From Thermicanus aegyptius DSM 12793 (GTDB lineage: Bacteria; Bacillota; Bacilli; Thermicanales; Thermicanaceae), in the NCBI RefSeq assembly GCF_000510645.1, contig NZ_KI783301.1, positions 1,898,420 to 1,962,419 on the forward strand: 64,000 bases of DNA, written 5' to 3'. The notes under the pieces were generated by a model that searched no databases, was not told the origin of the DNA, and saw nothing but the letters and a program-made list of their open reading frames with translations. The translations under genes and the position numbers were made by a program. Each line of letters begins with the position of its first letter. Positions within the stretch are counted from its first letter, which is position 1. Positions 1 to 64,000 of the stretch are shown one piece after another.

Positions 1-46
1 TCGACAAGATCTCTATATACTCTTCTCATCATCTGAATAGCACTTT

Positions 47-159
47 CTTATCCAGAGTGGTGGAGGGACTGGCCCGATGAAACCCGGCAACCGTTCTTGG
101 CGAAGCCAAGAAAAGGTGCCAATTCCTGCAAGGCGGAAAGACCTGTCTTGAGAGATAAG
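47..159 (+). ncRNA. SAM-I (S-box) riboswitch
   Basis: The stretch has the S-box layout: a closing P1 stem made by CTTATC (47-52) and GATAAG (154-159), then the conserved GAGGGACTGGCCCGATGAA and CCCGGCAACC blocks, a hairpin, and the AAGGTGCCAATTCC block. S-boxes bind S-adenosylmethionine and switch off transcription of methionine genes when SAM is plentiful. It lies just upstream of metQNI, and a terminator hairpin follows at 181-210, as expected for a transcription-attenuating riboswitch. Confidence 0.95.
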
Positions 160-177
160 AAGGGACCGGCGTGAATC

Positions 178-211
178 GTTCCCCCTCTTTCTCCGAGGGG
201 GTTTTCTTTTG
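178..211 (+). terminator. Riboswitch-controlled terminator before metQ
   Basis: CCCCCTC and GAGGGGG form a GC-rich hairpin followed by TTTTCTTTT. It sits between the S-box and metQ and is the likely SAM-dependent terminator arm. The antiterminator pairing with the riboswitch P1 strand was not computed. Confidence 0.85.
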
Positions 212-303
212 TCGCCTTCTCTCCAAGAAAGGAGCACCGGCGGGATGATGGATGGAACGCTTCGCTCATTCAGAAAAAGAGAAGAAAAGGAGTGGAATAT
301 TGC

Positions 304-1113
304 ATGAAAAAAGGCCTCATTGTGATCCTTCTTACCTCCATCCTGGCGATCCTCGCAGGATGCGGAAGCCAAACCTCCGGAAAGGCGTTAAGCCCCGACA
401 AGTTATTGGTAGGGGTAACGGCCGGCCCCCATGAGCAGATTATGGAAAAGGTAAAGGAAGTTGCGGCGAAGGATGGGCTGAATATTACCTTGAAGGTATT
501 TAACGAATATGTGATGCCCAATGTGGCCCTGGCCGAAGGGGAATTGGATGTGAATATTTACCAACACAAGCCCTTCTTGGAGCAGATGAAAAAAGACCGG
601 AATCTTGATCTCACCGATATTGCTCCCACCGTCAATTTCCCGATGGGCATCTATTCCAAAAAGGTGAAGGATGTGAAGGAGATCCCCGACGGCGGAAAGA
701 TTGGCCTCCCCAACGATCCGACCAATGGGGCACGGGCCCTCATCCTCTTCCAGCAGGCGGGTCTCATTAAGCTGAAGGATGGGGTCGGGGTGAAAGCGAC
801 GGTGAAAGATATCCAGGAGAATCCCCATAACTACCAATTCGTCGAATTGGAAGCTTCCCAGATTCCCCGCCAGTTGGACGAGCTGGATGCGGCGGCGATC
901 AATACCAATTTTGCCATCGAACATGGGTACCTTCCCAGCCGGGATGCCATCGTGCTCGAACCGAAGGATTCTCCCTGGGTAAACGTGATCGTGGTTCGCA
1001 CGGAGAACAAGGATGATCCGGTGCTTCAGAAATTGATTAAAGCGTACCATTCCGATGAGGTGAAGAAGTTTATCGAGGAGAAGTTCCAGGGGTCGGTCGT
1101 CCCTGCGTGGTAA
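304..1113 (+). CDS. metQ: Methionine ABC transporter substrate-binding lipoprotein MetQ
   Basis: Binds methionine outside the membrane and delivers it to MetNI. The protein (269 aa) starts with a lipoprotein signal ending in the lipobox LAGC (Cys20), then a NlpA/MetQ-type fold with the family motifs YQHKPFLEQM and IPNDPTN-like LPNDPTNGARAL. I chose ATG 304, after AAAAGGAG at 285-292; an in-frame GTG at 292 overlaps that ribosome binding site and is unlikely. metN and metI follow directly, and the S-box in front makes this a SAM-repressed uptake operon. Confidence 0.95.
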   Translation: MKKGLIVILLTSILAILAGCGSQTSGKALSPDKLLVGVTAGPHEQIMEKVKEVAAKDGLNITLKVFNEYVMPNVALAEGELDVNIYQHKPFLEQMKKDRNLDLTDIAPTVNFPMGIYSKKVKDVKEIPDGGKIGLPNDPTNGARALILFQQAGLIKLKDGVGVKATVKDIQENPHNYQFVELEASQIPRQLDELDAAAINTNFAIEHGYLPSRDAIVLEPKDSPWVNVIVVRTENKDDPVLQKLIKAYHSDEVKKFIEEKFQGSVVPAW

Positions 1114-1154
1114 ACGAGCAGATGAGAGGAGAATGCCTGAAAGGGGTGAAGTGT

Positions 1155-2195
1155 ATGATCCGATTGGAGAATCTCTCCAAAAGCTATGTGAGCAAGAATG
1201 GGAATGTGGAGGCATTAAAGGATGTATCTCTCCATGTGAAAAAGGGAGAGATTTTCGGGGTGATCGGTTACAGCGGAGCCGGAAAGAGCACGCTGATCCG
1301 CACCGTCAATCTCCTGGAGAAGCCTACAGCGGGCAAGGTTTATGTAAACGGGGTTGAGCTTACCTCCCTTCCCCCGCATGAATTGTTGAAAGCTCGTCGA
1401 AAGATCGGCATGATCTTTCAGGGATTTAACCTCCTGAAAACGGCGACGGTGGAGGAAAATCTGGCGATCCCGTTGAGATTGGCCGGCCTCCCCCAGGAGG
1501 AAGTAAGAGCCCGGGTGGACCGTTACCTTTCCGTGGTGGGCTTGGCGGAGAAGAAAAAAGCTTATCCGGCACAGCTTTCCGGCGGGCAGAAGCAGAGGGT
1601 CGCCATCGCCCGGGCCCTCTCCTTTGAACCCGAAGTTCTCTTAAGCGATGAAGCCACCAGCGCCCTAGATCCGGAGACCACCGAGGCCATTCTGGATCTT
1701 CTCTTGGAGATCAACCGAAACTTCGGAATCACCATCCTCCTGATCACCCACGAGATGCATGTGGTCCAAAAGGTGTGCGACCGGGTGGCGGTGCTGGAGG
1801 CGGGGAAGATCATCGAGGAGGGAAGCGTGGTGGAGCTTTTCACGCGTCCTAAGGAAAAGACGACACGCAAATTTGTGGAGAGTCTCTTCCAGGTTAACCC
1901 CTCGCCCCAGATTCTTGAGCAATTTTCATCCTATGGGATCCTGGCTACCCTCTCCTTCGTAGGGGGAACTTCGGGGGAACCGGCCCTCGCCAAGGTGAGC
2001 AAGCAATTTGCCGTCTATCCCAACATCTTGGCAGGCCACGTCACCACACTAAAGGACTTTCCGTTCGGAAAACTGCTGGTCCATTTTGAAGGAGAAGAAG
2101 AAGAAATCCGGAACGCCTTTCGCTTCTTAAAGGAAAGCGGCGTAGAGATCGAGGAGGGAAGAGCCCATGTTCGAAAGCTTGAGGCAATTTCTTGA
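1155..2195 (+). CDS. metN: Methionine ABC transporter ATPase MetN
   Basis: ATP-binding subunit that powers methionine import. Visible are Walker A GYSGAGKST (residues 38-46), the ABC signature LSGGQKQR, Walker B with DEATSALD, and the switch histidine in LITHEMH. The C-terminal ~80 residues form the NIL domain, which in MetN senses cytoplasmic methionine (transinhibition). I start it at ATG 1155 (MIRLENLSKSY) behind an AAGGGGTGAA ribosome site rather than at the upstream GTG 1107, which would overlap metQ. Its end overlaps metI by 29 nt, implying coupled translation. Confidence 0.95.
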   Translation: MIRLENLSKSYVSKNGNVEALKDVSLHVKKGEIFGVIGYSGAGKSTLIRTVNLLEKPTAGKVYVNGVELTSLPPHELLKARRKIGMIFQGFNLLKTATVEENLAIPLRLAGLPQEEVRARVDRYLSVVGLAEKKKAYPAQLSGGQKQRVAIARALSFEPEVLLSDEATSALDPETTEAILDLLLEINRNFGITILLITHEMHVVQKVCDRVAVLEAGKIIEEGSVVELFTRPKEKTTRKFVESLFQVNPSPQILEQFSSYGILATLSFVGGTSGEPALAKVSKQFAVYPNILAGHVTTLKDFPFGKLLVHFEGEEEEIRNAFRFLKESGVEIEEGRAHVRKLEAIS

Positions 2196-2841
2196 GGATT
2201 GGGGGGGATCGATCTGGGAAGCGACGATCCAAACGTTTCAGATGGTAAGTATCTCTCTCCTGATCTCCATCCTGTTGGGATTACCGTTGGGCATTCTCCT
2301 GGTGTTGACCCGGCCTAGGAGAACCTACGCCAATCCCGTGTTGTATCAGTCCCTAAACGCGCTCATCAACGTGATCCGTTCTTTGCCTTTTATCATCCTG
2401 CTCTTCTTCATCCTCCCCTTTACGAAATGGGTCGTCGGGACGACGATCGGGGTTCAGGGAGTGATCGTCCCTCTGGTGGTTTATACCGCTCCCTACATCG
2501 CCCGCCTGATGGAAACCTCCCTCCTGGAGGTGGACCGTGGGGTTATCGAGGCGTATGAGGCGATGGGGATTCCCACGCGTTCCATCATCTGGCATGTGAT
2601 GGTCCGAGAGGCACGCCCCTCCATCATATTAGGCCTTACGATCGCCACCATCACCTTGATCGGTGCCACGGCGATGGCGGGACTTGTGGGAGGCGGTGGA
2701 TTGGGGGATCTCGCGTATCGCTTCGGATTTCAGCGCTATGAACCTCAGGTGATGTATGGAACGGTTCTCCTCCTCATCCTGATCGTCCAGGGACTGCAAT
2801 CGCTGGGAAACCTCCTCTCCGCCCGCCTGAAGAAGGATTAA
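2167..2841 (+). CDS. metI: Methionine ABC transporter permease MetI
   Basis: Membrane channel subunit of MetNIQ, 224 aa, with five or so hydrophobic segments and the binding-protein-dependent permease EAA loop (EAYEAMGIPTRSIIWHV), which docks on MetN. The start lies inside metN. It is the last gene of the S-box operon. Its stop TAA (2839-2841) overlaps the stop of the convergent yebC gene (2838-2840), so no separate intergenic terminator is possible here. Confidence 0.95.
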   Translation: MFESLRQFLEDWGGSIWEATIQTFQMVSISLLISILLGLPLGILLVLTRPRRTYANPVLYQSLNALINVIRSLPFIILLFFILPFTKWVVGTTIGVQGVIVPLVVYTAPYIARLMETSLLEVDRGVIEAYEAMGIPTRSIIWHVMVREARPSIILGLTIATITLIGATAMAGLVGGGGLGDLAYRFGFQRYEPQVMYGTVLLLILIVQGLQSLGNLLSARLKKD

Positions 2842-3590
2842 TTTAACCTCTCCATCTCTTCGTCATCGATCTCAAAATTGGCGTAGACGTTCTGGACATC
2901 ATCCGATTCTTCCAAGCGGTCGATCAGTTTCAAAACCTTCTCGGCCTCTTCCCCCGCCACCTTCACCGTGGTGGTGGGAACCATCGTTACTTCGGCGGAG
3001 GAGATGGGGATCCCGGCGTTCTCCAATCCCTCCCGAACTTTTTCCAATAGGTCCGGTTCCGTATAAACGGTAATCTCGTCTTCCTCTACCTCGACATCCT
3101 CCGCTCCCGCGTCAATGGCGGCCAGCATGACCGCTTCCTCATCCACCTCTTCTTCTTCGCGATCGATCAGGATCTGTCCTTTCCTTTGAAAGAGGAAAGA
3201 AACGCATCCGCTCTCTCCTAGATTCCCGCCGTGGCGGGAAAAGATATGCCGCATCTCCGCGGCGGTTCGGTTCCGGTTGTCCGTCAGGGTGTCGACCATG
3301 ACGGCCACGCCGCCCGGGGCATATCCTTCATAGGTAATCTCCTCATAGGTGACCCCTTCGATCTCCCCGGTCGCTTTCTTGATCGTCCGCTCTATGTTAT
3401 CGTTCGGCATATTTACCTCTTTTGCCTTCTGTATGGCTACTTTAAGGCGGAAGTTGGTATTGGGATCGCCCCCGCCGTTTCGGGCGGCCATGTAGATCTC
3501 TCTGGATATTTTGGTGAACGCATTTGCCTTGGCGGCATCCTGGCGCCCCTTGCGATGTTGTATATTTTTCCATTTTGAATGTCCTGACAA
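2838..3590 (-). CDS. yebC: YebC/PmpR family regulatory protein
   Basis: Family of ~240-250 aa proteins described as transcription regulators and, more recently, as factors relieving ribosome stalling on proline-rich sequences. The N-terminal hallmark GHSKWKNIQHRKGRQDAAK and the acidic central part (EEEEVDEEA) are present. The family normally starts MAGHSKW; here the matching codon is TTG at 3588-3590 (M/L-SGHSKW), preceded by GGGAGAGG, so I use this start instead of an upstream in-frame one. It is convergent with, and overlaps the stop of, metI. Confidence 0.9.
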   Translation of the reverse strand: MSGHSKWKNIQHRKGRQDAAKANAFTKISREIYMAARNGGGDPNTNFRLKVAIQKAKEVNMPNDNIERTIKKATGEIEGVTYEEITYEGYAPGGVAVMVDTLTDNRNRTAAEMRHIFSRHGGNLGESGCVSFLFQRKGQILIDREEEEVDEEAVMLAAIDAGAEDVEVEEDEITVYTEPDLLEKVREGLENAGIPISSAEVTMVPTTTVKVAGEEAEKVLKLIDRLEESDDVQNVYANFEIDDEEMERLN

Positions 3591-3912
3591 TGGAGTCCTC
3601 TCCCTTCTAACCAATCGGAAGCTTTACGGTGTGCCATCCTTTAGTTTAGCAAAAAGAAAAAAGAGCGTCAAAGACCCGCTTTTAATACTCTACCAAGGAG
3701 AAGGGCCCTTTTCTATATCCGGGAATTATTTTTTATTCATTTTCTCATTCCCTCTGCCCACGAACATTTTACTCTAACATTTCGAGAATCAATGATTAGA
3801 AAATAACAACCTTATTCCCCTTTTGTAATTCCACCTGTAATTTTCCGTTTGAAACAAAAATATACTCTTCCGCTTGGAGTGTCGTCGTTTAAGAATAAGG
3901 GCCGGCCACATA
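3591..3912. other. Intergenic stretch, yebC to small membrane gene
   Basis: AT-rich, no convincing gene. CCCAC(G/A)AACATTTTAC occurs at about 3757-3772 and again at about 4693-4708 upstream of the SLH amidase, so the two spacers share a short imperfect repeat of unknown meaning. The yebC promoter must lie near 3600-3700. Confidence 0.4.
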
Positions 3913-4191
3913 TCACGGGAGAGTGACCAGAATCAGAATTCCTGCCAAAAGATGGAACAACCATCCGATGAAAGGAATCCAAGATAAAAAAACAGCGATT
4001 AATCCCACGATTGATCCGTAGTAGTCATTCTTGTTATTAATCGTGATGACCAACGTTACAAGATGCAATACAAACATTACCACCGCAGGCAGAAACAAAA
4101 AACCGTAAATGATCGCAATGCCCAACACGGGAACCGCAAGGATCAATTCCAAGAGCCCCGTTACCATCTTGAGCGCTTTCTCTCCCTCCAT
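3913..4191 (-). CDS. Small hydrophobic membrane protein, unknown function
   Basis: About 92 aa with three predicted membrane segments (LLELILAVPVLGIAIIYGFL, a central PAVVMFVLHLVTLVI, and a C-terminal IAVFLSWIPFIGWLFHLLAG). I start it at ATG 4191 (MEGEKALK), preceded by GGGGTGAAG; an in-frame GTG at 4200 is less likely. The shape resembles short Bacillales membrane proteins of unknown role, but I recognise no specific family. It is monocistronic, between yebC and a dead Fic-type gene. Confidence 0.6.
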   Translation of the reverse strand: MEGEKALKMVTGLLELILAVPVLGIAIIYGFLFLPAVVMFVLHLVTLVITINNKNDYYGSIVGLIAVFLSWIPFIGWLFHLLAGILILVTLP

Positions 4192-4317
4192 ACACTTCAC
4201 CCCGCTAGGTCTTGATTTATATCCTCTGCTTTATCCTCCGCTTTTCACTATTCCGTTTAGAGAATGAAGAATTTTCATTTTCCTTAATGCTCATCTTATC
4301 ACATTTTTATATTTTTA

Positions 4318-4472
4318 ATCCGGTTTTTCGATTATACATTTACTTTGGCATTGGCAATTCTCAAGGAAGTTATTTCTCTTTCGGCTATCTGGAGCTTTTC
4401 AGCATCCCTGATGCCCAGCTAGTTGATAAGAACATCGGAATGAGGGTAGCTGTATTCATAATTGCTGTTCAT
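4318..4472 (-). pseudogene. Fic-family (cell filamentation protein) N-terminal remnant
   Basis: Reading the minus strand from ATG 4472, which has an AGGAG ribosome site, gives a 17-residue start, an in-frame TAG, and then LGIRDAEKLQIAEREITSLR before a TAA at 4335-4337. The order 'Y-x-x-P-x-SDVL-x-N-[K]-LGI-x-D-x-x-L-x-x-AER-x-(I/L)-(T/S)-x-LR' is typical of the N-terminus of Fic AMP-transferases of the FicT toxin type; TAG would replace a lysine codon. A shifted frame after the TAA continues with IIEKPD, then all frames close. The catalytic HPFxxGNGR region is absent, so this is a dead 5' fragment. The identification rests on recall of the family pattern. Confidence 0.6.
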
Positions 4473-4794
4473 GGCTATAGCTCCTGGCAGCCGTGTGCTT
4501 TTTAACGAGCTCAGTTATGGTTTTTTCAACCAGTTTATCATTCCCGACACACTGCATGAGGTTCCTTCGGCCGCGAGTCGGAAGGGAGAATCTAAAGGTT
4601 AGGGCTTATGTTTTGTTCCCTTCGATGGATAGATACTGATCGAGCAAATATTGAGTTTGACCGGTCCTCTTTCTATATTTTTTGGGATTTTGCCCACAAA
4701 CATTTTACATAAAGATTAGAATAACCTTAAAACGTAGATCAACCGCAACTTCCCTTTCCATATTTCGTCTCAATTATGTGGGAGGGGAGTTTTT
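4473..4794. other. Intergenic stretch upstream of SLH amidase
   Basis: No gene seen. It must hold the amidase promoter, but no hexamer pair stands out. The near-repeat CCCACAAACATTTTAC at about 4693-4708 matches one in the spacer downstream of yebC. Confidence 0.35.
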
Positions 4795-6165
4795 GTGACA
4801 AAGAAAAAGTTTATTCTACTTATGTGTCTCATCGTGTCGCTCTTCGGTTCAGGAACATACGCCGCGGCGGAAAAGGCGACACCCGTCCCGATCAAGGTGG
4901 TGATCGATCCGGGCCATGGCGGAAAGGATCCGGGAGCCATCGGTGTAAACGGCTTGCGGGAAAAAGATGTAAATCTGGACATCTCCTACCGCCTGCGGGA
5001 TCTTCTCATCGCCCAGGGATATCGTGTGGTGATGACCCGGGAGGACGATCGGTTACTGGTCGATTATTCCCGCTCCACGGATCAGGACTTGGATCTTCAA
5101 GCCCGTGTCGATGTGGCCAAGCGGGAGAACGCCGATCTCTTCATCTCCATTCATGCCAATTTTTATCCGTACGGCAACAATGTCCAAGGCACCATGGTCC
5201 TCTATTTTGATCCGGCCAACTACAGCTCCGTTTACAAACCCTCAGCCGAAATGATTCAGTGGGCTCCGGAGAGCAAAAGGCTGGCCCAGCTCGTACTCCA
5301 ATCGGTCACCTCAGAGGTGGGCACCAAGAATATGGGGATCATTCCCCGCAACGTTTATGTTGTTCGCATGGGAACCGTCCCCAGCATCCTGGTGGAAACG
5401 GCCTTCCTATCCAACTGGGAAGATGCGCAAAATTTGGCGGACCCAGGGTTTAGGCAAAGAATGGCGGAAGCCATCCGGGATGGAATTATTGCTTATCGCC
5501 CCTACCGTTATGTGGATATCGTAAATCACTGGGCGAAAGAGGAGATCTCCGCCCTATCGTTGGAAGGGATCGTGCAGGGGTACCGGGACGGGAAATTTCA
5601 CCCTGATCAACAGCTTACCCGTGCGGAACTGGTTGCTCTCCTGGATCGGGCCACAGGTTTTGATGGTCTCGCCAGTGTAAATCCTATCTTCTCCTTTCCT
5701 GATGTGACTCCCGATTTTTGGGGCTATGATGCGATCATGAAAGCCAGCGAAAAGGGCGTCATCCAAGGGTATCCGGATGGAGGATTTCATCCCAATGATC
5801 CGGTGACCCGGGAAGAGATGTCCGCCATCATCTATCGCTATTTCGTCGCCGGAAAAGAGGGAAATGATCCCTCGAAGACGCCTCCCGCCGAGACGGCACC
5901 GTCCGTTTCCGACGATGTCTATCAAAAAAATCTCTCCACCTCACAACCCGCTCCGGATAAAAGCTCTGCCTCTACCGTTACGATCAGCGCTTTAGCTTTT
6001 CAAGACATTCCTTCCTCCAGTTGGGCCCTGGAAGCCATTCAATCTTTATATGAAGCCGGGATCGTGGAGGGGATGAGGCCGGGATTCTTCGGGTTCGGCC
6101 GACCTGTCACGAGGGCTGAAGCCGCAACGATTCTTTATCGTATTTTGCAGGAAAATCAATCCTAA
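4795..6165 (+). CDS. N-acetylmuramoyl-L-alanine amidase with three SLH domains
   Basis: Exported peptidoglycan hydrolase that cuts the MurNAc-L-Ala bond. The 456-aa protein has a signal peptide (residues 1-25), an Amidase_3 domain (about 33-235) with zinc ligands His41 (DPGHGG), Glu56 (GLREKDVN) and His120 (SIHAN) and catalytic Glu201 (VETAFLSN), then three SLH modules (about 240-290, 300-350, 400-456), each with the F-D-x-W and the TRAE/TREE ending. SLH modules tether proteins to pyruvylated secondary wall polymer. A Ser/Thr/Pro-rich linker precedes the third module. Start is GTG 4795 behind GGGAGGGGAG. Likely cell-wall turnover; monocistronic. Confidence 0.92.
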   Translation: MTKKKFILLMCLIVSLFGSGTYAAAEKATPVPIKVVIDPGHGGKDPGAIGVNGLREKDVNLDISYRLRDLLIAQGYRVVMTREDDRLLVDYSRSTDQDLDLQARVDVAKRENADLFISIHANFYPYGNNVQGTMVLYFDPANYSSVYKPSAEMIQWAPESKRLAQLVLQSVTSEVGTKNMGIIPRNVYVVRMGTVPSILVETAFLSNWEDAQNLADPGFRQRMAEAIRDGIIAYRPYRYVDIVNHWAKEEISALSLEGIVQGYRDGKFHPDQQLTRAELVALLDRATGFDGLASVNPIFSFPDVTPDFWGYDAIMKASEKGVIQGYPDGGFHPNDPVTREEMSAIIYRYFVAGKEGNDPSKTPPAETAPSVSDDVYQKNLSTSQPAPDKSSASTVTISALAFQDIPSSSWALEAIQSLYEAGIVEGMRPGFFGFGRPVTRAEAATILYRILQENQS

Positions 6166-6249
6166 GCCGATGATGGTTGAACGATCCATTTACTAGCTTG
6201 ACCACGTTGTTCGCGAAATTCACGAACAGACAAACATAATAAAAATAAA

Positions 6250-6480
6250 GGGGCTGTCCAAAAAGTAGTCAGCTTACTTTTTGGCCCCCCTCCAAATACA
6301 TCCATATGAACTCACCCAATTTGAATCGGAACACGATTTTTGAAGAAATGAAAGAAAAGGCGAACACAGTCCTTGCAGGGGAAGAAAAAGCCGCCATCTA
6401 CGTTCGGCGCAAAGTAAGAATGTTTGGTCACATCAAGGGGAATCGATCGTTCCGATGATTTTCATTTCGGGTCCAACTTT
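6250..6480 (+). mobile_element. Decayed IS1182-type insertion sequence remnant
   Basis: GGGGCTGTCCAAAAAGTA (6250-6267) is the kind of terminal inverted repeat found on IS1182-group elements. It is followed at once by its inverted partner TACTTTTTGG (6275-6284). An open frame at 6306-6458 encodes the sequence FEEMKEKAN...IYVRRKVRMFGHIKGNRSFR and then a stop, matching the C-terminal end of an IS1182/IS4-like transposase where 'RRKI-DVE-VFG-IKAN-GFRRF' is usual. The protein is truncated and has lost residues around DVE. The fused repeats form a strong hairpin that could also stop amidase transcription. The stub abuts the foreign-looking glycerate island. Confidence 0.65.
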
Positions 6481-7623
6481 TTACCCCATATTTCTGCCGA
6501 TTTTGCAAGTAACCGCAATATTTCGAGCGGTCTGAGCAACATAATCCGCAGCGTTTTCTAGCGCTTTTTCCAGCGGAATCACTCCCGGCACGACACTATA
6601 AAGAGCATCAATTCCGTGGCTCAGCACGAGTTCACTGTCGTCGGACAAGGAGCCGGCAAGCGAAATGACCGGAATTTGGTACCGCTTTGCTGCTTTTGCT
6701 ACGCCGATCGGCGTTTTCCCGAATATCGTTTGTCCATCTATGCGTCCTTCTCCCGTAATCACCAGCGACGCACCTTGAATTCTCTCTGAAAAATGTACCG
6801 TTTCCAATACAATCTCAACACCTCGCTTCAGCTCCGCCTGTGAAAAGGTTAGCAATCCGGCGCCGAGTCCTCCGGCCGCACCGGCACCGGGAATATCTTT
6901 CACTTGCTTTCCAAGCACCCGTTCAATGACATCGGCATAGTGTTGTAAATTTCGATCTAGCGTTTCAACCATCTCCTGCGTCGCGCCTTTTTGCGGGCCA
7001 AAAATTGCTGAGGCGCCGTTTGCACCTGTCAACGGATTATCAACATCGCACGCAACCTCAATTTTTACGCGGTTTAGCCGCGCATCGAGCCCTGACAAGT
7101 CCATGTCGGCCAATTCGGACAAACATCCTCCTCCAGGACCGATCTCCTTTCCATACCGGTCTAAAAGGCGGCCGCCCAGCGCCTGAATCATGCCGGCTCC
7201 ACCGTCATTCGTCGCGCTTCCTCCGATACCGATAATAATGCGCTCGGCCCCTTCGTTTAGCGCGGCGAGAATCAATTCCCCTGTTCCTCTCGTTGTCGTC
7301 ACAAGCGGATTTCGCTTTTCTCGGGGAACGAGGTGCAACCCAGAGGCAGCAGCCATTTCAATGACTGCCGTTTTCCCGTCACCAAGCATGCCGAAAAAAG
7401 CTTGGACACGGTCCCCGAGCGGTCCTGTCACTTCCGTGGTCACAATTCTCCCATTTGTCGCGTCGACTAAAGATTGAACGGTTCCTTCCCCGCCGTCCGC
7501 CATCGGTATTTTCACATATTCCGCTTCGGGAAATATATCGCGAAACCCTTTTTCGATCGCATTCGCGACCGCAAGCGCCGACAAACTTTCTTTAAACGAA
7601 TCAGGCGCGATAATGACTTTCAT
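6481..7623 (-). CDS. Glycerate kinase (GlxK/GarK family)
   Basis: Phosphorylates D-glycerate with ATP, to 2- or 3-phosphoglycerate depending on the subfamily, feeding lower glycolysis. The 380-aa protein has the family N-terminus MKVIIAPDSFKESLSA, the glycine-rich MADGGEGTV, and IGIGGSATNDGGAGMIQALG. ATG 7623 has GGGGGATGG in front and is preferred over ATG 7635, which overlaps that site. It lies 24 bp downstream of a GntP permease and shares its direction. Codon and base use differ from the flanking GC-richer genes, suggesting transfer with the permease and regulator. Confidence 0.93.
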   Translation of the reverse strand: MKVIIAPDSFKESLSALAVANAIEKGFRDIFPEAEYVKIPMADGGEGTVQSLVDATNGRIVTTEVTGPLGDRVQAFFGMLGDGKTAVIEMAAASGLHLVPREKRNPLVTTTRGTGELILAALNEGAERIIIGIGGSATNDGGAGMIQALGGRLLDRYGKEIGPGGGCLSELADMDLSGLDARLNRVKIEVACDVDNPLTGANGASAIFGPQKGATQEMVETLDRNLQHYADVIERVLGKQVKDIPGAGAAGGLGAGLLTFSQAELKRGVEIVLETVHFSERIQGASLVITGEGRIDGQTIFGKTPIGVAKAAKRYQIPVISLAGSLSDDSELVLSHGIDALYSVVPGVIPLEKALENAADYVAQTARNIAVTCKIGRNMG

Positions 7624-7647
7624 CTCATTCACCATCCCCCATTGCGA

Positions 7648-8913
7648 TCATGAAAACAAACGAAAGACCCCAAAAATAAGCGTCGACATGACAGCCATCA
7701 TCAATCCAATGAGCGACTCATATGGAATTAGCTTAAGCCGTTCCTTGATCTCCATATGGACACTACCGGCAGTAGCGTGGAAGAAGCTTCCATGCGGCAA
7801 ATGATCCAGCACGGTCGCGCCGGAATGAACCATCGCGGCTCCGGCTAATGCGGAAATCCCCAAACTCATAATCGTTTCACCAAACACATTGCTGGCAACG
7901 GCCGTTCCCGCCGTCGTTGAAGCCGTCGCACCAGACATCAAAATTCCCGAGATCGGCGCCAAAACGAACGCCGGCAACCCGAAATGATCCAAACCGCTAA
8001 TGATCGTATCTTTGAGAGAAGAATTGGCCACAATGCCCGCTAATGTCCCTGTTCCGACTAACATAATCGCGACGCCGGACATTTTCGATAGTCCAGATAT
8101 CGCGTAATCATTCAACTTCTTCCTTTTTTGCATTACGATCGCGCCAACAATGCCGCCGACTGGAAGGGCAATTATTGGATCAATCGCAAGATTAAACAAC
8201 GGTCGTAACGCAAGCAACACTATCGCAACGAGCGGACCAACGATAGCCGTTAATATCGAAGGCCCCTCCCCGCCGCTTTCTCTTTCCTGTACACCATAAA
8301 CAAGTGTTCCTTTCCGCACGAGTTTTTTTGCGATCACGTATGTAACGATCAGGCCAAATGCCGCCGGGATGATACCAGCAGCCATTAATGACGTCAGCGG
8401 AACATGAAACGCATCCGCTGCGGCGATGGCATTCGGATTCGGCGACATAATGTTTCCCGCCTTCCCGCCGCCTATCATCGCCAGCAAAATCGCCGTTTTC
8501 GATAAGTTGGCGCGGCTTGCGATCGCCAACCCAATCGGAGCAACAGTAATGACCGCAACATCAATAAATACGCCGACTGCCGTCAGCAGCAGTGTCGCCA
8601 CCGCAAGCGCGAGCAAAGCACGCGTTTCCCCAAGTTTTTGAACGATTGTTTCGGCAATCGATGACGCTGCCCCTGATTCAATTAATACTCCCGCTAATAC
8701 CCCCGCCGCCAAAATACGCAACACGGCAGGAATCATGCCTTTCGCTCCATCCATCATAAGCGTAACCGTATCTGCCACGTTCACTCCGCCAACAATTCCA
8801 CCAATGAAAGCTCCTGCAATCATTCCGTAAGCAGGGGAAACTTTCCGCAAAATCAGCACAATGGCAACAACTAGTGCTATGGTTGCCCCTAACGCGCTTA
8901 CTTGAATATCCAT
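7648..8913 (-). CDS. GntP-family gluconate/glycerate-type permease
   Basis: A proton-coupled carboxylate symporter of about 421 aa with roughly 12-14 hydrophobic segments. GntP-type motifs such as GGGKAGNIMSPNPNAIAAAD are visible. Family members take up gluconate, glycerate or similar sugar acids; the neighbouring glycerate kinase makes glycerate the likely substrate here (inference). Start ATG 8913 follows AAGGAGGG. A likely CcpA cre site lies 27-40 bp upstream, implying carbon catabolite repression. Confidence 0.9.
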   Translation of the reverse strand: MDIQVSALGATIALVVAIVLILRKVSPAYGMIAGAFIGGIVGGVNVADTVTLMMDGAKGMIPAVLRILAAGVLAGVLIESGAASSIAETIVQKLGETRALLALAVATLLLTAVGVFIDVAVITVAPIGLAIASRANLSKTAILLAMIGGGKAGNIMSPNPNAIAAADAFHVPLTSLMAAGIIPAAFGLIVTYVIAKKLVRKGTLVYGVQERESGGEGPSILTAIVGPLVAIVLLALRPLFNLAIDPIIALPVGGIVGAIVMQKRKKLNDYAISGLSKMSGVAIMLVGTGTLAGIVANSSLKDTIISGLDHFGLPAFVLAPISGILMSGATASTTAGTAVASNVFGETIMSLGISALAGAAMVHSGATVLDHLPHGSFFHATAGSVHMEIKERLKLIPYESLIGLMMAVMSTLIFGVFRLFS

Positions 8914-8939
8914 AATCAGCCCTCCTTTATGCACTTTAT

Positions 8940-8953
8940 TGTAAGCGCTGCCA
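8940..8953 (-). promoter_or_regulatory. Candidate CcpA cre site upstream of the permease
   Basis: TGTAAGCGCTGCCA matches the B. subtilis cre consensus TGWAANCGNTNWCA at all but one position. It ends 26 bp before the permease start codon. On the minus strand it overlaps a TACAAT hexamer that could be the -10 box, so bound CcpA would block transcription of the permease-kinase pair. Seen by eye only. Confidence 0.6.
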
Positions 8954-9025
8954 GGTTCCGTTTCATTGTGGTAGAATTTAAAATTTCCGATTGCCTAGCT
9001 TTCCTGCCATTGTGCAAATGAACAA

Positions 9026-10132
9026 TCAACGCAAACGATAGATGATCAAAGCTGCATAAAGCTGCAATAAATCTTTTGCGTTATAAGGGTCTTTTCCTGT
9101 AATGCGGCGAATCTTTTCTAAACGATAGCGCAGCGTATTGCGGTGAATGAATAATTTGTTCGCCGTCTTGTTCAATTCTCCTTTTTCCTCGATATACGTA
9201 CTGAGCGTTTCTTGTAGTTCCCCTGTTTCATCTTGACAAAGAAGTTCTTCGTAAAATGAAAAAAATTGTTTTGCCAACGGTAGCTCCCCGATATGTGACA
9301 AAACCATTTCCAAGGCAATGTTTTCATAATAATAGACACGTTCATTGGGGTAGATTTTCCTTCCTATCTTCACCGCTTGCTTTGCCAATGTGTATGAATA
9401 TCTGAATTCGCCAATATTGGCACCGTAAGGACCAATACCAATTTTTCCTCCAGGCATCTTTCGAGCCCATCTTTCCGCCGCATGGATTACGTCTCCAATG
9501 CTTTTTTCCTTGTGAGGCGCCCATTTCAACACGGCGATTTCGGAAGCGTATGTAAATGCAGCCACATCTTCCTGCTCTAATTCGTACGTAAGCACTCGAA
9601 AAAAACGTATTTGCTGTTCGGGAGTTTCGATTACCACCATAAACCGTGGAAGAGATAAGTCGATGCCGAGCGTCTTTGCCCGTTTGAGAAAACGCTCCTC
9701 TTCAATATGGTCATCAAAAATGAGCTGGTTGATCAGCTCTTCCGTGAGGCGCTGCTTCCACTGTCCTTGTTCTAAAAAAAATGATTGCTGCAACACAAGT
9801 TCAGCCGCCATTTTCACTAAGTGCGCATACTCCCGAATGTCGTCAGGATGCCCAGTAATGCCAATTACTCCTACCGTTTCCCCTAGAAAATGAATTGGCA
9901 AATTAATCCCCATTTTGACTCCGTTTAGCCGCCATACGGACCGTTCGTCAATTTCAACAGTCTTATTTTCCTTTAGTACTAGCAATGCCCCTTCATGAAC
10001 ATCACCGATTCTCTCTTTATCGCCGGAGCCAATAATAACTCCTTCCCGATCCATCACATTAATGTTTCTTCCTAAAATCTTCATGGTCCGTTCGACGATT
10101 TCTTGCGCTAACTCTTTCGTAAATGGATACAA
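9026..10132 (-). CDS. CdaR-type sugar diacid/glycerate operon activator
   Basis: Regulator with an N-terminal putative sugar-diacid recognition domain (LAQEIVERTMKILGRNINVM, GVIIGSGDKERIG), a middle GGDEF-like region, and a C-terminal PucR-type helix-turn-helix (ELNKTANKLFIHRNTLRYRL, residues ~320-345). Homologues activate glycerate and glucarate genes in response to the acid. The family usually begins just before TKELAQ, so I favour TTG 10132, which has AAGGGAG in front; ATG 10162 and TTG 10174 are alternatives adding 10-14 residues. It sits upstream of and parallel to permease and kinase, likely their activator. Confidence 0.88.
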   Translation of the reverse strand: MYPFTKELAQEIVERTMKILGRNINVMDREGVIIGSGDKERIGDVHEGALLVLKENKTVEIDERSVWRLNGVKMGINLPIHFLGETVGVIGITGHPDDIREYAHLVKMAAELVLQQSFFLEQGQWKQRLTEELINQLIFDDHIEEERFLKRAKTLGIDLSLPRFMVVIETPEQQIRFFRVLTYELEQEDVAAFTYASEIAVLKWAPHKEKSIGDVIHAAERWARKMPGGKIGIGPYGANIGEFRYSYTLAKQAVKIGRKIYPNERVYYYENIALEMVLSHIGELPLAKQFFSFYEELLCQDETGELQETLSTYIEEKGELNKTANKLFIHRNTLRYRLEKIRRITGKDPYNAKDLLQLYAALIIYRLR

Positions 10133-10609
10133 CACTTCTCCCTTCTTCCTCACAAAATTCATAAATACTCGCAATTACATTTTACACATCATCTCTGACA
10201 TTGTTGTTTTTATTATCGTGTAAGATAACGCAAACATCGCACTGATGCTATCACCGCAATACGGAATTCAAAAAACCAATTTGAACATAAATTGAGTTGT
10301 AAAAAGCAAGCTATATCACCTCGTAAAATCACTTTTTCCGGTACTTTATTCACAAGTTCATGAACTCCTATGTCAAAAGTCGATTCAACCAAAAAGAAGG
10401 GATAAAACGCCAAATTTAATCGGGGAGCCTGTTGAGATAATGGATCCGTTATGGATGAGTGCATGGAGGAGCAGCGAAGGAATGAGCCCATAAAGGGGAG
10501 AGGGGGAATGGTTGTTCACACCGGATGTGGAAGAAAAAACAAAGAGAAGATTTCCCCCGGCTCTCCGCACGGCAGGAAACCCTCTCTTTTGGAGCCTCTA
10601 TGCCTGGAT
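10133..10609. other. Spacer between regulator and nadE
   Basis: No gene I can support. The minus strand has an open frame at 10213-10491 with a C-terminal half rich in aromatic and basic residues, but it lacks a ribosome site and recognisable motifs; it may be another transposon scar beside the acquired island. The right third holds the nadE terminator. Confidence 0.35.
10533..10590 (-). terminator. Likely nadE terminator
   Basis: On the minus strand AAAGAGAGGGTTTCC pairs imperfectly with GGGGAAATCTTCTCTTT across a GC-rich loop and is followed by GTTTTTTC. It lies just downstream of the nadE stop. Confidence 0.55.
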
Positions 10610-11365
10610 TTAAATCCCCGGCATCAAGCTTCGTTTATGTTCCGAAATGCGGTGCAGGGTATCAATCCTCTCCTTCACCCTGGGATCCGCCTCGCCGGTG
10701 ATGATGTAGCGGTCTAAATCTTCATACGTAAAGCCCATCTCCCCTTCATCGGTCTGATCCGCCCACAGGTCGGCGGTGGGGGGTTTTTTGCGGATCGATT
10801 CCGGAATTCCCAGGTATTCGGCTAGGATGCGAATCTGGGTTTTGGTCAGCGTGGCGATGGCGTTGAAATCGGCCAATCCATCCCCCCCTTTGGTCATATA
10901 ACCCACATAAATTTCGCTGGCGTTACAGGTGTCCGCCACAAGATACCCCTTCTGATTGGCGATGGCATACAGGGTCGTCATGCGCAGCCTGGCCTTGGTG
11001 TTCCCCCTTGCCATATCGTTCAGGGGGAGTACGGCTTCCTCGATGCTTTGGATGATCGCATCATACGCTTTATTCAAATTCACGGTAACGAGGTTTAACC
11101 CGATGGCCTCCTTTAGCTTCGCCGCATCCTCCCCGTGCACCTCTTGGGAGTAGGCGGGCATCCAAACCCCAACCACCCGGTCTCGTCCCAGGGCACGGAT
11201 ACATAGCGCCGCCGTTACGGCACTGTCGATGCCTCCGGAAATTCCCACCACCGCTCCATTTAACCCGTTCCCCAAAACCTGTTCCCGGATAAAGTGTAAT
11301 CGTCTCTCCAGATCCTCCTCCAGGTTCTCCCTGTATTCTTGGATAAATTGAAGAAAACGGTCCAT
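10610..11365 (-). CDS. nadE: Ammonia-dependent NAD+ synthetase
   Basis: Last step of NAD synthesis: nicotinic acid adenine dinucleotide + ATP + NH3 to NAD+. The protein (251 aa) carries the PP-loop SGGIDSAV, the substrate-binding GNTKARLRM region, and KPPTADLWADQTDEGEMG, a NadE hallmark. There is no nitrilase (glutaminase) domain, so it belongs to the short ammonia-using form. ATG 11365 follows AAAGGAG and is chosen over an in-frame codon 33 bp upstream. Transcribed alone, with its own terminator. Confidence 0.95.
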   Translation of the reverse strand: MDRFLQFIQEYRENLEEDLERRLHFIREQVLGNGLNGAVVGISGGIDSAVTAALCIRALGRDRVVGVWMPAYSQEVHGEDAAKLKEAIGLNLVTVNLNKAYDAIIQSIEEAVLPLNDMARGNTKARLRMTTLYAIANQKGYLVADTCNASEIYVGYMTKGGDGLADFNAIATLTKTQIRILAEYLGIPESIRKKPPTADLWADQTDEGEMGFTYEDLDRYIITGEADPRVKERIDTLHRISEHKRSLMPGI

Positions 11366-11507
11366 GACGTCCGCTCCTTTCTTTTCTTTGTTAATCATTA
11401 TAACAAAAAATGAAAGGAAACTCTACAACGGCGCCCGGACCCGCTGAGCGAAACCGTTCATCACCGTTCTTTTTTTTTCATGAGGAAGTGGATCATGCGT
11501 ATCCCCA

Positions 11508-12470
11508 TTACTTATATCCCGCCTCTTCTTCCTCCTCCCATTTTTCTGCCCAGTGCTCCAAATCGAAAAATTTCTCCTGGGTTCCCTGCCAGAGACCGTA
11601 AGGGGAAGGCGGCCTCATCATCCCTGCCGGAGGATAAGCCATGGGGGCGATGCTGTATGAGAAGAAGGGCAACCCCATTCCAGGAAATCGATCATAAGCT
11701 GAACCATATGCCGGGCGGATGGGATAGGGCGTCCCAATGCCGTACGAACCGAACGGATGATTGGGGAACACCCCCGGGGTTGGGGAAGGGAACCCTGAAA
11801 ATCCATAGGCCGATGCATAGATTTGCGGCCCGTGCGCCGATGGGAGTTCGTGTGGCGGGGCATCCATCCAGGACGCACCGGCTTGCGGGGAATCGATCGG
11901 TTCCGGACGGTGAATGCCCGGCGGGGTGAAGAACTCCGAGTACGTATGCGGCCAATCCCAGGCAGCGCTCCCGCCCTTCACCGCAGGAGGATCCATCGGA
12001 CTTGATTCGTCGACCGCATTCGGCATCTTGGAAAAAAGGTTCTCGGGGACCTTTTCTTTACCGGCGGGTTTTTCTAATCCTTCCTTTGGTTTCAGCTCAA
12101 TCTTTGGTTGTATCTTTTCTTTCGGCTTTAGTTCTACCTTTGGCTTCATCTCTTCCTTCGGTTCTAGTTCTTCCATCGGTGCCGGGGGGTAGGAAGGAGC
12201 TTTTTCTTCCGCCGCTTCTCCCCTTCCTCCCCCTGTCTCCTGGTTTTCGGGAATCTCGGCAGGCCGCGCAGGTCGCCCCGCGAGGATTCCGTCTCGTGAG
12301 AGAGACATGCGGACCCCCTGGGACGGTATGCCTAATTTCATCCCAGCGATAATGGGGGTTCCTTCGATCAGACCATTCGCCTTTACGATCTCCTTCTCAT
12401 CCACTTCATAGATTTTCGCCAACAGGGATAAGGTTTCCCCAGGACGTACCATATGAATGCGCACAGGCAT
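11508..12470 (-). CDS. LysM-domain spore coat assembly protein (SafA-like)
   Basis: About 320 aa. The first ~50 residues form one LysM module (HMVRPGETLSLLAKIYEVDE ... IAGMKLGIP), the part that anchors SafA-type proteins to spore cortex peptidoglycan. Next comes a charged segment with tandem KPK-E-like repeats (ELKPKEKIQPKIELKPKE), then a Pro/Tyr/Gly-rich tail typical of spore coat proteins. Role at the cortex-coat interface is inferred from architecture. It lies 71 bp downstream of pheA on the same strand, as safA lies near spore genes in other Bacillales. The repeat and tail sequence is poorly conserved, so the name is tentative. Confidence 0.75.
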   Translation of the reverse strand: MPVRIHMVRPGETLSLLAKIYEVDEKEIVKANGLIEGTPIIAGMKLGIPSQGVRMSLSRDGILAGRPARPAEIPENQETGGGRGEAAEEKAPSYPPAPMEELEPKEEMKPKVELKPKEKIQPKIELKPKEGLEKPAGKEKVPENLFSKMPNAVDESSPMDPPAVKGGSAAWDWPHTYSEFFTPPGIHRPEPIDSPQAGASWMDAPPHELPSAHGPQIYASAYGFSGFPSPTPGVFPNHPFGSYGIGTPYPIRPAYGSAYDRFPGMGLPFFSYSIAPMAYPPAGMMRPPSPYGLWQGTQEKFFDLEHWAEKWEEEEEAGYK

Positions 12471-12541
12471 AGCCTCCTATCTGGATGCATTAGTCACTAT
12501 AACCTATGCACCCAAATCGGCAACGTGTTATAGAAGAATGC

Positions 12542-13393
12542 CTATTCTTTCGATTCATATACCGGATAGCTTCCTAGAAAGCGGACCTTGCAGCCCAGGG
12601 CTTCGATCTCCGCAAAGGTGGAGGGGAGGAGAATCGCATCCATCGGCCGTTCAATATCGATGAAAAAATGGTAGCTCCCAAGTCCCTTCTTCGTGGGGCG
12701 GGACTCGATGCGGGAAAGGTTAATCTTACGCCAGCTAAAACAGGAGAGCACCTGATGGAGGGCTCCCGGAAAATCGGCTCCCAAGGTGACGAGAATGGTG
12801 GTCTTCCTCTTGGGGGAAGGGGGAAGGGAAGGCTCCTCCCGCCCTACCATGAGGAAACGGGTATGATTCTCCTCATAGTCCTGAATTTCTTCCGCCCGAG
12901 AGACGAGATGATAAAGGTTAGCTGCACGTCGATTGCCGATGGCTGCCCACGGTTTGTCCGGGGATTCATAAACGAGACGGCAGGCTTCACTGGTGCTGGG
13001 CATAAATTCGACTTCCGCGTGGGACAATTCCTTTCGCAGATAGCGATGGGTTTGGGCGATGGCCTGGGGATGGGAATAAATCTTCTCAATCTCGGAAAAA
13101 GGAAGCCCCTGGTTCCTCGGATGAACGTAAAGGCCATGGTGTATGGGTAAAACCACTTCCGCCCAGATGGTTAGGTTTACTTCATGGATGAGCCAGTCGA
13201 TCGATTGATTCACCGATCCTTCGATCGAGTTTTCGATGGGGACGATGGCATAGTTTACCTCTCCCCGGTCGGCTGCTTCCAAACAGTCAGGGATGGTTCG
13301 GTAACCGATGCGCTCCCCTTCATACGGAAGGGAGAGGGCCGCCTCTTCTGAAAAAGAACCGGACGGCCCCAGGAATGCCAACGTTTCTTTCAA
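12542..13393 (-). CDS. pheA: Prephenate dehydratase
   Basis: Converts prephenate to phenylpyruvate in phenylalanine synthesis. The 283-aa protein has the catalytic domain (LAFLGPSGSFSEEAA; YAIVPIENSIEGSVNQSID, and the TRF motif in NHTRFLMVG) and a C-terminal ACT domain (~200-275; LHQVLSCFSWRKINLSRIES) that binds phenylalanine for feedback inhibition. The ESRP motif of that domain is intact. It is the downstream gene of a pheB-like/thrC/thrB/pheA run. Confidence 0.95.
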   Translation of the reverse strand: MKETLAFLGPSGSFSEEAALSLPYEGERIGYRTIPDCLEAADRGEVNYAIVPIENSIEGSVNQSIDWLIHEVNLTIWAEVVLPIHHGLYVHPRNQGLPFSEIEKIYSHPQAIAQTHRYLRKELSHAEVEFMPSTSEACRLVYESPDKPWAAIGNRRAANLYHLVSRAEEIQDYEENHTRFLMVGREEPSLPPSPKRKTTILVTLGADFPGALHQVLSCFSWRKINLSRIESRPTKKGLGSYHFFIDIERPMDAILLPSTFAEIEALGCKVRFLGSYPVYESKE

Positions 13394-13508
13394 TGGTTTT
13401 TCCTCTCTTTCTCAATCAATGGTTCCACTCCATGGTATGATGTTCAAGATAAGTCACTGCAGCATCCGCCGGAAGAGGCGAATAAATCATGCGGAAAAAT
13501 CTTTCCGG

Positions 13509-14441
13509 TTAGACCCGTTCTGTGATGGGGAGATGTTCTGCCCGGGCTCCTACCCGATCCATCTCCAGAGATAGGAAGCGGACTTTTTGAAGCCATTTTA
13601 CCCCTTCTTCGTGGAGCAGGGATTGAAACGCCTCTCTCTCCCCCCGTCCTTCAAAAAGGGCCATGAAGGTGGGACCGGCACCGCTAAGATAAATCCCTTT
13701 GTTCCCCTTACCGCTCCAGGCCATGATCTCTTCTCCGAAAGGAATAAGGGGAAGACGGTAAGGTTGATGAATCTTGTCCGTTAAAGCCTGCCTTAGGTAG
13801 GAGGGATCTCCTCCCGTTAAGGAGGCGATGAGGAGAGCGGTCCTTGAGATCGTATGAATGACATCGTTTCGTTCATAGTGTTCCGGAAGAGCCGATCTAG
13901 CCTGGATGGTGGAGAGGGGAGTCTCCGGAACGATGGCTAAAAAGGAGAGGGAAAGTACGACCGGAACCGGAACGGCAAAGGCTCTCCCCTCCTCGACAAA
14001 GGCCGCCGTCATTCCTCCATAGAGGGCTGCCGCCACGTTATCCGGGTGTCCCTCCATCTCATAAGCGAATTGGAGGAGTTCCTCCTTCGTATACGGAGAG
14101 CCGCTCCATTCATTCCCCAGGAGGAGGCCGGCCACAATGGCGGTGGCGCTGCTGCCCAATCCCCGGGAGAGGGGGATCTGGCTGTCCAATTCGATGTGAA
14201 GGGGAGGTGCCGTCTCCCCCTTTTTCTCAAAAATATAGGAAAAGGCACGATAGACCAGGTTGGTTTCATCGGTGGGCAGGCGATCTTTTAAGGCCGGAGA
14301 GAGGTGGATCACCGTCTCCAGACTCTCCTTCGCCGTCACGGTGAGGTAGAGATTTAAGGCGATCCCTAAGGAATCGAAACCGGGACCTATATTGGCAGAG
14401 GTTCCCGGAACTTGAACGCGGATTCTCCTCTCTTTAGGCAC
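13509..14441 (-). CDS. thrB: Homoserine kinase
   Basis: GHMP-family kinase phosphorylating homoserine. N-terminal [18 protein letters not shown] and the ATP-binding [19 protein letters not shown] are diagnostic, as is the GAGPT motif near the C-terminus. I choose GTG 14441 ([14 protein letters not shown]) because it follows GAGGGGGAAAAG and overlaps the last codons of thrC by 8 nt, giving 310 aa, the family's usual length; the longer ATG start at 14504 would lie deep in thrC. Translationally coupled to thrC. Confidence 0.95.
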
Positions 14442-15504
14442 GGCTCTTTTCCCCCTCCATCTCTCTTTGGCGCAGGGCTCTGATGAGAGAGGTGAGATCC
14501 GCATCGATGGATTGGGTCACAGGCGGGGCAACTTCCATGGCCGTCCCCGGATCCTTTAAGCCATTTCCCGTCAGAACGGCGACGACTCGAGATCCTTTCC
14601 GTATTTCCCCTGATATGACCTCTTTGCGGACTCCCGCCACGGAGGCGGCGGAGGCGGGTTCAACGAAGATCCCTTCCAACCGTGCCAAATCCTGATAGGC
14701 GGATACGATCTCTCGATCGGTCACGGAGTCAATCTTCCCCCCGGATTGCCGCATCGCTTCTACCGCCCCTGTCCAACTCGCAGGGTTGCCGATGCGGATC
14801 GCCGTTGCGACGGTCTCCGGCTCTGCGATGGGTTCCCCTCGGACGATCGCTGCAGCCCCCTCCGCTTCAAAACCGAACATGCGCGGCCGTTTCCCATGTG
14901 GAAGATACTGGACAAAACCCTTCCAATAGGCGGTGATGTTTCCCGCGTTACCCACCGGGATCGCCAGGATATCCGGAGCGCTTCCCAACTCGTCCACGAT
15001 CTCAAAGGCAGCCGTTTTCTGCCCTTCGATCCGATAAGGGTTAACCGAATTGACCAGGGTGATGGGTTCTGATTCGGTGAGCTGCCGGACAAGGCGGAGC
15101 CCTTGATCAAAATTGCCGCGGATCTGATACACCTCCGCTCCGTAGAGAAAGGCTTGCGCCAGTTTACCCAGCGCCACCTTTCCTTCCGGGATGATCACGA
15201 TCGCCCGGAGCCCGGCCCGGGCCGCATAAGCGGCTGCAGAGGCGGAGGTATTTCCGGTGGAAGCACAGATGATGGTCCGGCTCCCTTCCTCCATCGCTTT
15301 GGCGACGGCCATCACCATCCCCCGGTCTTTAAACGAACCGGTGGGGTTTAGCCCTTCAAGTTTTACATGCAGTTCAACCCCCAGACTCTCCGACATACGG
15401 GGGAGAAAGACCAGGGGGGTATTTCCCTCGTTTAGGGTTAACAGAGGGGTTGATTCCGTCACAGGGAGATATGCTTTATATCTTTGTAATATGCCTTGGG
15501 CCAT
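14434..15504 (-). CDS. thrC: Threonine synthase
   Basis: PLP enzyme making threonine from O-phosphohomoserine. The 356-aa protein has the PLP lysine Lys59 in [10 protein letters not shown], the phosphate-binding [18 protein letters not shown], and [18 protein letters not shown] 15504 follows GAGAGGAGTGG and gives the usual short Gram-positive form. It overlaps thrB. Homoserine dehydrogenase (hom), which usually precedes thrC in Bacillales, is not here; the gene before is an ACT-domain regulator. Confidence 0.95.
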
Positions 15505-15648
15505 CTGCTCCACTCCTCTCACTTTTTGACGTCCCTTCACGCGGCGTGCCGTTCTTCATACTCTGCTCATCCTAATCGTTCTACCATCCTCTCTAAATCC
15601 TCTTTTCCCTTTATCATTTCTTCGCCCCGAACGTCGCGGAAAAGGGAT

Positions 15649-16104
15649 TTACCCCCTCCCGACGACGCTCGCTTTGGAAACCCCCTCCATTTGATTCAAT
15701 CCATCAATGAGTTCACTCACACTACTCTCCAAGGTAGAAGTGTCCAGGGTAAGCGTTACATTGGCTACCCCCTGCAGGGGAATGGCTTGATTGATGGTGA
15801 GAACGTTACAGCCCGTTTCTGCAATATAGCGCAATACTTGGGATAGAATCCCTGTCTTGTGAACCAGATTCATGCTCACCACGATGATCTTCTCTTTCAC
15901 GACCGCCTGAAAAGGAAAGACACCGTCCTTATATTTATAAAAGGCACTCCGGCTTAATCCCGTTCTCTGTACGGCCTCCATCACCGTTTCCGTTTTCCCG
16001 CTGGCCAACAATTGTTTTGCTTCGATGGTTTTCACAATCGCTTCTGGGAGGAGATCACCGCGAACTAAATAGAAGGTCTCCTCCGGTTTTCCCTTCAAGT
16101 CCAT
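15649..16104 (-). CDS. pheB: ACT domain regulator of the PheB/ThrR (UPF0735) family
   Basis: 151 aa. An N-terminal helix-turn-helix-like part (KTETVMEAVQRTGLSRSAFY, residues ~36-55) is followed by an ACT domain (MNLVHKTGILSQVLRYIAET ... ALPLQG-like AIPLQGVANVTLTLDTST). B. subtilis members (PheB, ThrR) have been linked to control of aromatic and threonine genes. Here it heads thrC-thrB-pheA, so a role as threonine/phenylalanine-responsive regulator is reasonable. The old annotation 'chorismate mutase' for pheB is not supported by any motif seen. Confidence 0.88.
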   Translation of the reverse strand: MDLKGKPEETFYLVRGDLLPEAIVKTIEAKQLLASGKTETVMEAVQRTGLSRSAFYKYKDGVFPFQAVVKEKIIVVSMNLVHKTGILSQVLRYIAETGCNVLTINQAIPLQGVANVTLTLDTSTLESSVSELIDGLNQMEGVSKASVVGRG

Positions 16105-16185
16105 ATTCCCCCTTCAATAAACACATGTGCATCCGATATAGACAGTATAAAGAAGAATTCTGTTTCGATCAACCCTTTTTTGCCG

Positions 16186-16229
16186 AAAAAAAACCGGCGC
16201 TTACTCCCCTCCGAATGAGTAAGGCCGGC
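16186..16229 (-). terminator. Terminator of the M23 lipoprotein gene
   Basis: On the minus strand GCCGGCCTTACTC pairs with GAGTAAGCGCCGG and runs into TTTTTTTT. It lies just beyond the stop of the M23 gene. Confidence 0.85.
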
Positions 16230-16235
16230 GTTCGT

Positions 16236-17240
16236 TCATCCCTTGTTTTCTACCCACATTCCTTGCACCAATTGACCGTAGCCCTGAAAACGGATGTTGA
16301 TCGATTTCATCTCATCCAGATGAGGAGAGTCCATCACCTGGAAATGAAGGTGGGGCTCCATGGAATCCCCGGAGTTTCCCACATAACCCAGCAGATCCCC
16401 GCGGGAAACCTTATCCCCTATCTCCACCGCAACGCTCCCCTTTTGCAATTGGGACAGGAGGCTGTATTCCCCGCTTCCATGTTTTAAAATCACATAGTTT
16501 CCAAACGGGTCGTCAAGATTGGGGATTCCCGGCTGATTTTCCTCCACATCCTCCTCCACAGCGACAACGCTTCCCTCGGCAGGGGCATATACCGGCTCCC
16601 CATAGCAATAATACTCTTCATTCGTCGCCCCGGTTCCTTCGTATTCCACCCCTTCCTCCATCTGGACGAAGTCCACGGCATACCGCTCCTGCTCCGATTT
16701 ATAGTGATAATTGACCACCTCATCGGTGCCGCCCGAGAGGACAAACCAGACCCCTTCGAAGGGAAGGGAAAAAATGGTTTTGCTATATATTCCGTCGTTG
16801 GCCGAATAGGTCTCGAGCGGAGTAATGAGGAGGGCCTCCAAACGATTTTTCTCATTTAAGACCGCGGTAACCGATTTCCTCTTTGAGTCGTCGATCCAAA
16901 TATATTTCCATCCATCCTTTGTTTTAAATTTCGTCTCTAATCGGTATTCTTTAACCCCTTCATTAAAGGCTTTTCCCAACTCGGCCAGACTTTGATAAGG
17001 GAGCTGTTGCTGAAAGCTCTTCGTGGCATGTTCGTAGATGTAGGCAAAGTCGTTCCGATGAAAATGGGAGATGATCTCTTCGGGAGTGGTAGGAAGATCG
17101 GATGCAGGAGGAGTTTCCACTTGAGGCGGAGAGACGGAATTGCCCGCTTCTTCCCCACAACCGCTGATGAGTACGAGCAGGCTTCCTAATAGAAGTATCG
17201 TAATCGTTTTTTCTGTCCTTCGCAGGATCTTCCCATTCAT
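16236..17240 (-). CDS. M23-family peptidase-like lipoprotein
   Basis: 334 aa. The lipoprotein signal ends LVLISGC (Cys ~28), then about 130 residues resembling a DUF4829/secreted folding domain, and a C-terminal peptidase M23 (LytM) domain (about 200-320) with GNYVILKHGSGEYSLLSQL, a GDKVSRGDLLGYVGNSG strand and the PHLHF motif. M23 enzymes cut peptide bridges of peptidoglycan. The LytM first-ligand motif HxxxD is not obvious (YAVDF is the closest), so catalytic activity is uncertain; it might be a regulator of amidases. Monocistronic with a clear terminator. Confidence 0.82.
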   Translation of the reverse strand: MNGKILRRTEKTITILLLGSLLVLISGCGEEAGNSVSPPQVETPPASDLPTTPEEIISHFHRNDFAYIYEHATKSFQQQLPYQSLAELGKAFNEGVKEYRLETKFKTKDGWKYIWIDDSKRKSVTAVLNEKNRLEALLITPLETYSANDGIYSKTIFSLPFEGVWFVLSGGTDEVVNYHYKSEQERYAVDFVQMEEGVEYEGTGATNEEYYCYGEPVYAPAEGSVVAVEEDVEENQPGIPNLDDPFGNYVILKHGSGEYSLLSQLQKGSVAVEIGDKVSRGDLLGYVGNSGDSMEPHLHFQVMDSPHLDEMKSINIRFQGYGQLVQGMWVENKG

Positions 17241-17397
17241 CTGCCTTTTCCCCTTTCTCCGTCCTTCTTCCCATATCTTCAGGAGTGCGTGTAAAAATGA
17301 CAGAATCTATTTTACACTCTTATAAACGGATAAGAAGAGAAAAAGTTTCACCATTCGTAGTTTGAAATTGGGGCCCTACCGTCATCTTCCATTGCAC

Positions 17398-17443
17398 AAA
17401 AACATACATCCCGTTCCACGACGATTGTGGTCCGGGATGTTTT
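17398..17443 (-). terminator. norB terminator
   Basis: On the minus strand AAAACATCCCG and CGGGATGTATGTTTTT form an interrupted hairpin followed by T-rich sequence, 75 bp past the norB stop. Confidence 0.7.
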
Positions 17444-17519
17444 CAGTTTCAAATTTGGGATCGGCTTTTTCGACTATACGCTTTTGAAACAGCCCTTCTC
17501 CAGTTGATCTCCGAAACGT

Positions 17520-19868
17520 TTACATCTCCAGAAGTTCTCCCTCTTTCACCGTCGGTTTCCTCAGGTTAAAGAGCGCGCGAACCGTGAAGATGAGGAGGGG
17601 AACCACTCCCAGGAGGATAAAGGCGGAATCGGGAATCAACCGAATCCAGAGAAGGAAGCGAACCGATCCATCTTGAAAAAATGCGGCGGAGCGTGAAAAC
17701 CAGTACCCGGAATCGTAGGCCATTTTTAATTGAACCAACCCCACGGGAAGGAGTGTGAAGAGAATCATGCCCGCGAGTCCTAAGTTTAACCCCCACACCG
17801 ATACCTTCAGCCACTTGTCGTTCCACCACTCCGGTTTCACCACATTCCGGAGGGAGAAGAGAAGGACGGCGATGGCAAACATCCCATAGACCCCCATCAT
17901 TGAGCCATGCCCATGGGCTGCAGTCAACATTTGCCCATGTTCAAAATAGTTGACCGCCGGTAGATTGATCAAAAAGCCCAAGACGCCCGCTCCAAGAAGG
18001 TTCCATATGGCGGTGGAGATAAGGAACCAGAATGAGGCACGGTAGGGGAAGTTTACTCCCCCATGTCGCAACATCCTGTAGTGTCCGTAAGCGTCGAGAA
18101 TAAGGAGGGTGAGTGGAATCACTTCCAAGGCAGAGAAGACCGCTCCCAGGGCAACCCATACCTCCGGTGAACCGTTATAGTAATAATGATGTCCAATCCC
18201 GATCACGCCGGAACCTAGCAAAAGGATGATCTGAAAGTAAAGGGCTCGTATCGTGGAAGCTTTGGTGGTAAGTTTCATCTGCACCATGAGAAAACCGATG
18301 ACCACGACGGCAAATACTTCGAAGATGCCCTCCACCCAGAGATGGATGATCCACCAGCGCCAGTAGTCGGCAAAAGTAAAGCTGGTTCCCGGATTTATGA
18401 GAAAGGCGAAGAGGTAAAAGAAGGGAACGGCGATGGCTGAATAGAAGAGAAGGTGAACCAGACCGCCCCGGTCTTTTTCCTGCTTTAGCCCATCTCTTAA
18501 GCCTCGATAGACGATGATCAGCCAAAGGGTCATTCCGATCGCCAAAATAATCTGCCAGATCCTTCCAAGTTCCAAGTACTCCCATCCCTGATGACCGAGA
18601 AGAAACCAGACATTTCCCAGGAAGCCTTTCGCTCCTAACCACTCTCCCACCATGCTCCCGCCAACCAAAACAACGAGTGCCCAAAAGAGGAAGTCTACCA
18701 GTAACCCCTGATATTTCGGCTCCCTTCCGCCGACGAGGGGAGCCACATAGATCCCCATGCCCAGCCAAGCCGTGGCGATCCAGAAAATGGCCAATTGAAG
18801 ATGGTAGGTTTTCGCCAACGTAAAAGGAAAGAGATTAACGATCCAATCCAATCCATAGAAAGAATCGGGTTCCAAATAATAGTGGGCCAGGAGTCCTCCA
18901 AACATGACCTGTACAAAGAAGAGAGCTGCAACCACGGCAAAATATTTTCCCGTCTTCCGTTGGGAAGGAGTTAGCGGATCTGCCGCCAGATTGAATGAGG
19001 GGAAATGCCCAGGGAGATAAGCCTCTTCCATCTCCAGTTTGTAGCGATAGTAGACAAACATGATCAGGGCTAACATGAGGATGAGTACTGTGACGGAGAT
19101 GCCGCTCCACAAAATGGCGCCAAAGGAAAGTTGATTGCCCGCTTCCGTATAAAAAGGCCAATTGTTGGTATAGGTGATCGTTTCTCCAGGCCGCAAGGTA
19201 CTGGAAAGCCATGCGGTCCAAAAGAAGAAATCGGAGAGTTGATCAATTTGGTCTCCTGATGCGACGTAGGCGCGATCCCCACGAGGCATGTGCGCTTCGG
19301 AGATGAAGGCGGGTAGAATCCCATTCTCATCCCCTTGGGTAAAGGCTTTCTTGTAATACACCCTCACAGCTTCCAATCCGGCGGTCTGGGCATCTGTCAA
19401 GACCAATTGCTTTTTCGCCGCATCGTAACGGTTTTCTTTGATCTCCGCAATCACCTTTTCACGGATCGCCGCCTGTTCTGTAGAGGATAAGGCGGTAAAT
19501 GCTTTCTTATAATCGACTCTTGCGTAGAATTCCTGCATCGCTTCCGTATACACTCGGAGGGTTTCCGCCGTGTAATCCGGGCCCAAATAGGAACCATCCC
19601 CGAGCACCGTTCCATAATCCATCAACCCATACTTTTGGAAAACCGCCTGTCCACCGATGAGCTGCTCCTTGGTAAAAACAATTTCCCCCGCTTGATTAAC
19701 CACCTTCTCGGGACGGGGAGCTTGGTCTTTAAAAACCCAGTACCCCCCCATGAGGAGAACCGAAAAACTTAAAATGAGCGTAAAAATGAGAACCGATTTA
19801 AGAAAGGAAATCCGGGTGGTTCCCGCCTCTTTCATCGCCGAATGGCTGGCAGGCCGTTCCTTCGCCAT
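17520..19868 (-). CDS. norB: Quinol-dependent nitric oxide reductase (qNOR)
   Basis: Membrane enzyme that reduces 2 NO to N2O with electrons from quinol; used in denitrification or NO detoxification. The 782-aa single-subunit form has an N-terminal membrane anchor, a ~200-residue extracytoplasmic cytochrome c-like domain lacking a CxxCH heme motif (typical of qNOR), and a haem-copper oxidase core of about 12 segments with HxxxH-type ligand runs such as LWVEGIFEVFAVV and AAHGHGSMMGVYG. ATG 19868 (MAKERPASH) follows GGGAGGATGTG; an in-frame start 39 bp upstream lacks one. An Fnr-type box and -10 lie upstream. No nir genes are nearby. Confidence 0.95.
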   Translation of the reverse strand: MAKERPASHSAMKEAGTTRISFLKSVLIFTLILSFSVLLMGGYWVFKDQAPRPEKVVNQAGEIVFTKEQLIGGQAVFQKYGLMDYGTVLGDGSYLGPDYTAETLRVYTEAMQEFYARVDYKKAFTALSSTEQAAIREKVIAEIKENRYDAAKKQLVLTDAQTAGLEAVRVYYKKAFTQGDENGILPAFISEAHMPRGDRAYVASGDQIDQLSDFFFWTAWLSSTLRPGETITYTNNWPFYTEAGNQLSFGAILWSGISVTVLILMLALIMFVYYRYKLEMEEAYLPGHFPSFNLAADPLTPSQRKTGKYFAVVAALFFVQVMFGGLLAHYYLEPDSFYGLDWIVNLFPFTLAKTYHLQLAIFWIATAWLGMGIYVAPLVGGREPKYQGLLVDFLFWALVVLVGGSMVGEWLGAKGFLGNVWFLLGHQGWEYLELGRIWQIILAIGMTLWLIIVYRGLRDGLKQEKDRGGLVHLLFYSAIAVPFFYLFAFLINPGTSFTFADYWRWWIIHLWVEGIFEVFAVVVIGFLMVQMKLTTKASTIRALYFQIILLLGSGVIGIGHHYYYNGSPEVWVALGAVFSALEVIPLTLLILDAYGHYRMLRHGGVNFPYRASFWFLISTAIWNLLGAGVLGFLINLPAVNYFEHGQMLTAAHGHGSMMGVYGMFAIAVLLFSLRNVVKPEWWNDKWLKVSVWGLNLGLAGMILFTLLPVGLVQLKMAYDSGYWFSRSAAFFQDGSVRFLLWIRLIPDSAFILLGVVPLLIFTVRALFNLRKPTVKEGELLEM

Positions 19869-19905
19869 CACACATCCTCCCTTTTTTCTTTGATTTAACG
19901 ACCTC

Positions 19906-19948
19906 ATTGTACGAGGCTTGAAAAAAGGGAGGCGTGACGGAAATCACA
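19906..19948 (-). promoter_or_regulatory. Fnr/Crp-type box and promoter of norB
   Basis: CGTGACGGAAATCACA (19933-19948) fits TGTGA-N6-TCACA with one mismatch. Read on the minus strand, 21 bp later comes TACAAT (complement of 19906-19911), so the box is centred near -41.5, the position at which Fnr/Crp activators contact RNA polymerase. The same spacing occurs before the radical SAM gene. Confidence 0.75.
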
Positions 19949-20006
19949 GATTTGAATGCCGCTTGTTACAATTCTGTTACAGCTTCTCTTTCATCTTTTT
20001 CCTTCC

Positions 20007-21203
20007 TCATCTCTTCCCATCTCCTTGGTTTTGCTCGTTCCCTTTTTCTTTCTCTCCACCTTTTTTCTTCTCATGTTCCGCCTTTACATCCTTTCCCCCT
20101 TCGTTCTTTTTGCCGGACCCTTCCTTATTTCCCGATTCCTTATTTCCCGATTCGTTATTTCCCGATTCGTTATTTCCCGATTCGTTCGTTTCTTTTCCTC
20201 CCGTCTTTTCTCCTACTTGCTTTATCTCCCCGCTCTGTTTTATGCCTTCCCCGGTCCGGCCGCTCGCATTCTTCCCCGCATCATCTTTCTTCTGACCCTT
20301 CTTCTCCCCTTCCGCCCGCTTCACTCCGTCGATCCCATTCACTCCCTGATCCTCCGTGTTCTCGTCCTTCTTCCCCTTGCCGTTGTCCCCTTTTTGGGGT
20401 TCTTGTCTCAAGATTTCCCCGTCGTTCAGGATATCGTTCAGGTTGATCTTGAATTCCTCCATCAGTTGTACGGTCGGCGTTTTTTTCTCTTTCTCGGAAA
20501 TCTTCGACCCACTTTTTTCTAAATATTGGAGAACGGCATATTTATAAACGGGAAGATTTTTTTTGTGGGCCTCGTCCAGATTTTTCGGATCGGCGGAAGT
20601 GAGGATCACTTTCCCTTTCTCTTCACCTGCCGTCAAGACCTCGCCGATTTTCGCAAGGATTTCTTCTTTTTTGACCTCACTTTTTAGCGGAACAACGGTA
20701 GCGACGACCCAGGCATCCGGTTTTTGAAGATACCCTTTCTCTTTCGCTCTGGCCGTAATCTCGCCAACCGCCTCCGTTATGTTCGCCCCTTTTAACAGAA
20801 GCCCTTCTAAGAAACGGTTCGTTTCCTCATCATAGGCAATCACCTTTTGCACCCGATCTTGGCGGTCCACATAAAGCTCCAGGTTGGGATTGATGTCCAG
20901 GGCAACGACATAGGCGGCCTCCGGTGTGATCGGTCGAATCAATATGGACCCTGCAATGATGAGGAGGATCAGGGCGGCCACCGCGAGGCGGCGCAGGGGG
21001 AATCGTTGTATCCCAGGAAATCCCTTCTTGCCGGCGATGCCCTCGTTCGAAGGAGCCAACTCCTCTTCGATCTCATATTCCAACTCCTCGCCGAGGAGGG
21101 GGAGGGGATGGGGAAGAGGGCGGCGGTAAAATCCTCCATCTTGCCCCAGAAGGATCATCCCGTCCTGTTCCAGCTTTAAAACGATCCCTTTTCCCTTTTT
21201 CAT
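20007..21203 (-). CDS. rsgI: RsgI-family anti-sigma-I factor
   Basis: 398 aa. The N-terminal ~50 residues (GIVLKLEQDGMILLGQDGGFYRR) form the cytoplasmic RsgI_N sigma-binding domain; one membrane span follows (~70-92, LAVAALILLIIAGSILI); then an extracellular part beginning YVVALDINPNLELYVDRQDRV as in RsgI proteins. The last ~130 residues are very hydrophilic, Lys/Glu/Gly/Asn-rich, with a 15-bp tandem repeat encoding NESGN. RsgI holds SigI inactive until an outside signal (heat or, in clostridia, polysaccharide). Its ATG overlaps the sigI stop (ATGA). Confidence 0.9.
   Translation of the reverse strand: MKKGKGIVLKLEQDGMILLGQDGGFYRRPLPHPLPLLGEELEYEIEEELAPSNEGIAGKKGFPGIQRFPLRRLAVAALILLIIAGSILIRPITPEAAYVVALDINPNLELYVDRQDRVQKVIAYDEETNRFLEGLLLKGANITEAVGEITARAKEKGYLQKPDAWVVATVVPLKSEVKKEEILAKIGEVLTAGEEKGKVILTSADPKNLDEAHKKNLPVYKYAVLQYLEKSGSKISEKEKKTPTVQLMEEFKINLNDILNDGEILRQEPQKGDNGKGKKDENTEDQGVNGIDGVKRAEGEKKGQKKDDAGKNASGRTGEGIKQSGEIKQVGEKTGGKETNESGNNESGNNESGNKESGNKEGSGKKNEGGKDVKAEHEKKKGGEKEKGNEQNQGDGKR
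20121..20180. repeat. 15-bp tandem repeat in rsgI
   Basis: Four head-to-tail copies of TTC(C/G)TTATTTCCCGA, the first two identical to each other and the last two identical to each other. On the coding strand they encode repeated NESGN/KESGN in the RsgI tail. The period is a multiple of three, so copy-number change would keep the frame. Confidence 0.9.
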
Positions 21204-21931
21204 GTTTCATCCCCTCCTTTTCGTATGTATTCTTTCAGGCGTTCCAAATCAGGATGAAGAAGAAGGATAATGACCGCTAATATATATTTACGGTTTTTCT
21301 CGATGGTTTTGGTGGGGGTCCCGGAGTAGCGGGCCAGATCGGCGATCGGAAGCCGCCTTTTTTTTCTCAATTTCTCCACCAGTTCAGGGGAGGTGGCGAA
21401 GGTTTGGGCCAGTTTAAAACAGTTTTGCCGGGTGTCCTTATGTTTGGGGGAGATGTCGGGAAGTTCATGGAAGGAGAGGTGATATTTCTCCAATTCCGAC
21501 TCATAGAGGAGAATCTCTTGGATCAGTTCCGCGCGCCCTTCTTCCCATTGATGCCGGCGCAAGGCTTCTTCCCACTCATAGGGAGAGGTTTCCCCTTCTT
21601 CTCCCTCCCCGTCGATGGGGCGCCCCTCCTCCAGGGACAGGTGGTTAAACTTTCGCTCCTTGCGAAAGAAGTCGATCAATTCCCTGGAGATGAGGAGATA
21701 GCTGTAGCTTAGAAAATGCTTGCCCATCTTTTCGTCGTAATGATCGATGGCTTTGTTTAAGGCGTTTAAGCCGATGCTGCTTTCGTCGTCGCTCCAAGTG
21801 AGAAAGCGATGGGTAATTCTGGAGGCCACATTTAAAACAAAGGAGCGGAAATGGCTGAGCACTTTTTCCCGGCTTACCTGATCTCCACTCTTCGCCTTTT
21901 TGATTATTTGACGCAATTCTTCCTCGTTCAT
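21200..21931 (-). CDS. sigI: RNA polymerase sigma factor SigI
   Basis: 243 aa sigma-70-type factor of the SigI family. Region 2 is visible at about residues 15-90 (SRITHRFLTWSDDESSIGLN, HFLSYSYLLISRELIDFFRK), and a C-terminal DNA-binding part at ~185-230 (LPIADLARYSGTPTKTIEKN). ATG 21931 follows GGGGAGAGG; an in-frame extension of 28 residues upstream lacks a site. It is coupled to rsgI by an ATGA overlap. SigI regulons include heat-shock and cell-wall genes; the local target set is unknown. I did not find a convincing autoregulatory SigI promoter. Confidence 0.92.
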   Translation of the reverse strand: MNEEELRQIIKKAKSGDQVSREKVLSHFRSFVLNVASRITHRFLTWSDDESSIGLNALNKAIDHYDEKMGKHFLSYSYLLISRELIDFFRKERKFNHLSLEEGRPIDGEGEEGETSPYEWEEALRRHQWEEGRAELIQEILLYESELEKYHLSFHELPDISPKHKDTRQNCFKLAQTFATSPELVEKLRKKRRLPIADLARYSGTPTKTIEKNRKYILAVIILLLHPDLERLKEYIRKGGDET

Positions 21932-22106
21932 CCTCTCCCCCCTTCCCCGTAGGAGCGGTTTCGCCCTTTTTCTCTTCCGGTTTAGGGCGTTTCTCTTAAA
22001 CCTCACTTGCAGCAAGCTGCATCCTGCCGGATCGGTTTTATTATGGACGGGACCCTTTTATCAGTACGCCCTACCTCTTCATTTTCGGAGGGGTTTTTCC
22101 GTTTTC

Positions 22107-24224
22107 CTAAAACTTGCGGAAAGGGTGGCGCGCGCTCTGCCTCAGTTCTTCTTCCGCCAAACGGTAGAGATATTCATGGGTGTAAAGGGGTTCCTCCCCT
22201 TCCGCAGGCTTCACCCGGACATAAGTGCCGTCCGTCATCAGCTCCCGCCGCTTCACGTTATCCATCAATTGGATCTCCAAAAATTGGATGATGCGTTTCT
22301 TCAATCGGGGGTTAAGGATGGGAAAGAGGGCTTCCACCCGCCGGTCCAGATTCCGGGTCATCCAGTCGGCACTGGAGACAAAGACCTTCTCCCGCCTCCC
22401 GTATTGAAAGTAGTAGACGCGGCTATGTTCCAGGAACCGGCCTACGATGCTAAAAACCCGGATATTTTCGCTTATCCCGGGTATACCGGGGCGAAGACAG
22501 CAAATGCCCCGGATGATGAGGTCGATCTTTACCCCACAGGAAGAGGCGCGATAGAGGGCTTTGATCATCTCCTTATCGGTGAGGGAGTTCATCTTGGCGA
22601 TGATATGCCCCGGCCGCTCCGGCGTGGAATGGGAGATCACCTCTTCAATATTGGCGATGAAGGTTTCCCGAAGCCCCGTCGGCGCCACGCTCAGATGGTG
22701 CAGTTCAGGCAGGGAGGAGTAGCCGGAGAGTTGGTTAAAAATCGAGGAGACATCCTCCCCGATCGCTTCGTTCACGGTAAAAAGGCTAAGGTCGCTGTAG
22801 ATTTTGGCGGTATTCTCGTTATAATTGCCGGTGCCCAAATGGACATAACGGCGGAGCCGATCCCTTTCTTGCCGGACGACCAGGATCATCTTCGCATGGG
22901 TTTTTAGTCCCACCAAGCCGTAGATCACATGGCAGCCGGCCTGCTCCAGCTTTTTCGCCCATTCGATGTTTTTTTCTTCATCAAAACGAGCTTTAAGCTC
23001 GACCAAAACGGTCACCTGCTTTCCCCTTTCCGCCGCCTCCGCTAAAGCGGCTACGATGGGGGAATCGCCTCCTACCCGGTAGAGGGTTTGTTTAATCGCC
23101 AACACGTGGGGATCTTGGGCCGCCTGCCGAACGAAATGGATGACCGGTTCAAAAGATTCATAGGGGTGGTGAATCAAAAGATCTTTGTTGCGGATCGCTT
23201 CAAAGATGTCCTGTTCTCCCCTAAGATCCACCGGGGGAAGGGGGGGAAGATCCGGATACCGAAGGGATTGAAAACCGGACTGGCCCACGAACCGATAGAG
23301 GAAGGTGAGATCAAGAGGTCCTTCAATCTCTACGAACTCATGGGGGCTGATCTCTTCCCATTCTTCCAACACCCCCCTCAGGAAGGGGTGCATTCCCTTC
23401 TCCACCTCGATGCGGACAGCGGCCCCCATCTTCCGCTTCTTCAGTTCTTTCTCGATTTCTTCCAGGAGGTCTTCCGCTCCCTCTTCATTCAATGTGAGGT
23501 CGGCATTCCGAGTAATCCGGAAGGAGCCTGCGGAGAGGATCTTCTTTCCCCGGAAAAGATCGGTCAGATGATTGCGGATCAACTCTTCCAAGAGGATATA
23601 GGTTCGTTTTCCCTCCTGATTGGGAACCTCGATGAAACGGGGCAAAACGCTCGGAACCTGAACGAAGGCAAATAGGTGCTTCTCCTTCTCCGCCTCTTCC
23701 GGATCGATCAGGATGGCCAGGTTTAAGCTGCGGTTTAAGAGCATGGGGAAGGGGCGGCTTGCATCGACCGCCATGGGGGTGAGCACCGGGTAAATGAGCC
23801 GGTCGAAGAGGTCGGATAGGTAGGCTTTCTGGTCTTTGTTTAATTCTTTAAATTTCAAAAAAAGGATCCCCTCTTGGGCCAGAAGGGGGAGGAGCTGATC
23901 GTTCCAGGCAGACATCATCTCCCCCATGAAGATCTTGCTCCGCTCCAAAGCCGCTTCCCACTGCTCTCTGGCACTCATTCTCGTCTTATTGTCAATGATG
24001 TTTCTCCCTGACTTCACCTGATCCTTCAGGCCCGCGATGCGGACCATGAAAAATTCGTCCAGGTTGGAGGCGGTGATCGCCAGGAATTTTAACCTCTCAA
24101 AGAGGGGATTCTTCTCATCCCGGGCTTCCTCCAGCACCCTCTCGTTAAAGGAGAGCCAGCTTAACTCCCGATTGATGTAGTAGGATGGATGGTCAAAATC
24201 TTTCGTTTCATTCTCTAATCCCAT
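22107..24224 (-). CDS. ppk: Polyphosphate kinase 1
   Basis: Builds polyphosphate from ATP. The 705-aa protein has the N-domain (YINRELSWLSFNERVLEEA), the head domain, and two phospholipase-D-like C domains. The autophosphorylated histidine lies in GLKTHAKM and the second conserved His in FLEHSRVYYF. ATP-loop residues in LYRVGGDSPIV and LGTGNYNE are intact. The start lies inside the end of the ppx gene (17-nt overlap), so synthesis and breakdown enzymes are co-translated. Confidence 0.96.
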   Translation of the reverse strand: MGLENETKDFDHPSYYINRELSWLSFNERVLEEARDEKNPLFERLKFLAITASNLDEFFMVRIAGLKDQVKSGRNIIDNKTRMSAREQWEAALERSKIFMGEMMSAWNDQLLPLLAQEGILFLKFKELNKDQKAYLSDLFDRLIYPVLTPMAVDASRPFPMLLNRSLNLAILIDPEEAEKEKHLFAFVQVPSVLPRFIEVPNQEGKRTYILLEELIRNHLTDLFRGKKILSAGSFRITRNADLTLNEEGAEDLLEEIEKELKKRKMGAAVRIEVEKGMHPFLRGVLEEWEEISPHEFVEIEGPLDLTFLYRFVGQSGFQSLRYPDLPPLPPVDLRGEQDIFEAIRNKDLLIHHPYESFEPVIHFVRQAAQDPHVLAIKQTLYRVGGDSPIVAALAEAAERGKQVTVLVELKARFDEEKNIEWAKKLEQAGCHVIYGLVGLKTHAKMILVVRQERDRLRRYVHLGTGNYNENTAKIYSDLSLFTVNEAIGEDVSSIFNQLSGYSSLPELHHLSVAPTGLRETFIANIEEVISHSTPERPGHIIAKMNSLTDKEMIKALYRASSCGVKIDLIIRGICCLRPGIPGISENIRVFSIVGRFLEHSRVYYFQYGRREKVFVSSADWMTRNLDRRVEALFPILNPRLKKRIIQFLEIQLMDNVKRRELMTDGTYVRVKPAEGEEPLYTHEYLYRLAEEELRQSARHPFRKF

Positions 24225-25740
24225 CCCGATTCACCTCCAACGAAAAATCCCTGTGATAGGCTTTCGAAAGCTTCTTCACCCATTCAGAGGCCAGTTCCAT
24301 CTGCAAAAAGGAGTCTTCCGCGGCTCTCACGCGGATCGTGCCCCCCTTCTCCCCTCCGATAAATTCAATTTCCTTTATATCTCCGGTTTCTGTCCGGTCC
24401 AACGTGCGGACAAAGCGAAGCAGGACGCCCAACTGGATCACCAGAGGGAGATCTTCTTCATGGAGGAATTCTTCGTAACGGGATAGCTCCGTGCTCACTT
24501 GTTTCGTGCTCTTATACGAGGCGATGGCGGCGATTAAGACCCGCTCCCGATGGGTGACGCCGTACAAGGGAGCGTGAAGAAGGAGGTAAAAGGTATGCTT
24601 GCTGGCGTCGTAGATGCTGATGCTCCGGCCTACATCGTGGAGGAGAGCGGCCGTTTTTAGCCACTTCAACTCCTCTTTTCCAAACGCGTGAATCCCCGCT
24701 TCCTTCATCGCCGTAAAAAGTCGCTCTGAAAAACAGGCTACACGCCAGGCATGCGCACGATTCATATGAAAATGATCCAGGTTATTCTCGATGCTGTGGA
24801 GGAGCATGTCGGAGAGGAGTTCCTCATTCTTTGCTTTTAAGACCTCTTCCATGAGGATTCCGTCTCTCAGCCCCTTATTGCTCAAAATAAATTGGTTGGC
24901 TTCCGCTCTCCTTACCACCAGATCCAGGATGGCGGCACCGGCGATGATGATGTCGGCCCGGTCTGCGGAAAGGCCGCCCATCTCCTTTCGCTTCGTCAGA
25001 GGGGTGGAAAGCAGGAGTTCAAGGATGCCGGTTACCTCATAGGGCCACATCTGGTAGGCATGCAGGATGCTTAACGGATACTGGCGCTGAGCTTGGTGAA
25101 TTTTGGCGATGGTACGGGCCGCTCCGCCCATGCCGATGACGGGGCAACGCCTTCCCGCCGTCCATGGATACTTCTCCAATTCGGTAAGGAGGGTCCGCTC
25201 CAGGCGCTTCATCTCTTTGGATGTCGGGGGATCGCCCTGCAGGAATTCCTTCGTTGCGTTGACGCCTCCATAGGGAATGGAGATTTTCTCCAACACCTTT
25301 CGATCTTTAAAATAGGTGATTTCGGTGCTTCCTCCGCCCACATCGACGGTGAGGGCTTCCTCCAAGGGAATGGTGTTTACCACAGCCAGGTATCCGTAAC
25401 GGGCTTCTTCTTCCCCGCTTAAGATGCGGACGGGAATACCGGTCTCCCGGTAAATCCTCTCCACCAATTCCTCCCGATTCTTCGCGATCCGCACCGCCTG
25501 GGTGGCAACGCAGATCACCTCTTCCACCTCATACGCTTCGCAAAGTTGTTTAAACTGGCGCAACACATGAACGGTGATCCGTATCCCTTCATCCGAAATC
25601 CGGCCTTCCCGGTTGATGTGGTTGCTGAGGCGAACCACCTGCTTTAAGTTATCTACCTCTTTTTGGGTTCCGTGGGGGCCCTGCTGGTAGACCACCAACC
25701 TAACCGAATTAGAACCTAAATCGATCACCGCTTTTAACAT
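24208..25740 (-). CDS. ppx: Exopolyphosphatase / pppGpp phosphatase family, with HD domain
   Basis: 510 aa. An ASKHA-fold Ppx/GppA part (residues 1-300) has the phosphate loops AVIDLGSNSVRLVVY, LSGEEEARYGY and VDVGGGSTEITYF; the C-terminal ~200 residues are an HD-type helical domain (LLHDVGRSISIYDASKHTFY). Hydrolyses the ends of polyphosphate chains, and in some members pppGpp. Sits directly before ppk in the same operon. Which substrate dominates cannot be told from the sequence. Confidence 0.93.
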   Translation of the reverse strand: MLKAVIDLGSNSVRLVVYQQGPHGTQKEVDNLKQVVRLSNHINREGRISDEGIRITVHVLRQFKQLCEAYEVEEVICVATQAVRIAKNREELVERIYRETGIPVRILSGEEEARYGYLAVVNTIPLEEALTVDVGGGSTEITYFKDRKVLEKISIPYGGVNATKEFLQGDPPTSKEMKRLERTLLTELEKYPWTAGRRCPVIGMGGAARTIAKIHQAQRQYPLSILHAYQMWPYEVTGILELLLSTPLTKRKEMGGLSADRADIIIAGAAILDLVVRRAEANQFILSNKGLRDGILMEEVLKAKNEELLSDMLLHSIENNLDHFHMNRAHAWRVACFSERLFTAMKEAGIHAFGKEELKWLKTAALLHDVGRSISIYDASKHTFYLLLHAPLYGVTHRERVLIAAIASYKSTKQVSTELSRYEEFLHEEDLPLVIQLGVLLRFVRTLDRTETGDIKEIEFIGGEKGGTIRVRAAEDSFLQMELASEWVKKLSKAYHRDFSLEVNRDGIRE

Positions 25741-25799
25741 GGGTTGATACTCCTTTCCCCTTTATGTTCAAATCGTAGGCATAAGACCGGTTACCCGAT

Positions 25800-26489
25800 T
25801 TACAGGATGTGAATGAGCCGCTCCATGTCGATGATCATCCTCCCATCCTGGCTATAGGAAAGGAGCCCTTCCTGTTTTAACTGGTTTAAGGAGCGACTCA
25901 TGGTCTCCCGACTGGTCCCGATCATGTTGGCCAATTCTTTATGGGTAAAACGGTTGCGTATTTTCCTCCGCCCATCCGGGAGCGGATCTCCGTAGTTTTT
26001 CGCCATACGGAGCAGAAGTAGGTAAATCTGCTCCTGGGTGTCGTGGAGCAATTTTTCTTCGAGGCGTTGGTGCAGATCCATGAGACGATCGGACAGCTCC
26101 CGGAATAACCGAATGGTAATGCTGGGATGGCGAAGGAGAACTTCTTCAAAATCGGCGATAAACAAAACCATCGCCTCGGCTTCTTCCGTCGTTTCCGCAT
26201 TGGCCGGATAGCTGCCCCGCTTAAAGAAGCCGATATGGGGAAAAAGGTCCCCTTCCTCCATGAGGTTTACCATCTGTTCCCGGCCATCTTCTCCAATGCG
26301 GTAGATTCTTACCTTTCCGGAGAGGAGGAAAAAGATCCGATCGAGGGGATCTCCCTCGTAGAAGAGATGGGTATGCGCCGGATAATGCCTTCTTTGGGAG
26401 ACCTCGGCGAACTTTCCGAGCTCTTCATCGCTTAGGGTTTGAAACCATTCGATTTTTTTTAGCCGGTCCGAATCATCTTTTTCTATCAT
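25800..26489 (-). CDS. Crp/Fnr-family transcription regulator
   Basis: 229 aa: cyclic-nucleotide-binding-like sensor domain (residues ~10-125, with LFYEGDPLDRIFFLLSGKVR) and a C-terminal winged helix (RFTHKELANMIGTSRETMSR, ~175-195). The recognition-helix core TSRETMSR is of the E-xx-SR type that reads TGTGA-N6-TCACA. There is no cluster of four cysteines, so it does not look like an oxygen-sensing Fe-S Fnr; a DNR/NnrR-like or other sensor is possible. It sits between norB and the radical SAM gene, both preceded by matching boxes, so it is a good candidate for their regulator. Start ATG 26489 behind GAGGGA. Confidence 0.9.
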   Translation of the reverse strand: MIEKDDSDRLKKIEWFQTLSDEELGKFAEVSQRRHYPAHTHLFYEGDPLDRIFFLLSGKVRIYRIGEDGREQMVNLMEEGDLFPHIGFFKRGSYPANAETTEEAEAMVLFIADFEEVLLRHPSITIRLFRELSDRLMDLHQRLEEKLLHDTQEQIYLLLLRMAKNYGDPLPDGRRKIRNRFTHKELANMIGTSRETMSRSLNQLKQEGLLSYSQDGRMIIDMERLIHIL

Positions 26490-26770
26490 CACTTATTTTC
26501 CCTCTATGGAATGGTGTTCTCCTCTTTATTATTCACTTGTTTCTTATGTTAGGCAAGGTGAAATTGCGGACCGTCCAATGGGGATGGCCATCGCCACCTG
26601 TGCTTTCCTGGAAGGAACGATTCTCCTCGGGCTTTTCTTGGGGGGAAATCTTTCAATTGGGTGGGGACTGCCCCACTTCTCGAGAGGTGGTATGGAATCT
26701 TCCTTTTAGTCCGGAAAGGGGTGACGGAAGAAGGAAAGTACCACTTAGGGATGAGTTAAAGACAATCGAA

Positions 26771-26805
26771 AAAAATCCCCTGTTTCACTCGGACAGGGGA
26801 TTTTT
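26771..26805 (-). terminator. Radical SAM gene terminator
   Basis: AAAAATCCCCTGT and ACAGGGGATTTTT form a long perfect hairpin with its T-run on the minus strand, 11 bp past the radical SAM stop. The rest of the spacer (26490-26770) shows no gene or recognisable site. Confidence 0.92.
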
Positions 26806-26815
26806 GCTTCTCTCT

Positions 26816-27946
26816 TCATATGGCCTTCTCCCGAAGAGCTTTTGGGATATAGATGCAGGTGGGTTCACTCGCCAGGTAATCCCCGGTCACCCCATATGCC
26901 CTCGCCCTGGAGCCGCCGCAGATCTGATTAAATTCGCAGACCCCGCACTTTCCTTTAAACCCGGAAGGATTCCGGAGGCTCTTAAAGATGGGAGATTCCC
27001 GGTAAATTTCCGCCAAAGGCTGTTCCCTCACATTCCCTGCTTTAATGGGCAGAAAGCCGCTGGGATAGACGTCCCCAATGTGGGAGATGAAGAGAAAACC
27101 GTTCCCATCCCGTACTCCCTGGGGAGCACGGCCCAGGAGGTCTTTGATGCCCCCCTCTTTCTGGGCGATGTAATCCTCGTAGCTCGCTGTCCCCTTTTCC
27201 TTCTCCAATTGTTGCAGATAGAAACGGCGGTAATGATGCGCTTCCGTCGTTTTGATCTGGAACGGGACCTCTTTATTCTTCCGATAGAGCCAGGCGAATA
27301 CCTCTTCCGTCTCTTTCGCCGTGATCATATCCTTCACCTGCCCCCGTCCGGTGGGAACGAGAAAGAATACGCTCCAGAGGACGACCCCCTTTTTTTCCAG
27401 AAGGGCGGCGATGTTGTCCAAATCCTGCAGGTTATAGCGGGTGACGGTGGTGTTAATCTGGAGGGGCATTCCTAATTCGCGCAAGTAATCGATGGAGCGC
27501 ATGGTGAGGTCAAAGGAACCGGGTACCCCGCGAAAGGCATCGTGTATCTCCGCATTGGACCCGTCCAGGCTAAAAGCCCAGCGGGAAAGGCCAACCTCCT
27601 TCGCCTTTCTCATCGCTTCTTTCGTCACTTTCGGCGTGGCACTCGGCGTCATGGAGACGCTTAATCCGATGTTGACGGCATACTCGGCGAGGTCAAAGAG
27701 GTCGGGCCGCATGAGAGGATCTCCCCCGGAGAAGACGAGGAGCGGCTTATCCAGTTCCAAGATCTGATCGAGGAGCCTCTTTCCTTCTTCGAAGGTGAGC
27801 TGCCGTGGATCCGCTTGGTACTGGGCTTCGGCCCGGCAATGCAGGCATTTTAAGGCGCACGCCCGGGTTACTTCCCAGATGACAATAAAGGGATTTACGT
27901 TATAATCCCGGGGTTTTACGGAAAGGGGTGTTGTCGGAGAGTCCAT
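26816..27946 (-). CDS. Radical SAM/SPASM protein (TIGR04053-like)
   Basis: 376 aa. The radical SAM cluster motif CALKCLHC lies at residues ~31-38 in IWEVTRACALKCLHCRAEA, with the downstream SGGDPLMRPD SAM-binding motif. The C-terminal SPASM region carries a CGVC-x5-CGGSRARAYG cysteine set and a final EPTC. The pattern is like AhbD/NirJ haem-maturation enzymes and the TIGR04053 group; no substrate can be read off. An Fnr-type box at the norB spacing precedes it, so it is probably made under oxygen limitation or NO stress, perhaps in haem handling. Confidence 0.85.
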   Translation of the reverse strand: MDSPTTPLSVKPRDYNVNPFIVIWEVTRACALKCLHCRAEAQYQADPRQLTFEEGKRLLDQILELDKPLLVFSGGDPLMRPDLFDLAEYAVNIGLSVSMTPSATPKVTKEAMRKAKEVGLSRWAFSLDGSNAEIHDAFRGVPGSFDLTMRSIDYLRELGMPLQINTTVTRYNLQDLDNIAALLEKKGVVLWSVFFLVPTGRGQVKDMITAKETEEVFAWLYRKNKEVPFQIKTTEAHHYRRFYLQQLEKEKGTASYEDYIAQKEGGIKDLLGRAPQGVRDGNGFLFISHIGDVYPSGFLPIKAGNVREQPLAEIYRESPIFKSLRNPSGFKGKCGVCEFNQICGGSRARAYGVTGDYLASEPTCIYIPKALREKAI

Positions 27947-27976
27947 AGGTATTCCCCCTCGATTCTCTTTTTCCTC

Positions 27977-28019
27977 ATCTTATCATTTCTTTCTCCCCAA
28001 AAATGTGACAGAAATCATA
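27977..28019 (-). promoter_or_regulatory. Fnr/Crp-type box and promoter of the radical SAM gene
   Basis: TGTGACAGAAATCATA (28004-28019) fits TGTGA-N6-TCACA with one mismatch. On the minus strand, 21 bp later, comes TAAGAT (complement of 27977-27982) as -10 box. Box-to-hexamer distance equals that of norB exactly. Confidence 0.75.
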
Positions 28020-28123
28020 CGTTTCACGGGGAAAGCGGCATTTCACCAATTTGTAACATTTCCGTTTCCTATTCACACCCTATGGATGAACCGTTTATCC
28101 ACAATGACACAGGCAAAAGGGAG

Positions 28124-28155
28124 AAAAAAAGCTCTCCTGCCGATGGCAAGAGAGT
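28124..28155 (-). terminator. Terminator of DUF2892 gene
   Basis: On the minus strand GACTCTCTTGCC pairs with GGCAGGAGAGC and is followed by TTTTTTT. Confidence 0.8.
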
Positions 28156-28214
28156 CCAAAGTTCATCGATTTGGAAAGAATTGATTTGGAAAGAATTCCG
28201 ACTATCGGGCCGTC

Positions 28215-28400
28215 TTACCTTTTTCCTGCCGTATTGATTCGAAACAGGGAATACAGGGGACAATAGCCGAACAATCCCGTCAAGAGAGGAATAAGTCCCA
28301 GCCAAGCCCAGGGCGTCTGTGGAGGAAGGAAAAGGAATGCAAGAAGGATAAGGCCAACCACAACCCGGATCACCCGATCCACCGTACCCACATTTTTCAT
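28215..28400 (-). CDS. DUF2892 (YgaP-like) small membrane protein
   Basis: 61 aa, two membrane spans with the family hallmarks MKNVGTVDRVIRVVVG at the start and the GLFGYCPLYSLF turn. DUF2892 is the membrane part of the rhodanese YgaP and often stands alone next to sulfur- or redox-stress genes; its role is unknown. The start follows AGGAGGT. A perfect 7-bp inverted repeat lies just upstream and overlaps a TATACT hexamer, suggesting repressor control. Confidence 0.85.
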   Translation of the reverse strand: MKNVGTVDRVIRVVVGLILLAFLFLPPQTPWAWLGLIPLLTGLFGYCPLYSLFRINTAGKR

Positions 28401-28420
28401 CATCACACCTCCTATATACC

Positions 28421-28438
28421 TATACTACTTATAGTATA
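28421..28438. promoter_or_regulatory. Palindromic operator candidate upstream of DUF2892 gene
   Basis: TATACTA-CTTA-TAGTATA is a perfect inverted repeat with a 4-bp spacer. It lies about 20 bp before the start codon and includes a possible -10 hexamer TATACT on the minus strand. Which repressor binds it is unknown; size and position fit ArsR-, CsoR- or CstR-type control, but the consensus of those was not matched. Confidence 0.5.
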
Positions 28439-28520
28439 CACCTTAAAAAAAAGAAAAGCAGAGGGATTTGTGACGGTTCTTTGAAGGATGGAAGGAGGAA
28501 CGGTGTAGATGAACTTAGGG

Positions 28521-29855
28521 CTAGGGTGAGCGACCTAAAACGCGCAACATGTCGGCGACGAAGGATTGGGTCCCCATCAGCACCAAAATCCCGTTCCCAT
28601 CAAGTCCCTCTTTTGTTTTAACGAGTGCTCTCTGCGGATCCGGAAGATGGCCTCCCCTTCCGCCCGCCTTTTGCAGCAACTCTTCGTAAGGGGCTTCGTA
28701 GGAAAGGGAAGGATTGGTCGTCTCCGTGGTGACGATGAGGTCGGCCGTCTCAGCCCATACCTGAAGGACCCCTTCCACATCCTTGTCTTTCGGCAGGGAA
28801 AGGAGGACGTGAAGGCGGGAATGGGGAAGGGAGGCGACGAGGCGGGAGAGGGATGCGGCGGAGGAACGGTGAATTCCCCCGTCTAAGATGATGAGGGGGT
28901 TCCTGCCCAGGATTTCACCCCTTCCCGGCCAGCGAAAGCGGCCAAAATCGCTCTTCTCCACGATTCTTTTTCCCTTCTCCCCAGTCCAATCCTTCACAAC
29001 CCTTAGGGCGAGAGCCAGGTTTTCCCCTTGGTATTCCCCTAAGAGGGGAAGAAGGATGGGAGGAAGGCGTTCTTCCCCCAGACGAACCGTCGCTTCCGTC
29101 CCGGCCAGGGTGACATTCACTTTTTCAAGGGAAAAGTCCCTGCCGTACTCCCTCCAATGGATGAGGGAGGGAGGGGAAATCCCCCGCTTCTCTTTCCAAT
29201 TCTTCATCTCTTTTAACGCTTCTTCCCCTTGGCGGCCAATGTAAACCCGCTCCACTCCCTCTCGGATGATGCCCAATTTATGGCGGACCACATCGGTCAA
29301 AGTAGAGCCCAATTGGTCCAAATGTTCCTCAAAGAGAGGGGTGATGACCGCCACCTGATGGAGGACTTGATTGGTTTCATCCATGAGGCCCCCGCGTCCT
29401 GCCTCCAGTACGGCGACCTCCACCTTCTCTTCTTGAAAGTGGAGAAAGGCGAGGGCTAGACTAACGGCGATGGGGCCGATATATTCCCCTTGAAGGGGCC
29501 GGACAGGAATTTTCTCCAGCTCCTCTTTTACCCGCTCCCCGTGGCGGTGAAAGGCATCTTTCGGAATGGGCAGACCGTTAACGCGAATTCTCTCCCGAAA
29601 ATCGAGCAGATGGGGACTGGTAAAAAGCCCTACCCGAAACCCCATACTTTCCAAAAGAAAGGAGATCATCCGGGATACGGAACCTTTTCCCTTGCTTCCT
29701 GTTACCAGGATGACAGGGATTCCCCGATCCGGACTTCCCAACTTGTCCAAGAGGATGCGGGCAAATTCCGGCTTTCGCACCTCCTCATCCCGCTTGGAGC
29801 GAAGATGAGGGAGAGCCGCCATATAGGAGGCGTAGATGAAATCTTCTTCCAACAT
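28521..29855 (-). CDS. Mur-ligase family protein, FolC-like (folylpolyglutamate/dihydrofolate synthase)
   Basis: 444 aa. ATP-binding P-loop VTGSKGKGSVSRMI, SPHLLDFRERIRVNG, an EAGRGGLMDETN block (FolC has E-x-G-x-GG-x-x-D-x-TN), and a C-terminal ligase domain with ILDGGIHRSSAASLSRL. FolC adds glutamates to folate or makes dihydrofolate. The P-loop reads GSKGKGS where FolC usually has GTNGKGS, and ILDGGIH replaces the usual LDGAHN, so it may be a divergent FolC paralogue. Start ATG 29855 behind GGGGGAGG; an in-frame extension through the next gene is spurious. Neighbour of an exported protein and obg. Confidence 0.78.
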   Translation of the reverse strand: MLEEDFIYASYMAALPHLRSKRDEEVRKPEFARILLDKLGSPDRGIPVILVTGSKGKGSVSRMISFLLESMGFRVGLFTSPHLLDFRERIRVNGLPIPKDAFHRHGERVKEELEKIPVRPLQGEYIGPIAVSLALAFLHFQEEKVEVAVLEAGRGGLMDETNQVLHQVAVITPLFEEHLDQLGSTLTDVVRHKLGIIREGVERVYIGRQGEEALKEMKNWKEKRGISPPSLIHWREYGRDFSLEKVNVTLAGTEATVRLGEERLPPILLPLLGEYQGENLALALRVVKDWTGEKGKRIVEKSDFGRFRWPGRGEILGRNPLIILDGGIHRSSAASLSRLVASLPHSRLHVLLSLPKDKDVEGVLQVWAETADLIVTTETTNPSLSYEAPYEELLQKAGGRGGHLPDPQRALVKTKEGLDGNGILVLMGTQSFVADMLRVLGRSP

Positions 29856-29872
29856 GCGTTCCTCCCCCTTTC

Positions 29873-30490
29873 TTACAAAAAATGAAAATCCCAGGCTTCT
29901 TGTCCATGAAACGGGCGGAAGGAGACTGCCTGGCGAAAAGATTCCACCACCCGGTGAAGAATGCGTTCCTCCTCCTCGTGAAGTTCCTCTCCCATGATGA
30001 GGACAAAACGGGTAACTCTCCCTTGCCCCGTCCTTAATAAAATCTCCCGGACGAAAATCTTCTTCTCCGTTACATGCTGCCGATAGGCGAGGAAATAACC
30101 GGAATAGCCTCCCGATGCATAGGGGAGGACTGAGACGGCATCGATGGAGGGGGCGGAAAGGAGGCTGGTGTCGATAAAGCCTTTCAGATCTTTGATCTTC
30201 CACCCCTGTACCAGCATGGTGGTACCTTCCCCCGCAGCCATGATCGTGTAGTAAACCTCTTCCCCGGTATAGGGTTGAAGATCCACCCTCCACGTGGAGG
30301 GAAAGGAGAGACGGACTCCCAACCGCTTAAAATGGTATTCCGTAAAAGGAGGGTTCCGCTCCCATGCCGGTGAGGAATGTTCCGTTCCGCTCACGAGGAG
30401 GAGGGGAAGCAAGGTGAGAGTCAAGAGTATGCCGTTGAGGAGAAAAAAAGGAACGGTTTTATGACCGCCGATGGGAAGAATTCGTTTCAT
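29873..30490 (-). CDS. Exported or membrane-anchored protein, unknown function
   Basis: 205 aa with an N-terminal hydrophobic segment (VPFFLLNGILLTLTLLPLLL), then a soluble domain containing RLGVRLSFPSTWRVDL and YSGYFLAYRQHVTEKKIFVRE. The 'SFPSTW' opening is reminiscent of PsbP/DUF1795-type beta domains. Start ATG 30490 follows AAAGGAG. It lies between obg and the FolC-like gene on the same strand and may share their transcript. No specific function can be assigned. Confidence 0.7.
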   Translation of the reverse strand: MKRILPIGGHKTVPFFLLNGILLTLTLLPLLLVSGTEHSSPAWERNPPFTEYHFKRLGVRLSFPSTWRVDLQPYTGEEVYYTIMAAGEGTTMLVQGWKIKDLKGFIDTSLLSAPSIDAVSVLPYASGGYSGYFLAYRQHVTEKKIFVREILLRTGQGRVTRFVLIMGEELHEEEERILHRVVESFRQAVSFRPFHGQEAWDFHFL

Positions 30491-30545
30491 GGAAAAAACT
30501 CCTTTCCCTACTACCCTATGTGAAGGAAAGGAGATTAGACATGTC

Positions 30546-31829
30546 TTAGTCGATAAATTCAAAAATGAGCTCACCGATGCGGACGGAATCTCCATCTTTC
30601 GCCCCCATCTCCCGGAGCGCATCATCGACGCCCATGCGCCGTAGGATGAAGGCGAATCGTTCCGCCGCATCTTCAAAGGAGAGGTCGAGGCGGCTTACCA
30701 TCTGCTCCAGCCTGGGGCTTACCACCACAAACATCTCATTCTCCCGTTGGACGGTAAAGGCAGGTTCCTCCTCTTTCGCCCGGTAAATCCGCCGTTCCGG
30801 CTCCTCTTTCTTTTCCTCGACAGGGGTTTCTGCCGGTAAGGTTTCGAGGCGTTCGGCAATGGCAAAGATGAGTTCTTTTATCCCTTGCCGGGTCGCAGCG
30901 GAGATGGGATAGACCGGAATCTCCGGAGGAATCTTCTCTTTGAAGCGAGCCAGGTTCTCTTCCGCCTCGGGGAGGTCCATTTTGTTGGCGGCGATCATCT
31001 GGGGGCGTTCCGCCAGGCGAGGGTTATACCGGCGAAGCTCTTCCTTGATCACGAGATAATCCTGATAGGGATCCCGACCTTCTACGGCCGCCATGTCGAT
31101 CACATGGAGGATGAGTCGGGTCCGTTCCACATGGCGGAGGAATTGGTGGCCCAAGCCCACCCCTTCATGGGCCCCTTCGATAAGCCCCGGCAGATCGGCC
31201 ATCACAAACCCACGTCCCTCTTCGATCTCCACAACGCCCAAATTGGGGGAGAGGGTGGTAAAGGGATAGGAAGCGATCTTCGGCCTTGCCCCCGATACGA
31301 CGGAAATGAGAGTTGACTTCCCCACGCTGGGATAACCGACCAAACCCACATCGGCGATCACCTTGAGCTCCATCCGTATGTAGCGTTCTTCCCCGGGCTC
31401 TCCTTTTTCCGCAATATAGGGGGCTGGGTTTTTCGGCGTGGCAAAGCGTACATTCCCTCGACCTCCCCGGCCTCCTCGGGCTACAACCACACGCTGACCT
31501 GGAGTAACCATATCGGCTATCATTTCCCCCGTATCGTCATCATAAAGAACGGTGCCTGGAGGAACCTTGACCACCAGATCTTCCGCACCTGCCCCATGCT
31601 GGTTTTTGGTCCTGCCGTTCTCCCCCTTGGGGGCTTTAAAATGCTTTCTATATTTAAAATCGATCAAGGTGCGCAGCCCTTCATCCACCACAAAGACGAC
31701 ATCTCCCCCTTTGCCGCCGTCTCCGCCCCAAGGTCCACCCCTGTCCACATATTTTTCCCGGCGGAAGGCAATGATGCCGTTTCCTCCATCTCCCCCCTTC
31801 ACATAGATTTTCGCTTCATCCACGAACAT
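30546..31829 (-). CDS. obgE: GTPase Obg/CgtA
   Basis: Ribosome-associated GTPase needed for 50S assembly and, in Bacillus, linked to stress and sporulation signalling. 427 aa: glycine-rich Obg fold (residues 1-158, [18 protein letters not shown]), G domain with G1 [10 protein letters not shown]3 [10 protein letters not shown]4 NKMDLPEA, and a C-terminal OCT domain (~345-427). The start is ATG 31829; an in-frame TTG lies one codon before. It follows spo0B, the usual Bacillales order. Confidence 0.97.
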
Positions 31830-31930
31830 CAAACTTCACCTCACTCTTCTTCTCCACACGTTTGCCCGTTTATCTCAACCAATCTTTTCTTTCTTCGATT
31901 CGATGGATGCTTCTCGCCCATCCGGGCTCT

Positions 31931-32527
31931 CTAGTTTTCTTTCCAGTTAAGGGAAAGAGCCCATTCTTTTTCGTTTTTTCCCATCTCTTCCACATCGAAA
32001 CCCTTTTCCAATCTCCCTTTTATCTTTTCATACTCATCGATCCGGTCCCCGCCGATGGGAGGACAGAAAAGGTCGATGGTGATGCGGGGAAGATCATTCA
32101 ACCCTTTCTCGAAACGGAGCATGAGGCTGCACTCCTCCTCGCAGTTTTGAAGATAATTTTTCCCGATCCATTGAAGGAGATCTCTGATTTGTTCCCCTCC
32201 TTTTCGCTCGCGGAAAGAGCGGGGAAGGGAAACCGATTCAGAGATTTCCACCTCAAACTGAATGTTGGGATAGAGAAGGGGATATCGATAAAGGAAGATC
32301 ACCAGATCAGGGTCACCCAATCGGGAGAGGAGATGTTCCTGCTTGAAATGTTCCACCAATCCATAAAGGCTTTCTTTAGCCTGTTCCTCTTTTCCCAGGG
32401 AAAGGTAACCAAGGGCGATCTGCAGATGATTGAGCAGCAGATGGCGCTTCCACGTCAAGATATCCAGGAACGTTTGGCTGTCATGCATGAAAAAACGATC
32501 TACGGTTTCCGCCTTCACCATGTCCAC
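31931..32527 (-). CDS. spo0B: Sporulation phosphotransferase Spo0B
   Basis: Carries phosphate from Spo0F to Spo0A in the sporulation phosphorelay. About 198 aa. The dimerisation helix has the phospho-accepting histidine in TWKRHLLLNHLQIALGYLSL (Spo0B pattern R-H-x-x-x-N-x-L-Q). The C-terminal domain is degenerate, as in known Spo0B, and lacks kinase N/G boxes. Identification is strengthened by position between rpmA and obg. Start taken as GTG 32527 behind GGGGGAG; ATG 32521 is also possible. Confidence 0.9.
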   Translation of the reverse strand: MDMVKAETVDRFFMHDSQTFLDILTWKRHLLLNHLQIALGYLSLGKEEQAKESLYGLVEHFKQEHLLSRLGDPDLVIFLYRYPLLYPNIQFEVEISESVSLPRSFRERKGGEQIRDLLQWIGKNYLQNCEEECSLMLRFEKGLNDLPRITIDLFCPPIGGDRIDEYEKIKGRLEKGFDVEEMGKNEKEWALSLNWKEN

Positions 32528-32639
32528 GCGAAACTCCCCCCATTAAGAGCCTATTTTCCGGATCGACGCTGACTTTCTTATTATACTCTTCATATGGTAT
32601 ACTGCCTAGTAAATTCCGGATAAAGTGAGGAAAAAAACC

Positions 32640-33227
32640 ATGAACGGATTCTCTCCCCATTCAAGGACCGGATCCATACCGGTTTATTTTATGTATTATC
32701 CGTTTCGTTTTACAGACTCTAAAAATATCGTACGGGGAGTGCCCTATCCCTTCGATCCCATCCTTCCCCTTGTATTATATCCCCTCTTGGTTTACTCTGC
32801 CATGCCTAAAGGGACTCCACCTTATCCGGGTCCTCCTATCGGCAAAGGGGGGCTTCCCTGGGCAGATCCGTCCCCTCCGTCGCCCGGCTTGGGAGGAGGA
32901 CCTCTTTTTGTGCCTCCGGGAGGAGGGGGCCCTTTCCCGAGCTCCGGCGGCATCTTTCCTCCCCCTTCTCCTCTTAGCGGCGGAACCCCACCTCCTCTTT
33001 TCGGCGGTTTAGGCGGAAATCCATCGTCCTCTTCCTCTACAGGGCCCCCTTCTTCTCCCTTGGGAGGGCTCTTCACACCGCTTCTTTCCCCTTTCGGCGG
33101 TTTAGGCGGAAGTCCCTCGTCCTCTTCCTCTGCAGCCACCCCCTCCTCTCCCTTGGCGGGGCTTATCACCCCGCTTCTTTCTCCCTTTGGAGGGGGGGGA
33201 ACGCCGGGGCAAAACTGGTTTTGGTAG
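32640..33227 (+). CDS. Gly/Pro/Ser-rich low-complexity protein, possibly spore-associated
   Basis: About 195 aa on the strand opposite to its neighbours. A short N-terminal part with aromatic residues and PFDPILPLVLYPLLVY is followed by ~130 residues of Gly, Pro and Ser, including near-repeats of PLLSPFGG(L/G)GG and SSSS(S/T). GTGAGGAAA lies before ATG 32640, and a bidirectional hairpin terminator follows at 33251. The minus strand also has a long open frame here (32822-33289), a by-product of base composition. Small Gly/Pro-rich proteins are common in spore coats, and the neighbours are spo0B and spoIVF, but function is inference. Confidence 0.55.
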   Translation: MNGFSPHSRTGSIPVYFMYYPFRFTDSKNIVRGVPYPFDPILPLVLYPLLVYSAMPKGTPPYPGPPIGKGGLPWADPSPPSPGLGGGPLFVPPGGGGPFPSSGGIFPPPSPLSGGTPPPLFGGLGGNPSSSSSTGPPSSPLGGLFTPLLSPFGGLGGSPSSSSSAATPSSPLAGLITPLLSPFGGGGTPGQNWFW

Positions 33228-33250
33228 CGGGACTTTACTCCCGGCGCCAA

Positions 33251-33279
33251 AAGACCCGACTCAGGCTGAGTCGGGTCTT
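33251..33279. terminator. Bidirectional terminator between Gly/Pro-rich gene and rpmA
   Basis: AAGACCCGACTCAG and CTGAGTCGGGTCTT form a perfect 14-bp hairpin with two T/A-rich ends. It ends rpmA on the minus strand and the Gly/Pro-rich gene on the plus strand. Confidence 0.88.
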
Positions 33280-33298
33280 CCAGGATCATCTCATGAAC

Positions 33299-33613
33299 TT
33301 ACGCTTGAAGAGTTTCTGTCTCCACCGCTCTTTCGACGGGATAGATGGAGACCTGTTTTCGGTCACGACCTAAGCGTTCAAAGCGGACAATCCCGTCTGC
33401 TTTCGCATAGAGGGTATCGTCACCGCCACGTCCCACATTAAGGCCGGGATAGATGCGGGTTCCCCGTTGACGGACCAGGATATTTCCGGCCAAAACGAAT
33501 TGACCGTCAGCCCTCTTGACACCAAGACGTTTTGCGATGCTGTCACGTCCGTTCTTGGTGCTTCCTACCCCTTTCTTTGAGGCGAAGAATTGTAGATTAA
33601 GCGTGTATTTCAT
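33299..33613 (-). CDS. rpmA: 50S ribosomal protein L27 with cleavable N-terminal extension
   Basis: 104 aa, ribosomal protein near the peptidyl-transferase centre. It begins [20 protein letters not shown], carrying the Firmicute pre-L27 motif [11 protein letters not shown], in which Prp protease removes the first nine residues after FF so that the mature N-terminus can reach the active site. ATG 33613 follows AAAGGAGG. The prp gene is directly upstream in the same operon. Confidence 0.97.
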
Positions 33614-33644
33614 GCGGAACACCTCCTTTAACGGTACGAAATCA

Positions 33645-33983
33645 TCACTCGCTCATTTCTTCAATGACTCGAATATATTTTCCATAGCTATCTTCCAGGG
33701 AACGAAGAGAGAGCAGCATGGCTTCCAACAAAAGATGAATCTTTCCCTCCACATCCGCCGTGATTCCCTCCGGAAGATGAAAGTGGAGAAAGCCGCTCTT
33801 CCCCATCCGTCTCACCGGATCTACCCCGAAGAGTTGATGAATCGCATTCGCCATGCCGATCGTAACAGCGGAAATCCCGGCACAAACCAGATCCTGCCCG
33901 GAAGGGGCGTATCCGGCATGTCCCTCGATCTCAATCTCGGCGATCTTCCCCTCTTCCTTGCGGTAAACCTTTACCGTCACCAT
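33645..33983 (-). CDS. prp: Ribosomal-processing cysteine protease Prp
   Basis: 112 aa protease that trims pre-L27. The catalytic dyad is visible as His22 in [17 protein letters not shown] and Cys34 in the same stretch, at the positions known from the family. It is in the conserved rplU-prp-rpmA order and ends just before rpmA, 2 bp after rplU. Confidence 0.96.
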
Positions 33984-33985
33984 GG

Positions 33986-34297
33986 TTACGCCCGAATCGC
34001 CTCAATCGTCACTTTGGTATAGGGCTGACGATGGCCTTGCTTGCGGCGATAATTCTTCTTCGCCTTGTACTTATAGACGATGATTTTCTCTCCTTTGCCC
34101 TGCTTATCCACTTTGGCCGTCACGGTGGCTCCCGCTACATAAGGGGTACCTGCAACGACACCATCCTCTTTGGAGAGAAAGAGAACTTTATCAAAGGTGA
34201 CGGTCTCTCCCACCTCCACCGGAAGCTTCTCGATGAAGAGGACGTCCCCTTCCTGGACGCGGTACTGCTTCCCGCCTGTCTCAATAATGGCATACAT
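33986..34297 (-). CDS. rplU: 50S ribosomal protein L21
   Basis: 103 aa. Family hallmarks [18 protein letters not shown] at the start and the C-terminal [18 protein letters not shown] rRNA-binding segment. ATG 34297 follows GGGAGGTG. First gene of the L21-prp-L27 operon, behind a structured leader. Confidence 0.97.
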
Positions 34298-34415
34298 GAA
34301 CTTCGCACCTCCCATAGACTTAGACTCGCCGCCGCAGGTGAGCCGAAAAGACTACTTCATAACCTGCTCGGAGCGGTTGAAGTGCGGGGGCACATTCAAC
34401 AAATTCCACTTTACC
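34298..34415 (-). ncRNA. Probable L21 leader (autoregulatory mRNA element)
   Basis: Bacillales rplU transcripts carry a conserved structured leader thought to bind L21. Here the spacer is ~120 nt, GC-rich, with several self-complementary runs (GCACTTCAACCGCTCCGAGCAGG; GCCGCCGCAGGTGAGCC region on the plus strand), then the ribosome site. Covariance support was not tested; the call rests on position and composition. Confidence 0.45.
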
Positions 34416-34433
34416 ACAGGGAAAGGGAGGATG

Positions 34434-35321
34434 TCAACTGGGAATTTCCTTCTCTTCTTCCACTTTCCCGATGGGTAAGAAAGGAGTCTTTTTCCCAAAG
34501 ATCTCATCTAAGATGCGCTCCTCCCGAAGATAGCGGGAGGGAGAGCCTGTTTCATAAAATTTCACCTGAAAAAGGTGATACCGATAACGATACATCCCTT
34601 CTGCCGCTTTACGCAGGCTCCTCGACGCAGGAACCGAAAGGATTTGGAGAGGATAAGTTCGCTCTTTCCTATAGAGGTATCTCATAAGGAGAAATTTCAT
34701 AAGACGGTAAGGGAGGTAACGATATTCCCGGTATAAGGTGAAAAGGAGATAGGGAAAGATGAACCAGAGGGAGAGGGAGAAGGTCCATCCCAATTGCGTG
34801 AGAAGGAGCATGACGAGGAGCAGTCCCCCCCCTGCGTAAAGAGTGAAGAGGATGGCTACGCGATAAGGCAGGCGCAATGCGGCGAGAAGTTGAAAAAGAC
34901 GGCCGCCGTCCAACGGATAGAGGGGGAGAAGATTAAAGAGGGCGAGGGCGAGATTGCCTTCGATCATGAAACGGCTCCAACCGGAGCTGATCCATCCTGT
35001 ATGATTTAAAAATGATGCCAACAGGATCAAAAGGAAATTATTACAAGGTCCGCCCAGCACGACAACCGCCTCTTCTCTCGCATCAGGAAGCAAAGGGGAA
35101 GAAACCTCCATCAGGCCACCAAAGGGGAGGAGGCGGATCCGTTCCACGTGCCACCCGAAATAGCGAGCCCAAAATAGATGTCCCCATTCGTGGAACAAGA
35201 GGATGGCAAAGAGGGTAAGGACCTGTAAAAATTGCCCGGTCATCAGAGCTAAGAACAAGAAGACGAAAAAAAAAGGGTGAATTTCCATCCTCATTGTTAG
35301 AAGGTGTAAACTCTTATTCAA
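34434..35321 (-). CDS. spoIVFB: SpoIVFB site-2 protease (pro-sigma-K processing)
   Basis: Intramembrane zinc metalloprotease that cleaves pro-sigma-K in the mother cell. About 295 aa with six or so spans. Zinc motif HEWGH lies at residues 44-48 (FALLLFHEWGHLF-like), the third ligand in LLPLYPLDGGRLF, and a cytoplasmic C-terminal region follows. TTG 35321 overlaps the end of spoIVFA, which provides translation coupling; an internal ATG (residue 10) lacks a ribosome site. Usual partner spoIVFA is directly upstream. Confidence 0.92.
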   Translation of the reverse strand: MNKSLHLLTMRMEIHPFFFVFLFLALMTGQFLQVLTLFAILLFHEWGHLFWARYFGWHVERIRLLPFGGLMEVSSPLLPDAREEAVVVLGGPCNNFLLILLASFLNHTGWISSGWSRFMIEGNLALALFNLLPLYPLDGGRLFQLLAALRLPYRVAILFTLYAGGGLLLVMLLLTQLGWTFSLSLWFIFPYLLFTLYREYRYLPYRLMKFLLMRYLYRKERTYPLQILSVPASRSLRKAAEGMYRYRYHLFQVKFYETGSPSRYLREERILDEIFGKKTPFLPIGKVEEEKEIPS

Positions 35322-35985
35322 AAGGGATCACATCCATGGGATTGATCGCCTGATCCTTCTCCCGAACGGAAAGATAGAGCGATTGTTCCGCCACGAGGGC
35401 GATGACCATATCGGGATAGACCCAATCCTCTGTATTCACGTAGATCTCCCCTAAATAGCCGTAAATGCTCACCTTCCCATCGCCATGCTGAATCACGATC
35501 GCTTTTCCCAAACCTTTCGTCTTTCCCACAAATCGTACCCAGCCTGTACCGATGGGATGAACGGGACTCCTCACCCCCGTTTCCAGGATCACCCCGTTTC
35601 CGTTGCTCTTAAAATCTTCGACGATCGTTCCCTTGAGGGGAAGGGAAAAAACCGTGACCGTCTCTTCTTCTTTTTTCTGCAGGAGGGGAAGGAGGGTCAG
35701 AGAGGATGAACCCAGCTCCCGTTCCACCCATCCTTTGACGACCTCAAATGGGAATTCTTCCGCAAATCGCTGGGTTAAAAAGGAATGTACGGTTTCTGAC
35801 CAAGGAAGGGGAGTATGCATCGAAAAAATAATGAAAAGAAGGAGAAGGAAACTGATCCCACTTTGGAAAAGGAATCGCCTCGTCCAGGAGGCCCATGGTT
35901 TTCCATGAAGGCTTCCACCTCGTTTCCGGTAGGACCGAAGCCATGCCTTTCTCCTTCGTTTGATCCCATCGCCCGTGATCCGCAT
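35314..35985 (-). CDS. spoIVFA: SpoIVFA, M23-like inhibitor/anchor of SpoIVFB
   Basis: About 223 aa. A basic N-terminus, one membrane span (GISFLLLLFIIFSMHTPLP), then an extracytoplasmic LytM-like domain (GTIVEDFKSNGNGVILETG ... AIVIQHGDGKVSIYGYLGEI). SpoIVFA keeps SpoIVFB in the forespore membrane and inhibited until the SpoIVB signal. The LytM His-x-His and first histidine are not all present, in line with a non-enzymatic role. ATG 35985 follows GAGGAGGGG; the longer frame to 36051 is less likely. Confidence 0.85.
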   Translation of the reverse strand: MRITGDGIKRRRKAWLRSYRKRGGSLHGKPWASWTRRFLFQSGISFLLLLFIIFSMHTPLPWSETVHSFLTQRFAEEFPFEVVKGWVERELGSSSLTLLPLLQKKEEETVTVFSLPLKGTIVEDFKSNGNGVILETGVRSPVHPIGTGWVRFVGKTKGLGKAIVIQHGDGKVSIYGYLGEIYVNTEDWVYPDMVIALVAEQSLYLSVREKDQAINPMDVIPFE

Positions 35986-36056
35986 CAAAATCCCCTCCTC
36001 GGAAGAGGCCTCTTTTTCATTCCTATGACCTGTCCCAAGGGGGTATTCCACTTCTC

Positions 36057-37196
36057 CTAAAACATAAGCTTCTTTCTCCGAAGCCCAATGTTTAAGACAA
36101 TCGCGATCGCGATCATATTGGTAAGGAGTGAGCTGCCTCCATAACTGATAAAGGGAAGGGTAATCCCGGTAACCGGCATAATCCCGATGGTCATGCCGAT
36201 GTTCTCAAAGATCTGGAAGACAAACATGCCGACAAAACCGCCGATCACATATTTCCCATAATCATACTCCGTTTCCATGGCGATCCGAATCAAACGATAG
36301 ATGAGGAGGAAGAAGAGGAGGATCAGGATGGAAGAACCGATGAAGCCAAACTTTTCCCCAATGACGGAGAAGACGAAATCGGTCTGGGCTTCCGGAACCC
36401 AGTTTGTCTCCGTCAAGGTCTTTTGGGTAAATCCTTTCCCCTGCAATAGTCCTGAACCGATGGCAATGAGGGATTTGCTTACCTGGTACCCTGCATCCGC
36501 GGTTGAAGCGGCATCCGGATTGAGGAAGACGGTAATCCGGTTCCACTGGTACTTCTTGATGATCTTATCGAAGAAGAAATCGTTGTGAAACAGATAGATA
36601 TAAGCGAGGACGGCGATGCCGCTAAGACCGATCATGGCGACGTAGAGAATGTGGCGCCAGCGAACTCCGGCGACGATGAGCATGGCGAAGAGGATGCCGA
36701 TCAGGATGACGGCATTCCCCAGATCAGGCTGTTTTACGATGAGGAGGAAAGGGAGGCCGAAGAAGAGAAAAACAGGCCAAAGCTGGTAAAAGGCCCTAAT
36801 TTCCACTTCCTTTTCCTTCATCCGGGAGAACCAGTAGGAGACGGCTAGGATCGTGAATAATTTCATGAATTCGGCAGGCTGGATTTTAATCCCTCCGAAC
36901 TCAAACCAGCCCGTTGTATTATTGGTAATCGGCCCAAAAAGAAGAAGGGCGAGCAGGGATAAAACCCCGACCCCCCAGAGTGGATAGGAAAGATAGGTGA
37001 GCCAGCGGTAATCGATCCACTGGAAAAGGATGAGAACCCCAAAGCTTATCCCATACCAGAGAAGTTGCTTCATCGCTTCTCCATGGGTCGGATTCGCCCC
37101 TGAGATGCCAAAATAGCTAAAAAGGGCCAATCCCCCCAGAATGAAAAGGATGGACCAATCAAAATAACGGATGAAACGAATTCGATCCGGATTCAT
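36057..37196 (-). CDS. rodA: RodA-type SEDS peptidoglycan polymerase
   Basis: Glycosyltransferase of the elongation machinery, working with the class B PBP encoded 1.7 kb away. 379 aa, ten hydrophobic segments, with the SEDS signatures GGIKIQPAEFMKLF, the catalytic-loop aspartate region KQPDLGNAVIL, and FISYGGSSLLTNM at the C-terminus. RodA rather than FtsW is favoured by the mre/PBP2 neighbourhood. RodA between minD and spoIVFA is not the B. subtilis arrangement. Confidence 0.93.
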   Translation of the reverse strand: MNPDRIRFIRYFDWSILFILGGLALFSYFGISGANPTHGEAMKQLLWYGISFGVLILFQWIDYRWLTYLSYPLWGVGVLSLLALLLFGPITNNTTGWFEFGGIKIQPAEFMKLFTILAVSYWFSRMKEKEVEIRAFYQLWPVFLFFGLPFLLIVKQPDLGNAVILIGILFAMLIVAGVRWRHILYVAMIGLSGIAVLAYIYLFHNDFFFDKIIKKYQWNRITVFLNPDAASTADAGYQVSKSLIAIGSGLLQGKGFTQKTLTETNWVPEAQTDFVFSVIGEKFGFIGSSILILLFFLLIYRLIRIAMETEYDYGKYVIGGFVGMFVFQIFENIGMTIGIMPVTGITLPFISYGGSSLLTNMIAIAIVLNIGLRRKKLMF

Positions 37197-37246
37197 CAGT
37201 TAACCCTCCTTTCCTTTCCACGCAAAGACATGATGTCAAGGGTTGT

Positions 37247-38041
37247 TCACAGACCGAACATTTTCTTCATCTTCCCAAAGACCGACTCTTTCGCCTCAAG
37301 TCGCATGAGGGGGACGGTCTCTCCCAGGATGCGGCGGGCGATGTTTCGGTAAGCCTGGGAAGCACGGGAATGGGGATCCATGACGGTGGGCACCCCTTCA
37401 TTGGTCATCTTGATGATCGCTTCATCATCGGGCACAATGCCCAAAAGGTCAATGCCTAAAATCTGGACGATCTCATCGACTCCAACCTGTTCCAGCTTTT
37501 TCGTCATGTGGGGGCGGATGCGGTTAATGATCAGCTTGGGAGAAGAAAGCCCCCTCTTCTCTAAAATCCCGATCACCCGGTCGGCATCTCGAATGGAGGA
37601 GACCTCCGGGGTGGTAACGACGATGGCCTGATCGGCGCCGGCGACAGCATTATTAAACCCTTGCTCAATTCCCGCCGGCGAATCTAGGAGGATATAATCA
37701 TAGGAAGGCTTTAATTTCTCCACCAGTTTCTTCATCTGGTCCGGAGTCACCGCACTCTTATCTTTCGTTTGGGCAGCGGGGAGCATCACCAACCGGTCCT
37801 CAAAATGTTTGTCCCGGACAATGGCTTGTTCCAAGCGGCAACGACCTTCCACCACATCGACAAGGTCGAAGATGATCCGATTTTCCAGTCCCATGAGAAC
37901 ATCCAAGTTTCTAAGGCCGATATCTGTATCGATCATGCATACTTTTTTTCCCAACATGGCTAGGGCCGTTCCAATATTGGCAGAAGAGGTGGTCTTTCCC
38001 ACTCCGCCTTTCCCTGAGGTGATAACGATCGCTTCCCCCAT
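37247..38041 (-). CDS. minD: Septum site-determining ATPase MinD
   Basis: 264 aa ParA/MinD ATPase that recruits MinC to the membrane and blocks polar septa. Deviant Walker A GKGGVGKTT (residues 10-18), switch DTDIGLRNLD, DSPAGIEQGF, and a C-terminal amphipathic helix (SVFGKMKKMFGL) for membrane binding. One base downstream of minC. MinE is absent, as in Bacillus, where DivIVA/MinJ place the system. Confidence 0.97.
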   Translation of the reverse strand: MGEAIVITSGKGGVGKTTSSANIGTALAMLGKKVCMIDTDIGLRNLDVLMGLENRIIFDLVDVVEGRCRLEQAIVRDKHFEDRLVMLPAAQTKDKSAVTPDQMKKLVEKLKPSYDYILLDSPAGIEQGFNNAVAGADQAIVVTTPEVSSIRDADRVIGILEKRGLSSPKLIINRIRPHMTKKLEQVGVDEIVQILGIDLLGIVPDDEAIIKMTNEGVPTVMDPHSRASQAYRNIARRILGETVPLMRLEAKESVFGKMKKMFGL

Positions 38042-38719
38042 TCACCGATTCCTCCTTGCTTCTTCTATATGATGAGGTCGTAACTGTTTTAGTAATTGAA
38101 TCCGCGCCAATTTGATCAGCCCATCCTCCAGGTAGGCGAACTTCATCTCCTCCCCTTCCTCCCGAATCGGAAACTCCTCCACGATCACATCGGCGATGCG
38201 AAGCTGCATCGGCTTAAAGAGGCTTGCGGCGATGATCTTCCCTTTATCCCCGTTTTTGCCGGCATGGGCGATTCCTTTTAGGGAGCCTAACACATAGATG
38301 TTTCCATGGGAGACCACCCAACCGCCCGGGTTTACATCCCCTAAGACCAAAATGTCCTGTTCGCTCTCCAGGATTTGGCCGGAGCGGACGATCCCCACTT
38401 CGATCTTCAGGGACTTTTTCTCCAGGAGCCCCTCCACTTCCTCTTTAGAGAGGACGTCGGTATAAACCTCCTTCACGATCAGGTTTCCTGCCTGTTCGAT
38501 GAGACGGATGATCCTCTCTTTCTCTTCCGGTCCGAGATAGCGGTTCCCAAAATAGAGGGATACGTGGGTTAAAGGGCCCTGGAGGAACCGGGCATGGCTC
38601 ACCCGGATCTTTTGTTCCAATTCCTCAAGAAGTTCCTGATAGGAGCAGTGTTCATCCATCAGGAATTGAAGCCCCTCTTTATTTCCTTTGATGAGTATAT
38701 GCTGTCTGGTCATGGTCAT
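38042..38719 (-). CDS. minC: Septum site-determining protein MinC
   Basis: 225 aa FtsZ antagonist. N-terminal FtsZ-contact domain (residues 1-105) and C-terminal right-handed beta-helix with VVSHGNIYVLGSLKGIAHAG, which binds MinD and dimerises. ATG 38719 follows GGGGGAGAG. Forms the minCD operon, downstream of mrdA. Confidence 0.95.
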   Translation of the reverse strand: MTMTRQHILIKGNKEGLQFLMDEHCSYQELLEELEQKIRVSHARFLQGPLTHVSLYFGNRYLGPEEKERIIRLIEQAGNLIVKEVYTDVLSKEEVEGLLEKKSLKIEVGIVRSGQILESEQDILVLGDVNPGGWVVSHGNIYVLGSLKGIAHAGKNGDKGKIIAASLFKPMQLRIADVIVEEFPIREEGEEMKFAYLEDGLIKLARIQLLKQLRPHHIEEARRNR

Positions 38720-38867
38720 GGGCAACTCTCCCCCTCTTTACCTATTCGGCAGACCTCCCCTTTTTCCTGCCGTACGATCTATCGTTTTCTTACGAATACG
38801 GAGAGTTTCTCCCTTTGCATGCATGACGTACTTCCTCCTGGAGAGTTACCTGTTCATTCAGGGCGAC

Positions 38868-40892
38868 TTACGGCGTTTTCTTTCCTCCTGCAGGATTCTC
38901 GGCAGCGGTTGGCCCTGTGCTCCCCGATGCAGGTCGGTCCAAGCCAAAATAGGATTCAACGAGGCGGCGGGCGATGGGTCCCGCCGAGTCCGATCCCCCT
39001 GCCCCTCCCGGAACGACAACGACGAAGGCCATCTGGGGATCTTCATAGGGAGCATAACCCACCATGAGTCCATTGGTATTATTGCCGGTTCGCTGTACCG
39101 TTCCCGTTTTGGCGGCCACATGGATGGGCAACCCGGCGAAGGTGGAATAGGCGGTTCCACCCGGTTCGGTCACCATGCGCATCCCTTCCTGGACCAATTT
39201 AATCCATTCCGGTTTGATGTCCACCTGATTTAACACTTCCGGTTCTTTTCTCCAGAGGAGTTTTCCGGGCCCATCCAGATTGTCGTCCGGCTCCCGAATC
39301 TCTTGAACCACATAGGGGCGCATCCGGTACCCTCCGTTGGCGATGGTACTTACATATTGTACCAGTTGGATCGGGGTATAGTTATCGTACTGGCCGATCA
39401 TGGCATCTGCAAGTCGGCCCAACTCCTCCGTCTCCGCTCTCCACGCGATGTTCTCTCCGGGGAGATCGATCCCTGTTAATCTTCCTAAACCGAACTCCCC
39501 GTGATAGTGATCGATCACTTCAAATTTTTGCTTATATAAGGTCTTCGATTGGGGGTAACGGGCGAGGCGCATCGCCAGCTCGTACATGTAGGTGTTGACC
39601 GACTTCTGTAAAGCTTGCCGGGCGTCCACCCAGCCAAATCCCCCCGGTTTATAATCTCGTTTGATAAGATTTCCCACTTTATAAGAACCGGTGGAGAGGA
39701 TTTTCTCGTTGGGGGTGACCAAGCCTTCCTGCAGCCCGATCATGACGGAGAGCATCTTAATGGTGGAACCAGGGGCGAAATAGCCTGCGATCGCCTTGTT
39801 TTGTTCCCGACCGAATACTTGCGTTTTATACAGCTTTCCAAAATCGGGGCTGTTATAAATGTTCGGATCATACTGCGGGTAATTGGTTAATGCTTTGACG
39901 GCACCGGTTTTCGGATCCATCACCACGGCGATGGCGGAATTGACTTGGGGCAGCGGATTTACTTTCCGGGTTTGAAGATTCTTCACTTCTTCCGCCAGGA
40001 TCTGTTCCACCTTCTGCTGATATTTCGCATCGATGGTGAGAACCAGATTATTCCCCGGCTTTTGGGCGACCACCTCTTTGGTCTCCAGGGTTTTGGCCAC
40101 ATTATTTACCCTCACTTCCTGTAAGCCATTCGTCCCCCTGAGCACCGATTCATACGATTTTTCCACCCCTGCATAGCCTACCTGTTCGTTTAAGCTATAT
40201 CCTTTCGCCAGGTATTCGTCTGCCAAATTGGAAGGAATTTGCCGCATGTAGCCTAAAATATAGGTGGCAAACGCCCCTTTCTTATATTGGCGCATCGAAT
40301 CGACAATCACATTCACGCCGGGGAGGTCAACTCGGTTCTCTTCGATGGTAAACATGATCTCTTTCGGGATGTCTGAGACGATACTCCGGGGGAGATAACG
40401 GGGCATGTTGGGGGTATAACTTTTCACTTCCCATTCCTCGGGGCGAAATGTGAAGGTCCCATTCTCCTGTTCCTTCTTCACCTTATCGGCGAACTCTTTC
40501 TTCGGCTCATACACATAGCCGCTGTCCATCTTTTCCAGCAGGTAGACCCGGTTGTACGCAGGATTTAGGGGCAGGAGGATCTTCTCCAACCGTTCGGCAA
40601 CGGCGAGAATCTCATCCTTTTTAAGATTTTCATCCAGAAAGGTAATGGTATAAACCGGTTTATTATTGACCAAAACCTCACCGTTCGCATCATAGATCCA
40701 CCCCCTGGGTGCCGGCGTGGAGATGGTACGGATGCTCAGCTGTTCCGAGGCGCGGACGAACTTCTCCCCTTCGACAAGTTGCATGTAAGCAAGGCGCAGG
40801 ACCAAGATGACGAAGAGAAAAAAGGTGATTAAAAAGATGATATTAAAACGCCGGATGAAGCGCCTCTCTTCCAGTTGTTTCTGTTCCTCCAT
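38868..40892 (-). CDS. mrdA: Class B penicillin-binding protein 2 (elongasome transpeptidase)
   Basis: 674 aa. Cytoplasmic tail and one membrane anchor (FLITFFLFVILVLRLAYMQL), then pedestal domain and transpeptidase domain with the three penicillin-binding motifs: SxxK in FAPGSTIKM, SxN in LQKSVNTYMYE, and KTGT in VAAKTGTVQRTG. The C-terminal tail is Ser/Pro/Gly-rich. It cross-links peptidoglycan with RodA. It lies between mreD and minC, one base from mreD, so it is expressed with the cell-shape genes. The PBP2 subclass is inferred from context. Confidence 0.94.
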   Translation of the reverse strand: MEEQKQLEERRFIRRFNIIFLITFFLFVILVLRLAYMQLVEGEKFVRASEQLSIRTISTPAPRGWIYDANGEVLVNNKPVYTITFLDENLKKDEILAVAERLEKILLPLNPAYNRVYLLEKMDSGYVYEPKKEFADKVKKEQENGTFTFRPEEWEVKSYTPNMPRYLPRSIVSDIPKEIMFTIEENRVDLPGVNVIVDSMRQYKKGAFATYILGYMRQIPSNLADEYLAKGYSLNEQVGYAGVEKSYESVLRGTNGLQEVRVNNVAKTLETKEVVAQKPGNNLVLTIDAKYQQKVEQILAEEVKNLQTRKVNPLPQVNSAIAVVMDPKTGAVKALTNYPQYDPNIYNSPDFGKLYKTQVFGREQNKAIAGYFAPGSTIKMLSVMIGLQEGLVTPNEKILSTGSYKVGNLIKRDYKPGGFGWVDARQALQKSVNTYMYELAMRLARYPQSKTLYKQKFEVIDHYHGEFGLGRLTGIDLPGENIAWRAETEELGRLADAMIGQYDNYTPIQLVQYVSTIANGGYRMRPYVVQEIREPDDNLDGPGKLLWRKEPEVLNQVDIKPEWIKLVQEGMRMVTEPGGTAYSTFAGLPIHVAAKTGTVQRTGNNTNGLMVGYAPYEDPQMAFVVVVPGGAGGSDSAGPIARRLVESYFGLDRPASGSTGPTAAENPAGGKKTP

Positions 40893-41423
40893 TTAAATCC
40901 CCCTCTCCTCATCTTGTAACTCTTCCACCGTAAAAAGAGAGGAACGAGTCACCCATGGATAAACGGCCAACGCAAACCCCATATTGACAAGGACATTGGG
41001 AAAAGCTTCCCGGAGAAAAAGGTAGGATGGCGAAATGTCGGTCAGGAGAAATAAGGCATGGAAACCATAGAGCCATAGATCGAGAGATAAAGAGGCTATA
41101 CCGCTCATGGTAAGGGCAAGCCACAGGTTGTGATGCAGGATCCCTGTTACATTATGAATCATGCTGCCAAGAAGGGTATAAATGAATAGATTTAGGCCAA
41201 AAATGCTACCAAAAGCAATATCGTAAAAGAGTCCGAAAACGGCTCCGAAGAGAAGCCCATCCTTGCTCCCCAGATAGAGGGAGATATAAACCACCAGGAT
41301 GAGGACAAGGTGGGGATGAATCCATAGATCGTTTCTTAAGGGGGAGGGAAAAAGGAGGGGAAGGACCGTACCTTCCAACAGAAAAAGGAGAAGAAGGAGG
41401 AGAAAAAGTTTGAAGCGCTTCAT
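40893..41423 (-). CDS. mreD: Rod shape-determining protein MreD
   Basis: 176 aa with five or six membrane spans (FLLLLLLFLLEGTVLPLLFP at the start). MreD joins MreC and RodA/PBP2 in the elongation complex. Sequence is weakly conserved, but membrane profile, length and position 4-nt-overlapping mreC support the call. Confidence 0.9.
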   Translation of the reverse strand: MKRFKLFLLLLLLFLLEGTVLPLLFPSPLRNDLWIHPHLVLILVVYISLYLGSKDGLLFGAVFGLFYDIAFGSIFGLNLFIYTLLGSMIHNVTGILHHNLWLALTMSGIASLSLDLWLYGFHALFLLTDISPSYLFLREAFPNVLVNMGFALAVYPWVTRSSLFTVEELQDEERGI

Positions 41424-42274
41424 GGATTTTCTCCCCCTTCCTTCAACTGGTCTTCCCTCATCACCAGAAATACCTCATCCAATTGGTAGAGATTGGCAGC
41501 CGGCTTTACATAGGCCATCTTGGTCAGGCCATCCTCTCCGGGGAGAATCTCCGTCACCTTACCGATGAGCAACCCCTTTGGAAATACCCCTCCCAACCCG
41601 GAAGTGACAATGGAATCCCCCACCAACAGGTTTGATTCCAGGGGAATCTTCCTCATGATGAGTTCTTTCCGCTCTGCATCATACGACTCGACAATCCCGA
41701 AGGTCTCCGATTTCCCCACGCTTAAGACGGAGATGTGCCGAGTTCTTTCGATATCGGAAATCAGCCGGACGTTGGAGGTAAAATAGGAGACATTCTCCAC
41801 CATCCCCACCAACCCCTGAGGCGTGATGACGGCCATGTCCGGTTTGATGCCGTCCTTCTCTCCCTTATTCACGGTGAGGACGTTGTACCAAGTATCATGT
41901 TGACGGGCGATCACCTCCGCCGCAGCCAGGCGATACGCCTTTAAGGTGGTGGGGAGGTTCAACATCTGCCTTAGCCGCTCATTCTCCTTCTTTAACAGCT
42001 CATACTCTGCCTCAAGCTGGGCGAATTGGTTGAGCGCCCCTTTTAATGCCTTGTTTTCCCCATAAAGATTAAAGATCTTCCCCGCATCGGTAACGATTCC
42101 CATCACTTTTTTGACCGGTATGGAGACCGCCTCCTGCATGAGGGCCAGGCTATCCTTCACGAAGCGTTCCGGCCAATTTAGCGAACCTCTCCCCCCCAGC
42201 GTGAGTCCGGCCACGATAATGAGGAGGATGAGGGCGATTAAAATCAAGATAAAACGACGGTAAATTTGATTCAT
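41420..42274 (-). CDS. mreC: Rod shape-determining protein MreC
   Basis: 284 aa. A single N-terminal span (FILILIALILLIIVAGLTLG), a coiled coil (~65-105, ALNQFAQLEAEYELLKKENE) and two beta-barrel domains with AEVIARQHDTWYNVLTVNKG, MAVITPQGLVG and GVFPKGLLIGKV, the MreC signatures. It scaffolds PBP2. Overlaps mreD. Confidence 0.95.
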   Translation of the reverse strand: MNQIYRRFILILIALILLIIVAGLTLGGRGSLNWPERFVKDSLALMQEAVSIPVKKVMGIVTDAGKIFNLYGENKALKGALNQFAQLEAEYELLKKENERLRQMLNLPTTLKAYRLAAAEVIARQHDTWYNVLTVNKGEKDGIKPDMAVITPQGLVGMVENVSYFTSNVRLISDIERTRHISVLSVGKSETFGIVESYDAERKELIMRKIPLESNLLVGDSIVTSGLGGVFPKGLLIGKVTEILPGEDGLTKMAYVKPAANLYQLDEVFLVMREDQLKEGGENP

Positions 42275-42301
42275 CGGTAAGCCCCCCGAATAGGGCGGTT
42301 T

Positions 42302-43333
<1,032 letters not shown>

Positions 43334-43512
43334 CTATGATAACCCCTTTCCGGTCATTCGCCGCATAGATTGATGTGATACAACTTTTCTATTGTACCAC
43401 GGATTAATGAAGATGTATCGAATCAATTACAGGAAATTATCGTATATTTCATGGATTTTCATTGGAGTCCTATGGATTCCTCATAGCCCCGAATGAAAGA
43501 GAGGGTTTGGGG

Positions 43513-44205
43513 TTAGATCAGGCCTCGTTCCTTAAAGCTGATGAAGGTCCCGTCACCGATCACCAGGTGGTCCAAGACCTCAATGCCGAGGAGCTTGCCG
43601 CTTTCCACCATACGCTTTGTCACCTCGAGATCTTCCCGGCTTGGCGTGGGATCCCCACTGGGATGATTATGGAGAAGGATGAGGCTGGCGGCGCTTTTCC
43701 GGATCGCTTCCCGGAAGATTTCCCGAGGATGAACCAACGAAGAGTTTAAGGTTCCCACAAAGAGGGTCTCCTGCCCGATCACTTGGTTCTTCGTATTGAG
43801 AAAGAGAGCGACAAAGTGCTCTTGGTGAAGGTAACGAAGGCTATCCATCATATATTCCGCCGCATCTTGGGGGCTGTGGATCCGGACTTTCTCCAGGAGG
43901 TTTCCCCGGGAAAGGCGGCGTCCCAATTCCAGCCCCGCCTTGATTTGGATCGCCTTCGCCTCTCCCACCCCTTTGATGCTTTTCAGTTCTTCCAAATCCA
44001 TCTCCAAAAGCGCCCGTAGGGAACCGGCACGATTGAGCACCTGATCGGAGAGGTGCATGACCGATTGTCCCTTCACGCCGGTGCGAAGAAGAATGGCCAA
44101 TAATTCTGCATTAGAGAGGCTTTCGGCCCCAAAACGCTTCATTCTCTCCCTGGGACGTTCCTCCTCCGGAACATCCCGAATCATCAGACGGTACTCTTCA
44201 TCCAT
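43513..44205 (-). CDS. radC: RadC/JAB1 family DNA repair-associated protein
   Basis: 230 aa. N-terminal HhH-like region (LKSIKGVGEAKAIQIKAGLE) and a C-terminal MPN/JAMM domain with the metalloprotease motif LILLHNHPSGDPTPSREDLE. RadC function is unsettled despite the name. ATG 44205 follows GGGGAGAGG. It usually follows maf in Bacillales; here the maf remnant ends 114 bp upstream. Confidence 0.94.
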   Translation of the reverse strand: MDEEYRLMIRDVPEEERPRERMKRFGAESLSNAELLAILLRTGVKGQSVMHLSDQVLNRAGSLRALLEMDLEELKSIKGVGEAKAIQIKAGLELGRRLSRGNLLEKVRIHSPQDAAEYMMDSLRYLHQEHFVALFLNTKNQVIGQETLFVGTLNSSLVHPREIFREAIRKSAASLILLHNHPSGDPTPSREDLEVTKRMVESGKLLGIEVLDHLVIGDGTFISFKERGLI

Positions 44206-44318
44206 CGTACCTCTCCCCTCTACCTCATCCCTTTTAAAGCGATCGCTCGTTCTTACATTCTTTGTTTTATTTTCTTTTCTCTCGGTTATCCGGCCGATTT
44301 CTCCTCTCGCCTCGAATC

Positions 44319-44474
44319 TCACTTCACACGATCTCTTTTCAGCACATCGATTCCAAATTCCCGCAGCATCCGGGCAAACAGTGGGAGGGGGAGTCCTACG
44401 ACGGTATAATAGTCGCCATGGATCCATTCAATCAGCGTCGCTCCCAACCCTTGAATGGCATAGGATCCTGCTTT
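44319..44474 (-). pseudogene. maf: 3' remnant of maf (nucleotide pyrophosphatase), split by the element
   Basis: The minus strand from about 44474 encodes [12 protein letters not shown], then [20 protein letters not shown] and FGI, ending in TGA at 44319-44321. These ~50 residues are the C-terminal end of Maf/YhdE-family nucleotide pyrophosphatases, which read (D)KAGAYGIQG...GDYYNVVGLP. No start or N-terminal part is present: homology breaks at codon KAG (44472-44474), exactly where the serine recombinase gene begins to look foreign. The 5' part of maf should lie at the other end of the element, outside this window. Position before radC matches the usual maf-radC-mreB order. Confidence 0.88.
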
Positions 44475-46273
44475 GTAGTGCTAAATGGTTCTTTTAAGGG
44501 GTGAAAACCACCATTTATTGACATTACCAAAGCAGAATGTCCCGCTTTATTCTCCATAGCTACAATTGATACGAATGATTTCGTCACAGCCCCTGCCTTG
44601 TAGGTAACGGTGGCTTTGTTGTCCCCACCACCGGAACCATCTGGATCATCACCTCCATCGTAATGAAGTAATTGCTCAATATTGGCTTTCAAGTATATTG
44701 TAGGTTCCCCATCTTTACTAACGATTATTTTGTCAATAAGGATCTCAAGGTCTTTACGATTTAGTGTATCCTTTGCTATGATATCATCAAATACTTGAAG
44801 TGCCGTTCTTGCGCCTTCCTTGAACATACTCGACTTCTCTCTAACAGCGGTCAATTCCTCAATCTGCTTTGAAACAGTACTAATATGTTGGCGTTTTTCT
44901 GCTTCTAGCTCAGCGTAGGTTTCAGAGATCATATCCTCCATGTCAGGATTTTTGGCAATGTCCTTAATTTTTTGCGACAATGTAACTTTGAGTTCATCTG
45001 AAAGTTGCTGAAGTTCTTTATTTAACCTCTTTAAGGATACCTCAAAATTATCTTCTCGTTCAACACGATCTTTCAATTTAGCATCAAACGCCGCGATTGC
45101 ACTTGATAACTTTTCTCGAAGCACAGTAAGATGGGCTTTAATTGCAAGCACAAGAGTACGATCTAAGATGTAGTGCGTTGAACAAGCAATTTTACCGACT
45201 CTCCTATAAGTCCCACAGATGTAGGACTTATGTTTGCCCTCCTTGTTAAGAGCAACCATACCATGACCACAATCAGCGCATTTCAGAAACCCCGAGAAAA
45301 GATTTATATGTTTATGACCAGTACCTCTATAGTTTCCATCTAAACGCTTATTGGCTATTGTTTGAGCTAACTCAAAATCTTCTTTACTTATAATCGCTTC
45401 ATGATTGTTTTCAAAGACATATTGCTTAGCTGGATCAACTTTTGACGCTCTACCATTAATCTCACTAAGTAGGAACTTTCCTTGTCTAAGTGTTCCGATA
45501 TAAAAATCATTTCTGATGATTCGTTGAACCATTCTTTGAACCCAAACATTTGTAACACTCTTCTTATATACTTTACCCGCTTCAATCTTCTCACGCTGTA
45601 TTATCATTGAAGGAGTTGGAATCTCATTTTCAGTCAGGTAAATACATATCTTCCTATAACCATACCCTTGCAAATACATATCAAAAATTTTTCTAACAAC
45701 CCAAGCTGTTTCTTCATCAATAATAATCTTCTTACGATCCATTGGATCTCGCTTATAACCATATGGGACTGGAGCTAAAAATACGCCATCTTTCATTTTT
45801 GTCCTAATATTGTCTTTGATCTTTTTACTTATATCCTTAACATACCTTTCATTATACCACGTTTTTATACCAAGAATCGAATCATCGTCTTTCTCTGAAT
45901 CATAATTGTCACTAATCAATATTAACCGGACACCTAGACGTTTCATGTCTTCAAGAAAAAGCAAGGTCAATGCATTATGTCTACCAATACGAGATAAGTC
46001 CTTGGTTGCCAGAATAACTTTATACCCATTCTCAATAGCTATATTAATTTCCTTTAACATACGATTAAAATCAGGTCTATCAAAGGTATATCCACTTACG
46101 TTATCATCTTCAAACATTACAATATTCGAAGAAGAGTCCTTAAACACTTCTGCAAAGTAATTTTTTATCAATTTCTTCTGCGCAATAATTGTCGCATAGT
46201 TCGACCTATCTTCATCTCGGCTGATGCGTGAATAACCGAAATATAGAGTCCTGCTTCCAATATTTTGAACCAT
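44432..46273 (-). CDS. Large serine recombinase (integrase)
   Basis: About 613 aa. The N-terminal resolvase domain has the catalytic serine Ser18 in [12 protein letters not shown] and the helix-D arginine region [10 protein letters not shown]; then a recombinase domain ([20 protein letters not shown]), a zinc-ribbon ([18 protein letters not shown] ... [10 protein letters not shown]), and a coiled coil (~385-500). It integrates and, with a directionality factor, excises the element. ATG 46273 follows GAGGTG. The last ~14 codons (from about 44474 down to the stop at 44432) are read from host maf DNA in another frame, so the free circular form must encode a different C-terminus. Confidence 0.93.
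44465..44485. other. Left attachment junction (attL) of the element
   Basis: The change from maf to element sequence falls at about 44472-44477 (TCCTGCTTTGTAGTGC on the plus strand). Serine recombinases swap strands at a central dinucleotide in a short core; which two bases it is cannot be told without the other junction or an empty maf site. Confidence 0.6.
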
Positions 46274-46310
46274 TGTTCTATACACCTCATTCCAAATTAA
46301 GTAGTGCTTA

Positions 46311-46574
46311 TTATAACTTAACTAACCATGTCGGTTCAACACTGTGTTGTTGGAGAGCATTTTCAAGAATTAGCTTTTCAAGACCAAATCTCACATCCTC
46401 ATCTCCAGAGATAAAAGTAACGATCTTAAACTTCTTCGAATTCGCATTTTGCTTCAATTTGACAAACTCCTCAGAATCCTTTTGACTTTCAGTCATCCAA
46501 ACGAAAACCAACTTATTTTCGCTATCCACTTTAACTTTCAATTGGCTGATTCCGACAGACAATGAACTAGACAT
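46311..46574 (-). CDS. Small acidic protein, unknown function
   Basis: About 87 aa, directly upstream of the recombinase on the same strand with a 37-bp gap. It contains KLVFVWMTESQKDSEEFVKL and FKIVTFISGDEDVRFGLEKL, and looks like a small alpha/beta protein. ATG 46574 is 10 nt after GGAG. Position just before the integrase suggests a recombination directionality factor or another control protein, but there is no sequence evidence for that. Confidence 0.6.
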   Translation of the reverse strand: MSSSLSVGISQLKVKVDSENKLVFVWMTESQKDSEEFVKLKQNANSKKFKIVTFISGDEDVRFGLEKLILENALQQHSVEPTWLVKL

Positions 46575-46964
46575 GTGATTCACGACTCCTCATCAATATT
46601 TGGAGCGATAACCCCATGTCTATGTAAAAAATCTCTTGTTCCAACTCCGTAAGAAGAAGAATTTCAGACCCCCATAAAGCTGAAAATACCCCTCCCGCAT
46701 TTACCAACTCCATCGTCAGAAATCAGATTAGCCAAGTAGCTAGTAATACCCCGGCATTCAAACAATTTCAATCATAGGTAAACCTCAAATTTTTACGGAT
46801 TAAGATCACAAGTGCAATACAAATATGCATTGGTGAACAATTACATCAGATTTTTTAACTTACATCGATAACAAATGTTCATCAAAACAAAAATAGCCCA
46901 ACCCTTCGTCACAAGGACGAAAGATCGGGCTGCTTCAACATAATTCAAATAAAGTGATAAAGCA
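46575..46964. other. Gene-free spacer
   Basis: AT-rich, no open frame that I can support. It holds the terminator at 46884-46931 and presumably the promoter of the recombinase transcript. No strong -35/-10 pair or repeat array stood out. Confidence 0.4.
46884..46931 (-). terminator. Terminator of orphan gene A
   Basis: On the minus strand AGCCCGATCTTTCGTC and GACGAAGGGTTGGGCT fold into an imperfect long hairpin followed by ATTTTTGTTTT, 34 bp past the stop at 46965. Confidence 0.85.
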
Positions 46965-47540
46965 TCAAGTCACCAACACTAAATTATCTCTGATAACAGT
47001 TACCTCAATTTTGCAGAAAGAATATTTTTCATGGGAGTCATCCGTTACATATGCATTAAGGATGCCTTGTTGAGCCTCAAAAAGTGTTTGATCAATATAA
47101 TTTTGAATTGTTTCTTGACGAGTACTTCCTTCATATCCCTCTTCATAAAGTGCTTCTTCATAAATATTTGTCGGAACGCAAAGATAACATTTCTTCGAGA
47201 TTAACTTATCAAAAACATATGTAGGATACTCACTCGAAATGTCGATTTCCTTTCCGTCCATATCAATTGAAAGCAAGATGTGATACACAAGTTGTCCTTG
47301 TTCCAGCAAATCAGAAATTACCTCAAAATCCTGTTCAGTTGGTTCGGATTGAAAAATCTTATTGTAATGAATGTAGTTCGTCCTAAGAACACGACCTTCT
47401 TTGAAGAATTCAATGATACTCTCTTTTATCCCGAAAATTCTCATGATATCCTCAGCCAGTCTTTGACTTCTCGTGACAAAAGGTATTATTTTCCTGCTTC
47501 TGACTACCCTCGGTTCAACTTTTCCATTATCGTCCGCCAT
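46965..47540 (-). CDS. Orphan protein A, unknown function, paralogue of the gene at 48367-48975
   Basis: 191 aa, no signal peptide or membrane span. A central stretch SQRLAEDIMRIFGIKESIIE, then F-F-K-E-G-x-V-L and EQDFEVISDLLEQGQLVYHI aligns with the orphan protein at 48367: (L-A-x-x-x-M-x-I-x-G-I-x-E-x-x-I-x-(W/F)-F), a T-E-x-(D)-x-E-(V/I)-I-x-(D/E)-L-x-x-x-G-x-x-V-Y-x-(I/V)-L-L-S motif and a following Y-x-Y-V-type strand. I recognise no family. Start ATG 47540 follows GAAGGAG. It has its own terminator, so it is a single-gene unit. Confidence 0.8.
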   Translation of the reverse strand: MADDNGKVEPRVVRSRKIIPFVTRSQRLAEDIMRIFGIKESIIEFFKEGRVLRTNYIHYNKIFQSEPTEQDFEVISDLLEQGQLVYHILLSIDMDGKEIDISSEYPTYVFDKLISKKCYLCVPTNIYEEALYEEGYEGSTRQETIQNYIDQTLFEAQQGILNAYVTDDSHEKYSFCKIEVTVIRDNLVLVT

Positions 47541-47865
47541 AAAAAATCAGCTCCTTCATATAGATTCCAACTCAAAATCCGATACACATTAAAATTGCCT
47601 GAAAGCAAGGATAATGGTTGGTTATACTATATAAAAAAGCTCTGCTTTACACTCCAAATTCGGAGGGTTTCTCGATTCTTTTCAAAAATTTATCTGTAGA
47701 AATTTTACGAAGTGCCTGTAAATGAACATAATCCTCATATACAAAGCCTTCAAATTACACAAATGAAAAAAGTCGGATTTCAATATCCGACCGAAAATCA
47801 GATTATCTGATCTCAATTAAAAATAACTATTGATAGTGCCGCGGCGCATCCAAATCATTCATAAC
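47541..47865. other. Gene-free spacer between orphan genes
   Basis: No gene supported on either strand. It holds the terminator of the gene at 47866-48231 (near 47770) and, by position, the promoter of orphan gene A. Confidence 0.45.
47766..47791 (-). terminator. Terminator of the 121-aa orphan gene
   Basis: On the minus strand GTCGGATATTGAAATCCGAC is a 7-bp-arm hairpin followed by TTTTTTC. Confidence 0.85.
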
Positions 47866-48231
47866 TCACACCATGAAAAATTTACAATTCATTCTCAAGT
47901 AATAACTACCATCAATCATTTTTACAGAATCAGCAGTGAACGATTCGATTTTGCCAACAGTACTCAATTCTCCAGCGACCCAAACTTCTAATTTTCGTTG
48001 GAATATATTCGCTCGTTGAAAATCTGCATCATTAGTGCATACTCTTCTCTTCATTATTTTGAAACCTCCCGAACATAACTTGAAGGGATGATACCCCAAC
48101 AAGGAGTCAAGCCTTGAAAAATACTCCATCTCGGTCATTGTGAAAGAATGCTTACCGTGATGGACGGTCATGTTGAAAGTATGATAATTACGAACGCAGC
48201 CTTCAAACAGCTTCATTAGGTCTAATTTCAT
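47866..48231 (-). CDS. Orphan protein, unknown function
   Basis: 121 aa, soluble, basic; contains NYHTFNMTVHHGKHSFTMTE and a C-terminal GSYYLRMNCKFFMV strand. ATG 48231 (MKLDLMKLF) follows AGGAAG; an in-frame GTG/ATG further upstream would overlap the previous terminator. No paralogy with its two flanking orphans was seen. Monocistronic, with its own terminator. Confidence 0.65.
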   Translation of the reverse strand: MKLDLMKLFEGCVRNYHTFNMTVHHGKHSFTMTEMEYFSRLDSLLGYHPFKLCSGGFKIMKRRVCTNDADFQRANIFQRKLEVWVAGELSTVGKIESFTADSVKMIDGSYYLRMNCKFFMV

Positions 48232-48304
48232 ATTATTGCTTCCTGCTTCGTTTCTACCGAATATACTTCGACATTCACTAAGATTACCCTTTTGTTCTGA
48301 TAAA

Positions 48305-48352
48305 GAAAAAGCACTTATCAATCATCCTTCATCTCGATAGGGATAAGTGCTT
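48305..48352 (-). terminator. Terminator of orphan gene B
   Basis: On the minus strand GCACTTATC and GATAAGTGC are 9-bp arms followed by TTTTTC, 14 bp past the stop at 48367. Confidence 0.82.
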
Positions 48353-48366
48353 GGTTCATGGGACAA

Positions 48367-48975
48367 TTAATTGATTCTTACTGGAAGTCCATCGGATGCT
48401 ATACAAATCGCTTTAATAAATCTTTGGCTTTTAACAATACTTTTCTCGTCAATTATAACCTCATATCCATTTACTCCAAAGTCATGAGCATCATTTATAA
48501 CCTCAATCATATTATTCAACACTGGAGAAACATCAGTCTCTTCTTCATAAAATCCGCATTCCTCAGTGAAATCAGTTGTAACATAGAGATAAGTAAGTTT
48601 ACTATCAGTTCCCGTTTCGTGGTACACCTTACTTAATAAAACTTGATAAACCTCATAACCTTTACTTCGTAACTCTGCAATAATCTCCTTATCTTCTTCT
48701 GTCAAAAAGGGGACTTCCATAATATTGCAATCTGTTACAACACTCTTCGGAATATTTCCATTATCAAACCACTTAATCAAATCTTCGTTAATACCGATTA
48801 TCTTCATTAAAGCTTTTGCTAGTTCCTTACTACAAGTCGATTTATCCACATTGGGATTTTTCTTAAACAATTCAATAAATGCCACTAAAGCTTCAAGATG
48901 CGCTTTTGCCCTTCTTTTATTCTCCGGACTCAATCCTTCATGCAACTCTTCGAAATTCTCCAACTCATAAATCAT
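48367..48975 (-). CDS. Orphan protein B, paralogue of the gene at 46965-47540
   Basis: 202 aa, soluble. A helical N-terminus (ELHEGLSPENKRRAKAHLEA) is followed by CSKELAKALMKIIGINEDLI-K-W-F-D-N-G-N and EEDKEIIAELRSKGYEVYQV-L-L-S, which align with orphan protein A. The second half (YLYVTTDFTEECGFYEEE) is less alike. Start ATG 48975 follows AGGAGG. No recognised family; own terminator downstream. Confidence 0.8.
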   Translation of the reverse strand: MIYELENFEELHEGLSPENKRRAKAHLEALVAFIELFKKNPNVDKSTCSKELAKALMKIIGINEDLIKWFDNGNIPKSVVTDCNIMEVPFLTEEDKEIIAELRSKGYEVYQVLLSKVYHETGTDSKLTYLYVTTDFTEECGFYEEETDVSPVLNNMIEVINDAHDFGVNGYEVIIDEKSIVKSQRFIKAICIASDGLPVRIN

Positions 48976-49192
48976 TTCTACTTACCTCCTGAGAAATTTA
49001 TTTACCTTTGTAGGCTCTCGTTTAATATCTCAATCTCTTAAACTAACATAACATCTTCATCACGAATATACTGAGAACGAACAGGCATGATCTATTCATG
49101 AATCGGCACCTCCAATGACCTCAATTAACAGTGTAAAACTTTGACTTGGTAGGTGCGATGGTATGGGCTCAACCACACCATCGCACAACTAG

Positions 49193-49537
49193 CTAGGGAC
49201 GAATTCCGATCCCTTTTACATGGTAATTCCCGTCAATCTTTACTTCCTCAAGGTCAGTGATTCCATTATCCTTAAGAACTTTCTTAAATAAATCCCAAAA
49301 TCTTGTTGCGCCAATCGATTTCATGTTATCGAAGCCATTTGCTTCTGCCCATTTACAAAAATCTTTTCTAAAGCTGGATCGAAGGGTAGGGTATATCGTT
49401 GGATCGATAATCACTTGTTCGTTAAAATATTCAGCTATCGGGTTTAACCTTCCCTCATATTCTTCCAACGCCCGCCTACAAGCCTTGCTCTCCGTAAGAT
49501 TAAAATTATTATTAATTAATCGGGTCAAGCCACGCAA
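49193..49537 (-). pseudogene. C-terminal fragment of D5-type primase/helicase
   Basis: The frame reads RGLTRLINNNFNLTESKACR and about 95 further residues (EEYEGRLNPIAEYFNEQVII ...) to the stop at 49193. It begins where the gene at 51053-52476 breaks: both sides share ALRGLTRLINN. Joining 51053-52476 to this piece restores a continuous protein of about 585 aa. The tail resembles the winged-helix (phage-primase C-terminal, 'virulence-associated E/P4 wHTH') end of such helicases. The interruption is the IS4-family insertion between 49.5 and 51.05 kb. Confidence 0.85.
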
Positions 49538-49696
49538 AGCAAACTACGCAATTCCCGGCAATCTTGCAGTAGTTTAGTTTCAGCGACTTATCCAGTAACT
49601 TACCCTTCTTCTGGCTCTTAGCACCTTTCAACTTTTATAAAATTGAAAGAATGAATTGAAATCACGGCCAAACATCGAAAATCATTCATATCAATT
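49509..49696. repeat. Imperfect copy of primase DNA on the left side of the IS
   Basis: TTATTAATTAATCGGGTCAAGCCACGCAAAGCAAAC (49509 on) repeats exactly at 51053 on. Alignment then goes on to about 49696/51255, but the left copy has a series of single-base deletions and swaps: CAATCTTG for CAATTCTTG, TAGTTTCAGC for TAGTTATCAGC, TCCAGTAAC for TCCATGTAAC, ACCCTTC for ACACCTTC. A normal IS insertion duplicates about 8-14 bp, not ~190 bp. See findings. Confidence 0.85.
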
Positions 49697-51052
49697 GTTA
49701 CAAAAAACTCTTCGGTACTGAACAGTATAAGCAGCAACTTTCCTCTGTTTTTTCACATCTTAAAGTGGGCGAACTTTTGCGAAAGGCCGGTATCCGCAAG
49801 GCCTCTGGCATTTCCAGTTTTGCTGTTTTTCAAATCATCTTTCTGCTGGTCTTCCAAGGACGCAATCTATTTCGGTTACTAGGAAGCGGGAGAACGGAAT
49901 CTCTCCCCGGAAAAGATGTGGTTTATCGATTCCTTAATGAAACCCGTTTTAACTGGAGACGCTTTTTGCAATCCTTAAGTCTTAGGATTGTATCTGGCTT
50001 TGAGAAACTCATCTCCTCCCATCGCATCCGCGTTTTTATCATCGATGACTCTGTCTTGCGCCGGGAACGGAGCAAAAAGGTAGAACTGTTGGCAAAAGTC
50101 TTTGATCATGTTTCGGGACATTTCGTTCGGGGATATAACCTATTAACGCTGGGCTGGTCTGATGGGTATAGTTTTGCGCCGATCGATTTTACCTTGATGA
50201 GTTCTGCAAAAGCTTCAAACCGCCTTATGGAAATGCGTGAGGACTTAGACAAGCGCTCCAGTGGCTATAAGCGGCGGAAAGAAGCCGTGATGCACAAACC
50301 GGATGCGGCTATACAAATGCTTGACCGAGCACTCAAAGCCGGATTTACAGCGGACTACGTACTCATGGACAGTTGGTTTACCCACGAACCTCTTCTTCAG
50401 GAGATCATGAGCAAAGGTCTTCACGTCATTGGAATGGTTAAAGCGCTTAAACAGCGGTATATATTCAAAGGGAAGAAAGTAGGTTTGCATGAACTTTTTG
50501 AGATGATTCCTAAAAATCCAAAAGCAGAGATTCAAGGCTCTGTTATGGTTAAGACGCCTCAAGGCTTATCGCTTAAGATCGTCTTCGTCCAGAATCGGAA
50601 CAACCGGAGAGAATGGCTCGCGATTTTGACAACAGACCTCTCCCTAGAGAATGCTGAAATCGTAAGGATTTATGGCATGCGCTGGAGCATTGAGACTTTC
50701 TTTAAAATGGCAAAATCGTATTTGAAATTAGGTTCTGAATTCCAAGGCCGCTCTTTTGACCTGATGATAAGCCATACAACCATTGTTTTTTCCCGTTATC
50801 TCGTTCTTGAGTGGGAACGAAGGCAAAATACAGATGAGCGATCCTTCGGAGGGATGTTTTATCTTTTTGCTGATGAAGTAACGAATATAGACTTAAAAAC
50901 GGCATTACGTCAGTTAATGGCTTTTGTTCAAGAGTTGCTCAAGAATCAACCGAAGGAAAGCACCGCTCTGCTATGTCAATTACAGAAGTGGATTAGCGAA
51001 TTGCCCGGTTATATCAAGCGTTTATTCGTAATTCCGGGGTGCGAAAGTTGAG
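49697..51052 (+). mobile_element. IS4-family insertion sequence in the primase gene
   Basis: Contains one transposase gene and ends at its right side with GGGGTGCGAAAGTTGAG directly before the primase sequence at 51053. The expected left inverted repeat (CTCAACTTTCGCACCCC) is not found near 49697, so the left end is missing, altered or misassembled. A 12-bp shared TTATTAATTAAT at 49509 and 51053 fits an IS4-size target duplication. Confidence 0.8.
49765..51051 (+). CDS. IS4-family DDE transposase
   Basis: At least 428 aa. The DDE residues are visible: first Asp in FIIDDSVLRRE, second in VLMDSWFTHEP, and Glu in the IS4 signature Y-(2)-R-(3)-E-(6)-K (IYGMRWSIETFFKMAK). In-frame codons upstream of GTG 49765 (LFGTEQYKQQLSSVFSHLK) also look coding, and one extra A in the run at 49702-49707 may have cut off the true N-terminus. 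Opposite in direction to the primase it interrupts. Activity of this copy is uncertain. Confidence 0.88.
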   Translation: MGELLRKAGIRKASGISSFAVFQIIFLLVFQGRNLFRLLGSGRTESLPGKDVVYRFLNETRFNWRRFLQSLSLRIVSGFEKLISSHRIRVFIIDDSVLRRERSKKVELLAKVFDHVSGHFVRGYNLLTLGWSDGYSFAPIDFTLMSSAKASNRLMEMREDLDKRSSGYKRRKEAVMHKPDAAIQMLDRALKAGFTADYVLMDSWFTHEPLLQEIMSKGLHVIGMVKALKQRYIFKGKKVGLHELFEMIPKNPKAEIQGSVMVKTPQGLSLKIVFVQNRNNRREWLAILTTDLSLENAEIVRIYGMRWSIETFFKMAKSYLKLGSEFQGRSFDLMISHTTIVFSRYLVLEWERRQNTDERSFGGMFYLFADEVTNIDLKTALRQLMAFVQELLKNQPKESTALLCQLQKWISELPGYIKRLFVIPGCES

Positions 51053-52476
51053 TTATTAATTAATCGGGTCAAGCCACGCAAAGCAAACATCGCAATTCCC
51101 GGCAATTCTTGCAGTAGTTTAGTTATCAGCGACTTATCCATGTAACTTACACCTTCTTCTGGCTCTTGACCGGCTTTCAACTCTTTATAAATCTTATTGA
51201 AAGGAATGATTAGAAATCTACGGAAATAACCATTCGATAAATCATTCGAATCCATCATTTGATTCAATAAAACTATTGACTTAGCGAACAGAACCGTATT
51301 TACTGGAGCATGGTACTTGATATTCACTTCCACTGCATCACCGCTTGTTATAACTTTAAAATTTTGAGTCCCGAATTTACGGTCAAATTCGTTTTCAGTT
51401 GAGATGTTTGCCAACTTGTTCAGTAGACTCTGCATACCAAAACTACCACTCAAATTATTTAAAGCGACATTTGATACGTTCTGGGTGCCAAGCATTTGTC
51501 TAATCACTTCGGCTAAAACACTCTTTCCATTCGACCCAACACCAAAGAAGAAGAACGCCATCTGAATCTTAATTTCAGGTAAGAAGCAATAACCCATAAT
51601 TTCTTGAATCAAGTTCACACGTTCCTCATCACCCTCAAACACGTCGTGTAAAAAGGCTTCAAAAATGGGGCAAGTAGCATTCACATCGTATTCGTAAGGA
51701 ACTTGAATAGTCGATAAAAAATTAGGGCTATGTTCCGTGAACTCCATCGTATAAAGGTTAAGCATACCGTTCTTGAAATTAATGTAATCCCTACGCGGAT
51801 TCATGGTTTCGACATAAGGAATCTGCCTTTTCAATGCTTTGAAATATTCTCCTTCCCAACTGCCCTCCCAAGAATTAGGTTTGGCTTCGTGAAGGATATT
51901 GTAGCAGAAGCTTTTCAGAACACCTTCCTTGATCTCCTCAAATACCCCATCTTTACGATAAGCAAATATCTGTTCATTATCTAACTGTACAAGTGTCATT
52001 CTCTTTAACATATATGATGCGAACACATTGGGATTTAGTTCAAGCTTCCCCCTTGTTCTCGTTGTTAGCCCACGGTTTTTAAGCATTGTCCGTTTAATAC
52101 CATCTAAAACAGATTTAACCGGACTATCAAATCCACCATTCGATACCTCACCCGTATAACCTAACTTTATAAGTTTATCGTAAGTGGCTGGTTGCGATAG
52201 CTTGGGGCTATTCCATAAATCGCGTGCAAGATCAACTAAATGTTTGGTATGTTCGTTCGAACCTAACGCCGATTCAACATCGTTCATAAATTTTTGACCA
52301 GCCTCACCAAATGGCTTCAGATTCGAAACCAACGCTTCAGTCAATTTCTCATCCAACTTAGCGACATTCTCTAATACCCAAATATAAAATGGTTCTTTCT
52401 TCAAATTATAATCGATGGTCTCGTTAATCGCAGGTCTTGTGAAGTCACTACTAGATTTGATTTGAATATTCAACAT
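51053..52476 (-). pseudogene. D5-type phage primase/helicase, 5' part, disrupted by IS
   Basis: About 470 residues of a superfamily 3 helicase of the D5/P4 alpha type. An N-terminal half leads to a D5_N-like region (PRRDYINFKNGMLNLYTMEF), then Walker A FFFGVGSNGKSVLAEVIRQM, Walker B region TENEFDRKFG, and the sensor motif SIVLLNQMMDSNDLSNGYFR-R. Such proteins load at and unwind the origins of phages, satellites and plasmids. ATG 52476 follows GGGAGG. The reading frame crosses into IS DNA and stops at 51022; the missing end is at 49193-49537. Replication function is probably lost unless the IS-free form coexists. Confidence 0.88.
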
Positions 52477-52958
52477 TAAAATAACCTCCCATAACTGTTT
52501 TTTGGACTTCCACCATATTGGCGGTGCTCAGAAAATGCTAGATTTAGCATGGAATCTTTTCGGGCAGGTATATATGCATACACCGGTTGTCCAACCTTCC
52601 CCTGCCCGACTTTCCGTCTAACCGTAATTTGTTACCAAAATGGTTCGCCTTCCTTCTTATTGGTATTTATTACCGCCTAGAACCTTCTTGTCGTCATCCG
52701 CATCATTTTTAACTGTAGTTAACCACCTCGTTTCTTGCCTAATTTGAAATTCCTTATTCAATTGTCCAAGAGCAATCTTCCGGTCGGACTCATATGCACC
52801 TTTGTCGGGTGCAACTGATCGACTTATAACTAATATTTCATCTCTTGAAATTCTCGAAAAAAATAATTCAACTCACCCAAGATGAAAAAATGTCAAAAAA
52901 AAAGTGGTGTAGACCCCACTCAAGGATCTACACCACTTTTACGGTTGTTGTGAAACCA
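52477..52958. other. Leader of the primase gene with hairpins and an orphan open frame
   Basis: Two inverted repeats lie upstream of the primase: ATGCTA-GATT-TAGCAT (52535-52550) and TCGGGCAGG (52560-52568) with CCTGCCCGA (52601-52609). Further up, the minus strand from 52872 to 52657 is open for 72 codons and reads like protein (ESDRKIALGQLNKEFQIRQE, ending GGNKYQ) but has no ATG or GTG start. It may be the end of a decayed gene. Functions unknown; an origin or structured leader is possible. Confidence 0.45.
52895..52940 (-). terminator. Terminator of the gene at 52959
   Basis: AAAGTGGTGTAGA and TCTACACCACTTT are perfect 13-bp arms. On the minus strand the hairpin is followed by a T-run. 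It begins 19 bp past the stop codon. Confidence 0.93.
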
Positions 52959-53915
52959 CTAAACTTTCTTACGAGCTAAGCTACTCTGTTTCTTGATGAC
53001 CTTCACAGTATCCGTCTCTGCATTACTGACTCCCCTGGCTTTCCGTTTCCTGCCCTTATCTGATCTCGTCTTACGCTTTAATAACGGTTCAAATCGCTGA
53101 TATTCAGGTTTGATCACCCAACCATTTTCACCTTTATGATCTATATCCACCATACTCGCTTTGGGTCCGCCCGTTCCTCTTGCAAAGTAATTTACCGATG
53201 GTGTGGGAAGAACAAAACTCTTATTTCCTGATTCGTCAATTTTAGACTTCAATTCCCAAGTACCATCGGAATAAAATTGAATTGAATTCACCCACTTGAA
53301 GGTGATATTTACTCCCCAGTCATCATCGTAATCATCACGTCTCAATAGCCCCGCATATTCGTCCCTTATGATAAGAAATAGAAACTCATACAAGGACAAA
53401 CTAAAGTATTCGTTGGCTTTTATTTCTCTACTGCCAACATCTCTCTTTGGATCAATATATGTAGGGGGCTCATCTGATCTTTTCTTTCTCATTAATTCTT
53501 TTACCAGTTCCATTTTAATTACTGGAACAGTTATGTCCACATCGGATATTAACTCAATTCCAACAGGTGTTGATACCTCTTGATCACGATCATTGTTGTC
53601 ACCATCAATCTTATACCCTTTAAGTGATCTGTAACTCTTTTTAGATGCCAAACCTAATAAACGAACAAAATGTAAGGTGCCTGACATATTACCAAGCTTT
53701 TCCCGCTCGACATCGGTTAGATTATTATAAATCTCTGTTCCGAATGCAGTAATTACTTTATTAGCTTCGGTTTCACCATAATATCTTCCTTGTGATCTTC
53801 CGTATTTATCTTTTTTGATCTTTATTGAGGTTGACTTCCCAAGACTAATAGGCTTTTTTTCAATTTCGGTCAATCTTTTCACGCTCCTCGTATACCTTAA
53901 ATGCATTTCATTCAA
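52959..53915 (-). CDS. Unknown protein, basic ends
   Basis: 318 aa, soluble. Lys/Arg-rich N-terminus (SIKIKKDKYGRSQGRYYGET) and C-terminus (KRKTRSDKGRKRKARGVSNA), with a mixed middle that includes DDYDDDWGVNITFKWVNSIQ. Basic tails suggest nucleic-acid binding, but no family is recognised. First ATG at 53915; MHLRYTRS three codons on is an alternative. Upstream of the primase on the same strand, with its own terminator, so it is a separate transcript. Confidence 0.65.
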   Translation of the reverse strand: MNEMHLRYTRSVKRLTEIEKKPISLGKSTSIKIKKDKYGRSQGRYYGETEANKVITAFGTEIYNNLTDVEREKLGNMSGTLHFVRLLGLASKKSYRSLKGYKIDGDNNDRDQEVSTPVGIELISDVDITVPVIKMELVKELMRKKRSDEPPTYIDPKRDVGSREIKANEYFSLSLYEFLFLIIRDEYAGLLRRDDYDDDWGVNITFKWVNSIQFYSDGTWELKSKIDESGNKSFVLPTPSVNYFARGTGGPKASMVDIDHKGENGWVIKPEYQRFEPLLKRKTRSDKGRKRKARGVSNAETDTVKVIKKQSSLARKKV

Positions 53916-54308
53916 TTTAAAACTTGTTTGATCGCAATAAATATTGTTCGATTATTAATCCTAATAATCCTTTTTTCTATAATCTAGCAGTTTTGAAATC
54001 ATCCAAAGTGCCTATTTGAGCTTCATTAATAACCTTTATGACCCTCAACGGAACTGCTACTTCAAAGAGCAACAGAAATCGGCGTTGTTACGCTTCCAAG
54101 CGATATAAAGAAAACAACCCCAAGAGTTAAGGACTCCTACCAAAGCACACTAATGCCGAAAAATTTGACGATACCTACTGACGGTGCCAGTTTTTTACCG
54201 CAGGGTTATTCATAACTGTGATTTTTTAATCAATCTTTTACTGACTCAACCATCTCAAAAAGAAAATCCTCAAAGGAAAAACCCTCGCGGCTCTTCAATA
54301 CCACCTGA
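53916..54308. other. Gene-free spacer
   Basis: AT-rich, holding the promoter of the 52959 gene and the downstream end of the stalk-domain gene. Short plus-strand frames have no ribosome sites. No clear terminator. Confidence 0.4.
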
Positions 54309-55211
54309 TTACTCTTCAACATATCCAGACGAGGAATCAATCCCAACGGTGTTAGTAACTCCATCCCACGTTACTCCAAAATTGATGACCGCCGCTACAT
54401 CACGCAACTTGAAATAATTGTTACCGTTGATCAGATAAGCTGTCAGTTTGACTTCCTTACCATCAAGATAAATGGTCGAAGTGGAAAGTTTCGCTTCCGC
54501 CGTTGCAGGTTTTTCGGTAACTACCAACTCGCCTCCAACTGCCGTATACGCTTTACCCGATTCGAGAGAGATCGCATTCTTCTTCCCGTCCCATCCCACT
54601 TCAAAGCTTTTTTCGGTTCCATTCAGAACCATTGCAAGGTCACGAAGTTTGAAGTAGTTGTTACCATTGATGTTGTAGGCTTGGAAGGAAATTTCCTTGC
54701 CATTGACCAGCACTTTGGAATTGGTTGGTTTTGCAGTCGCAGTCGCCGGGATTTTCTCAGATGAAGAAGCCGGTTTATCTGCCGATCCTCCAACTACTTG
54801 AATAACGAAGGTTGCAGTACTGGAAAAAGAGAAGTCACCACCAAAGTAAACAAATCCGGAATAATATCCTGGCTCAGTTAAGGTAACACTGTTGCCGGTT
54901 ATCTCAACAGATTTTCTTTCGCCTGCAGGTACGAAGAAACCATCCTTTATTTCCGCATCTGCATAATAATTAATAGTAGGATGCGGGTCATCACCTACGA
55001 TTTTTAAGGTGACTGCACCATCAGAAATATAAGCCTTATCACTTCCTTCAGGATCTTCTCTAATCAGTTCAACTTCTTTAACAATATTAGATAAAGTCAC
55101 ATATCCACCTTGTTCAGTTTCAATCTTGGTCTCACTTGCTGCAAAAGCAGATACCGATGCGAATAAAGAAATCATCAAGGTGAAAACTAGAATAATAGAA
55201 ATTCTCTTCAT
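54309..55211 (-). CDS. Secreted protein with two stalk (copper amine oxidase N-like) domains
   Basis: 300 aa. Signal peptide MKRISIILVFTLMISLFASV...AFA (cleavage near residue 24), a ~120-residue unknown beta domain (ETKIETEQGGYVTLSNIVKE), a Thr/Ala/Pro linker, and two repeated stalk-type units, each with G-x-x-(I/V)-x-(F/L)-x-A-Y-x-I-N-G-N-N-Y-F-K-L-R-D-(L/V)-A (about 165-190 and 240-265). Stalk domains are common in exported proteins of Paenibacillus-like Bacillales and are thought to be structural or polysaccharide-associated. An exported protein on a mobile element could change the host surface. RBS about 8 bp before ATG 55211. Confidence 0.85.
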   Translation of the reverse strand: MKRISIILVFTLMISLFASVSAFAASETKIETEQGGYVTLSNIVKEVELIREDPEGSDKAYISDGAVTLKIVGDDPHPTINYYADAEIKDGFFVPAGERKSVEITGNSVTLTEPGYYSGFVYFGGDFSFSSTATFVIQVVGGSADKPASSSEKIPATATAKPTNSKVLVNGKEISFQAYNINGNNYFKLRDLAMVLNGTEKSFEVGWDGKKNAISLESGKAYTAVGGELVVTEKPATAEAKLSTSTIYLDGKEVKLTAYLINGNNYFKLRDVAAVINFGVTWDGVTNTVGIDSSSGYVEE

Positions 55212-55298
55212 CTTTTATCGACTCCTTTTCTCCATTGTTAACAACAGTCCTGATTTTCAAAAATACTTCAAATTATTATTGAAACAACTAAACTACAC

Positions 55299-55309
55299 CC
55301 CCCCCCCAA
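55299..55309. repeat. C-homopolymer run
   Basis: A run of ten to eleven C in an otherwise AT-rich spacer between the divergent stalk-domain and XRE genes. A slippage-prone tract upstream of a secreted protein could vary in length, but it is also the kind of place where reads err. Confidence 0.6.
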
Positions 55310-55428
55310 TGGATACATGACTTTTGAACCACACTCTCACGACAAAATTCTCAACCCGTATTTTAATGATTACCGATACATTTGTCTATTGACTTTAAGT
55401 CACATTATCAACTGAAATTGTACAATTT

Positions 55429-55457
55429 TTGACTCCTTATTCCGATAAAATTAAATA
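55429..55457 (+). promoter_or_regulatory. Probable promoter of the XRE regulator
   Basis: TTGACT (55429-55434), a 17-bp spacer, and TAAATA (55452-55457), 34 bp before the GTG start. Hexamers and spacing match the vegetative consensus with three mismatches in all. Confidence 0.6.
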
Positions 55458-55491
55458 GATATGTTTTTGTAAGGTAGGAGGTTATATTTAA

Positions 55492-56281
55492 GTGGACATT
55501 CGAACAGAATTTGGTCAAAGGGTTAGGGAACTTCGAGCCAGATGCGGAATGTCACAAGAAATGCTGGCTCATCGAGCGGGGCTGGATCGAACATACATCA
55601 GCGGGGTGGAACGCGGGGAACGAAATATCAGTATCGTCAATATCGAGAAGATCGCGTCAGCACTCTGTGTATCAGTCGAATATCTGTTCTTCAACGAAAG
55701 ATTTTCGACAACCTCTACATATCAACCCAAGGATTTTTGATATACGGTTCAAACAAAGATTTAAATATCATATTGACAGCGAAAAGAAACTACTTGCATT
55801 TCAGGTGAAAGGGTTATTTTCAGATCAACGTGATGTTGATTATCTATCTTCAGTTATCATCGGTGTTTGCACTGCGTTTGAGACAGAAGAATTGAACTTC
55901 TTAGTCGATCATCGGGATATGAAAACACCTGACGGTGAAATTGCCGTTTATTCTCCAGAGATTGCAGAACGTGCAGTTGTATTCCAACAGGAACTTTTAA
56001 AAAACAGTAAATGAGTCGTTGCTTTATGCAATTCGGGATACATGGTTCAGGGTTTGAACCATGTAGCTACACAAAGTGGGATTATCTATAAAGCTACTCA
56101 TCTCTATGGGCAAGATAAAGAAATGGTCGATACGGCTTATGAGCTTCTGGGTATCCACGATAATGAATTAATCAAAACCAAAGCTCAACGAGTTACCCCC
56201 AAGAAGGGCTTGCAAATCCAAACGAAAAAATACCACTTCTTGATTCAACAGAGGTTTACCAATCGCCTTGCATCTGGGTAA
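55492..56281 (+). pseudogene. XRE-family regulator with C-terminal sensor-like domain, broken by two lesions
   Basis: GTG 55492 follows TAGGAGG. The first 60 residues are a Cro/C1 helix-turn-helix (MSQEMLAHRAGLDRTYISGV). At 55733-55738 the frame hits a stop after KDF; removing one T from the GGATTTTTGA run restores KDFDIRFKQRFKYHIDSEKK and about 90 more residues. A second in-frame stop (TGA at about 56012, K-N-S-K-stop) is followed in the same frame by VVALCNSGYMVQGLNHVATQ, where a CGA (Arg) codon would keep the protein going to about 56281. Repaired, it is ~262 aa: HTH plus a domain like those on some Paenibacillus/Bacillus XRE regulators. Either a true pseudogene or sequence errors. Confidence 0.75.
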
Positions 56282-56291
56282 CTCCAAATAA

Positions 56292-56330
56292 AAAAGGGAT
56301 ATTGCTGACCTCCAGTCGCAATGTCCCTTT
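56292..56330. terminator. Terminator between XRE pseudogene and DUF262 gene
   Basis: AAAGGGATATTGC pairs with GCAATGTCCCTTT. It lies between two convergent genes; A-runs on one side and T-runs on the other let it serve both. Confidence 0.82.
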
Positions 56331-56377
56331 AGCAAATATGGTCAAACCGTTCCCATACTGTCGTATGACTCAAAAAA

Positions 56378-57409
56378 TCATTTTCCTTGCGCTAAGGAAT
56401 TGGCAAAGGCTTCTAAATCTTGAACCATAAGATCCGTTCGTCTTTGTATAACTTCTTTGTTAGCCGTTTTTCTGCTTAAGGTCTCACCAAATTCAGAATC
56501 CTTGTCGTATTCATCAATCAGGAATTTTTGCGCCCACTGTCCGAACTCTGCCGCTGATAAATTCTTTTCCTGCGCTTTTCGTGCTGCAACAAAGAGGGAG
56601 GGAACAACCGATTTCTTTAGTCTTTTGAACATTTGCAATGTCCAATCTTGGAAGCCCTCAATCATGTATTCAGCACTTTTTTCAATCTCGCTAACAATCA
56701 CTGGATCAATTGGCGTCTTCCCAATCTCACGCATATACAACTTCATATCCTTGCCGGAAAAAGACATATCTCGTCCAGAAAGAAGGGCGATAACTTGGAC
56801 AACCGTTTTCCGATCAACATACCTCTCGATATCGGCTTTGGTAAAATTGATTCTTTGGAAAAGCTCGGATTCCGTGATGCGTTTCAGAATTGAACGGTTA
56901 TCCTCACCAAGTAGGACTTGAGACTGTTCAATATCCGATAACGGCTTGGTTTGATTAACGCGGTAGAAAATCTCCTCTACTTCCTCAAGGGAATACGATT
57001 CATCGAAAATCGTTACGGAGAAGCTATACCCCATCACTGCTTGCTTGAGGTCTTCAGGCAACTCGCTAAACTTCAAACCTGAAACGGATATGTCTCCGAC
57101 CATCGGAGTGTCATCGGACAAAGCAAAACCGTCATCAACGAATAAAAACAAAGTGTTCAAACGTTGGAGACAATCAACTACATAATAGATGTAATCGGGC
57201 TTACTTGCATTGCTATCCAGAACGTCACCGTTTTTCCAAACCAATAAGTTCGGAATGTAACCATCGGTCAAGACCGTGTGCATTAAGAGGCTTTGCCAAC
57301 TGCGATCCTTTCGACGAACGTATCGACGCTGAAACGGAAGATCAAAATTAATTCGATCTTTCAATTTGAGTAAATTATACGTAGTCCACTGAACTGTTGA
57401 TCTTGCCAA
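56378..57409 (-). CDS. DUF262 (GmrSD N-terminal-like) protein
   Basis: 343 aa. The ParB-like DUF262 fold is indicated by LPFQRRYVRRKDRSWQSLLM (the 'F-Q-R-x-Y-x-W' element), PNLLVWK, and YVVDCLQRLNTLFLFVDDGF, where the family has (I/V)-D-G-Q-Q-R-L-T-T-L; here Asp is kept but G-Q is C-L. No C-terminal HNH (DUF1524) is present, so it resembles the stand-alone or GmrS-like half of type IV restriction systems. DUF262 acts in nucleotide-dependent phage defence (GmrSD, BrxU, SspE) . The changed motif leaves activity open. A ~110-bp gap separates it from the orphan genes upstream. Confidence 0.85.
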   Translation of the reverse strand: MARSTVQWTTYNLLKLKDRINFDLPFQRRYVRRKDRSWQSLLMHTVLTDGYIPNLLVWKNGDVLDSNASKPDYIYYVVDCLQRLNTLFLFVDDGFALSDDTPMVGDISVSGLKFSELPEDLKQAVMGYSFSVTIFDESYSLEEVEEIFYRVNQTKPLSDIEQSQVLLGEDNRSILKRITESELFQRINFTKADIERYVDRKTVVQVIALLSGRDMSFSGKDMKLYMREIGKTPIDPVIVSEIEKSAEYMIEGFQDWTLQMFKRLKKSVVPSLFVAARKAQEKNLSAAEFGQWAQKFLIDEYDKDSEFGETLSRKTANKEVIQRRTDLMVQDLEAFANSLAQGK

Positions 57410-57519
57410 AATTATCCCACCTTTGAGAGGAACTTTAATTAAAAAAACTACTTATTATTTTACCACTTATCCGAGCAATCGTATATTGCGTTTAGCCATC
57501 CAAACAGGAAATCGAAAAA

Positions 57520-57840
57520 TTAAGTAGAATGATACGCTTTGTAGAAGCTGATCCCTTGCTTGACCCCGCTAAAAAACATAAACTCCTTAACGAATAATGA
57601 CTTCCTGTCCATCACTTCCTGCAGGGCAGTTACCAGTTCAAGCTGGTCATCAAACAAGGATTTTTTCAGATCTGCTATAAGCTGCTGCTCACGATGTTGA
57701 TCTTCCTCAGGTACATCTTTATCCCGATTGTCTAAAACGATCAATCTCATCTCATTTAAAAGTGCAGTTCCAATACAAGCAGGTAAACCAATGTCCTCCG
57801 TCAAGGTCTTTTGAGATACATTCCGATAGTGACAGTTCAA
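57520..57840 (-). CDS. Orphan protein, unknown function
   Basis: About 106 aa. I start it at TTG 57840 (M/L-NCHYRNVSQK), which has a perfect AAAGGAGGG eight bases before it; the longer frame to 57927 would overlap the upstream gene in another frame. Contains ALLNEMRLIVLDNRDKDVPE and a helical EEDQHREQQLIADLKKSLFD. Sixteen bases downstream of the 57857 gene, so the two are probably co-transcribed. Function unknown. Confidence 0.65.
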   Translation of the reverse strand: MNCHYRNVSQKTLTEDIGLPACIGTALLNEMRLIVLDNRDKDVPEEDQHREQQLIADLKKSLFDDQLELVTALQEVMDRKSLFVKEFMFFSGVKQGISFYKAYHST

Positions 57841-57856
57841 GAAGAATACCCTCCTT

Positions 57857-58231
57857 TTAACTAATGCTTTCGCATTGTTTGGCAAACTTGATCCCGATCC
57901 TGGCTCCAGCCAGATAGATCCCTTCATACCTTCGAGACATGTTGTCTTGGTTCACTTTACACCAGATCTGCAACTGCTCGTATTGGGAAACGGTCAGGCT
58001 ATCCTTCAGCTGCTTCATGATCTTCGAAAACTGGTCTTCCAAAAGCGAAAAATCATCGGTGGATTTTGCATCAAGCTCAATAACCCGACTATCCTCGAGA
58101 GACTGCCTTATTAAAGCAGGTAATTCGTCCTGATTTTGAGCTTCTTTAGATGGTGACCAAGGCAATGGCTTAAAGCTGTCCAAAGCCAAAATCTTGCCGG
58201 CATGTGAGACACCATTTCCTTGCAATTTCAT
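57857..58231 (-). CDS. Orphan protein, unknown function, partner of 57520 gene
   Basis: 124 aa, helical and acidic; QFSKIMKQLKDSLTVSQYEQ and CKVNQDNMSRRYEGIYLAGA stand out. The C-terminal YEGIYLAGARIGIKFAKQCE looks conserved, but no domain name comes to mind with confidence. ATG 58231 follows AAAGGAGGG. First of a two-gene unit with the 57520 gene. Confidence 0.7.
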   Translation of the reverse strand: MKLQGNGVSHAGKILALDSFKPLPWSPSKEAQNQDELPALIRQSLEDSRVIELDAKSTDDFSLLEDQFSKIMKQLKDSLTVSQYEQLQIWCKVNQDNMSRRYEGIYLAGARIGIKFAKQCESIS

Positions 58232-58319
58232 CCCTCCTTTGCAAATTGTGCTTGTACTTTACCGTAAATATTTAGTAATTGCAAGGAGTTTTATGATTGA
58301 TGGATAGGGGAGGGGAATA

Positions 58320-58360
58320 GAAAAAGCCGTTCGATACCCCTGAAGGGAGGGAACGGCTTT
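58320..58360 (-). terminator. Terminator of the 58391 gene
   Basis: On the minus strand AAAGCCGTTC and GAACGGCTTT are 10-bp arms followed by TTTTC. Confidence 0.88.
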
Positions 58361-58390
58361 AAATTGGGATTAGCGGTTTACCAAAGATGC

Positions 58391-58753
58391 TCAAGATGCT
58401 TGCTCGTTGATGTAATTAATAAACGCGGCAGGCGGTTGCTTCATCATCCCAAGAAGCTCTTTCAATTTAGATAGGGAAGTCGGATTAGCCCACTTCAATT
58501 GCTCGCCAACAAGATCATTTAGAATAGTGACTTTAAACAGCCCACCTTCATCTTCATCATCGTAATCGATGTAGACATCAAGGTCATCCTTTTGAAATCG
58601 AATGCTCTTGTAGAATCCAGAACTCTGCGTGTAGCTGCCGTATTGACCATTGTGATACCCTTTGAAAACAGGCGTAATATGGTTCTCCCTAGCCAAGTCA
58701 GATACCCACTTGTTTACCAACAAAATCATATCTTCCGTTGAAAGCTGAAGCAT
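58391..58753 (-). CDS. Orphan protein, unknown function
   Basis: 120 aa. Contains KGYHNGQYGSYTQSSGFYKS, a very acidic DVYIDYDDEDEGGLFKVTIL and a C-terminal helix. ATG 58753 follows AGGCGATC on the minus strand (GGAGGCG). Its acidic centre recalls anti-restriction or nucleoid-mimic proteins, but that is weak. Monocistronic with a clear terminator. Confidence 0.62.
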   Translation of the reverse strand: MLQLSTEDMILLVNKWVSDLARENHITPVFKGYHNGQYGSYTQSSGFYKSIRFQKDDLDVYIDYDDEDEGGLFKVTILNDLVGEQLKWANPTSLSKLKELLGMMKQPPAAFINYINEQAS

Positions 58754-58936
58754 TAGATCGCCTCCTGATTTTTGCTATGCCTATGTAAATCTGATGGCGA
58801 TCCGGCTCCAAAAAGTAAAAAGGTCAACCCCTAAATACGAAGTCGACCCCATATGGGGGATAAGACATGAAGAACCTTGGTTACTCTTCAATTACTAACC
58901 AATCCAACAGAATCAAGTTGTACTGATTTTAGCGAG

Positions 58937-59773
58937 CTACTCCATAAACTCTTCCTCTCGCTCTTCCGCCATTGATACCCCATAACGACGATATTCATCA
59001 TAAATAACGGTTCCCTCTAGATCAATAATACCAAGGTTCGTTTGACCATTCACTTGATTTTCGAGAGCCGTTAAACTCGGGTGGAAAATAACCCCTTGCT
59101 CCACCCAATAATTCAAGATTGCTGTGACCTCTTTATCAAAATTATAAGAGGACTTCACCCCAAGGACTCGAACATCGAGGTTTTCCCTATACGTGTAGGG
59201 AATTACATAAAGATACACGTAGTTCCCGTTTTGTAAGGCTAACTTACAACCCTTAAAATAAACTCTACGCTTATTTGGAGTTAAAATTAAGGCACACATG
59301 TTTAGACGGTAAACATATTTTCTCGGAAGAATATAGATGTACTTACGTCCAAAACTGGTATCAACGTAATCCACGTACTTAAACCCCTCGGAGGGCTTAT
59401 GCTCCCTTCCATCCACAAATCTTCTCAAACCAATCGAAATCTTACTGACCACCGCTACACAATCATGACTAACTGGAATTTGATCATAAACATAATTACC
59501 CGAACTATCCCGACGAAATGATCCATCCGAAAGAACTTGACGCTTCTTCAGAGTCGTTCGACCCACTAACTGAACTTCTTGCTCATTCAAACGATCAAAA
59601 AACATCTCCGTTACCCCTTTAACGAGAGCCATACGACCCTTCGGAATGCCGTTAATCATAGTATCCAATCGAGGTAATGGCAAATCCGTAATCTTAAATG
59701 AATGTGCCATACTTCTACGACCATTCATCATATCTCTAAACTCTTTCGCAAAGACTGCATCGTTTGTCTGCAT
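58937..59773 (-). CDS. Unknown protein
   Basis: 278 aa, soluble, no motif recognised. N-terminal MNGRRSMAHSFKITDLPLPR, then a beta-rich middle with FGRKYIYILPRKYVYRLNMC and ANKRRVYFKG-like TPNKRRVYFKGCKL, and a very acidic end (AEEREEEFME). Start ATG 59773 behind AAAGAGGTG. A loose hairpin at about 58820-58848 (GGTCGAC ... GTTGACC on the minus strand, with a T-run) may end it. Confidence 0.65.
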   Translation of the reverse strand: MQTNDAVFAKEFRDMMNGRRSMAHSFKITDLPLPRLDTMINGIPKGRMALVKGVTEMFFDRLNEQEVQLVGRTTLKKRQVLSDGSFRRDSSGNYVYDQIPVSHDCVAVVSKISIGLRRFVDGREHKPSEGFKYVDYVDTSFGRKYIYILPRKYVYRLNMCALILTPNKRRVYFKGCKLALQNGNYVYLYVIPYTYRENLDVRVLGVKSSYNFDKEVTAILNYWVEQGVIFHPSLTALENQVNGQTNLGIIDLEGTVIYDEYRRYGVSMAEEREEEFME

Positions 59774-59960
59774 AAAACTCCCACCTCTTTATAAAAGAAG
59801 GACTTTAATCACTAAATATATTAATTTATGAAGAAAAATATAATAGGCTCCGTTCAAAGCTTTGTGGGTATACCCCCAAAAGAATGTAAATTTGAGGACG
59901 CATTGTGATCACCAACTCAATTACCTTCGAAAAGAGTTACCTCATAAAGGTATTTACGAG

Positions 59961-60575
59961 CTATTTTATAAATACGATATAGACCTTGTCCAACGTCAGC
60001 GGCTGATCTTTCTCGTAAATCGTTACCGTGTCTTTCAAGTCTGCAGGTAAATTCTTAATTAAGTGCTGCGCGGCGGATAAAGTATGGTCGCCAAAGTCAT
60101 AGATCACCAAAAATTTATAAGCTTCGGTCGGATCAAGCGACTTCATTTTGGTTTTGCCTGTAAGCAACCCCTTAATATCATCAATGATACCCCTTTTCTG
60201 GTTGGAACCAAATACGTAACCGTTATTAATCGGTTTATTACATTTGATCTCGGCTACGATCTTTATATCTCCGATGACCATTAGATCATAACCATTATTG
60301 CTTGGCTTGGTGTTAAGCACCTGATCCAAGTAAACCTGATATTTCTCCTTAACGAAAGGGAATCCGTCGCTAAGCCAGTCAAGGAAGCGAATCGTTGTCT
60401 TGTAAGTAAGGATGTTATGTATGTCTTTCAGAGTGGTCTTGATGTCCTCGAAATCCTCAACTGATAGCCTGGAATAGTAATCGTTGTTACTGCCGGTTAT
60501 TTTGTCCGCGATGAATCGGTTGAAGCCTTCTTTCAGTTCGGTTTCCCGATTATATGGCTGGCTCATGAATAACAA
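59961..60575 (-). CDS. Putative PD-(D/E)XK nuclease-fold protein
   Basis: 204 aa. The motif YDLMVIGDIKIVAEIKCNKP fits a PD-(D/E)XK core: an Asp at the start of a strand, then E-I-K (D-x(10)-E-x-K). This fold occurs in restriction enzymes and other DNA-cutting proteins; the first-helix Glu (TELKEGF) would complete it. Start ATG 60575; RBS GGGGTTG. It follows hsdS on the same strand with a terminator between them (60672-60705), so it is a separate unit. Could be a companion nuclease or a stand-alone defence gene. Confidence 0.6.
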   Translation of the reverse strand: MLFMSQPYNRETELKEGFNRFIADKITGSNNDYYSRLSVEDFEDIKTTLKDIHNILTYKTTIRFLDWLSDGFPFVKEKYQVYLDQVLNTKPSNNGYDLMVIGDIKIVAEIKCNKPINNGYVFGSNQKRGIIDDIKGLLTGKTKMKSLDPTEAYKFLVIYDFGDHTLSAAQHLIKNLPADLKDTVTIYEKDQPLTLDKVYIVFIK

Positions 60576-60671
60576 CCCCCAATGATCAAATTAAGACCAT
60601 TATACAAGAGAAGCAAATTTCCTGTAAGTAATTGGGGTTTGTGACTGGAGTGTTGTGAGTCGTAGTATAGT

Positions 60672-60705
60672 TAAAAAAGATCGACCCCTATTGAGATCGA
60701 TCTTT
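60672..60705 (-). terminator. Terminator after hsdS
   Basis: On the minus strand AAAGATCGATCTC and ... TCGATCTTT form a hairpin (arms AAAGATCGA/TCGATCTTT) followed by TTTAACT, 42 bp past the hsdS stop. Confidence 0.8.
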
Positions 60706-60746
60706 CTTTAAAAACGTTTGACTTCCACCAATACCGTTTCCTGATA

Positions 60747-61922
60747 TCAAACGAACATCTGCTGCAACAAACCATTTTTCAACTGTATGAGGGATTCGAA
60801 TTTCGATTCTTCCTTGGAGATTTTTTCTTCTAAGGTAAACAGAAACGAAGCAATCTTCTTCTGTTCCTCAATCGAAGGCAGAGGGATCTCAAGACTTCTG
60901 ATGGAATCCCACTCAGTTCTCGGCATCTTGGAACCTGACGATATATTCGCTGCCTGTTGAAAAGTATCACTTTGAATTATAAAATACAAAAATTCATTAG
61001 TAATTCTAGGACTTTTTGATGTCAAAACCCAAATTTCTGATGAGCAAATCCCATCAAATGTTGCATACCAATACTTCTTAAGGTACGGTCGTAATTTCCC
61101 AAATAAAACGGAGCCTTTAGCAAACTCATTTTTAGTACTTTGTTGCTCCTGTGATAAGTAAAAACCGTTGATTCGCCCCCTATTACCGACAATATTCTCC
61201 AGTTCAATACATGGCGCGTTCGTCTTACTTTGTGGAATGATCTTATTAGAATTGTTTGTGGCAACTTGCTCGAACAATTCACTGTCCCATTCAGGAAAAT
61301 CCTGTCCATTCTCATCTTTGAACCGAATTTCCTGCGAGAAAATCTTCTGGAGCATACCTTTCTTGAACAACTCCAACTGCTCGATCTTCTCCTGTTGCTT
61401 CTCGATCTTTTGATCGAGGAGGGAGAAGAAAGAAGCGATTTTTTGTTGTTCTTCGATGCTTGGTAAATGTATTTTTGTATCCAACAAATCTTTGTTATAC
61501 AACCTCTTAACAGTTCCGCCTTCCAATTTACTCCAAACAATCGTCTGGTAGTAATAATAGAGATATTTGTTTAATAATCTATCACTTGTAACGTTTAACC
61601 AAACAATATTTGAATCTTGGTAATAGGCATCCTCACCCTTATATTCAACAATTCTCCCGATTGTTCCAGCTGCCGATATCAGAATATCCCCTTTTTTGGG
61701 ATAAGGATACTTTTCTTTGTACTCAGAAAATAACTTTCTAGAAATAAAAGCGTCCGGAGTTCTACCAAACGTCCCTATTTTATAAAATGGAACCTCTCCA
61801 GTACTACTTGTTTGGTGTTCAAATATCCGTCTACACATTAAAACCGTCCCTAGATCTCCAAGTGTAGCATTATCCCATTCATCTTCAAACCCTTTAAATC
61901 TTAACTTTGGAACACAAGCCAT
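60747..61922 (-). CDS. hsdS: Type I restriction-modification specificity subunit HsdS
   Basis: 391 aa. Two target recognition domains (about 1-150 and 205-345), each followed by a conserved helical spacer: LPSIEEQQKIASFFSLLDQK (150s) and LPSIEEQKKIASFLFTLEEK (end). Each domain reads half of a bipartite DNA site. It directs both methylation and cleavage by the HsdMR complex. Starts 3 bp after hsdM, so the two are co-translated. The recognised sequence cannot be told by reading. Confidence 0.93.
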   Translation of the reverse strand: MACVPKLRFKGFEDEWDNATLGDLGTVLMCRRIFEHQTSSTGEVPFYKIGTFGRTPDAFISRKLFSEYKEKYPYPKKGDILISAAGTIGRIVEYKGEDAYYQDSNIVWLNVTSDRLLNKYLYYYYQTIVWSKLEGGTVKRLYNKDLLDTKIHLPSIEEQQKIASFFSLLDQKIEKQQEKIEQLELFKKGMLQKIFSQEIRFKDENGQDFPEWDSELFEQVATNNSNKIIPQSKTNAPCIELENIVGNRGRINGFYLSQEQQSTKNEFAKGSVLFGKLRPYLKKYWYATFDGICSSEIWVLTSKSPRITNEFLYFIIQSDTFQQAANISSGSKMPRTEWDSIRSLEIPLPSIEEQKKIASFLFTLEEKISKEESKFESLIQLKNGLLQQMFV

Positions 61923-61925
61923 CCT

Positions 61926-63479
61926 CTATTCCCCCAATTCCCTGAGGTACTTTTCAAGCTCAATATCGATTTTAGTAATCTCGGCGTCGATTTCTTTTAG
62001 ACGAGCCTGAATCAAATCCAGATCAACTGGCTCTTCTTTTTCGAAGGTATCTACATAACGTGGGATATTGAGGTTATAATTGTTTTGTCGAATATCCGCT
62101 AGCGATACTGCATTGGAGTACTTTTCAATGGTCTGACGTGTCTTATAGGTTTCTACAATCTTCTCAACATCTTCGTCACGCAAGCGGTTCTGGTTCTTCC
62201 CTTTCTCAAAATCGTTGGAAGCATCAATGAACAGAATATTATCATTCGCTTCTCGGCATTTTTTGAACACCAAAATGCATGTTGGAATCGTTGTCCCGAA
62301 GAAGATATTGGCAGGTAAACCAATCACCGCATCCAAGTAGTTCTTCTCTTCAATCAAGTATTTGCGAATAACCCCTTCAGCCGCGCCGCGAAACAATACC
62401 CCGTGAGGAAGGACAACTGCCATTGTTCCATTATCGTCAAGGTGGTGAATCATATGTTGAACAAAGGCGAAATCAGCTTTGGACTTGGGAGCTAGCTTAC
62501 CATAAGCACTGAAACGCTCGTCTTGCAGGAACTTCTCATCCGCACTCCATTTAGCAGAGTAGGGGGGATTCGCTACTACAGCTTCGAAGCGCATACCAAG
62601 ATGTCGCGGCTCCTCTAAACTATCAGCATTCTGGATGTCAAAATTATGGTAAGACACACCATGCAAAAGCATGTTCATTCGAGCCAAGTTATAAGTAGTT
62701 GAGGTTTTCTCTTGCCCGTAAAACTTCCGTACATTCGCTTCTTTGGCAACCCTCAAGAGCAATGACCCCGAACCACAAGTCGGGTCATACACATTTCTCA
62801 AATCCTTCTTCCCCAATGTCACTATCTTGGCAATGATTTTTGAAACCTGTGGTGGAGTATAGAACTCACCAGCTTTTTTACCCGCATTAGCTGCAAATTG
62901 CCCAATCAAATACTCATATGCGTCTCCCAAAACATCTATGTCCGCATCATTATGCATGAAAGGAATGTCATTAATATTAACCATGACCTTAGCGATCAGC
63001 TTGGAACGAGACTTAACATCACGACCCAATTTTGAGGAACTCAAATCCATATCATCGAACAGATTTTGGAAGTCTTCCTGACTCGCCGCTCCAAGGGTTG
63101 ATTCGGTTACTTTGTTAATTGCTTTCTGTAACATTTCAATGTCAAACTTACCTTGCTCACCTTTACGAATTTCTTCAATCATACTCGAAAACAGGTAATC
63201 GGGCTCGATGACGTAACCTATTTCCTGAATGAGTTGATCTTTTAAGGCGTCACGGTAAGTTTGATCCTTCCAAGCATCCCTGAAAGAAATATTATCTTTT
63301 TCAAGCAGCATGTTAACCCGATCCTCAGTTTTGTCCGATAAGTAACGATAAAAGATCAACCCGAGAATATAGTTTTTGAACTCATAAGCTTCAAGTTGAC
63401 CTCGAAGATCATTCGCCATATCCCAAAGCTTCTTATGTAATTCGGCTTGTTGATGACGCTGCAACTCAGTCGTTGTCAT
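61926..63479 (-). CDS. hsdM: Type I restriction-modification methyltransferase HsdM
   Basis: About 517 aa N6-adenine methyltransferase subunit. N-terminal HsdM domain (LHKKLWDMANDLRGQLEAYE), SAM motif DPTCGSGSLLL, and the catalytic NPPYS in VVANPPYSAKWS; the coiled C-terminus binds HsdS. I use ATG 63479 (MTTTELQRHQ), which follows AGGAGG and overlaps the stop of the gene before it (ATGA), rather than the in-frame start at 63536. HsdR is not in the window. Confidence 0.95.
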   Translation of the reverse strand: MTTTELQRHQQAELHKKLWDMANDLRGQLEAYEFKNYILGLIFYRYLSDKTEDRVNMLLEKDNISFRDAWKDQTYRDALKDQLIQEIGYVIEPDYLFSSMIEEIRKGEQGKFDIEMLQKAINKVTESTLGAASQEDFQNLFDDMDLSSSKLGRDVKSRSKLIAKVMVNINDIPFMHNDADIDVLGDAYEYLIGQFAANAGKKAGEFYTPPQVSKIIAKIVTLGKKDLRNVYDPTCGSGSLLLRVAKEANVRKFYGQEKTSTTYNLARMNMLLHGVSYHNFDIQNADSLEEPRHLGMRFEAVVANPPYSAKWSADEKFLQDERFSAYGKLAPKSKADFAFVQHMIHHLDDNGTMAVVLPHGVLFRGAAEGVIRKYLIEEKNYLDAVIGLPANIFFGTTIPTCILVFKKCREANDNILFIDASNDFEKGKNQNRLRDEDVEKIVETYKTRQTIEKYSNAVSLADIRQNNYNLNIPRYVDTFEKEEPVDLDLIQARLKEIDAEITKIDIELEKYLRELGE

Positions 63480-63997
63480 CTGCTTTCCTCCTCTAGATAC
63501 CCCATTAGTAACTGTTTGATATACTGCTGTTCCCATACCATTCTCTCCTGAAGTAGTCGATTTTTTCGGTGTAATAATCTGTGGATAATACCAATCTTCA
63601 TTTGAACGTCCATAGGTGGCAAAATAATATCTAAAGTCCTAAGCATTTGAATTGATAAGGCTGTTACACTCGAGCCTTGCGTGGCGATCTTTAATTGCCT
63701 GCGACAATCTGGATGCTCGTTAATAAACCACTCCAGATAATCAGGGTGCAACTCGCTTGAAGGTTCAATAATCGCAAAGTTTGATGGAATCAGTTTGCCA
63801 ACATGCTCCTGTTGTAACGCCACTGCCCTTTGTCCAGTCAAACTGATTAAGACTAACCCCTCTTTGGCAAGCGGTAAAGACCCTAAACGATCCTTAGCAA
63901 CATGAATATCTTGCTGGTATTCTGACGATATTGGATCAGGACTCAACCACTCATTCATTTCCTTCAACGTGTAGACTGGAAGCTTGACTGCTTCCAT
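63476..63997 (-). CDS. Half-size HsdS-like specificity protein
   Basis: 173 aa, upstream of hsdM with a 4-nt overlap. It matches one target recognition domain plus conserved spacer of an HsdS: HPDYLEWFINEHPDCRRQLK, then TQGSSVTALSIQMLRTLDII and LPPMDVQMKIGIIHRLLHRK. Full HsdS has two such halves; this protein has one. It may be an accessory specificity half that can dimerise, a control protein, or a decayed gene. Its start, ATG 63997, is within 3 bp of the window's edge, so an upstream part cannot be ruled out. Confidence 0.75.
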   Translation of the reverse strand: MEAVKLPVYTLKEMNEWLSPDPISSEYQQDIHVAKDRLGSLPLAKEGLVLISLTGQRAVALQQEHVGKLIPSNFAIIEPSSELHPDYLEWFINEHPDCRRQLKIATQGSSVTALSIQMLRTLDIILPPMDVQMKIGIIHRLLHRKNRLLQERMVWEQQYIKQLLMGYLEEESR

Positions 63998-64000
63998 TGA

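Follow-up and report, generated by a model that had tools for sequence, protein, structure and literature searches.

A complete type I restriction-modification system, a nuclease-like protein of an unlisted family and probable unrelated passengers in a maf-inserted element of Thermicanus aegyptius

The window analysed here is a 64,000-nucleotide stretch of the single-contig 3.66-Mb genome of Thermicanus aegyptius DSM 12793, and its last 7.6 kb carry type I restriction genes, a nuclease-like protein, a DUF262 protein and, between them, four small genes that a first-pass annotation had left without a family. Both the gene content of the window and the relatives found for it point to the Bacilli. 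The question raised by this locus is whether the small genes at 57520-59773 belong to a new defence module or are passengers in a defence region of a more familiar kind. All of the open reading frames listed by the first-pass annotation are present where it placed them, on the minus strand, and Pfam bore out its assignments of HsdS, HsdM and the DUF262 protein. The cluster consists of the following features, with positions beyond the window given as window-equivalents and loci numbered with the prefix L.

56378-57409, minus strand: stand-alone DUF262 (GmrS-type) protein, 343 aa (PF03235 GmrSD_N, 3.4e-10)
57520-57750, minus strand: 76-aa protein inside a 135-aa ORF (match to L034:5674-5991, itself weakly DUF6809)
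57857-58231, minus strand: 124-aa protein, weakly DUF6809-like (PF20648 0.026, below cut-off; matches in L040 and L034)
58391-58753, minus strand: 120-aa protein (codon score 0.176; ribosome site AGGAGG; no detected relatives)
58937-59773, minus strand: 278-aa protein (codon score 0.222; ribosome site GAGGTGGG; no detected relatives)
59961-60575, minus strand: P204, PD-(D/E)XK-like protein of an unlisted family, 204 aa (conserved motif; predicted topology)
60747-61922, minus strand: HsdS, full specificity subunit with two target domains (PF01420, two stretches, 5.7e-44)
61926-63536, minus strand: HsdM, type I methyltransferase (PF02384 6.7e-112)
63476-64000, continuing to 64066, minus strand: half-size HsdS (S½), 196 aa (weak similarity to full HsdS; copy in P. 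turicensis)
64177-66930 (L003:597-3350): HsdR, 917 aa (HSDR_N, SWI2_SNF2, EcoR124_C)

In type I systems a bipartite site is methylated by HsdM together with HsdS, and the ATP-dependent cleavage of unmethylated DNA is the task of HsdR. Because the cluster runs past the window edge into hsdR, we conclude that the type I system is complete: HsdR, HsdM and HsdS are encoded together, in the order R–S½–M–S. The first-pass description as a defence-type cluster was right. PADLOC agrees with Pfam on the type I proteins, and the P. turicensis S½ matches the PADLOC Specificity_I models (best 4.4e-10). The order R–S½–M recurs in L042, L060, L072 and L073, and S½–M is found in L055 and L056, where the stretch read ended before hsdR. 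A more distant S½–HsdM pair lies in L074-L076 beside a 272-aa protein, which we take to be DUF3800-like; no HsdR or HsdS of this family was seen in L074 and L076, and only distant ones in L075.

A type I locus with a full and a single-domain HsdS has been described as BlihIA in Bacillus licheniformis (PMC12429846), and in a Staphylococcus xylosus locus, as cited in that paper, a full and a half HsdS are both reported to be necessary for methylation. Since such loci have already been described, the arrangement seen here, a complete two-target-domain HsdS and a single-domain HsdS with HsdM and HsdR, is a known one; the likeness is one of gene content. In other loci that have both a full and a half HsdS, the half subunit has been proposed to join the complex or widen its specificity, and the same is probable here. 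Unlike the two described loci, the set here is as a whole the cargo of an element, and a 740-aa gene without a family match diverges from hsdR. This gene (L003:3537-5759, window-equivalent 67117-69339) has no match in Pfam or NCBIfam. Homologues in L042 and L072 are likewise neighbours of hsdR, and the P. polymyxa plasmid p-YT9A has a match of 82% with no hsdMS annotated nearby.

The element that carries the cluster is about 69.6 kb long; it sits next to radC, in the 3' end of maf. Its landmarks, and a second defence unit that it contains, are as follows.

44432-46285, minus strand: large serine recombinase of the element (PF07508 and PF00239), with displaced Maf C-terminal codons behind it
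51022-52476, minus strand: main part of the element's D5-type helicase (DUF5906 and D5_N), the remainder at 49193-49537
55492-56281, plus strand: pseudogene of an Xre-type regulator (tblastn with the intact homologue L027; HTH_3 in a homologue)
78887-80638 (L003:15307-17058): kwaA and kwaB, a Kiwa-type pair of this element that lies beyond the window

The recombinase adjoins radC, and from there it is about 69.6 kb to the next host gene, maf. The junctions between element and host lie near window position 44474 (left) and at about 114096, corresponding to genome (G000) positions 1942893 and 2012515. A large serine recombinase element is recognised by its terminal recombinase gene and by the target gene that it splits, and both are found here, the target being maf. 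The displaced Maf codons stand behind the recombinase, and maf at the far side ends in a different C-terminus, DKAGAYGVQGIGAVFIE... Because the two ends carry two different Maf C-termini, we conclude that insertion takes place in the 3' part of maf and that the element brings a new end for the gene. The far-side maf also holds a second DKAG motif, which suggests a remnant of an earlier insertion. Sister elements, with a recombinase of the same family beside radC, were found in four Paenibacillus-family genomes (L035/L041-L044 from P. turicensis, L036 from P. humicus, L055 and L056), and in each of the four, codons resembling the Maf C-terminus can be read close to the recombinase end. G628 (L029/L030) holds a more distant relative, whose recombinase is a different one. 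The part of the literature covered on serine integrases with maf and on radC-linked elements held no evident description of this element family.

The copy in T. aegyptius is not intact. An IS transposase gene (49765-51051, plus strand) splits the gene of the D5-type helicase (49193-52476), both parts of which match one intact 487-aa homologue, and the helicase gene is intact in the sister elements. The Xre regulator, just outside the reported cluster, carries a frameshift and an in-frame stop. With the regulator a pseudogene and the helicase split by an IS, we conclude that this copy of the element is decaying. The element also encodes three paralogous proteins of about 190-200 aa (46965-47540 and 48367-48975 in the window, and L003:6744-7325), with relatives in L030 and L055. 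In the Kiwa-type pair, KwaB matches PF16162 (1.2e-17) and KwaA matches NCBIfam (2.5e-16, below the curated cut-off) and PADLOC (3.4e-15); it is a separate unit about 15 kb away, amid backbone genes.

Comparison with the P. turicensis element separates the type I genes from the backbone. HsdR, HsdM and S½ are 93%, 90% and 85% identical to their P. turicensis counterparts, and the 740-aa neighbour of hsdR is 87% identical, whereas the backbone is more divergent (recombinase 69%, D5-type helicase 57-63%, a 1843-aa membrane protein 56% and others 24-65%). HsdS is only 32% identical to the P. turicensis HsdS. Because HsdR, S½ and HsdM share 85–93% identity against 24–69% for the shared backbone, the type I system, HsdS excepted, seems to have been exchanged later than the backbone and appears to move on its own, as judged from pairwise identities.

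The DUF262 protein at the other end of the cluster shares its DUF262 (GmrSD_N) domain with GmrSD, BrxU and SspE, in which DUF262 occurs with DUF1524; the 343-aa protein differs from them in having no DUF1524 nuclease domain and in reading DCLQR for DGQQR. In an alignment, four relatives have DGKQR or DGQQR at this place. DGQQR forms the NTP pocket in GmrS (PMC10952713), and the altered motif suggests that the window protein may be weakened or inactive. Assignment to GmrSD type IV restriction was rejected, as only GmrSD_N was found, with DUF1524 missing and the DGQQR motif altered. The protein also matches PADLOC NsnA over most of the profile (4.8e-20), but Menshen was rejected too, with no NsnB or NsnC recognised among the neighbours by Pfam or PADLOC. 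Relatives of about 23-33% identity occur on Bacillales plasmids and in phages, and their neighbours differ in each of the six neighbourhoods read.

The four small genes look to be coding, as judged from codon scores of 0.116-0.222 per codon, compared with 0.095-0.277 for trusted genes of the element, and from plausible ribosome sites before the 278-, 120- and 124-aa genes. The 135-aa ORF (57520-57927) overlaps its neighbour by 71 bp; because of this overlap and the codon score, it probably starts at 57750 and encodes 76 aa. Against the DUF6809 profile, the 124-aa protein scores 15.8 bits, under the Pfam cut-off of 27, and the 135-aa ORF gave no match. The 278-aa protein had no match in the relatives sample, phages, plasmids, viral contigs or genome contigs. 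Together with the 120-aa protein, it was also without a match in plasmids, in 398 genomes of the phylum and in 392 genomes of the sampled family, a result that by itself proves little, although the same family, drawn in a similar way, yielded nine matches to P204. Neither of the two was found in ten genomes that carry P204 or a related element. PHROGs gave nothing below E = 0.019 for any of the small proteins, which do not appear among standard phage replication or packaging proteins.

P204 probably starts at an internal ATG (M4), and none of Pfam, PADLOC, PHROGs and NCBIfam has a family that it matches above cut-off. A first search in viral contigs and plasmids found nothing; relatives came only from whole-genome searches and an alignment scan, which gave 16 distinct loci including the window, and P204 is present in 9 of 396 genomes of one sampled family. 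Three residues, D97, E109 and K111 (D…E-x-K), are invariant in ten aligned homologues and lie on or beside predicted strands 97-101 and 105-111, and in an AlphaFold model (mean pLDDT 72) helices and strands follow one another as they should in a PD-(D/E)XK core. A fold search returned no match at E <= 0.001, with HamA, EcoO109I, Cfr10I and BsmI among the non-significant ones. The first-pass PD-(D/E)XK call is therefore upheld by motif and predicted topology, on which a putative nuclease function rests, and not by any significant profile or fold match. The non-significant match to HamA gave no ground for placing P204 in Hachiman. A weak P204 match in G368 (E 1.4e-4) was set aside as probably a chance one; it lies in the C-terminal part of a helicase that, as read from its sequence, resembles a restriction subunit.

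The neighbours of P204 were counted by hand within the fetched flanks of the 16 loci. Genes of this type I system lie within 10 kb in eight loci (window, L034-L037, L055, L056 and L060), and an Xre regulator is near in nine (L032, L035, L036, L039, L055, L056, L059, L060 and, as the pseudogene, the window). An AlbA_2 protein is near in four (L033, L034, L038 and, as a fragment, L032). The three complete AlbA_2 proteins match the PADLOC candidate PDC-S50 over almost their whole length (4e-141 or better), and their genes abut or overlap that of P204 in L033 and L038; no PDC-S50 gene was seen in the window element. An AbiJ_NTD3-type gene lies less than 3 kb from P204 in L034 and L058. This AbiJ_NTD3-type protein of about 460 aa recurs near P204 or type I genes (L034:4120-5478, L042:15178-16566, L058:11977-13374 and L073:4124-5515); its L034 copy also matches DUF559 weakly, and its L042 copy was grouped with the others by a similar N-terminus and a shared PDC-M01A match. 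In the family sample, four of the nine P204 genomes are also among the nine with a close S½, an overlap that is not independent evidence, because the four are none other than the maf/radC elements and each count comes from its own draw of genomes.

How do these genes belong together? A new module of the small proteins with the DUF262 protein or P204, for example with DUF262 as an NTP-dependent sensor, P204 as the nuclease and the small proteins as regulators, would fit genes that are contiguous, coding and on the same strand, between domains known from defence systems. However, no relatives of the 278- and 120-aa proteins turned up in phages, plasmids, viral contigs, genome contigs or sampled genomes, the other two small proteins have at best weak DUF6809-like ones, and relatives of the DUF262 protein and P204 occur elsewhere without them. 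Nor were the small genes found in genomes whose sister elements carry hsdMS and P204, or seen elsewhere beside DUF262, P204 or hsdMS, with the exception of one DUF6809-like gene in the same cargo region as P204 and hsdR in L034. Gaps of roughly 110-190 bp lie between the genes, and the 278-aa gene is parted from the 120-aa gene by a terminator-like stem of 12 pairs (58850-58820), although the frequency of such stems here does not exceed chance; a promoter scan likewise gave no more than chance. We consider the module, which the first-pass annotation had suggested with the DUF262 or the PD-(D/E)XK-like protein as partner, very improbable, and a module with hsdMS is likewise not supported: the four genes look like unrelated one-off passengers.

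P204 could instead be an accessory subunit of this type I system, such as a second nuclease or a self-protection factor, as its place directly downstream of hsdS and the type I genes near half of its loci might suggest. This seems improbable, although less so than the module, given that in L035, L036, L055 and L056 some 5 kb with other genes part P204 from hsdS, that eight loci have no type I system in view and that its identity (65-82%) does not track that of HsdR (84-93%). The absence of a fixed partner also fits an element-maintenance or selfish mobile nuclease that stands beside defence genes by chance, conserved alone while the neighbours on both sides are replaced from locus to locus. 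We regard this as unlikely, though the most plausible of the three, because P204 is repeatedly paired with the PDC-S50 AlbA_2 gene, abutting or overlapping it in two loci, and restriction and AbiJ_NTD3-type genes are regularly near. Judged from the motif, the model and these neighbours, the likeliest role of P204 is that of a PD-(D/E)XK DNase in the service of defence, working alone or with changing partners. A bolder version, with P204 as effector in a new and modular family of anti-phage nucleases of the Paenibacillus family, acting alone or with AlbA_2 (PDC-S50) and travelling in maf-targeting serine-recombinase elements with type I systems, is tentative and on balance doubtful.

Taken together, we favour, with a probability of roughly 0.7, the reading that this stretch is the defence cargo of the maf-inserted element of about 69.6 kb, a reading in which gene content, element structure and conservation are observed and the biochemical activities are predicted. 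A large serine recombinase would have inserted the element into the 3' end of maf, and the complete type I system (hsdR, half-hsdS, hsdM and hsdS) would be its main working unit. P204 would act as a defence DNase, the DUF262 protein would be a separate GmrS-type passenger with an altered NTP-binding motif, and the four small genes would be unrelated passengers.

We conclude that the region is a routine defence island carried by an integrative element. It contains one nuclease-like protein of an unlisted family; the small genes gave no sign of forming a module, and the evidence argues against their being a recurrent one. In this family of mobile elements the type I system seems to be readily exchanged and its specificity subunit to have been swapped. 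The P204 family is conserved, nuclease-like, absent from the four libraries searched and linked to the listed candidate PDC-S50; if P204 defends, it would be a further effector, one overlooked by finders that rely on these libraries.
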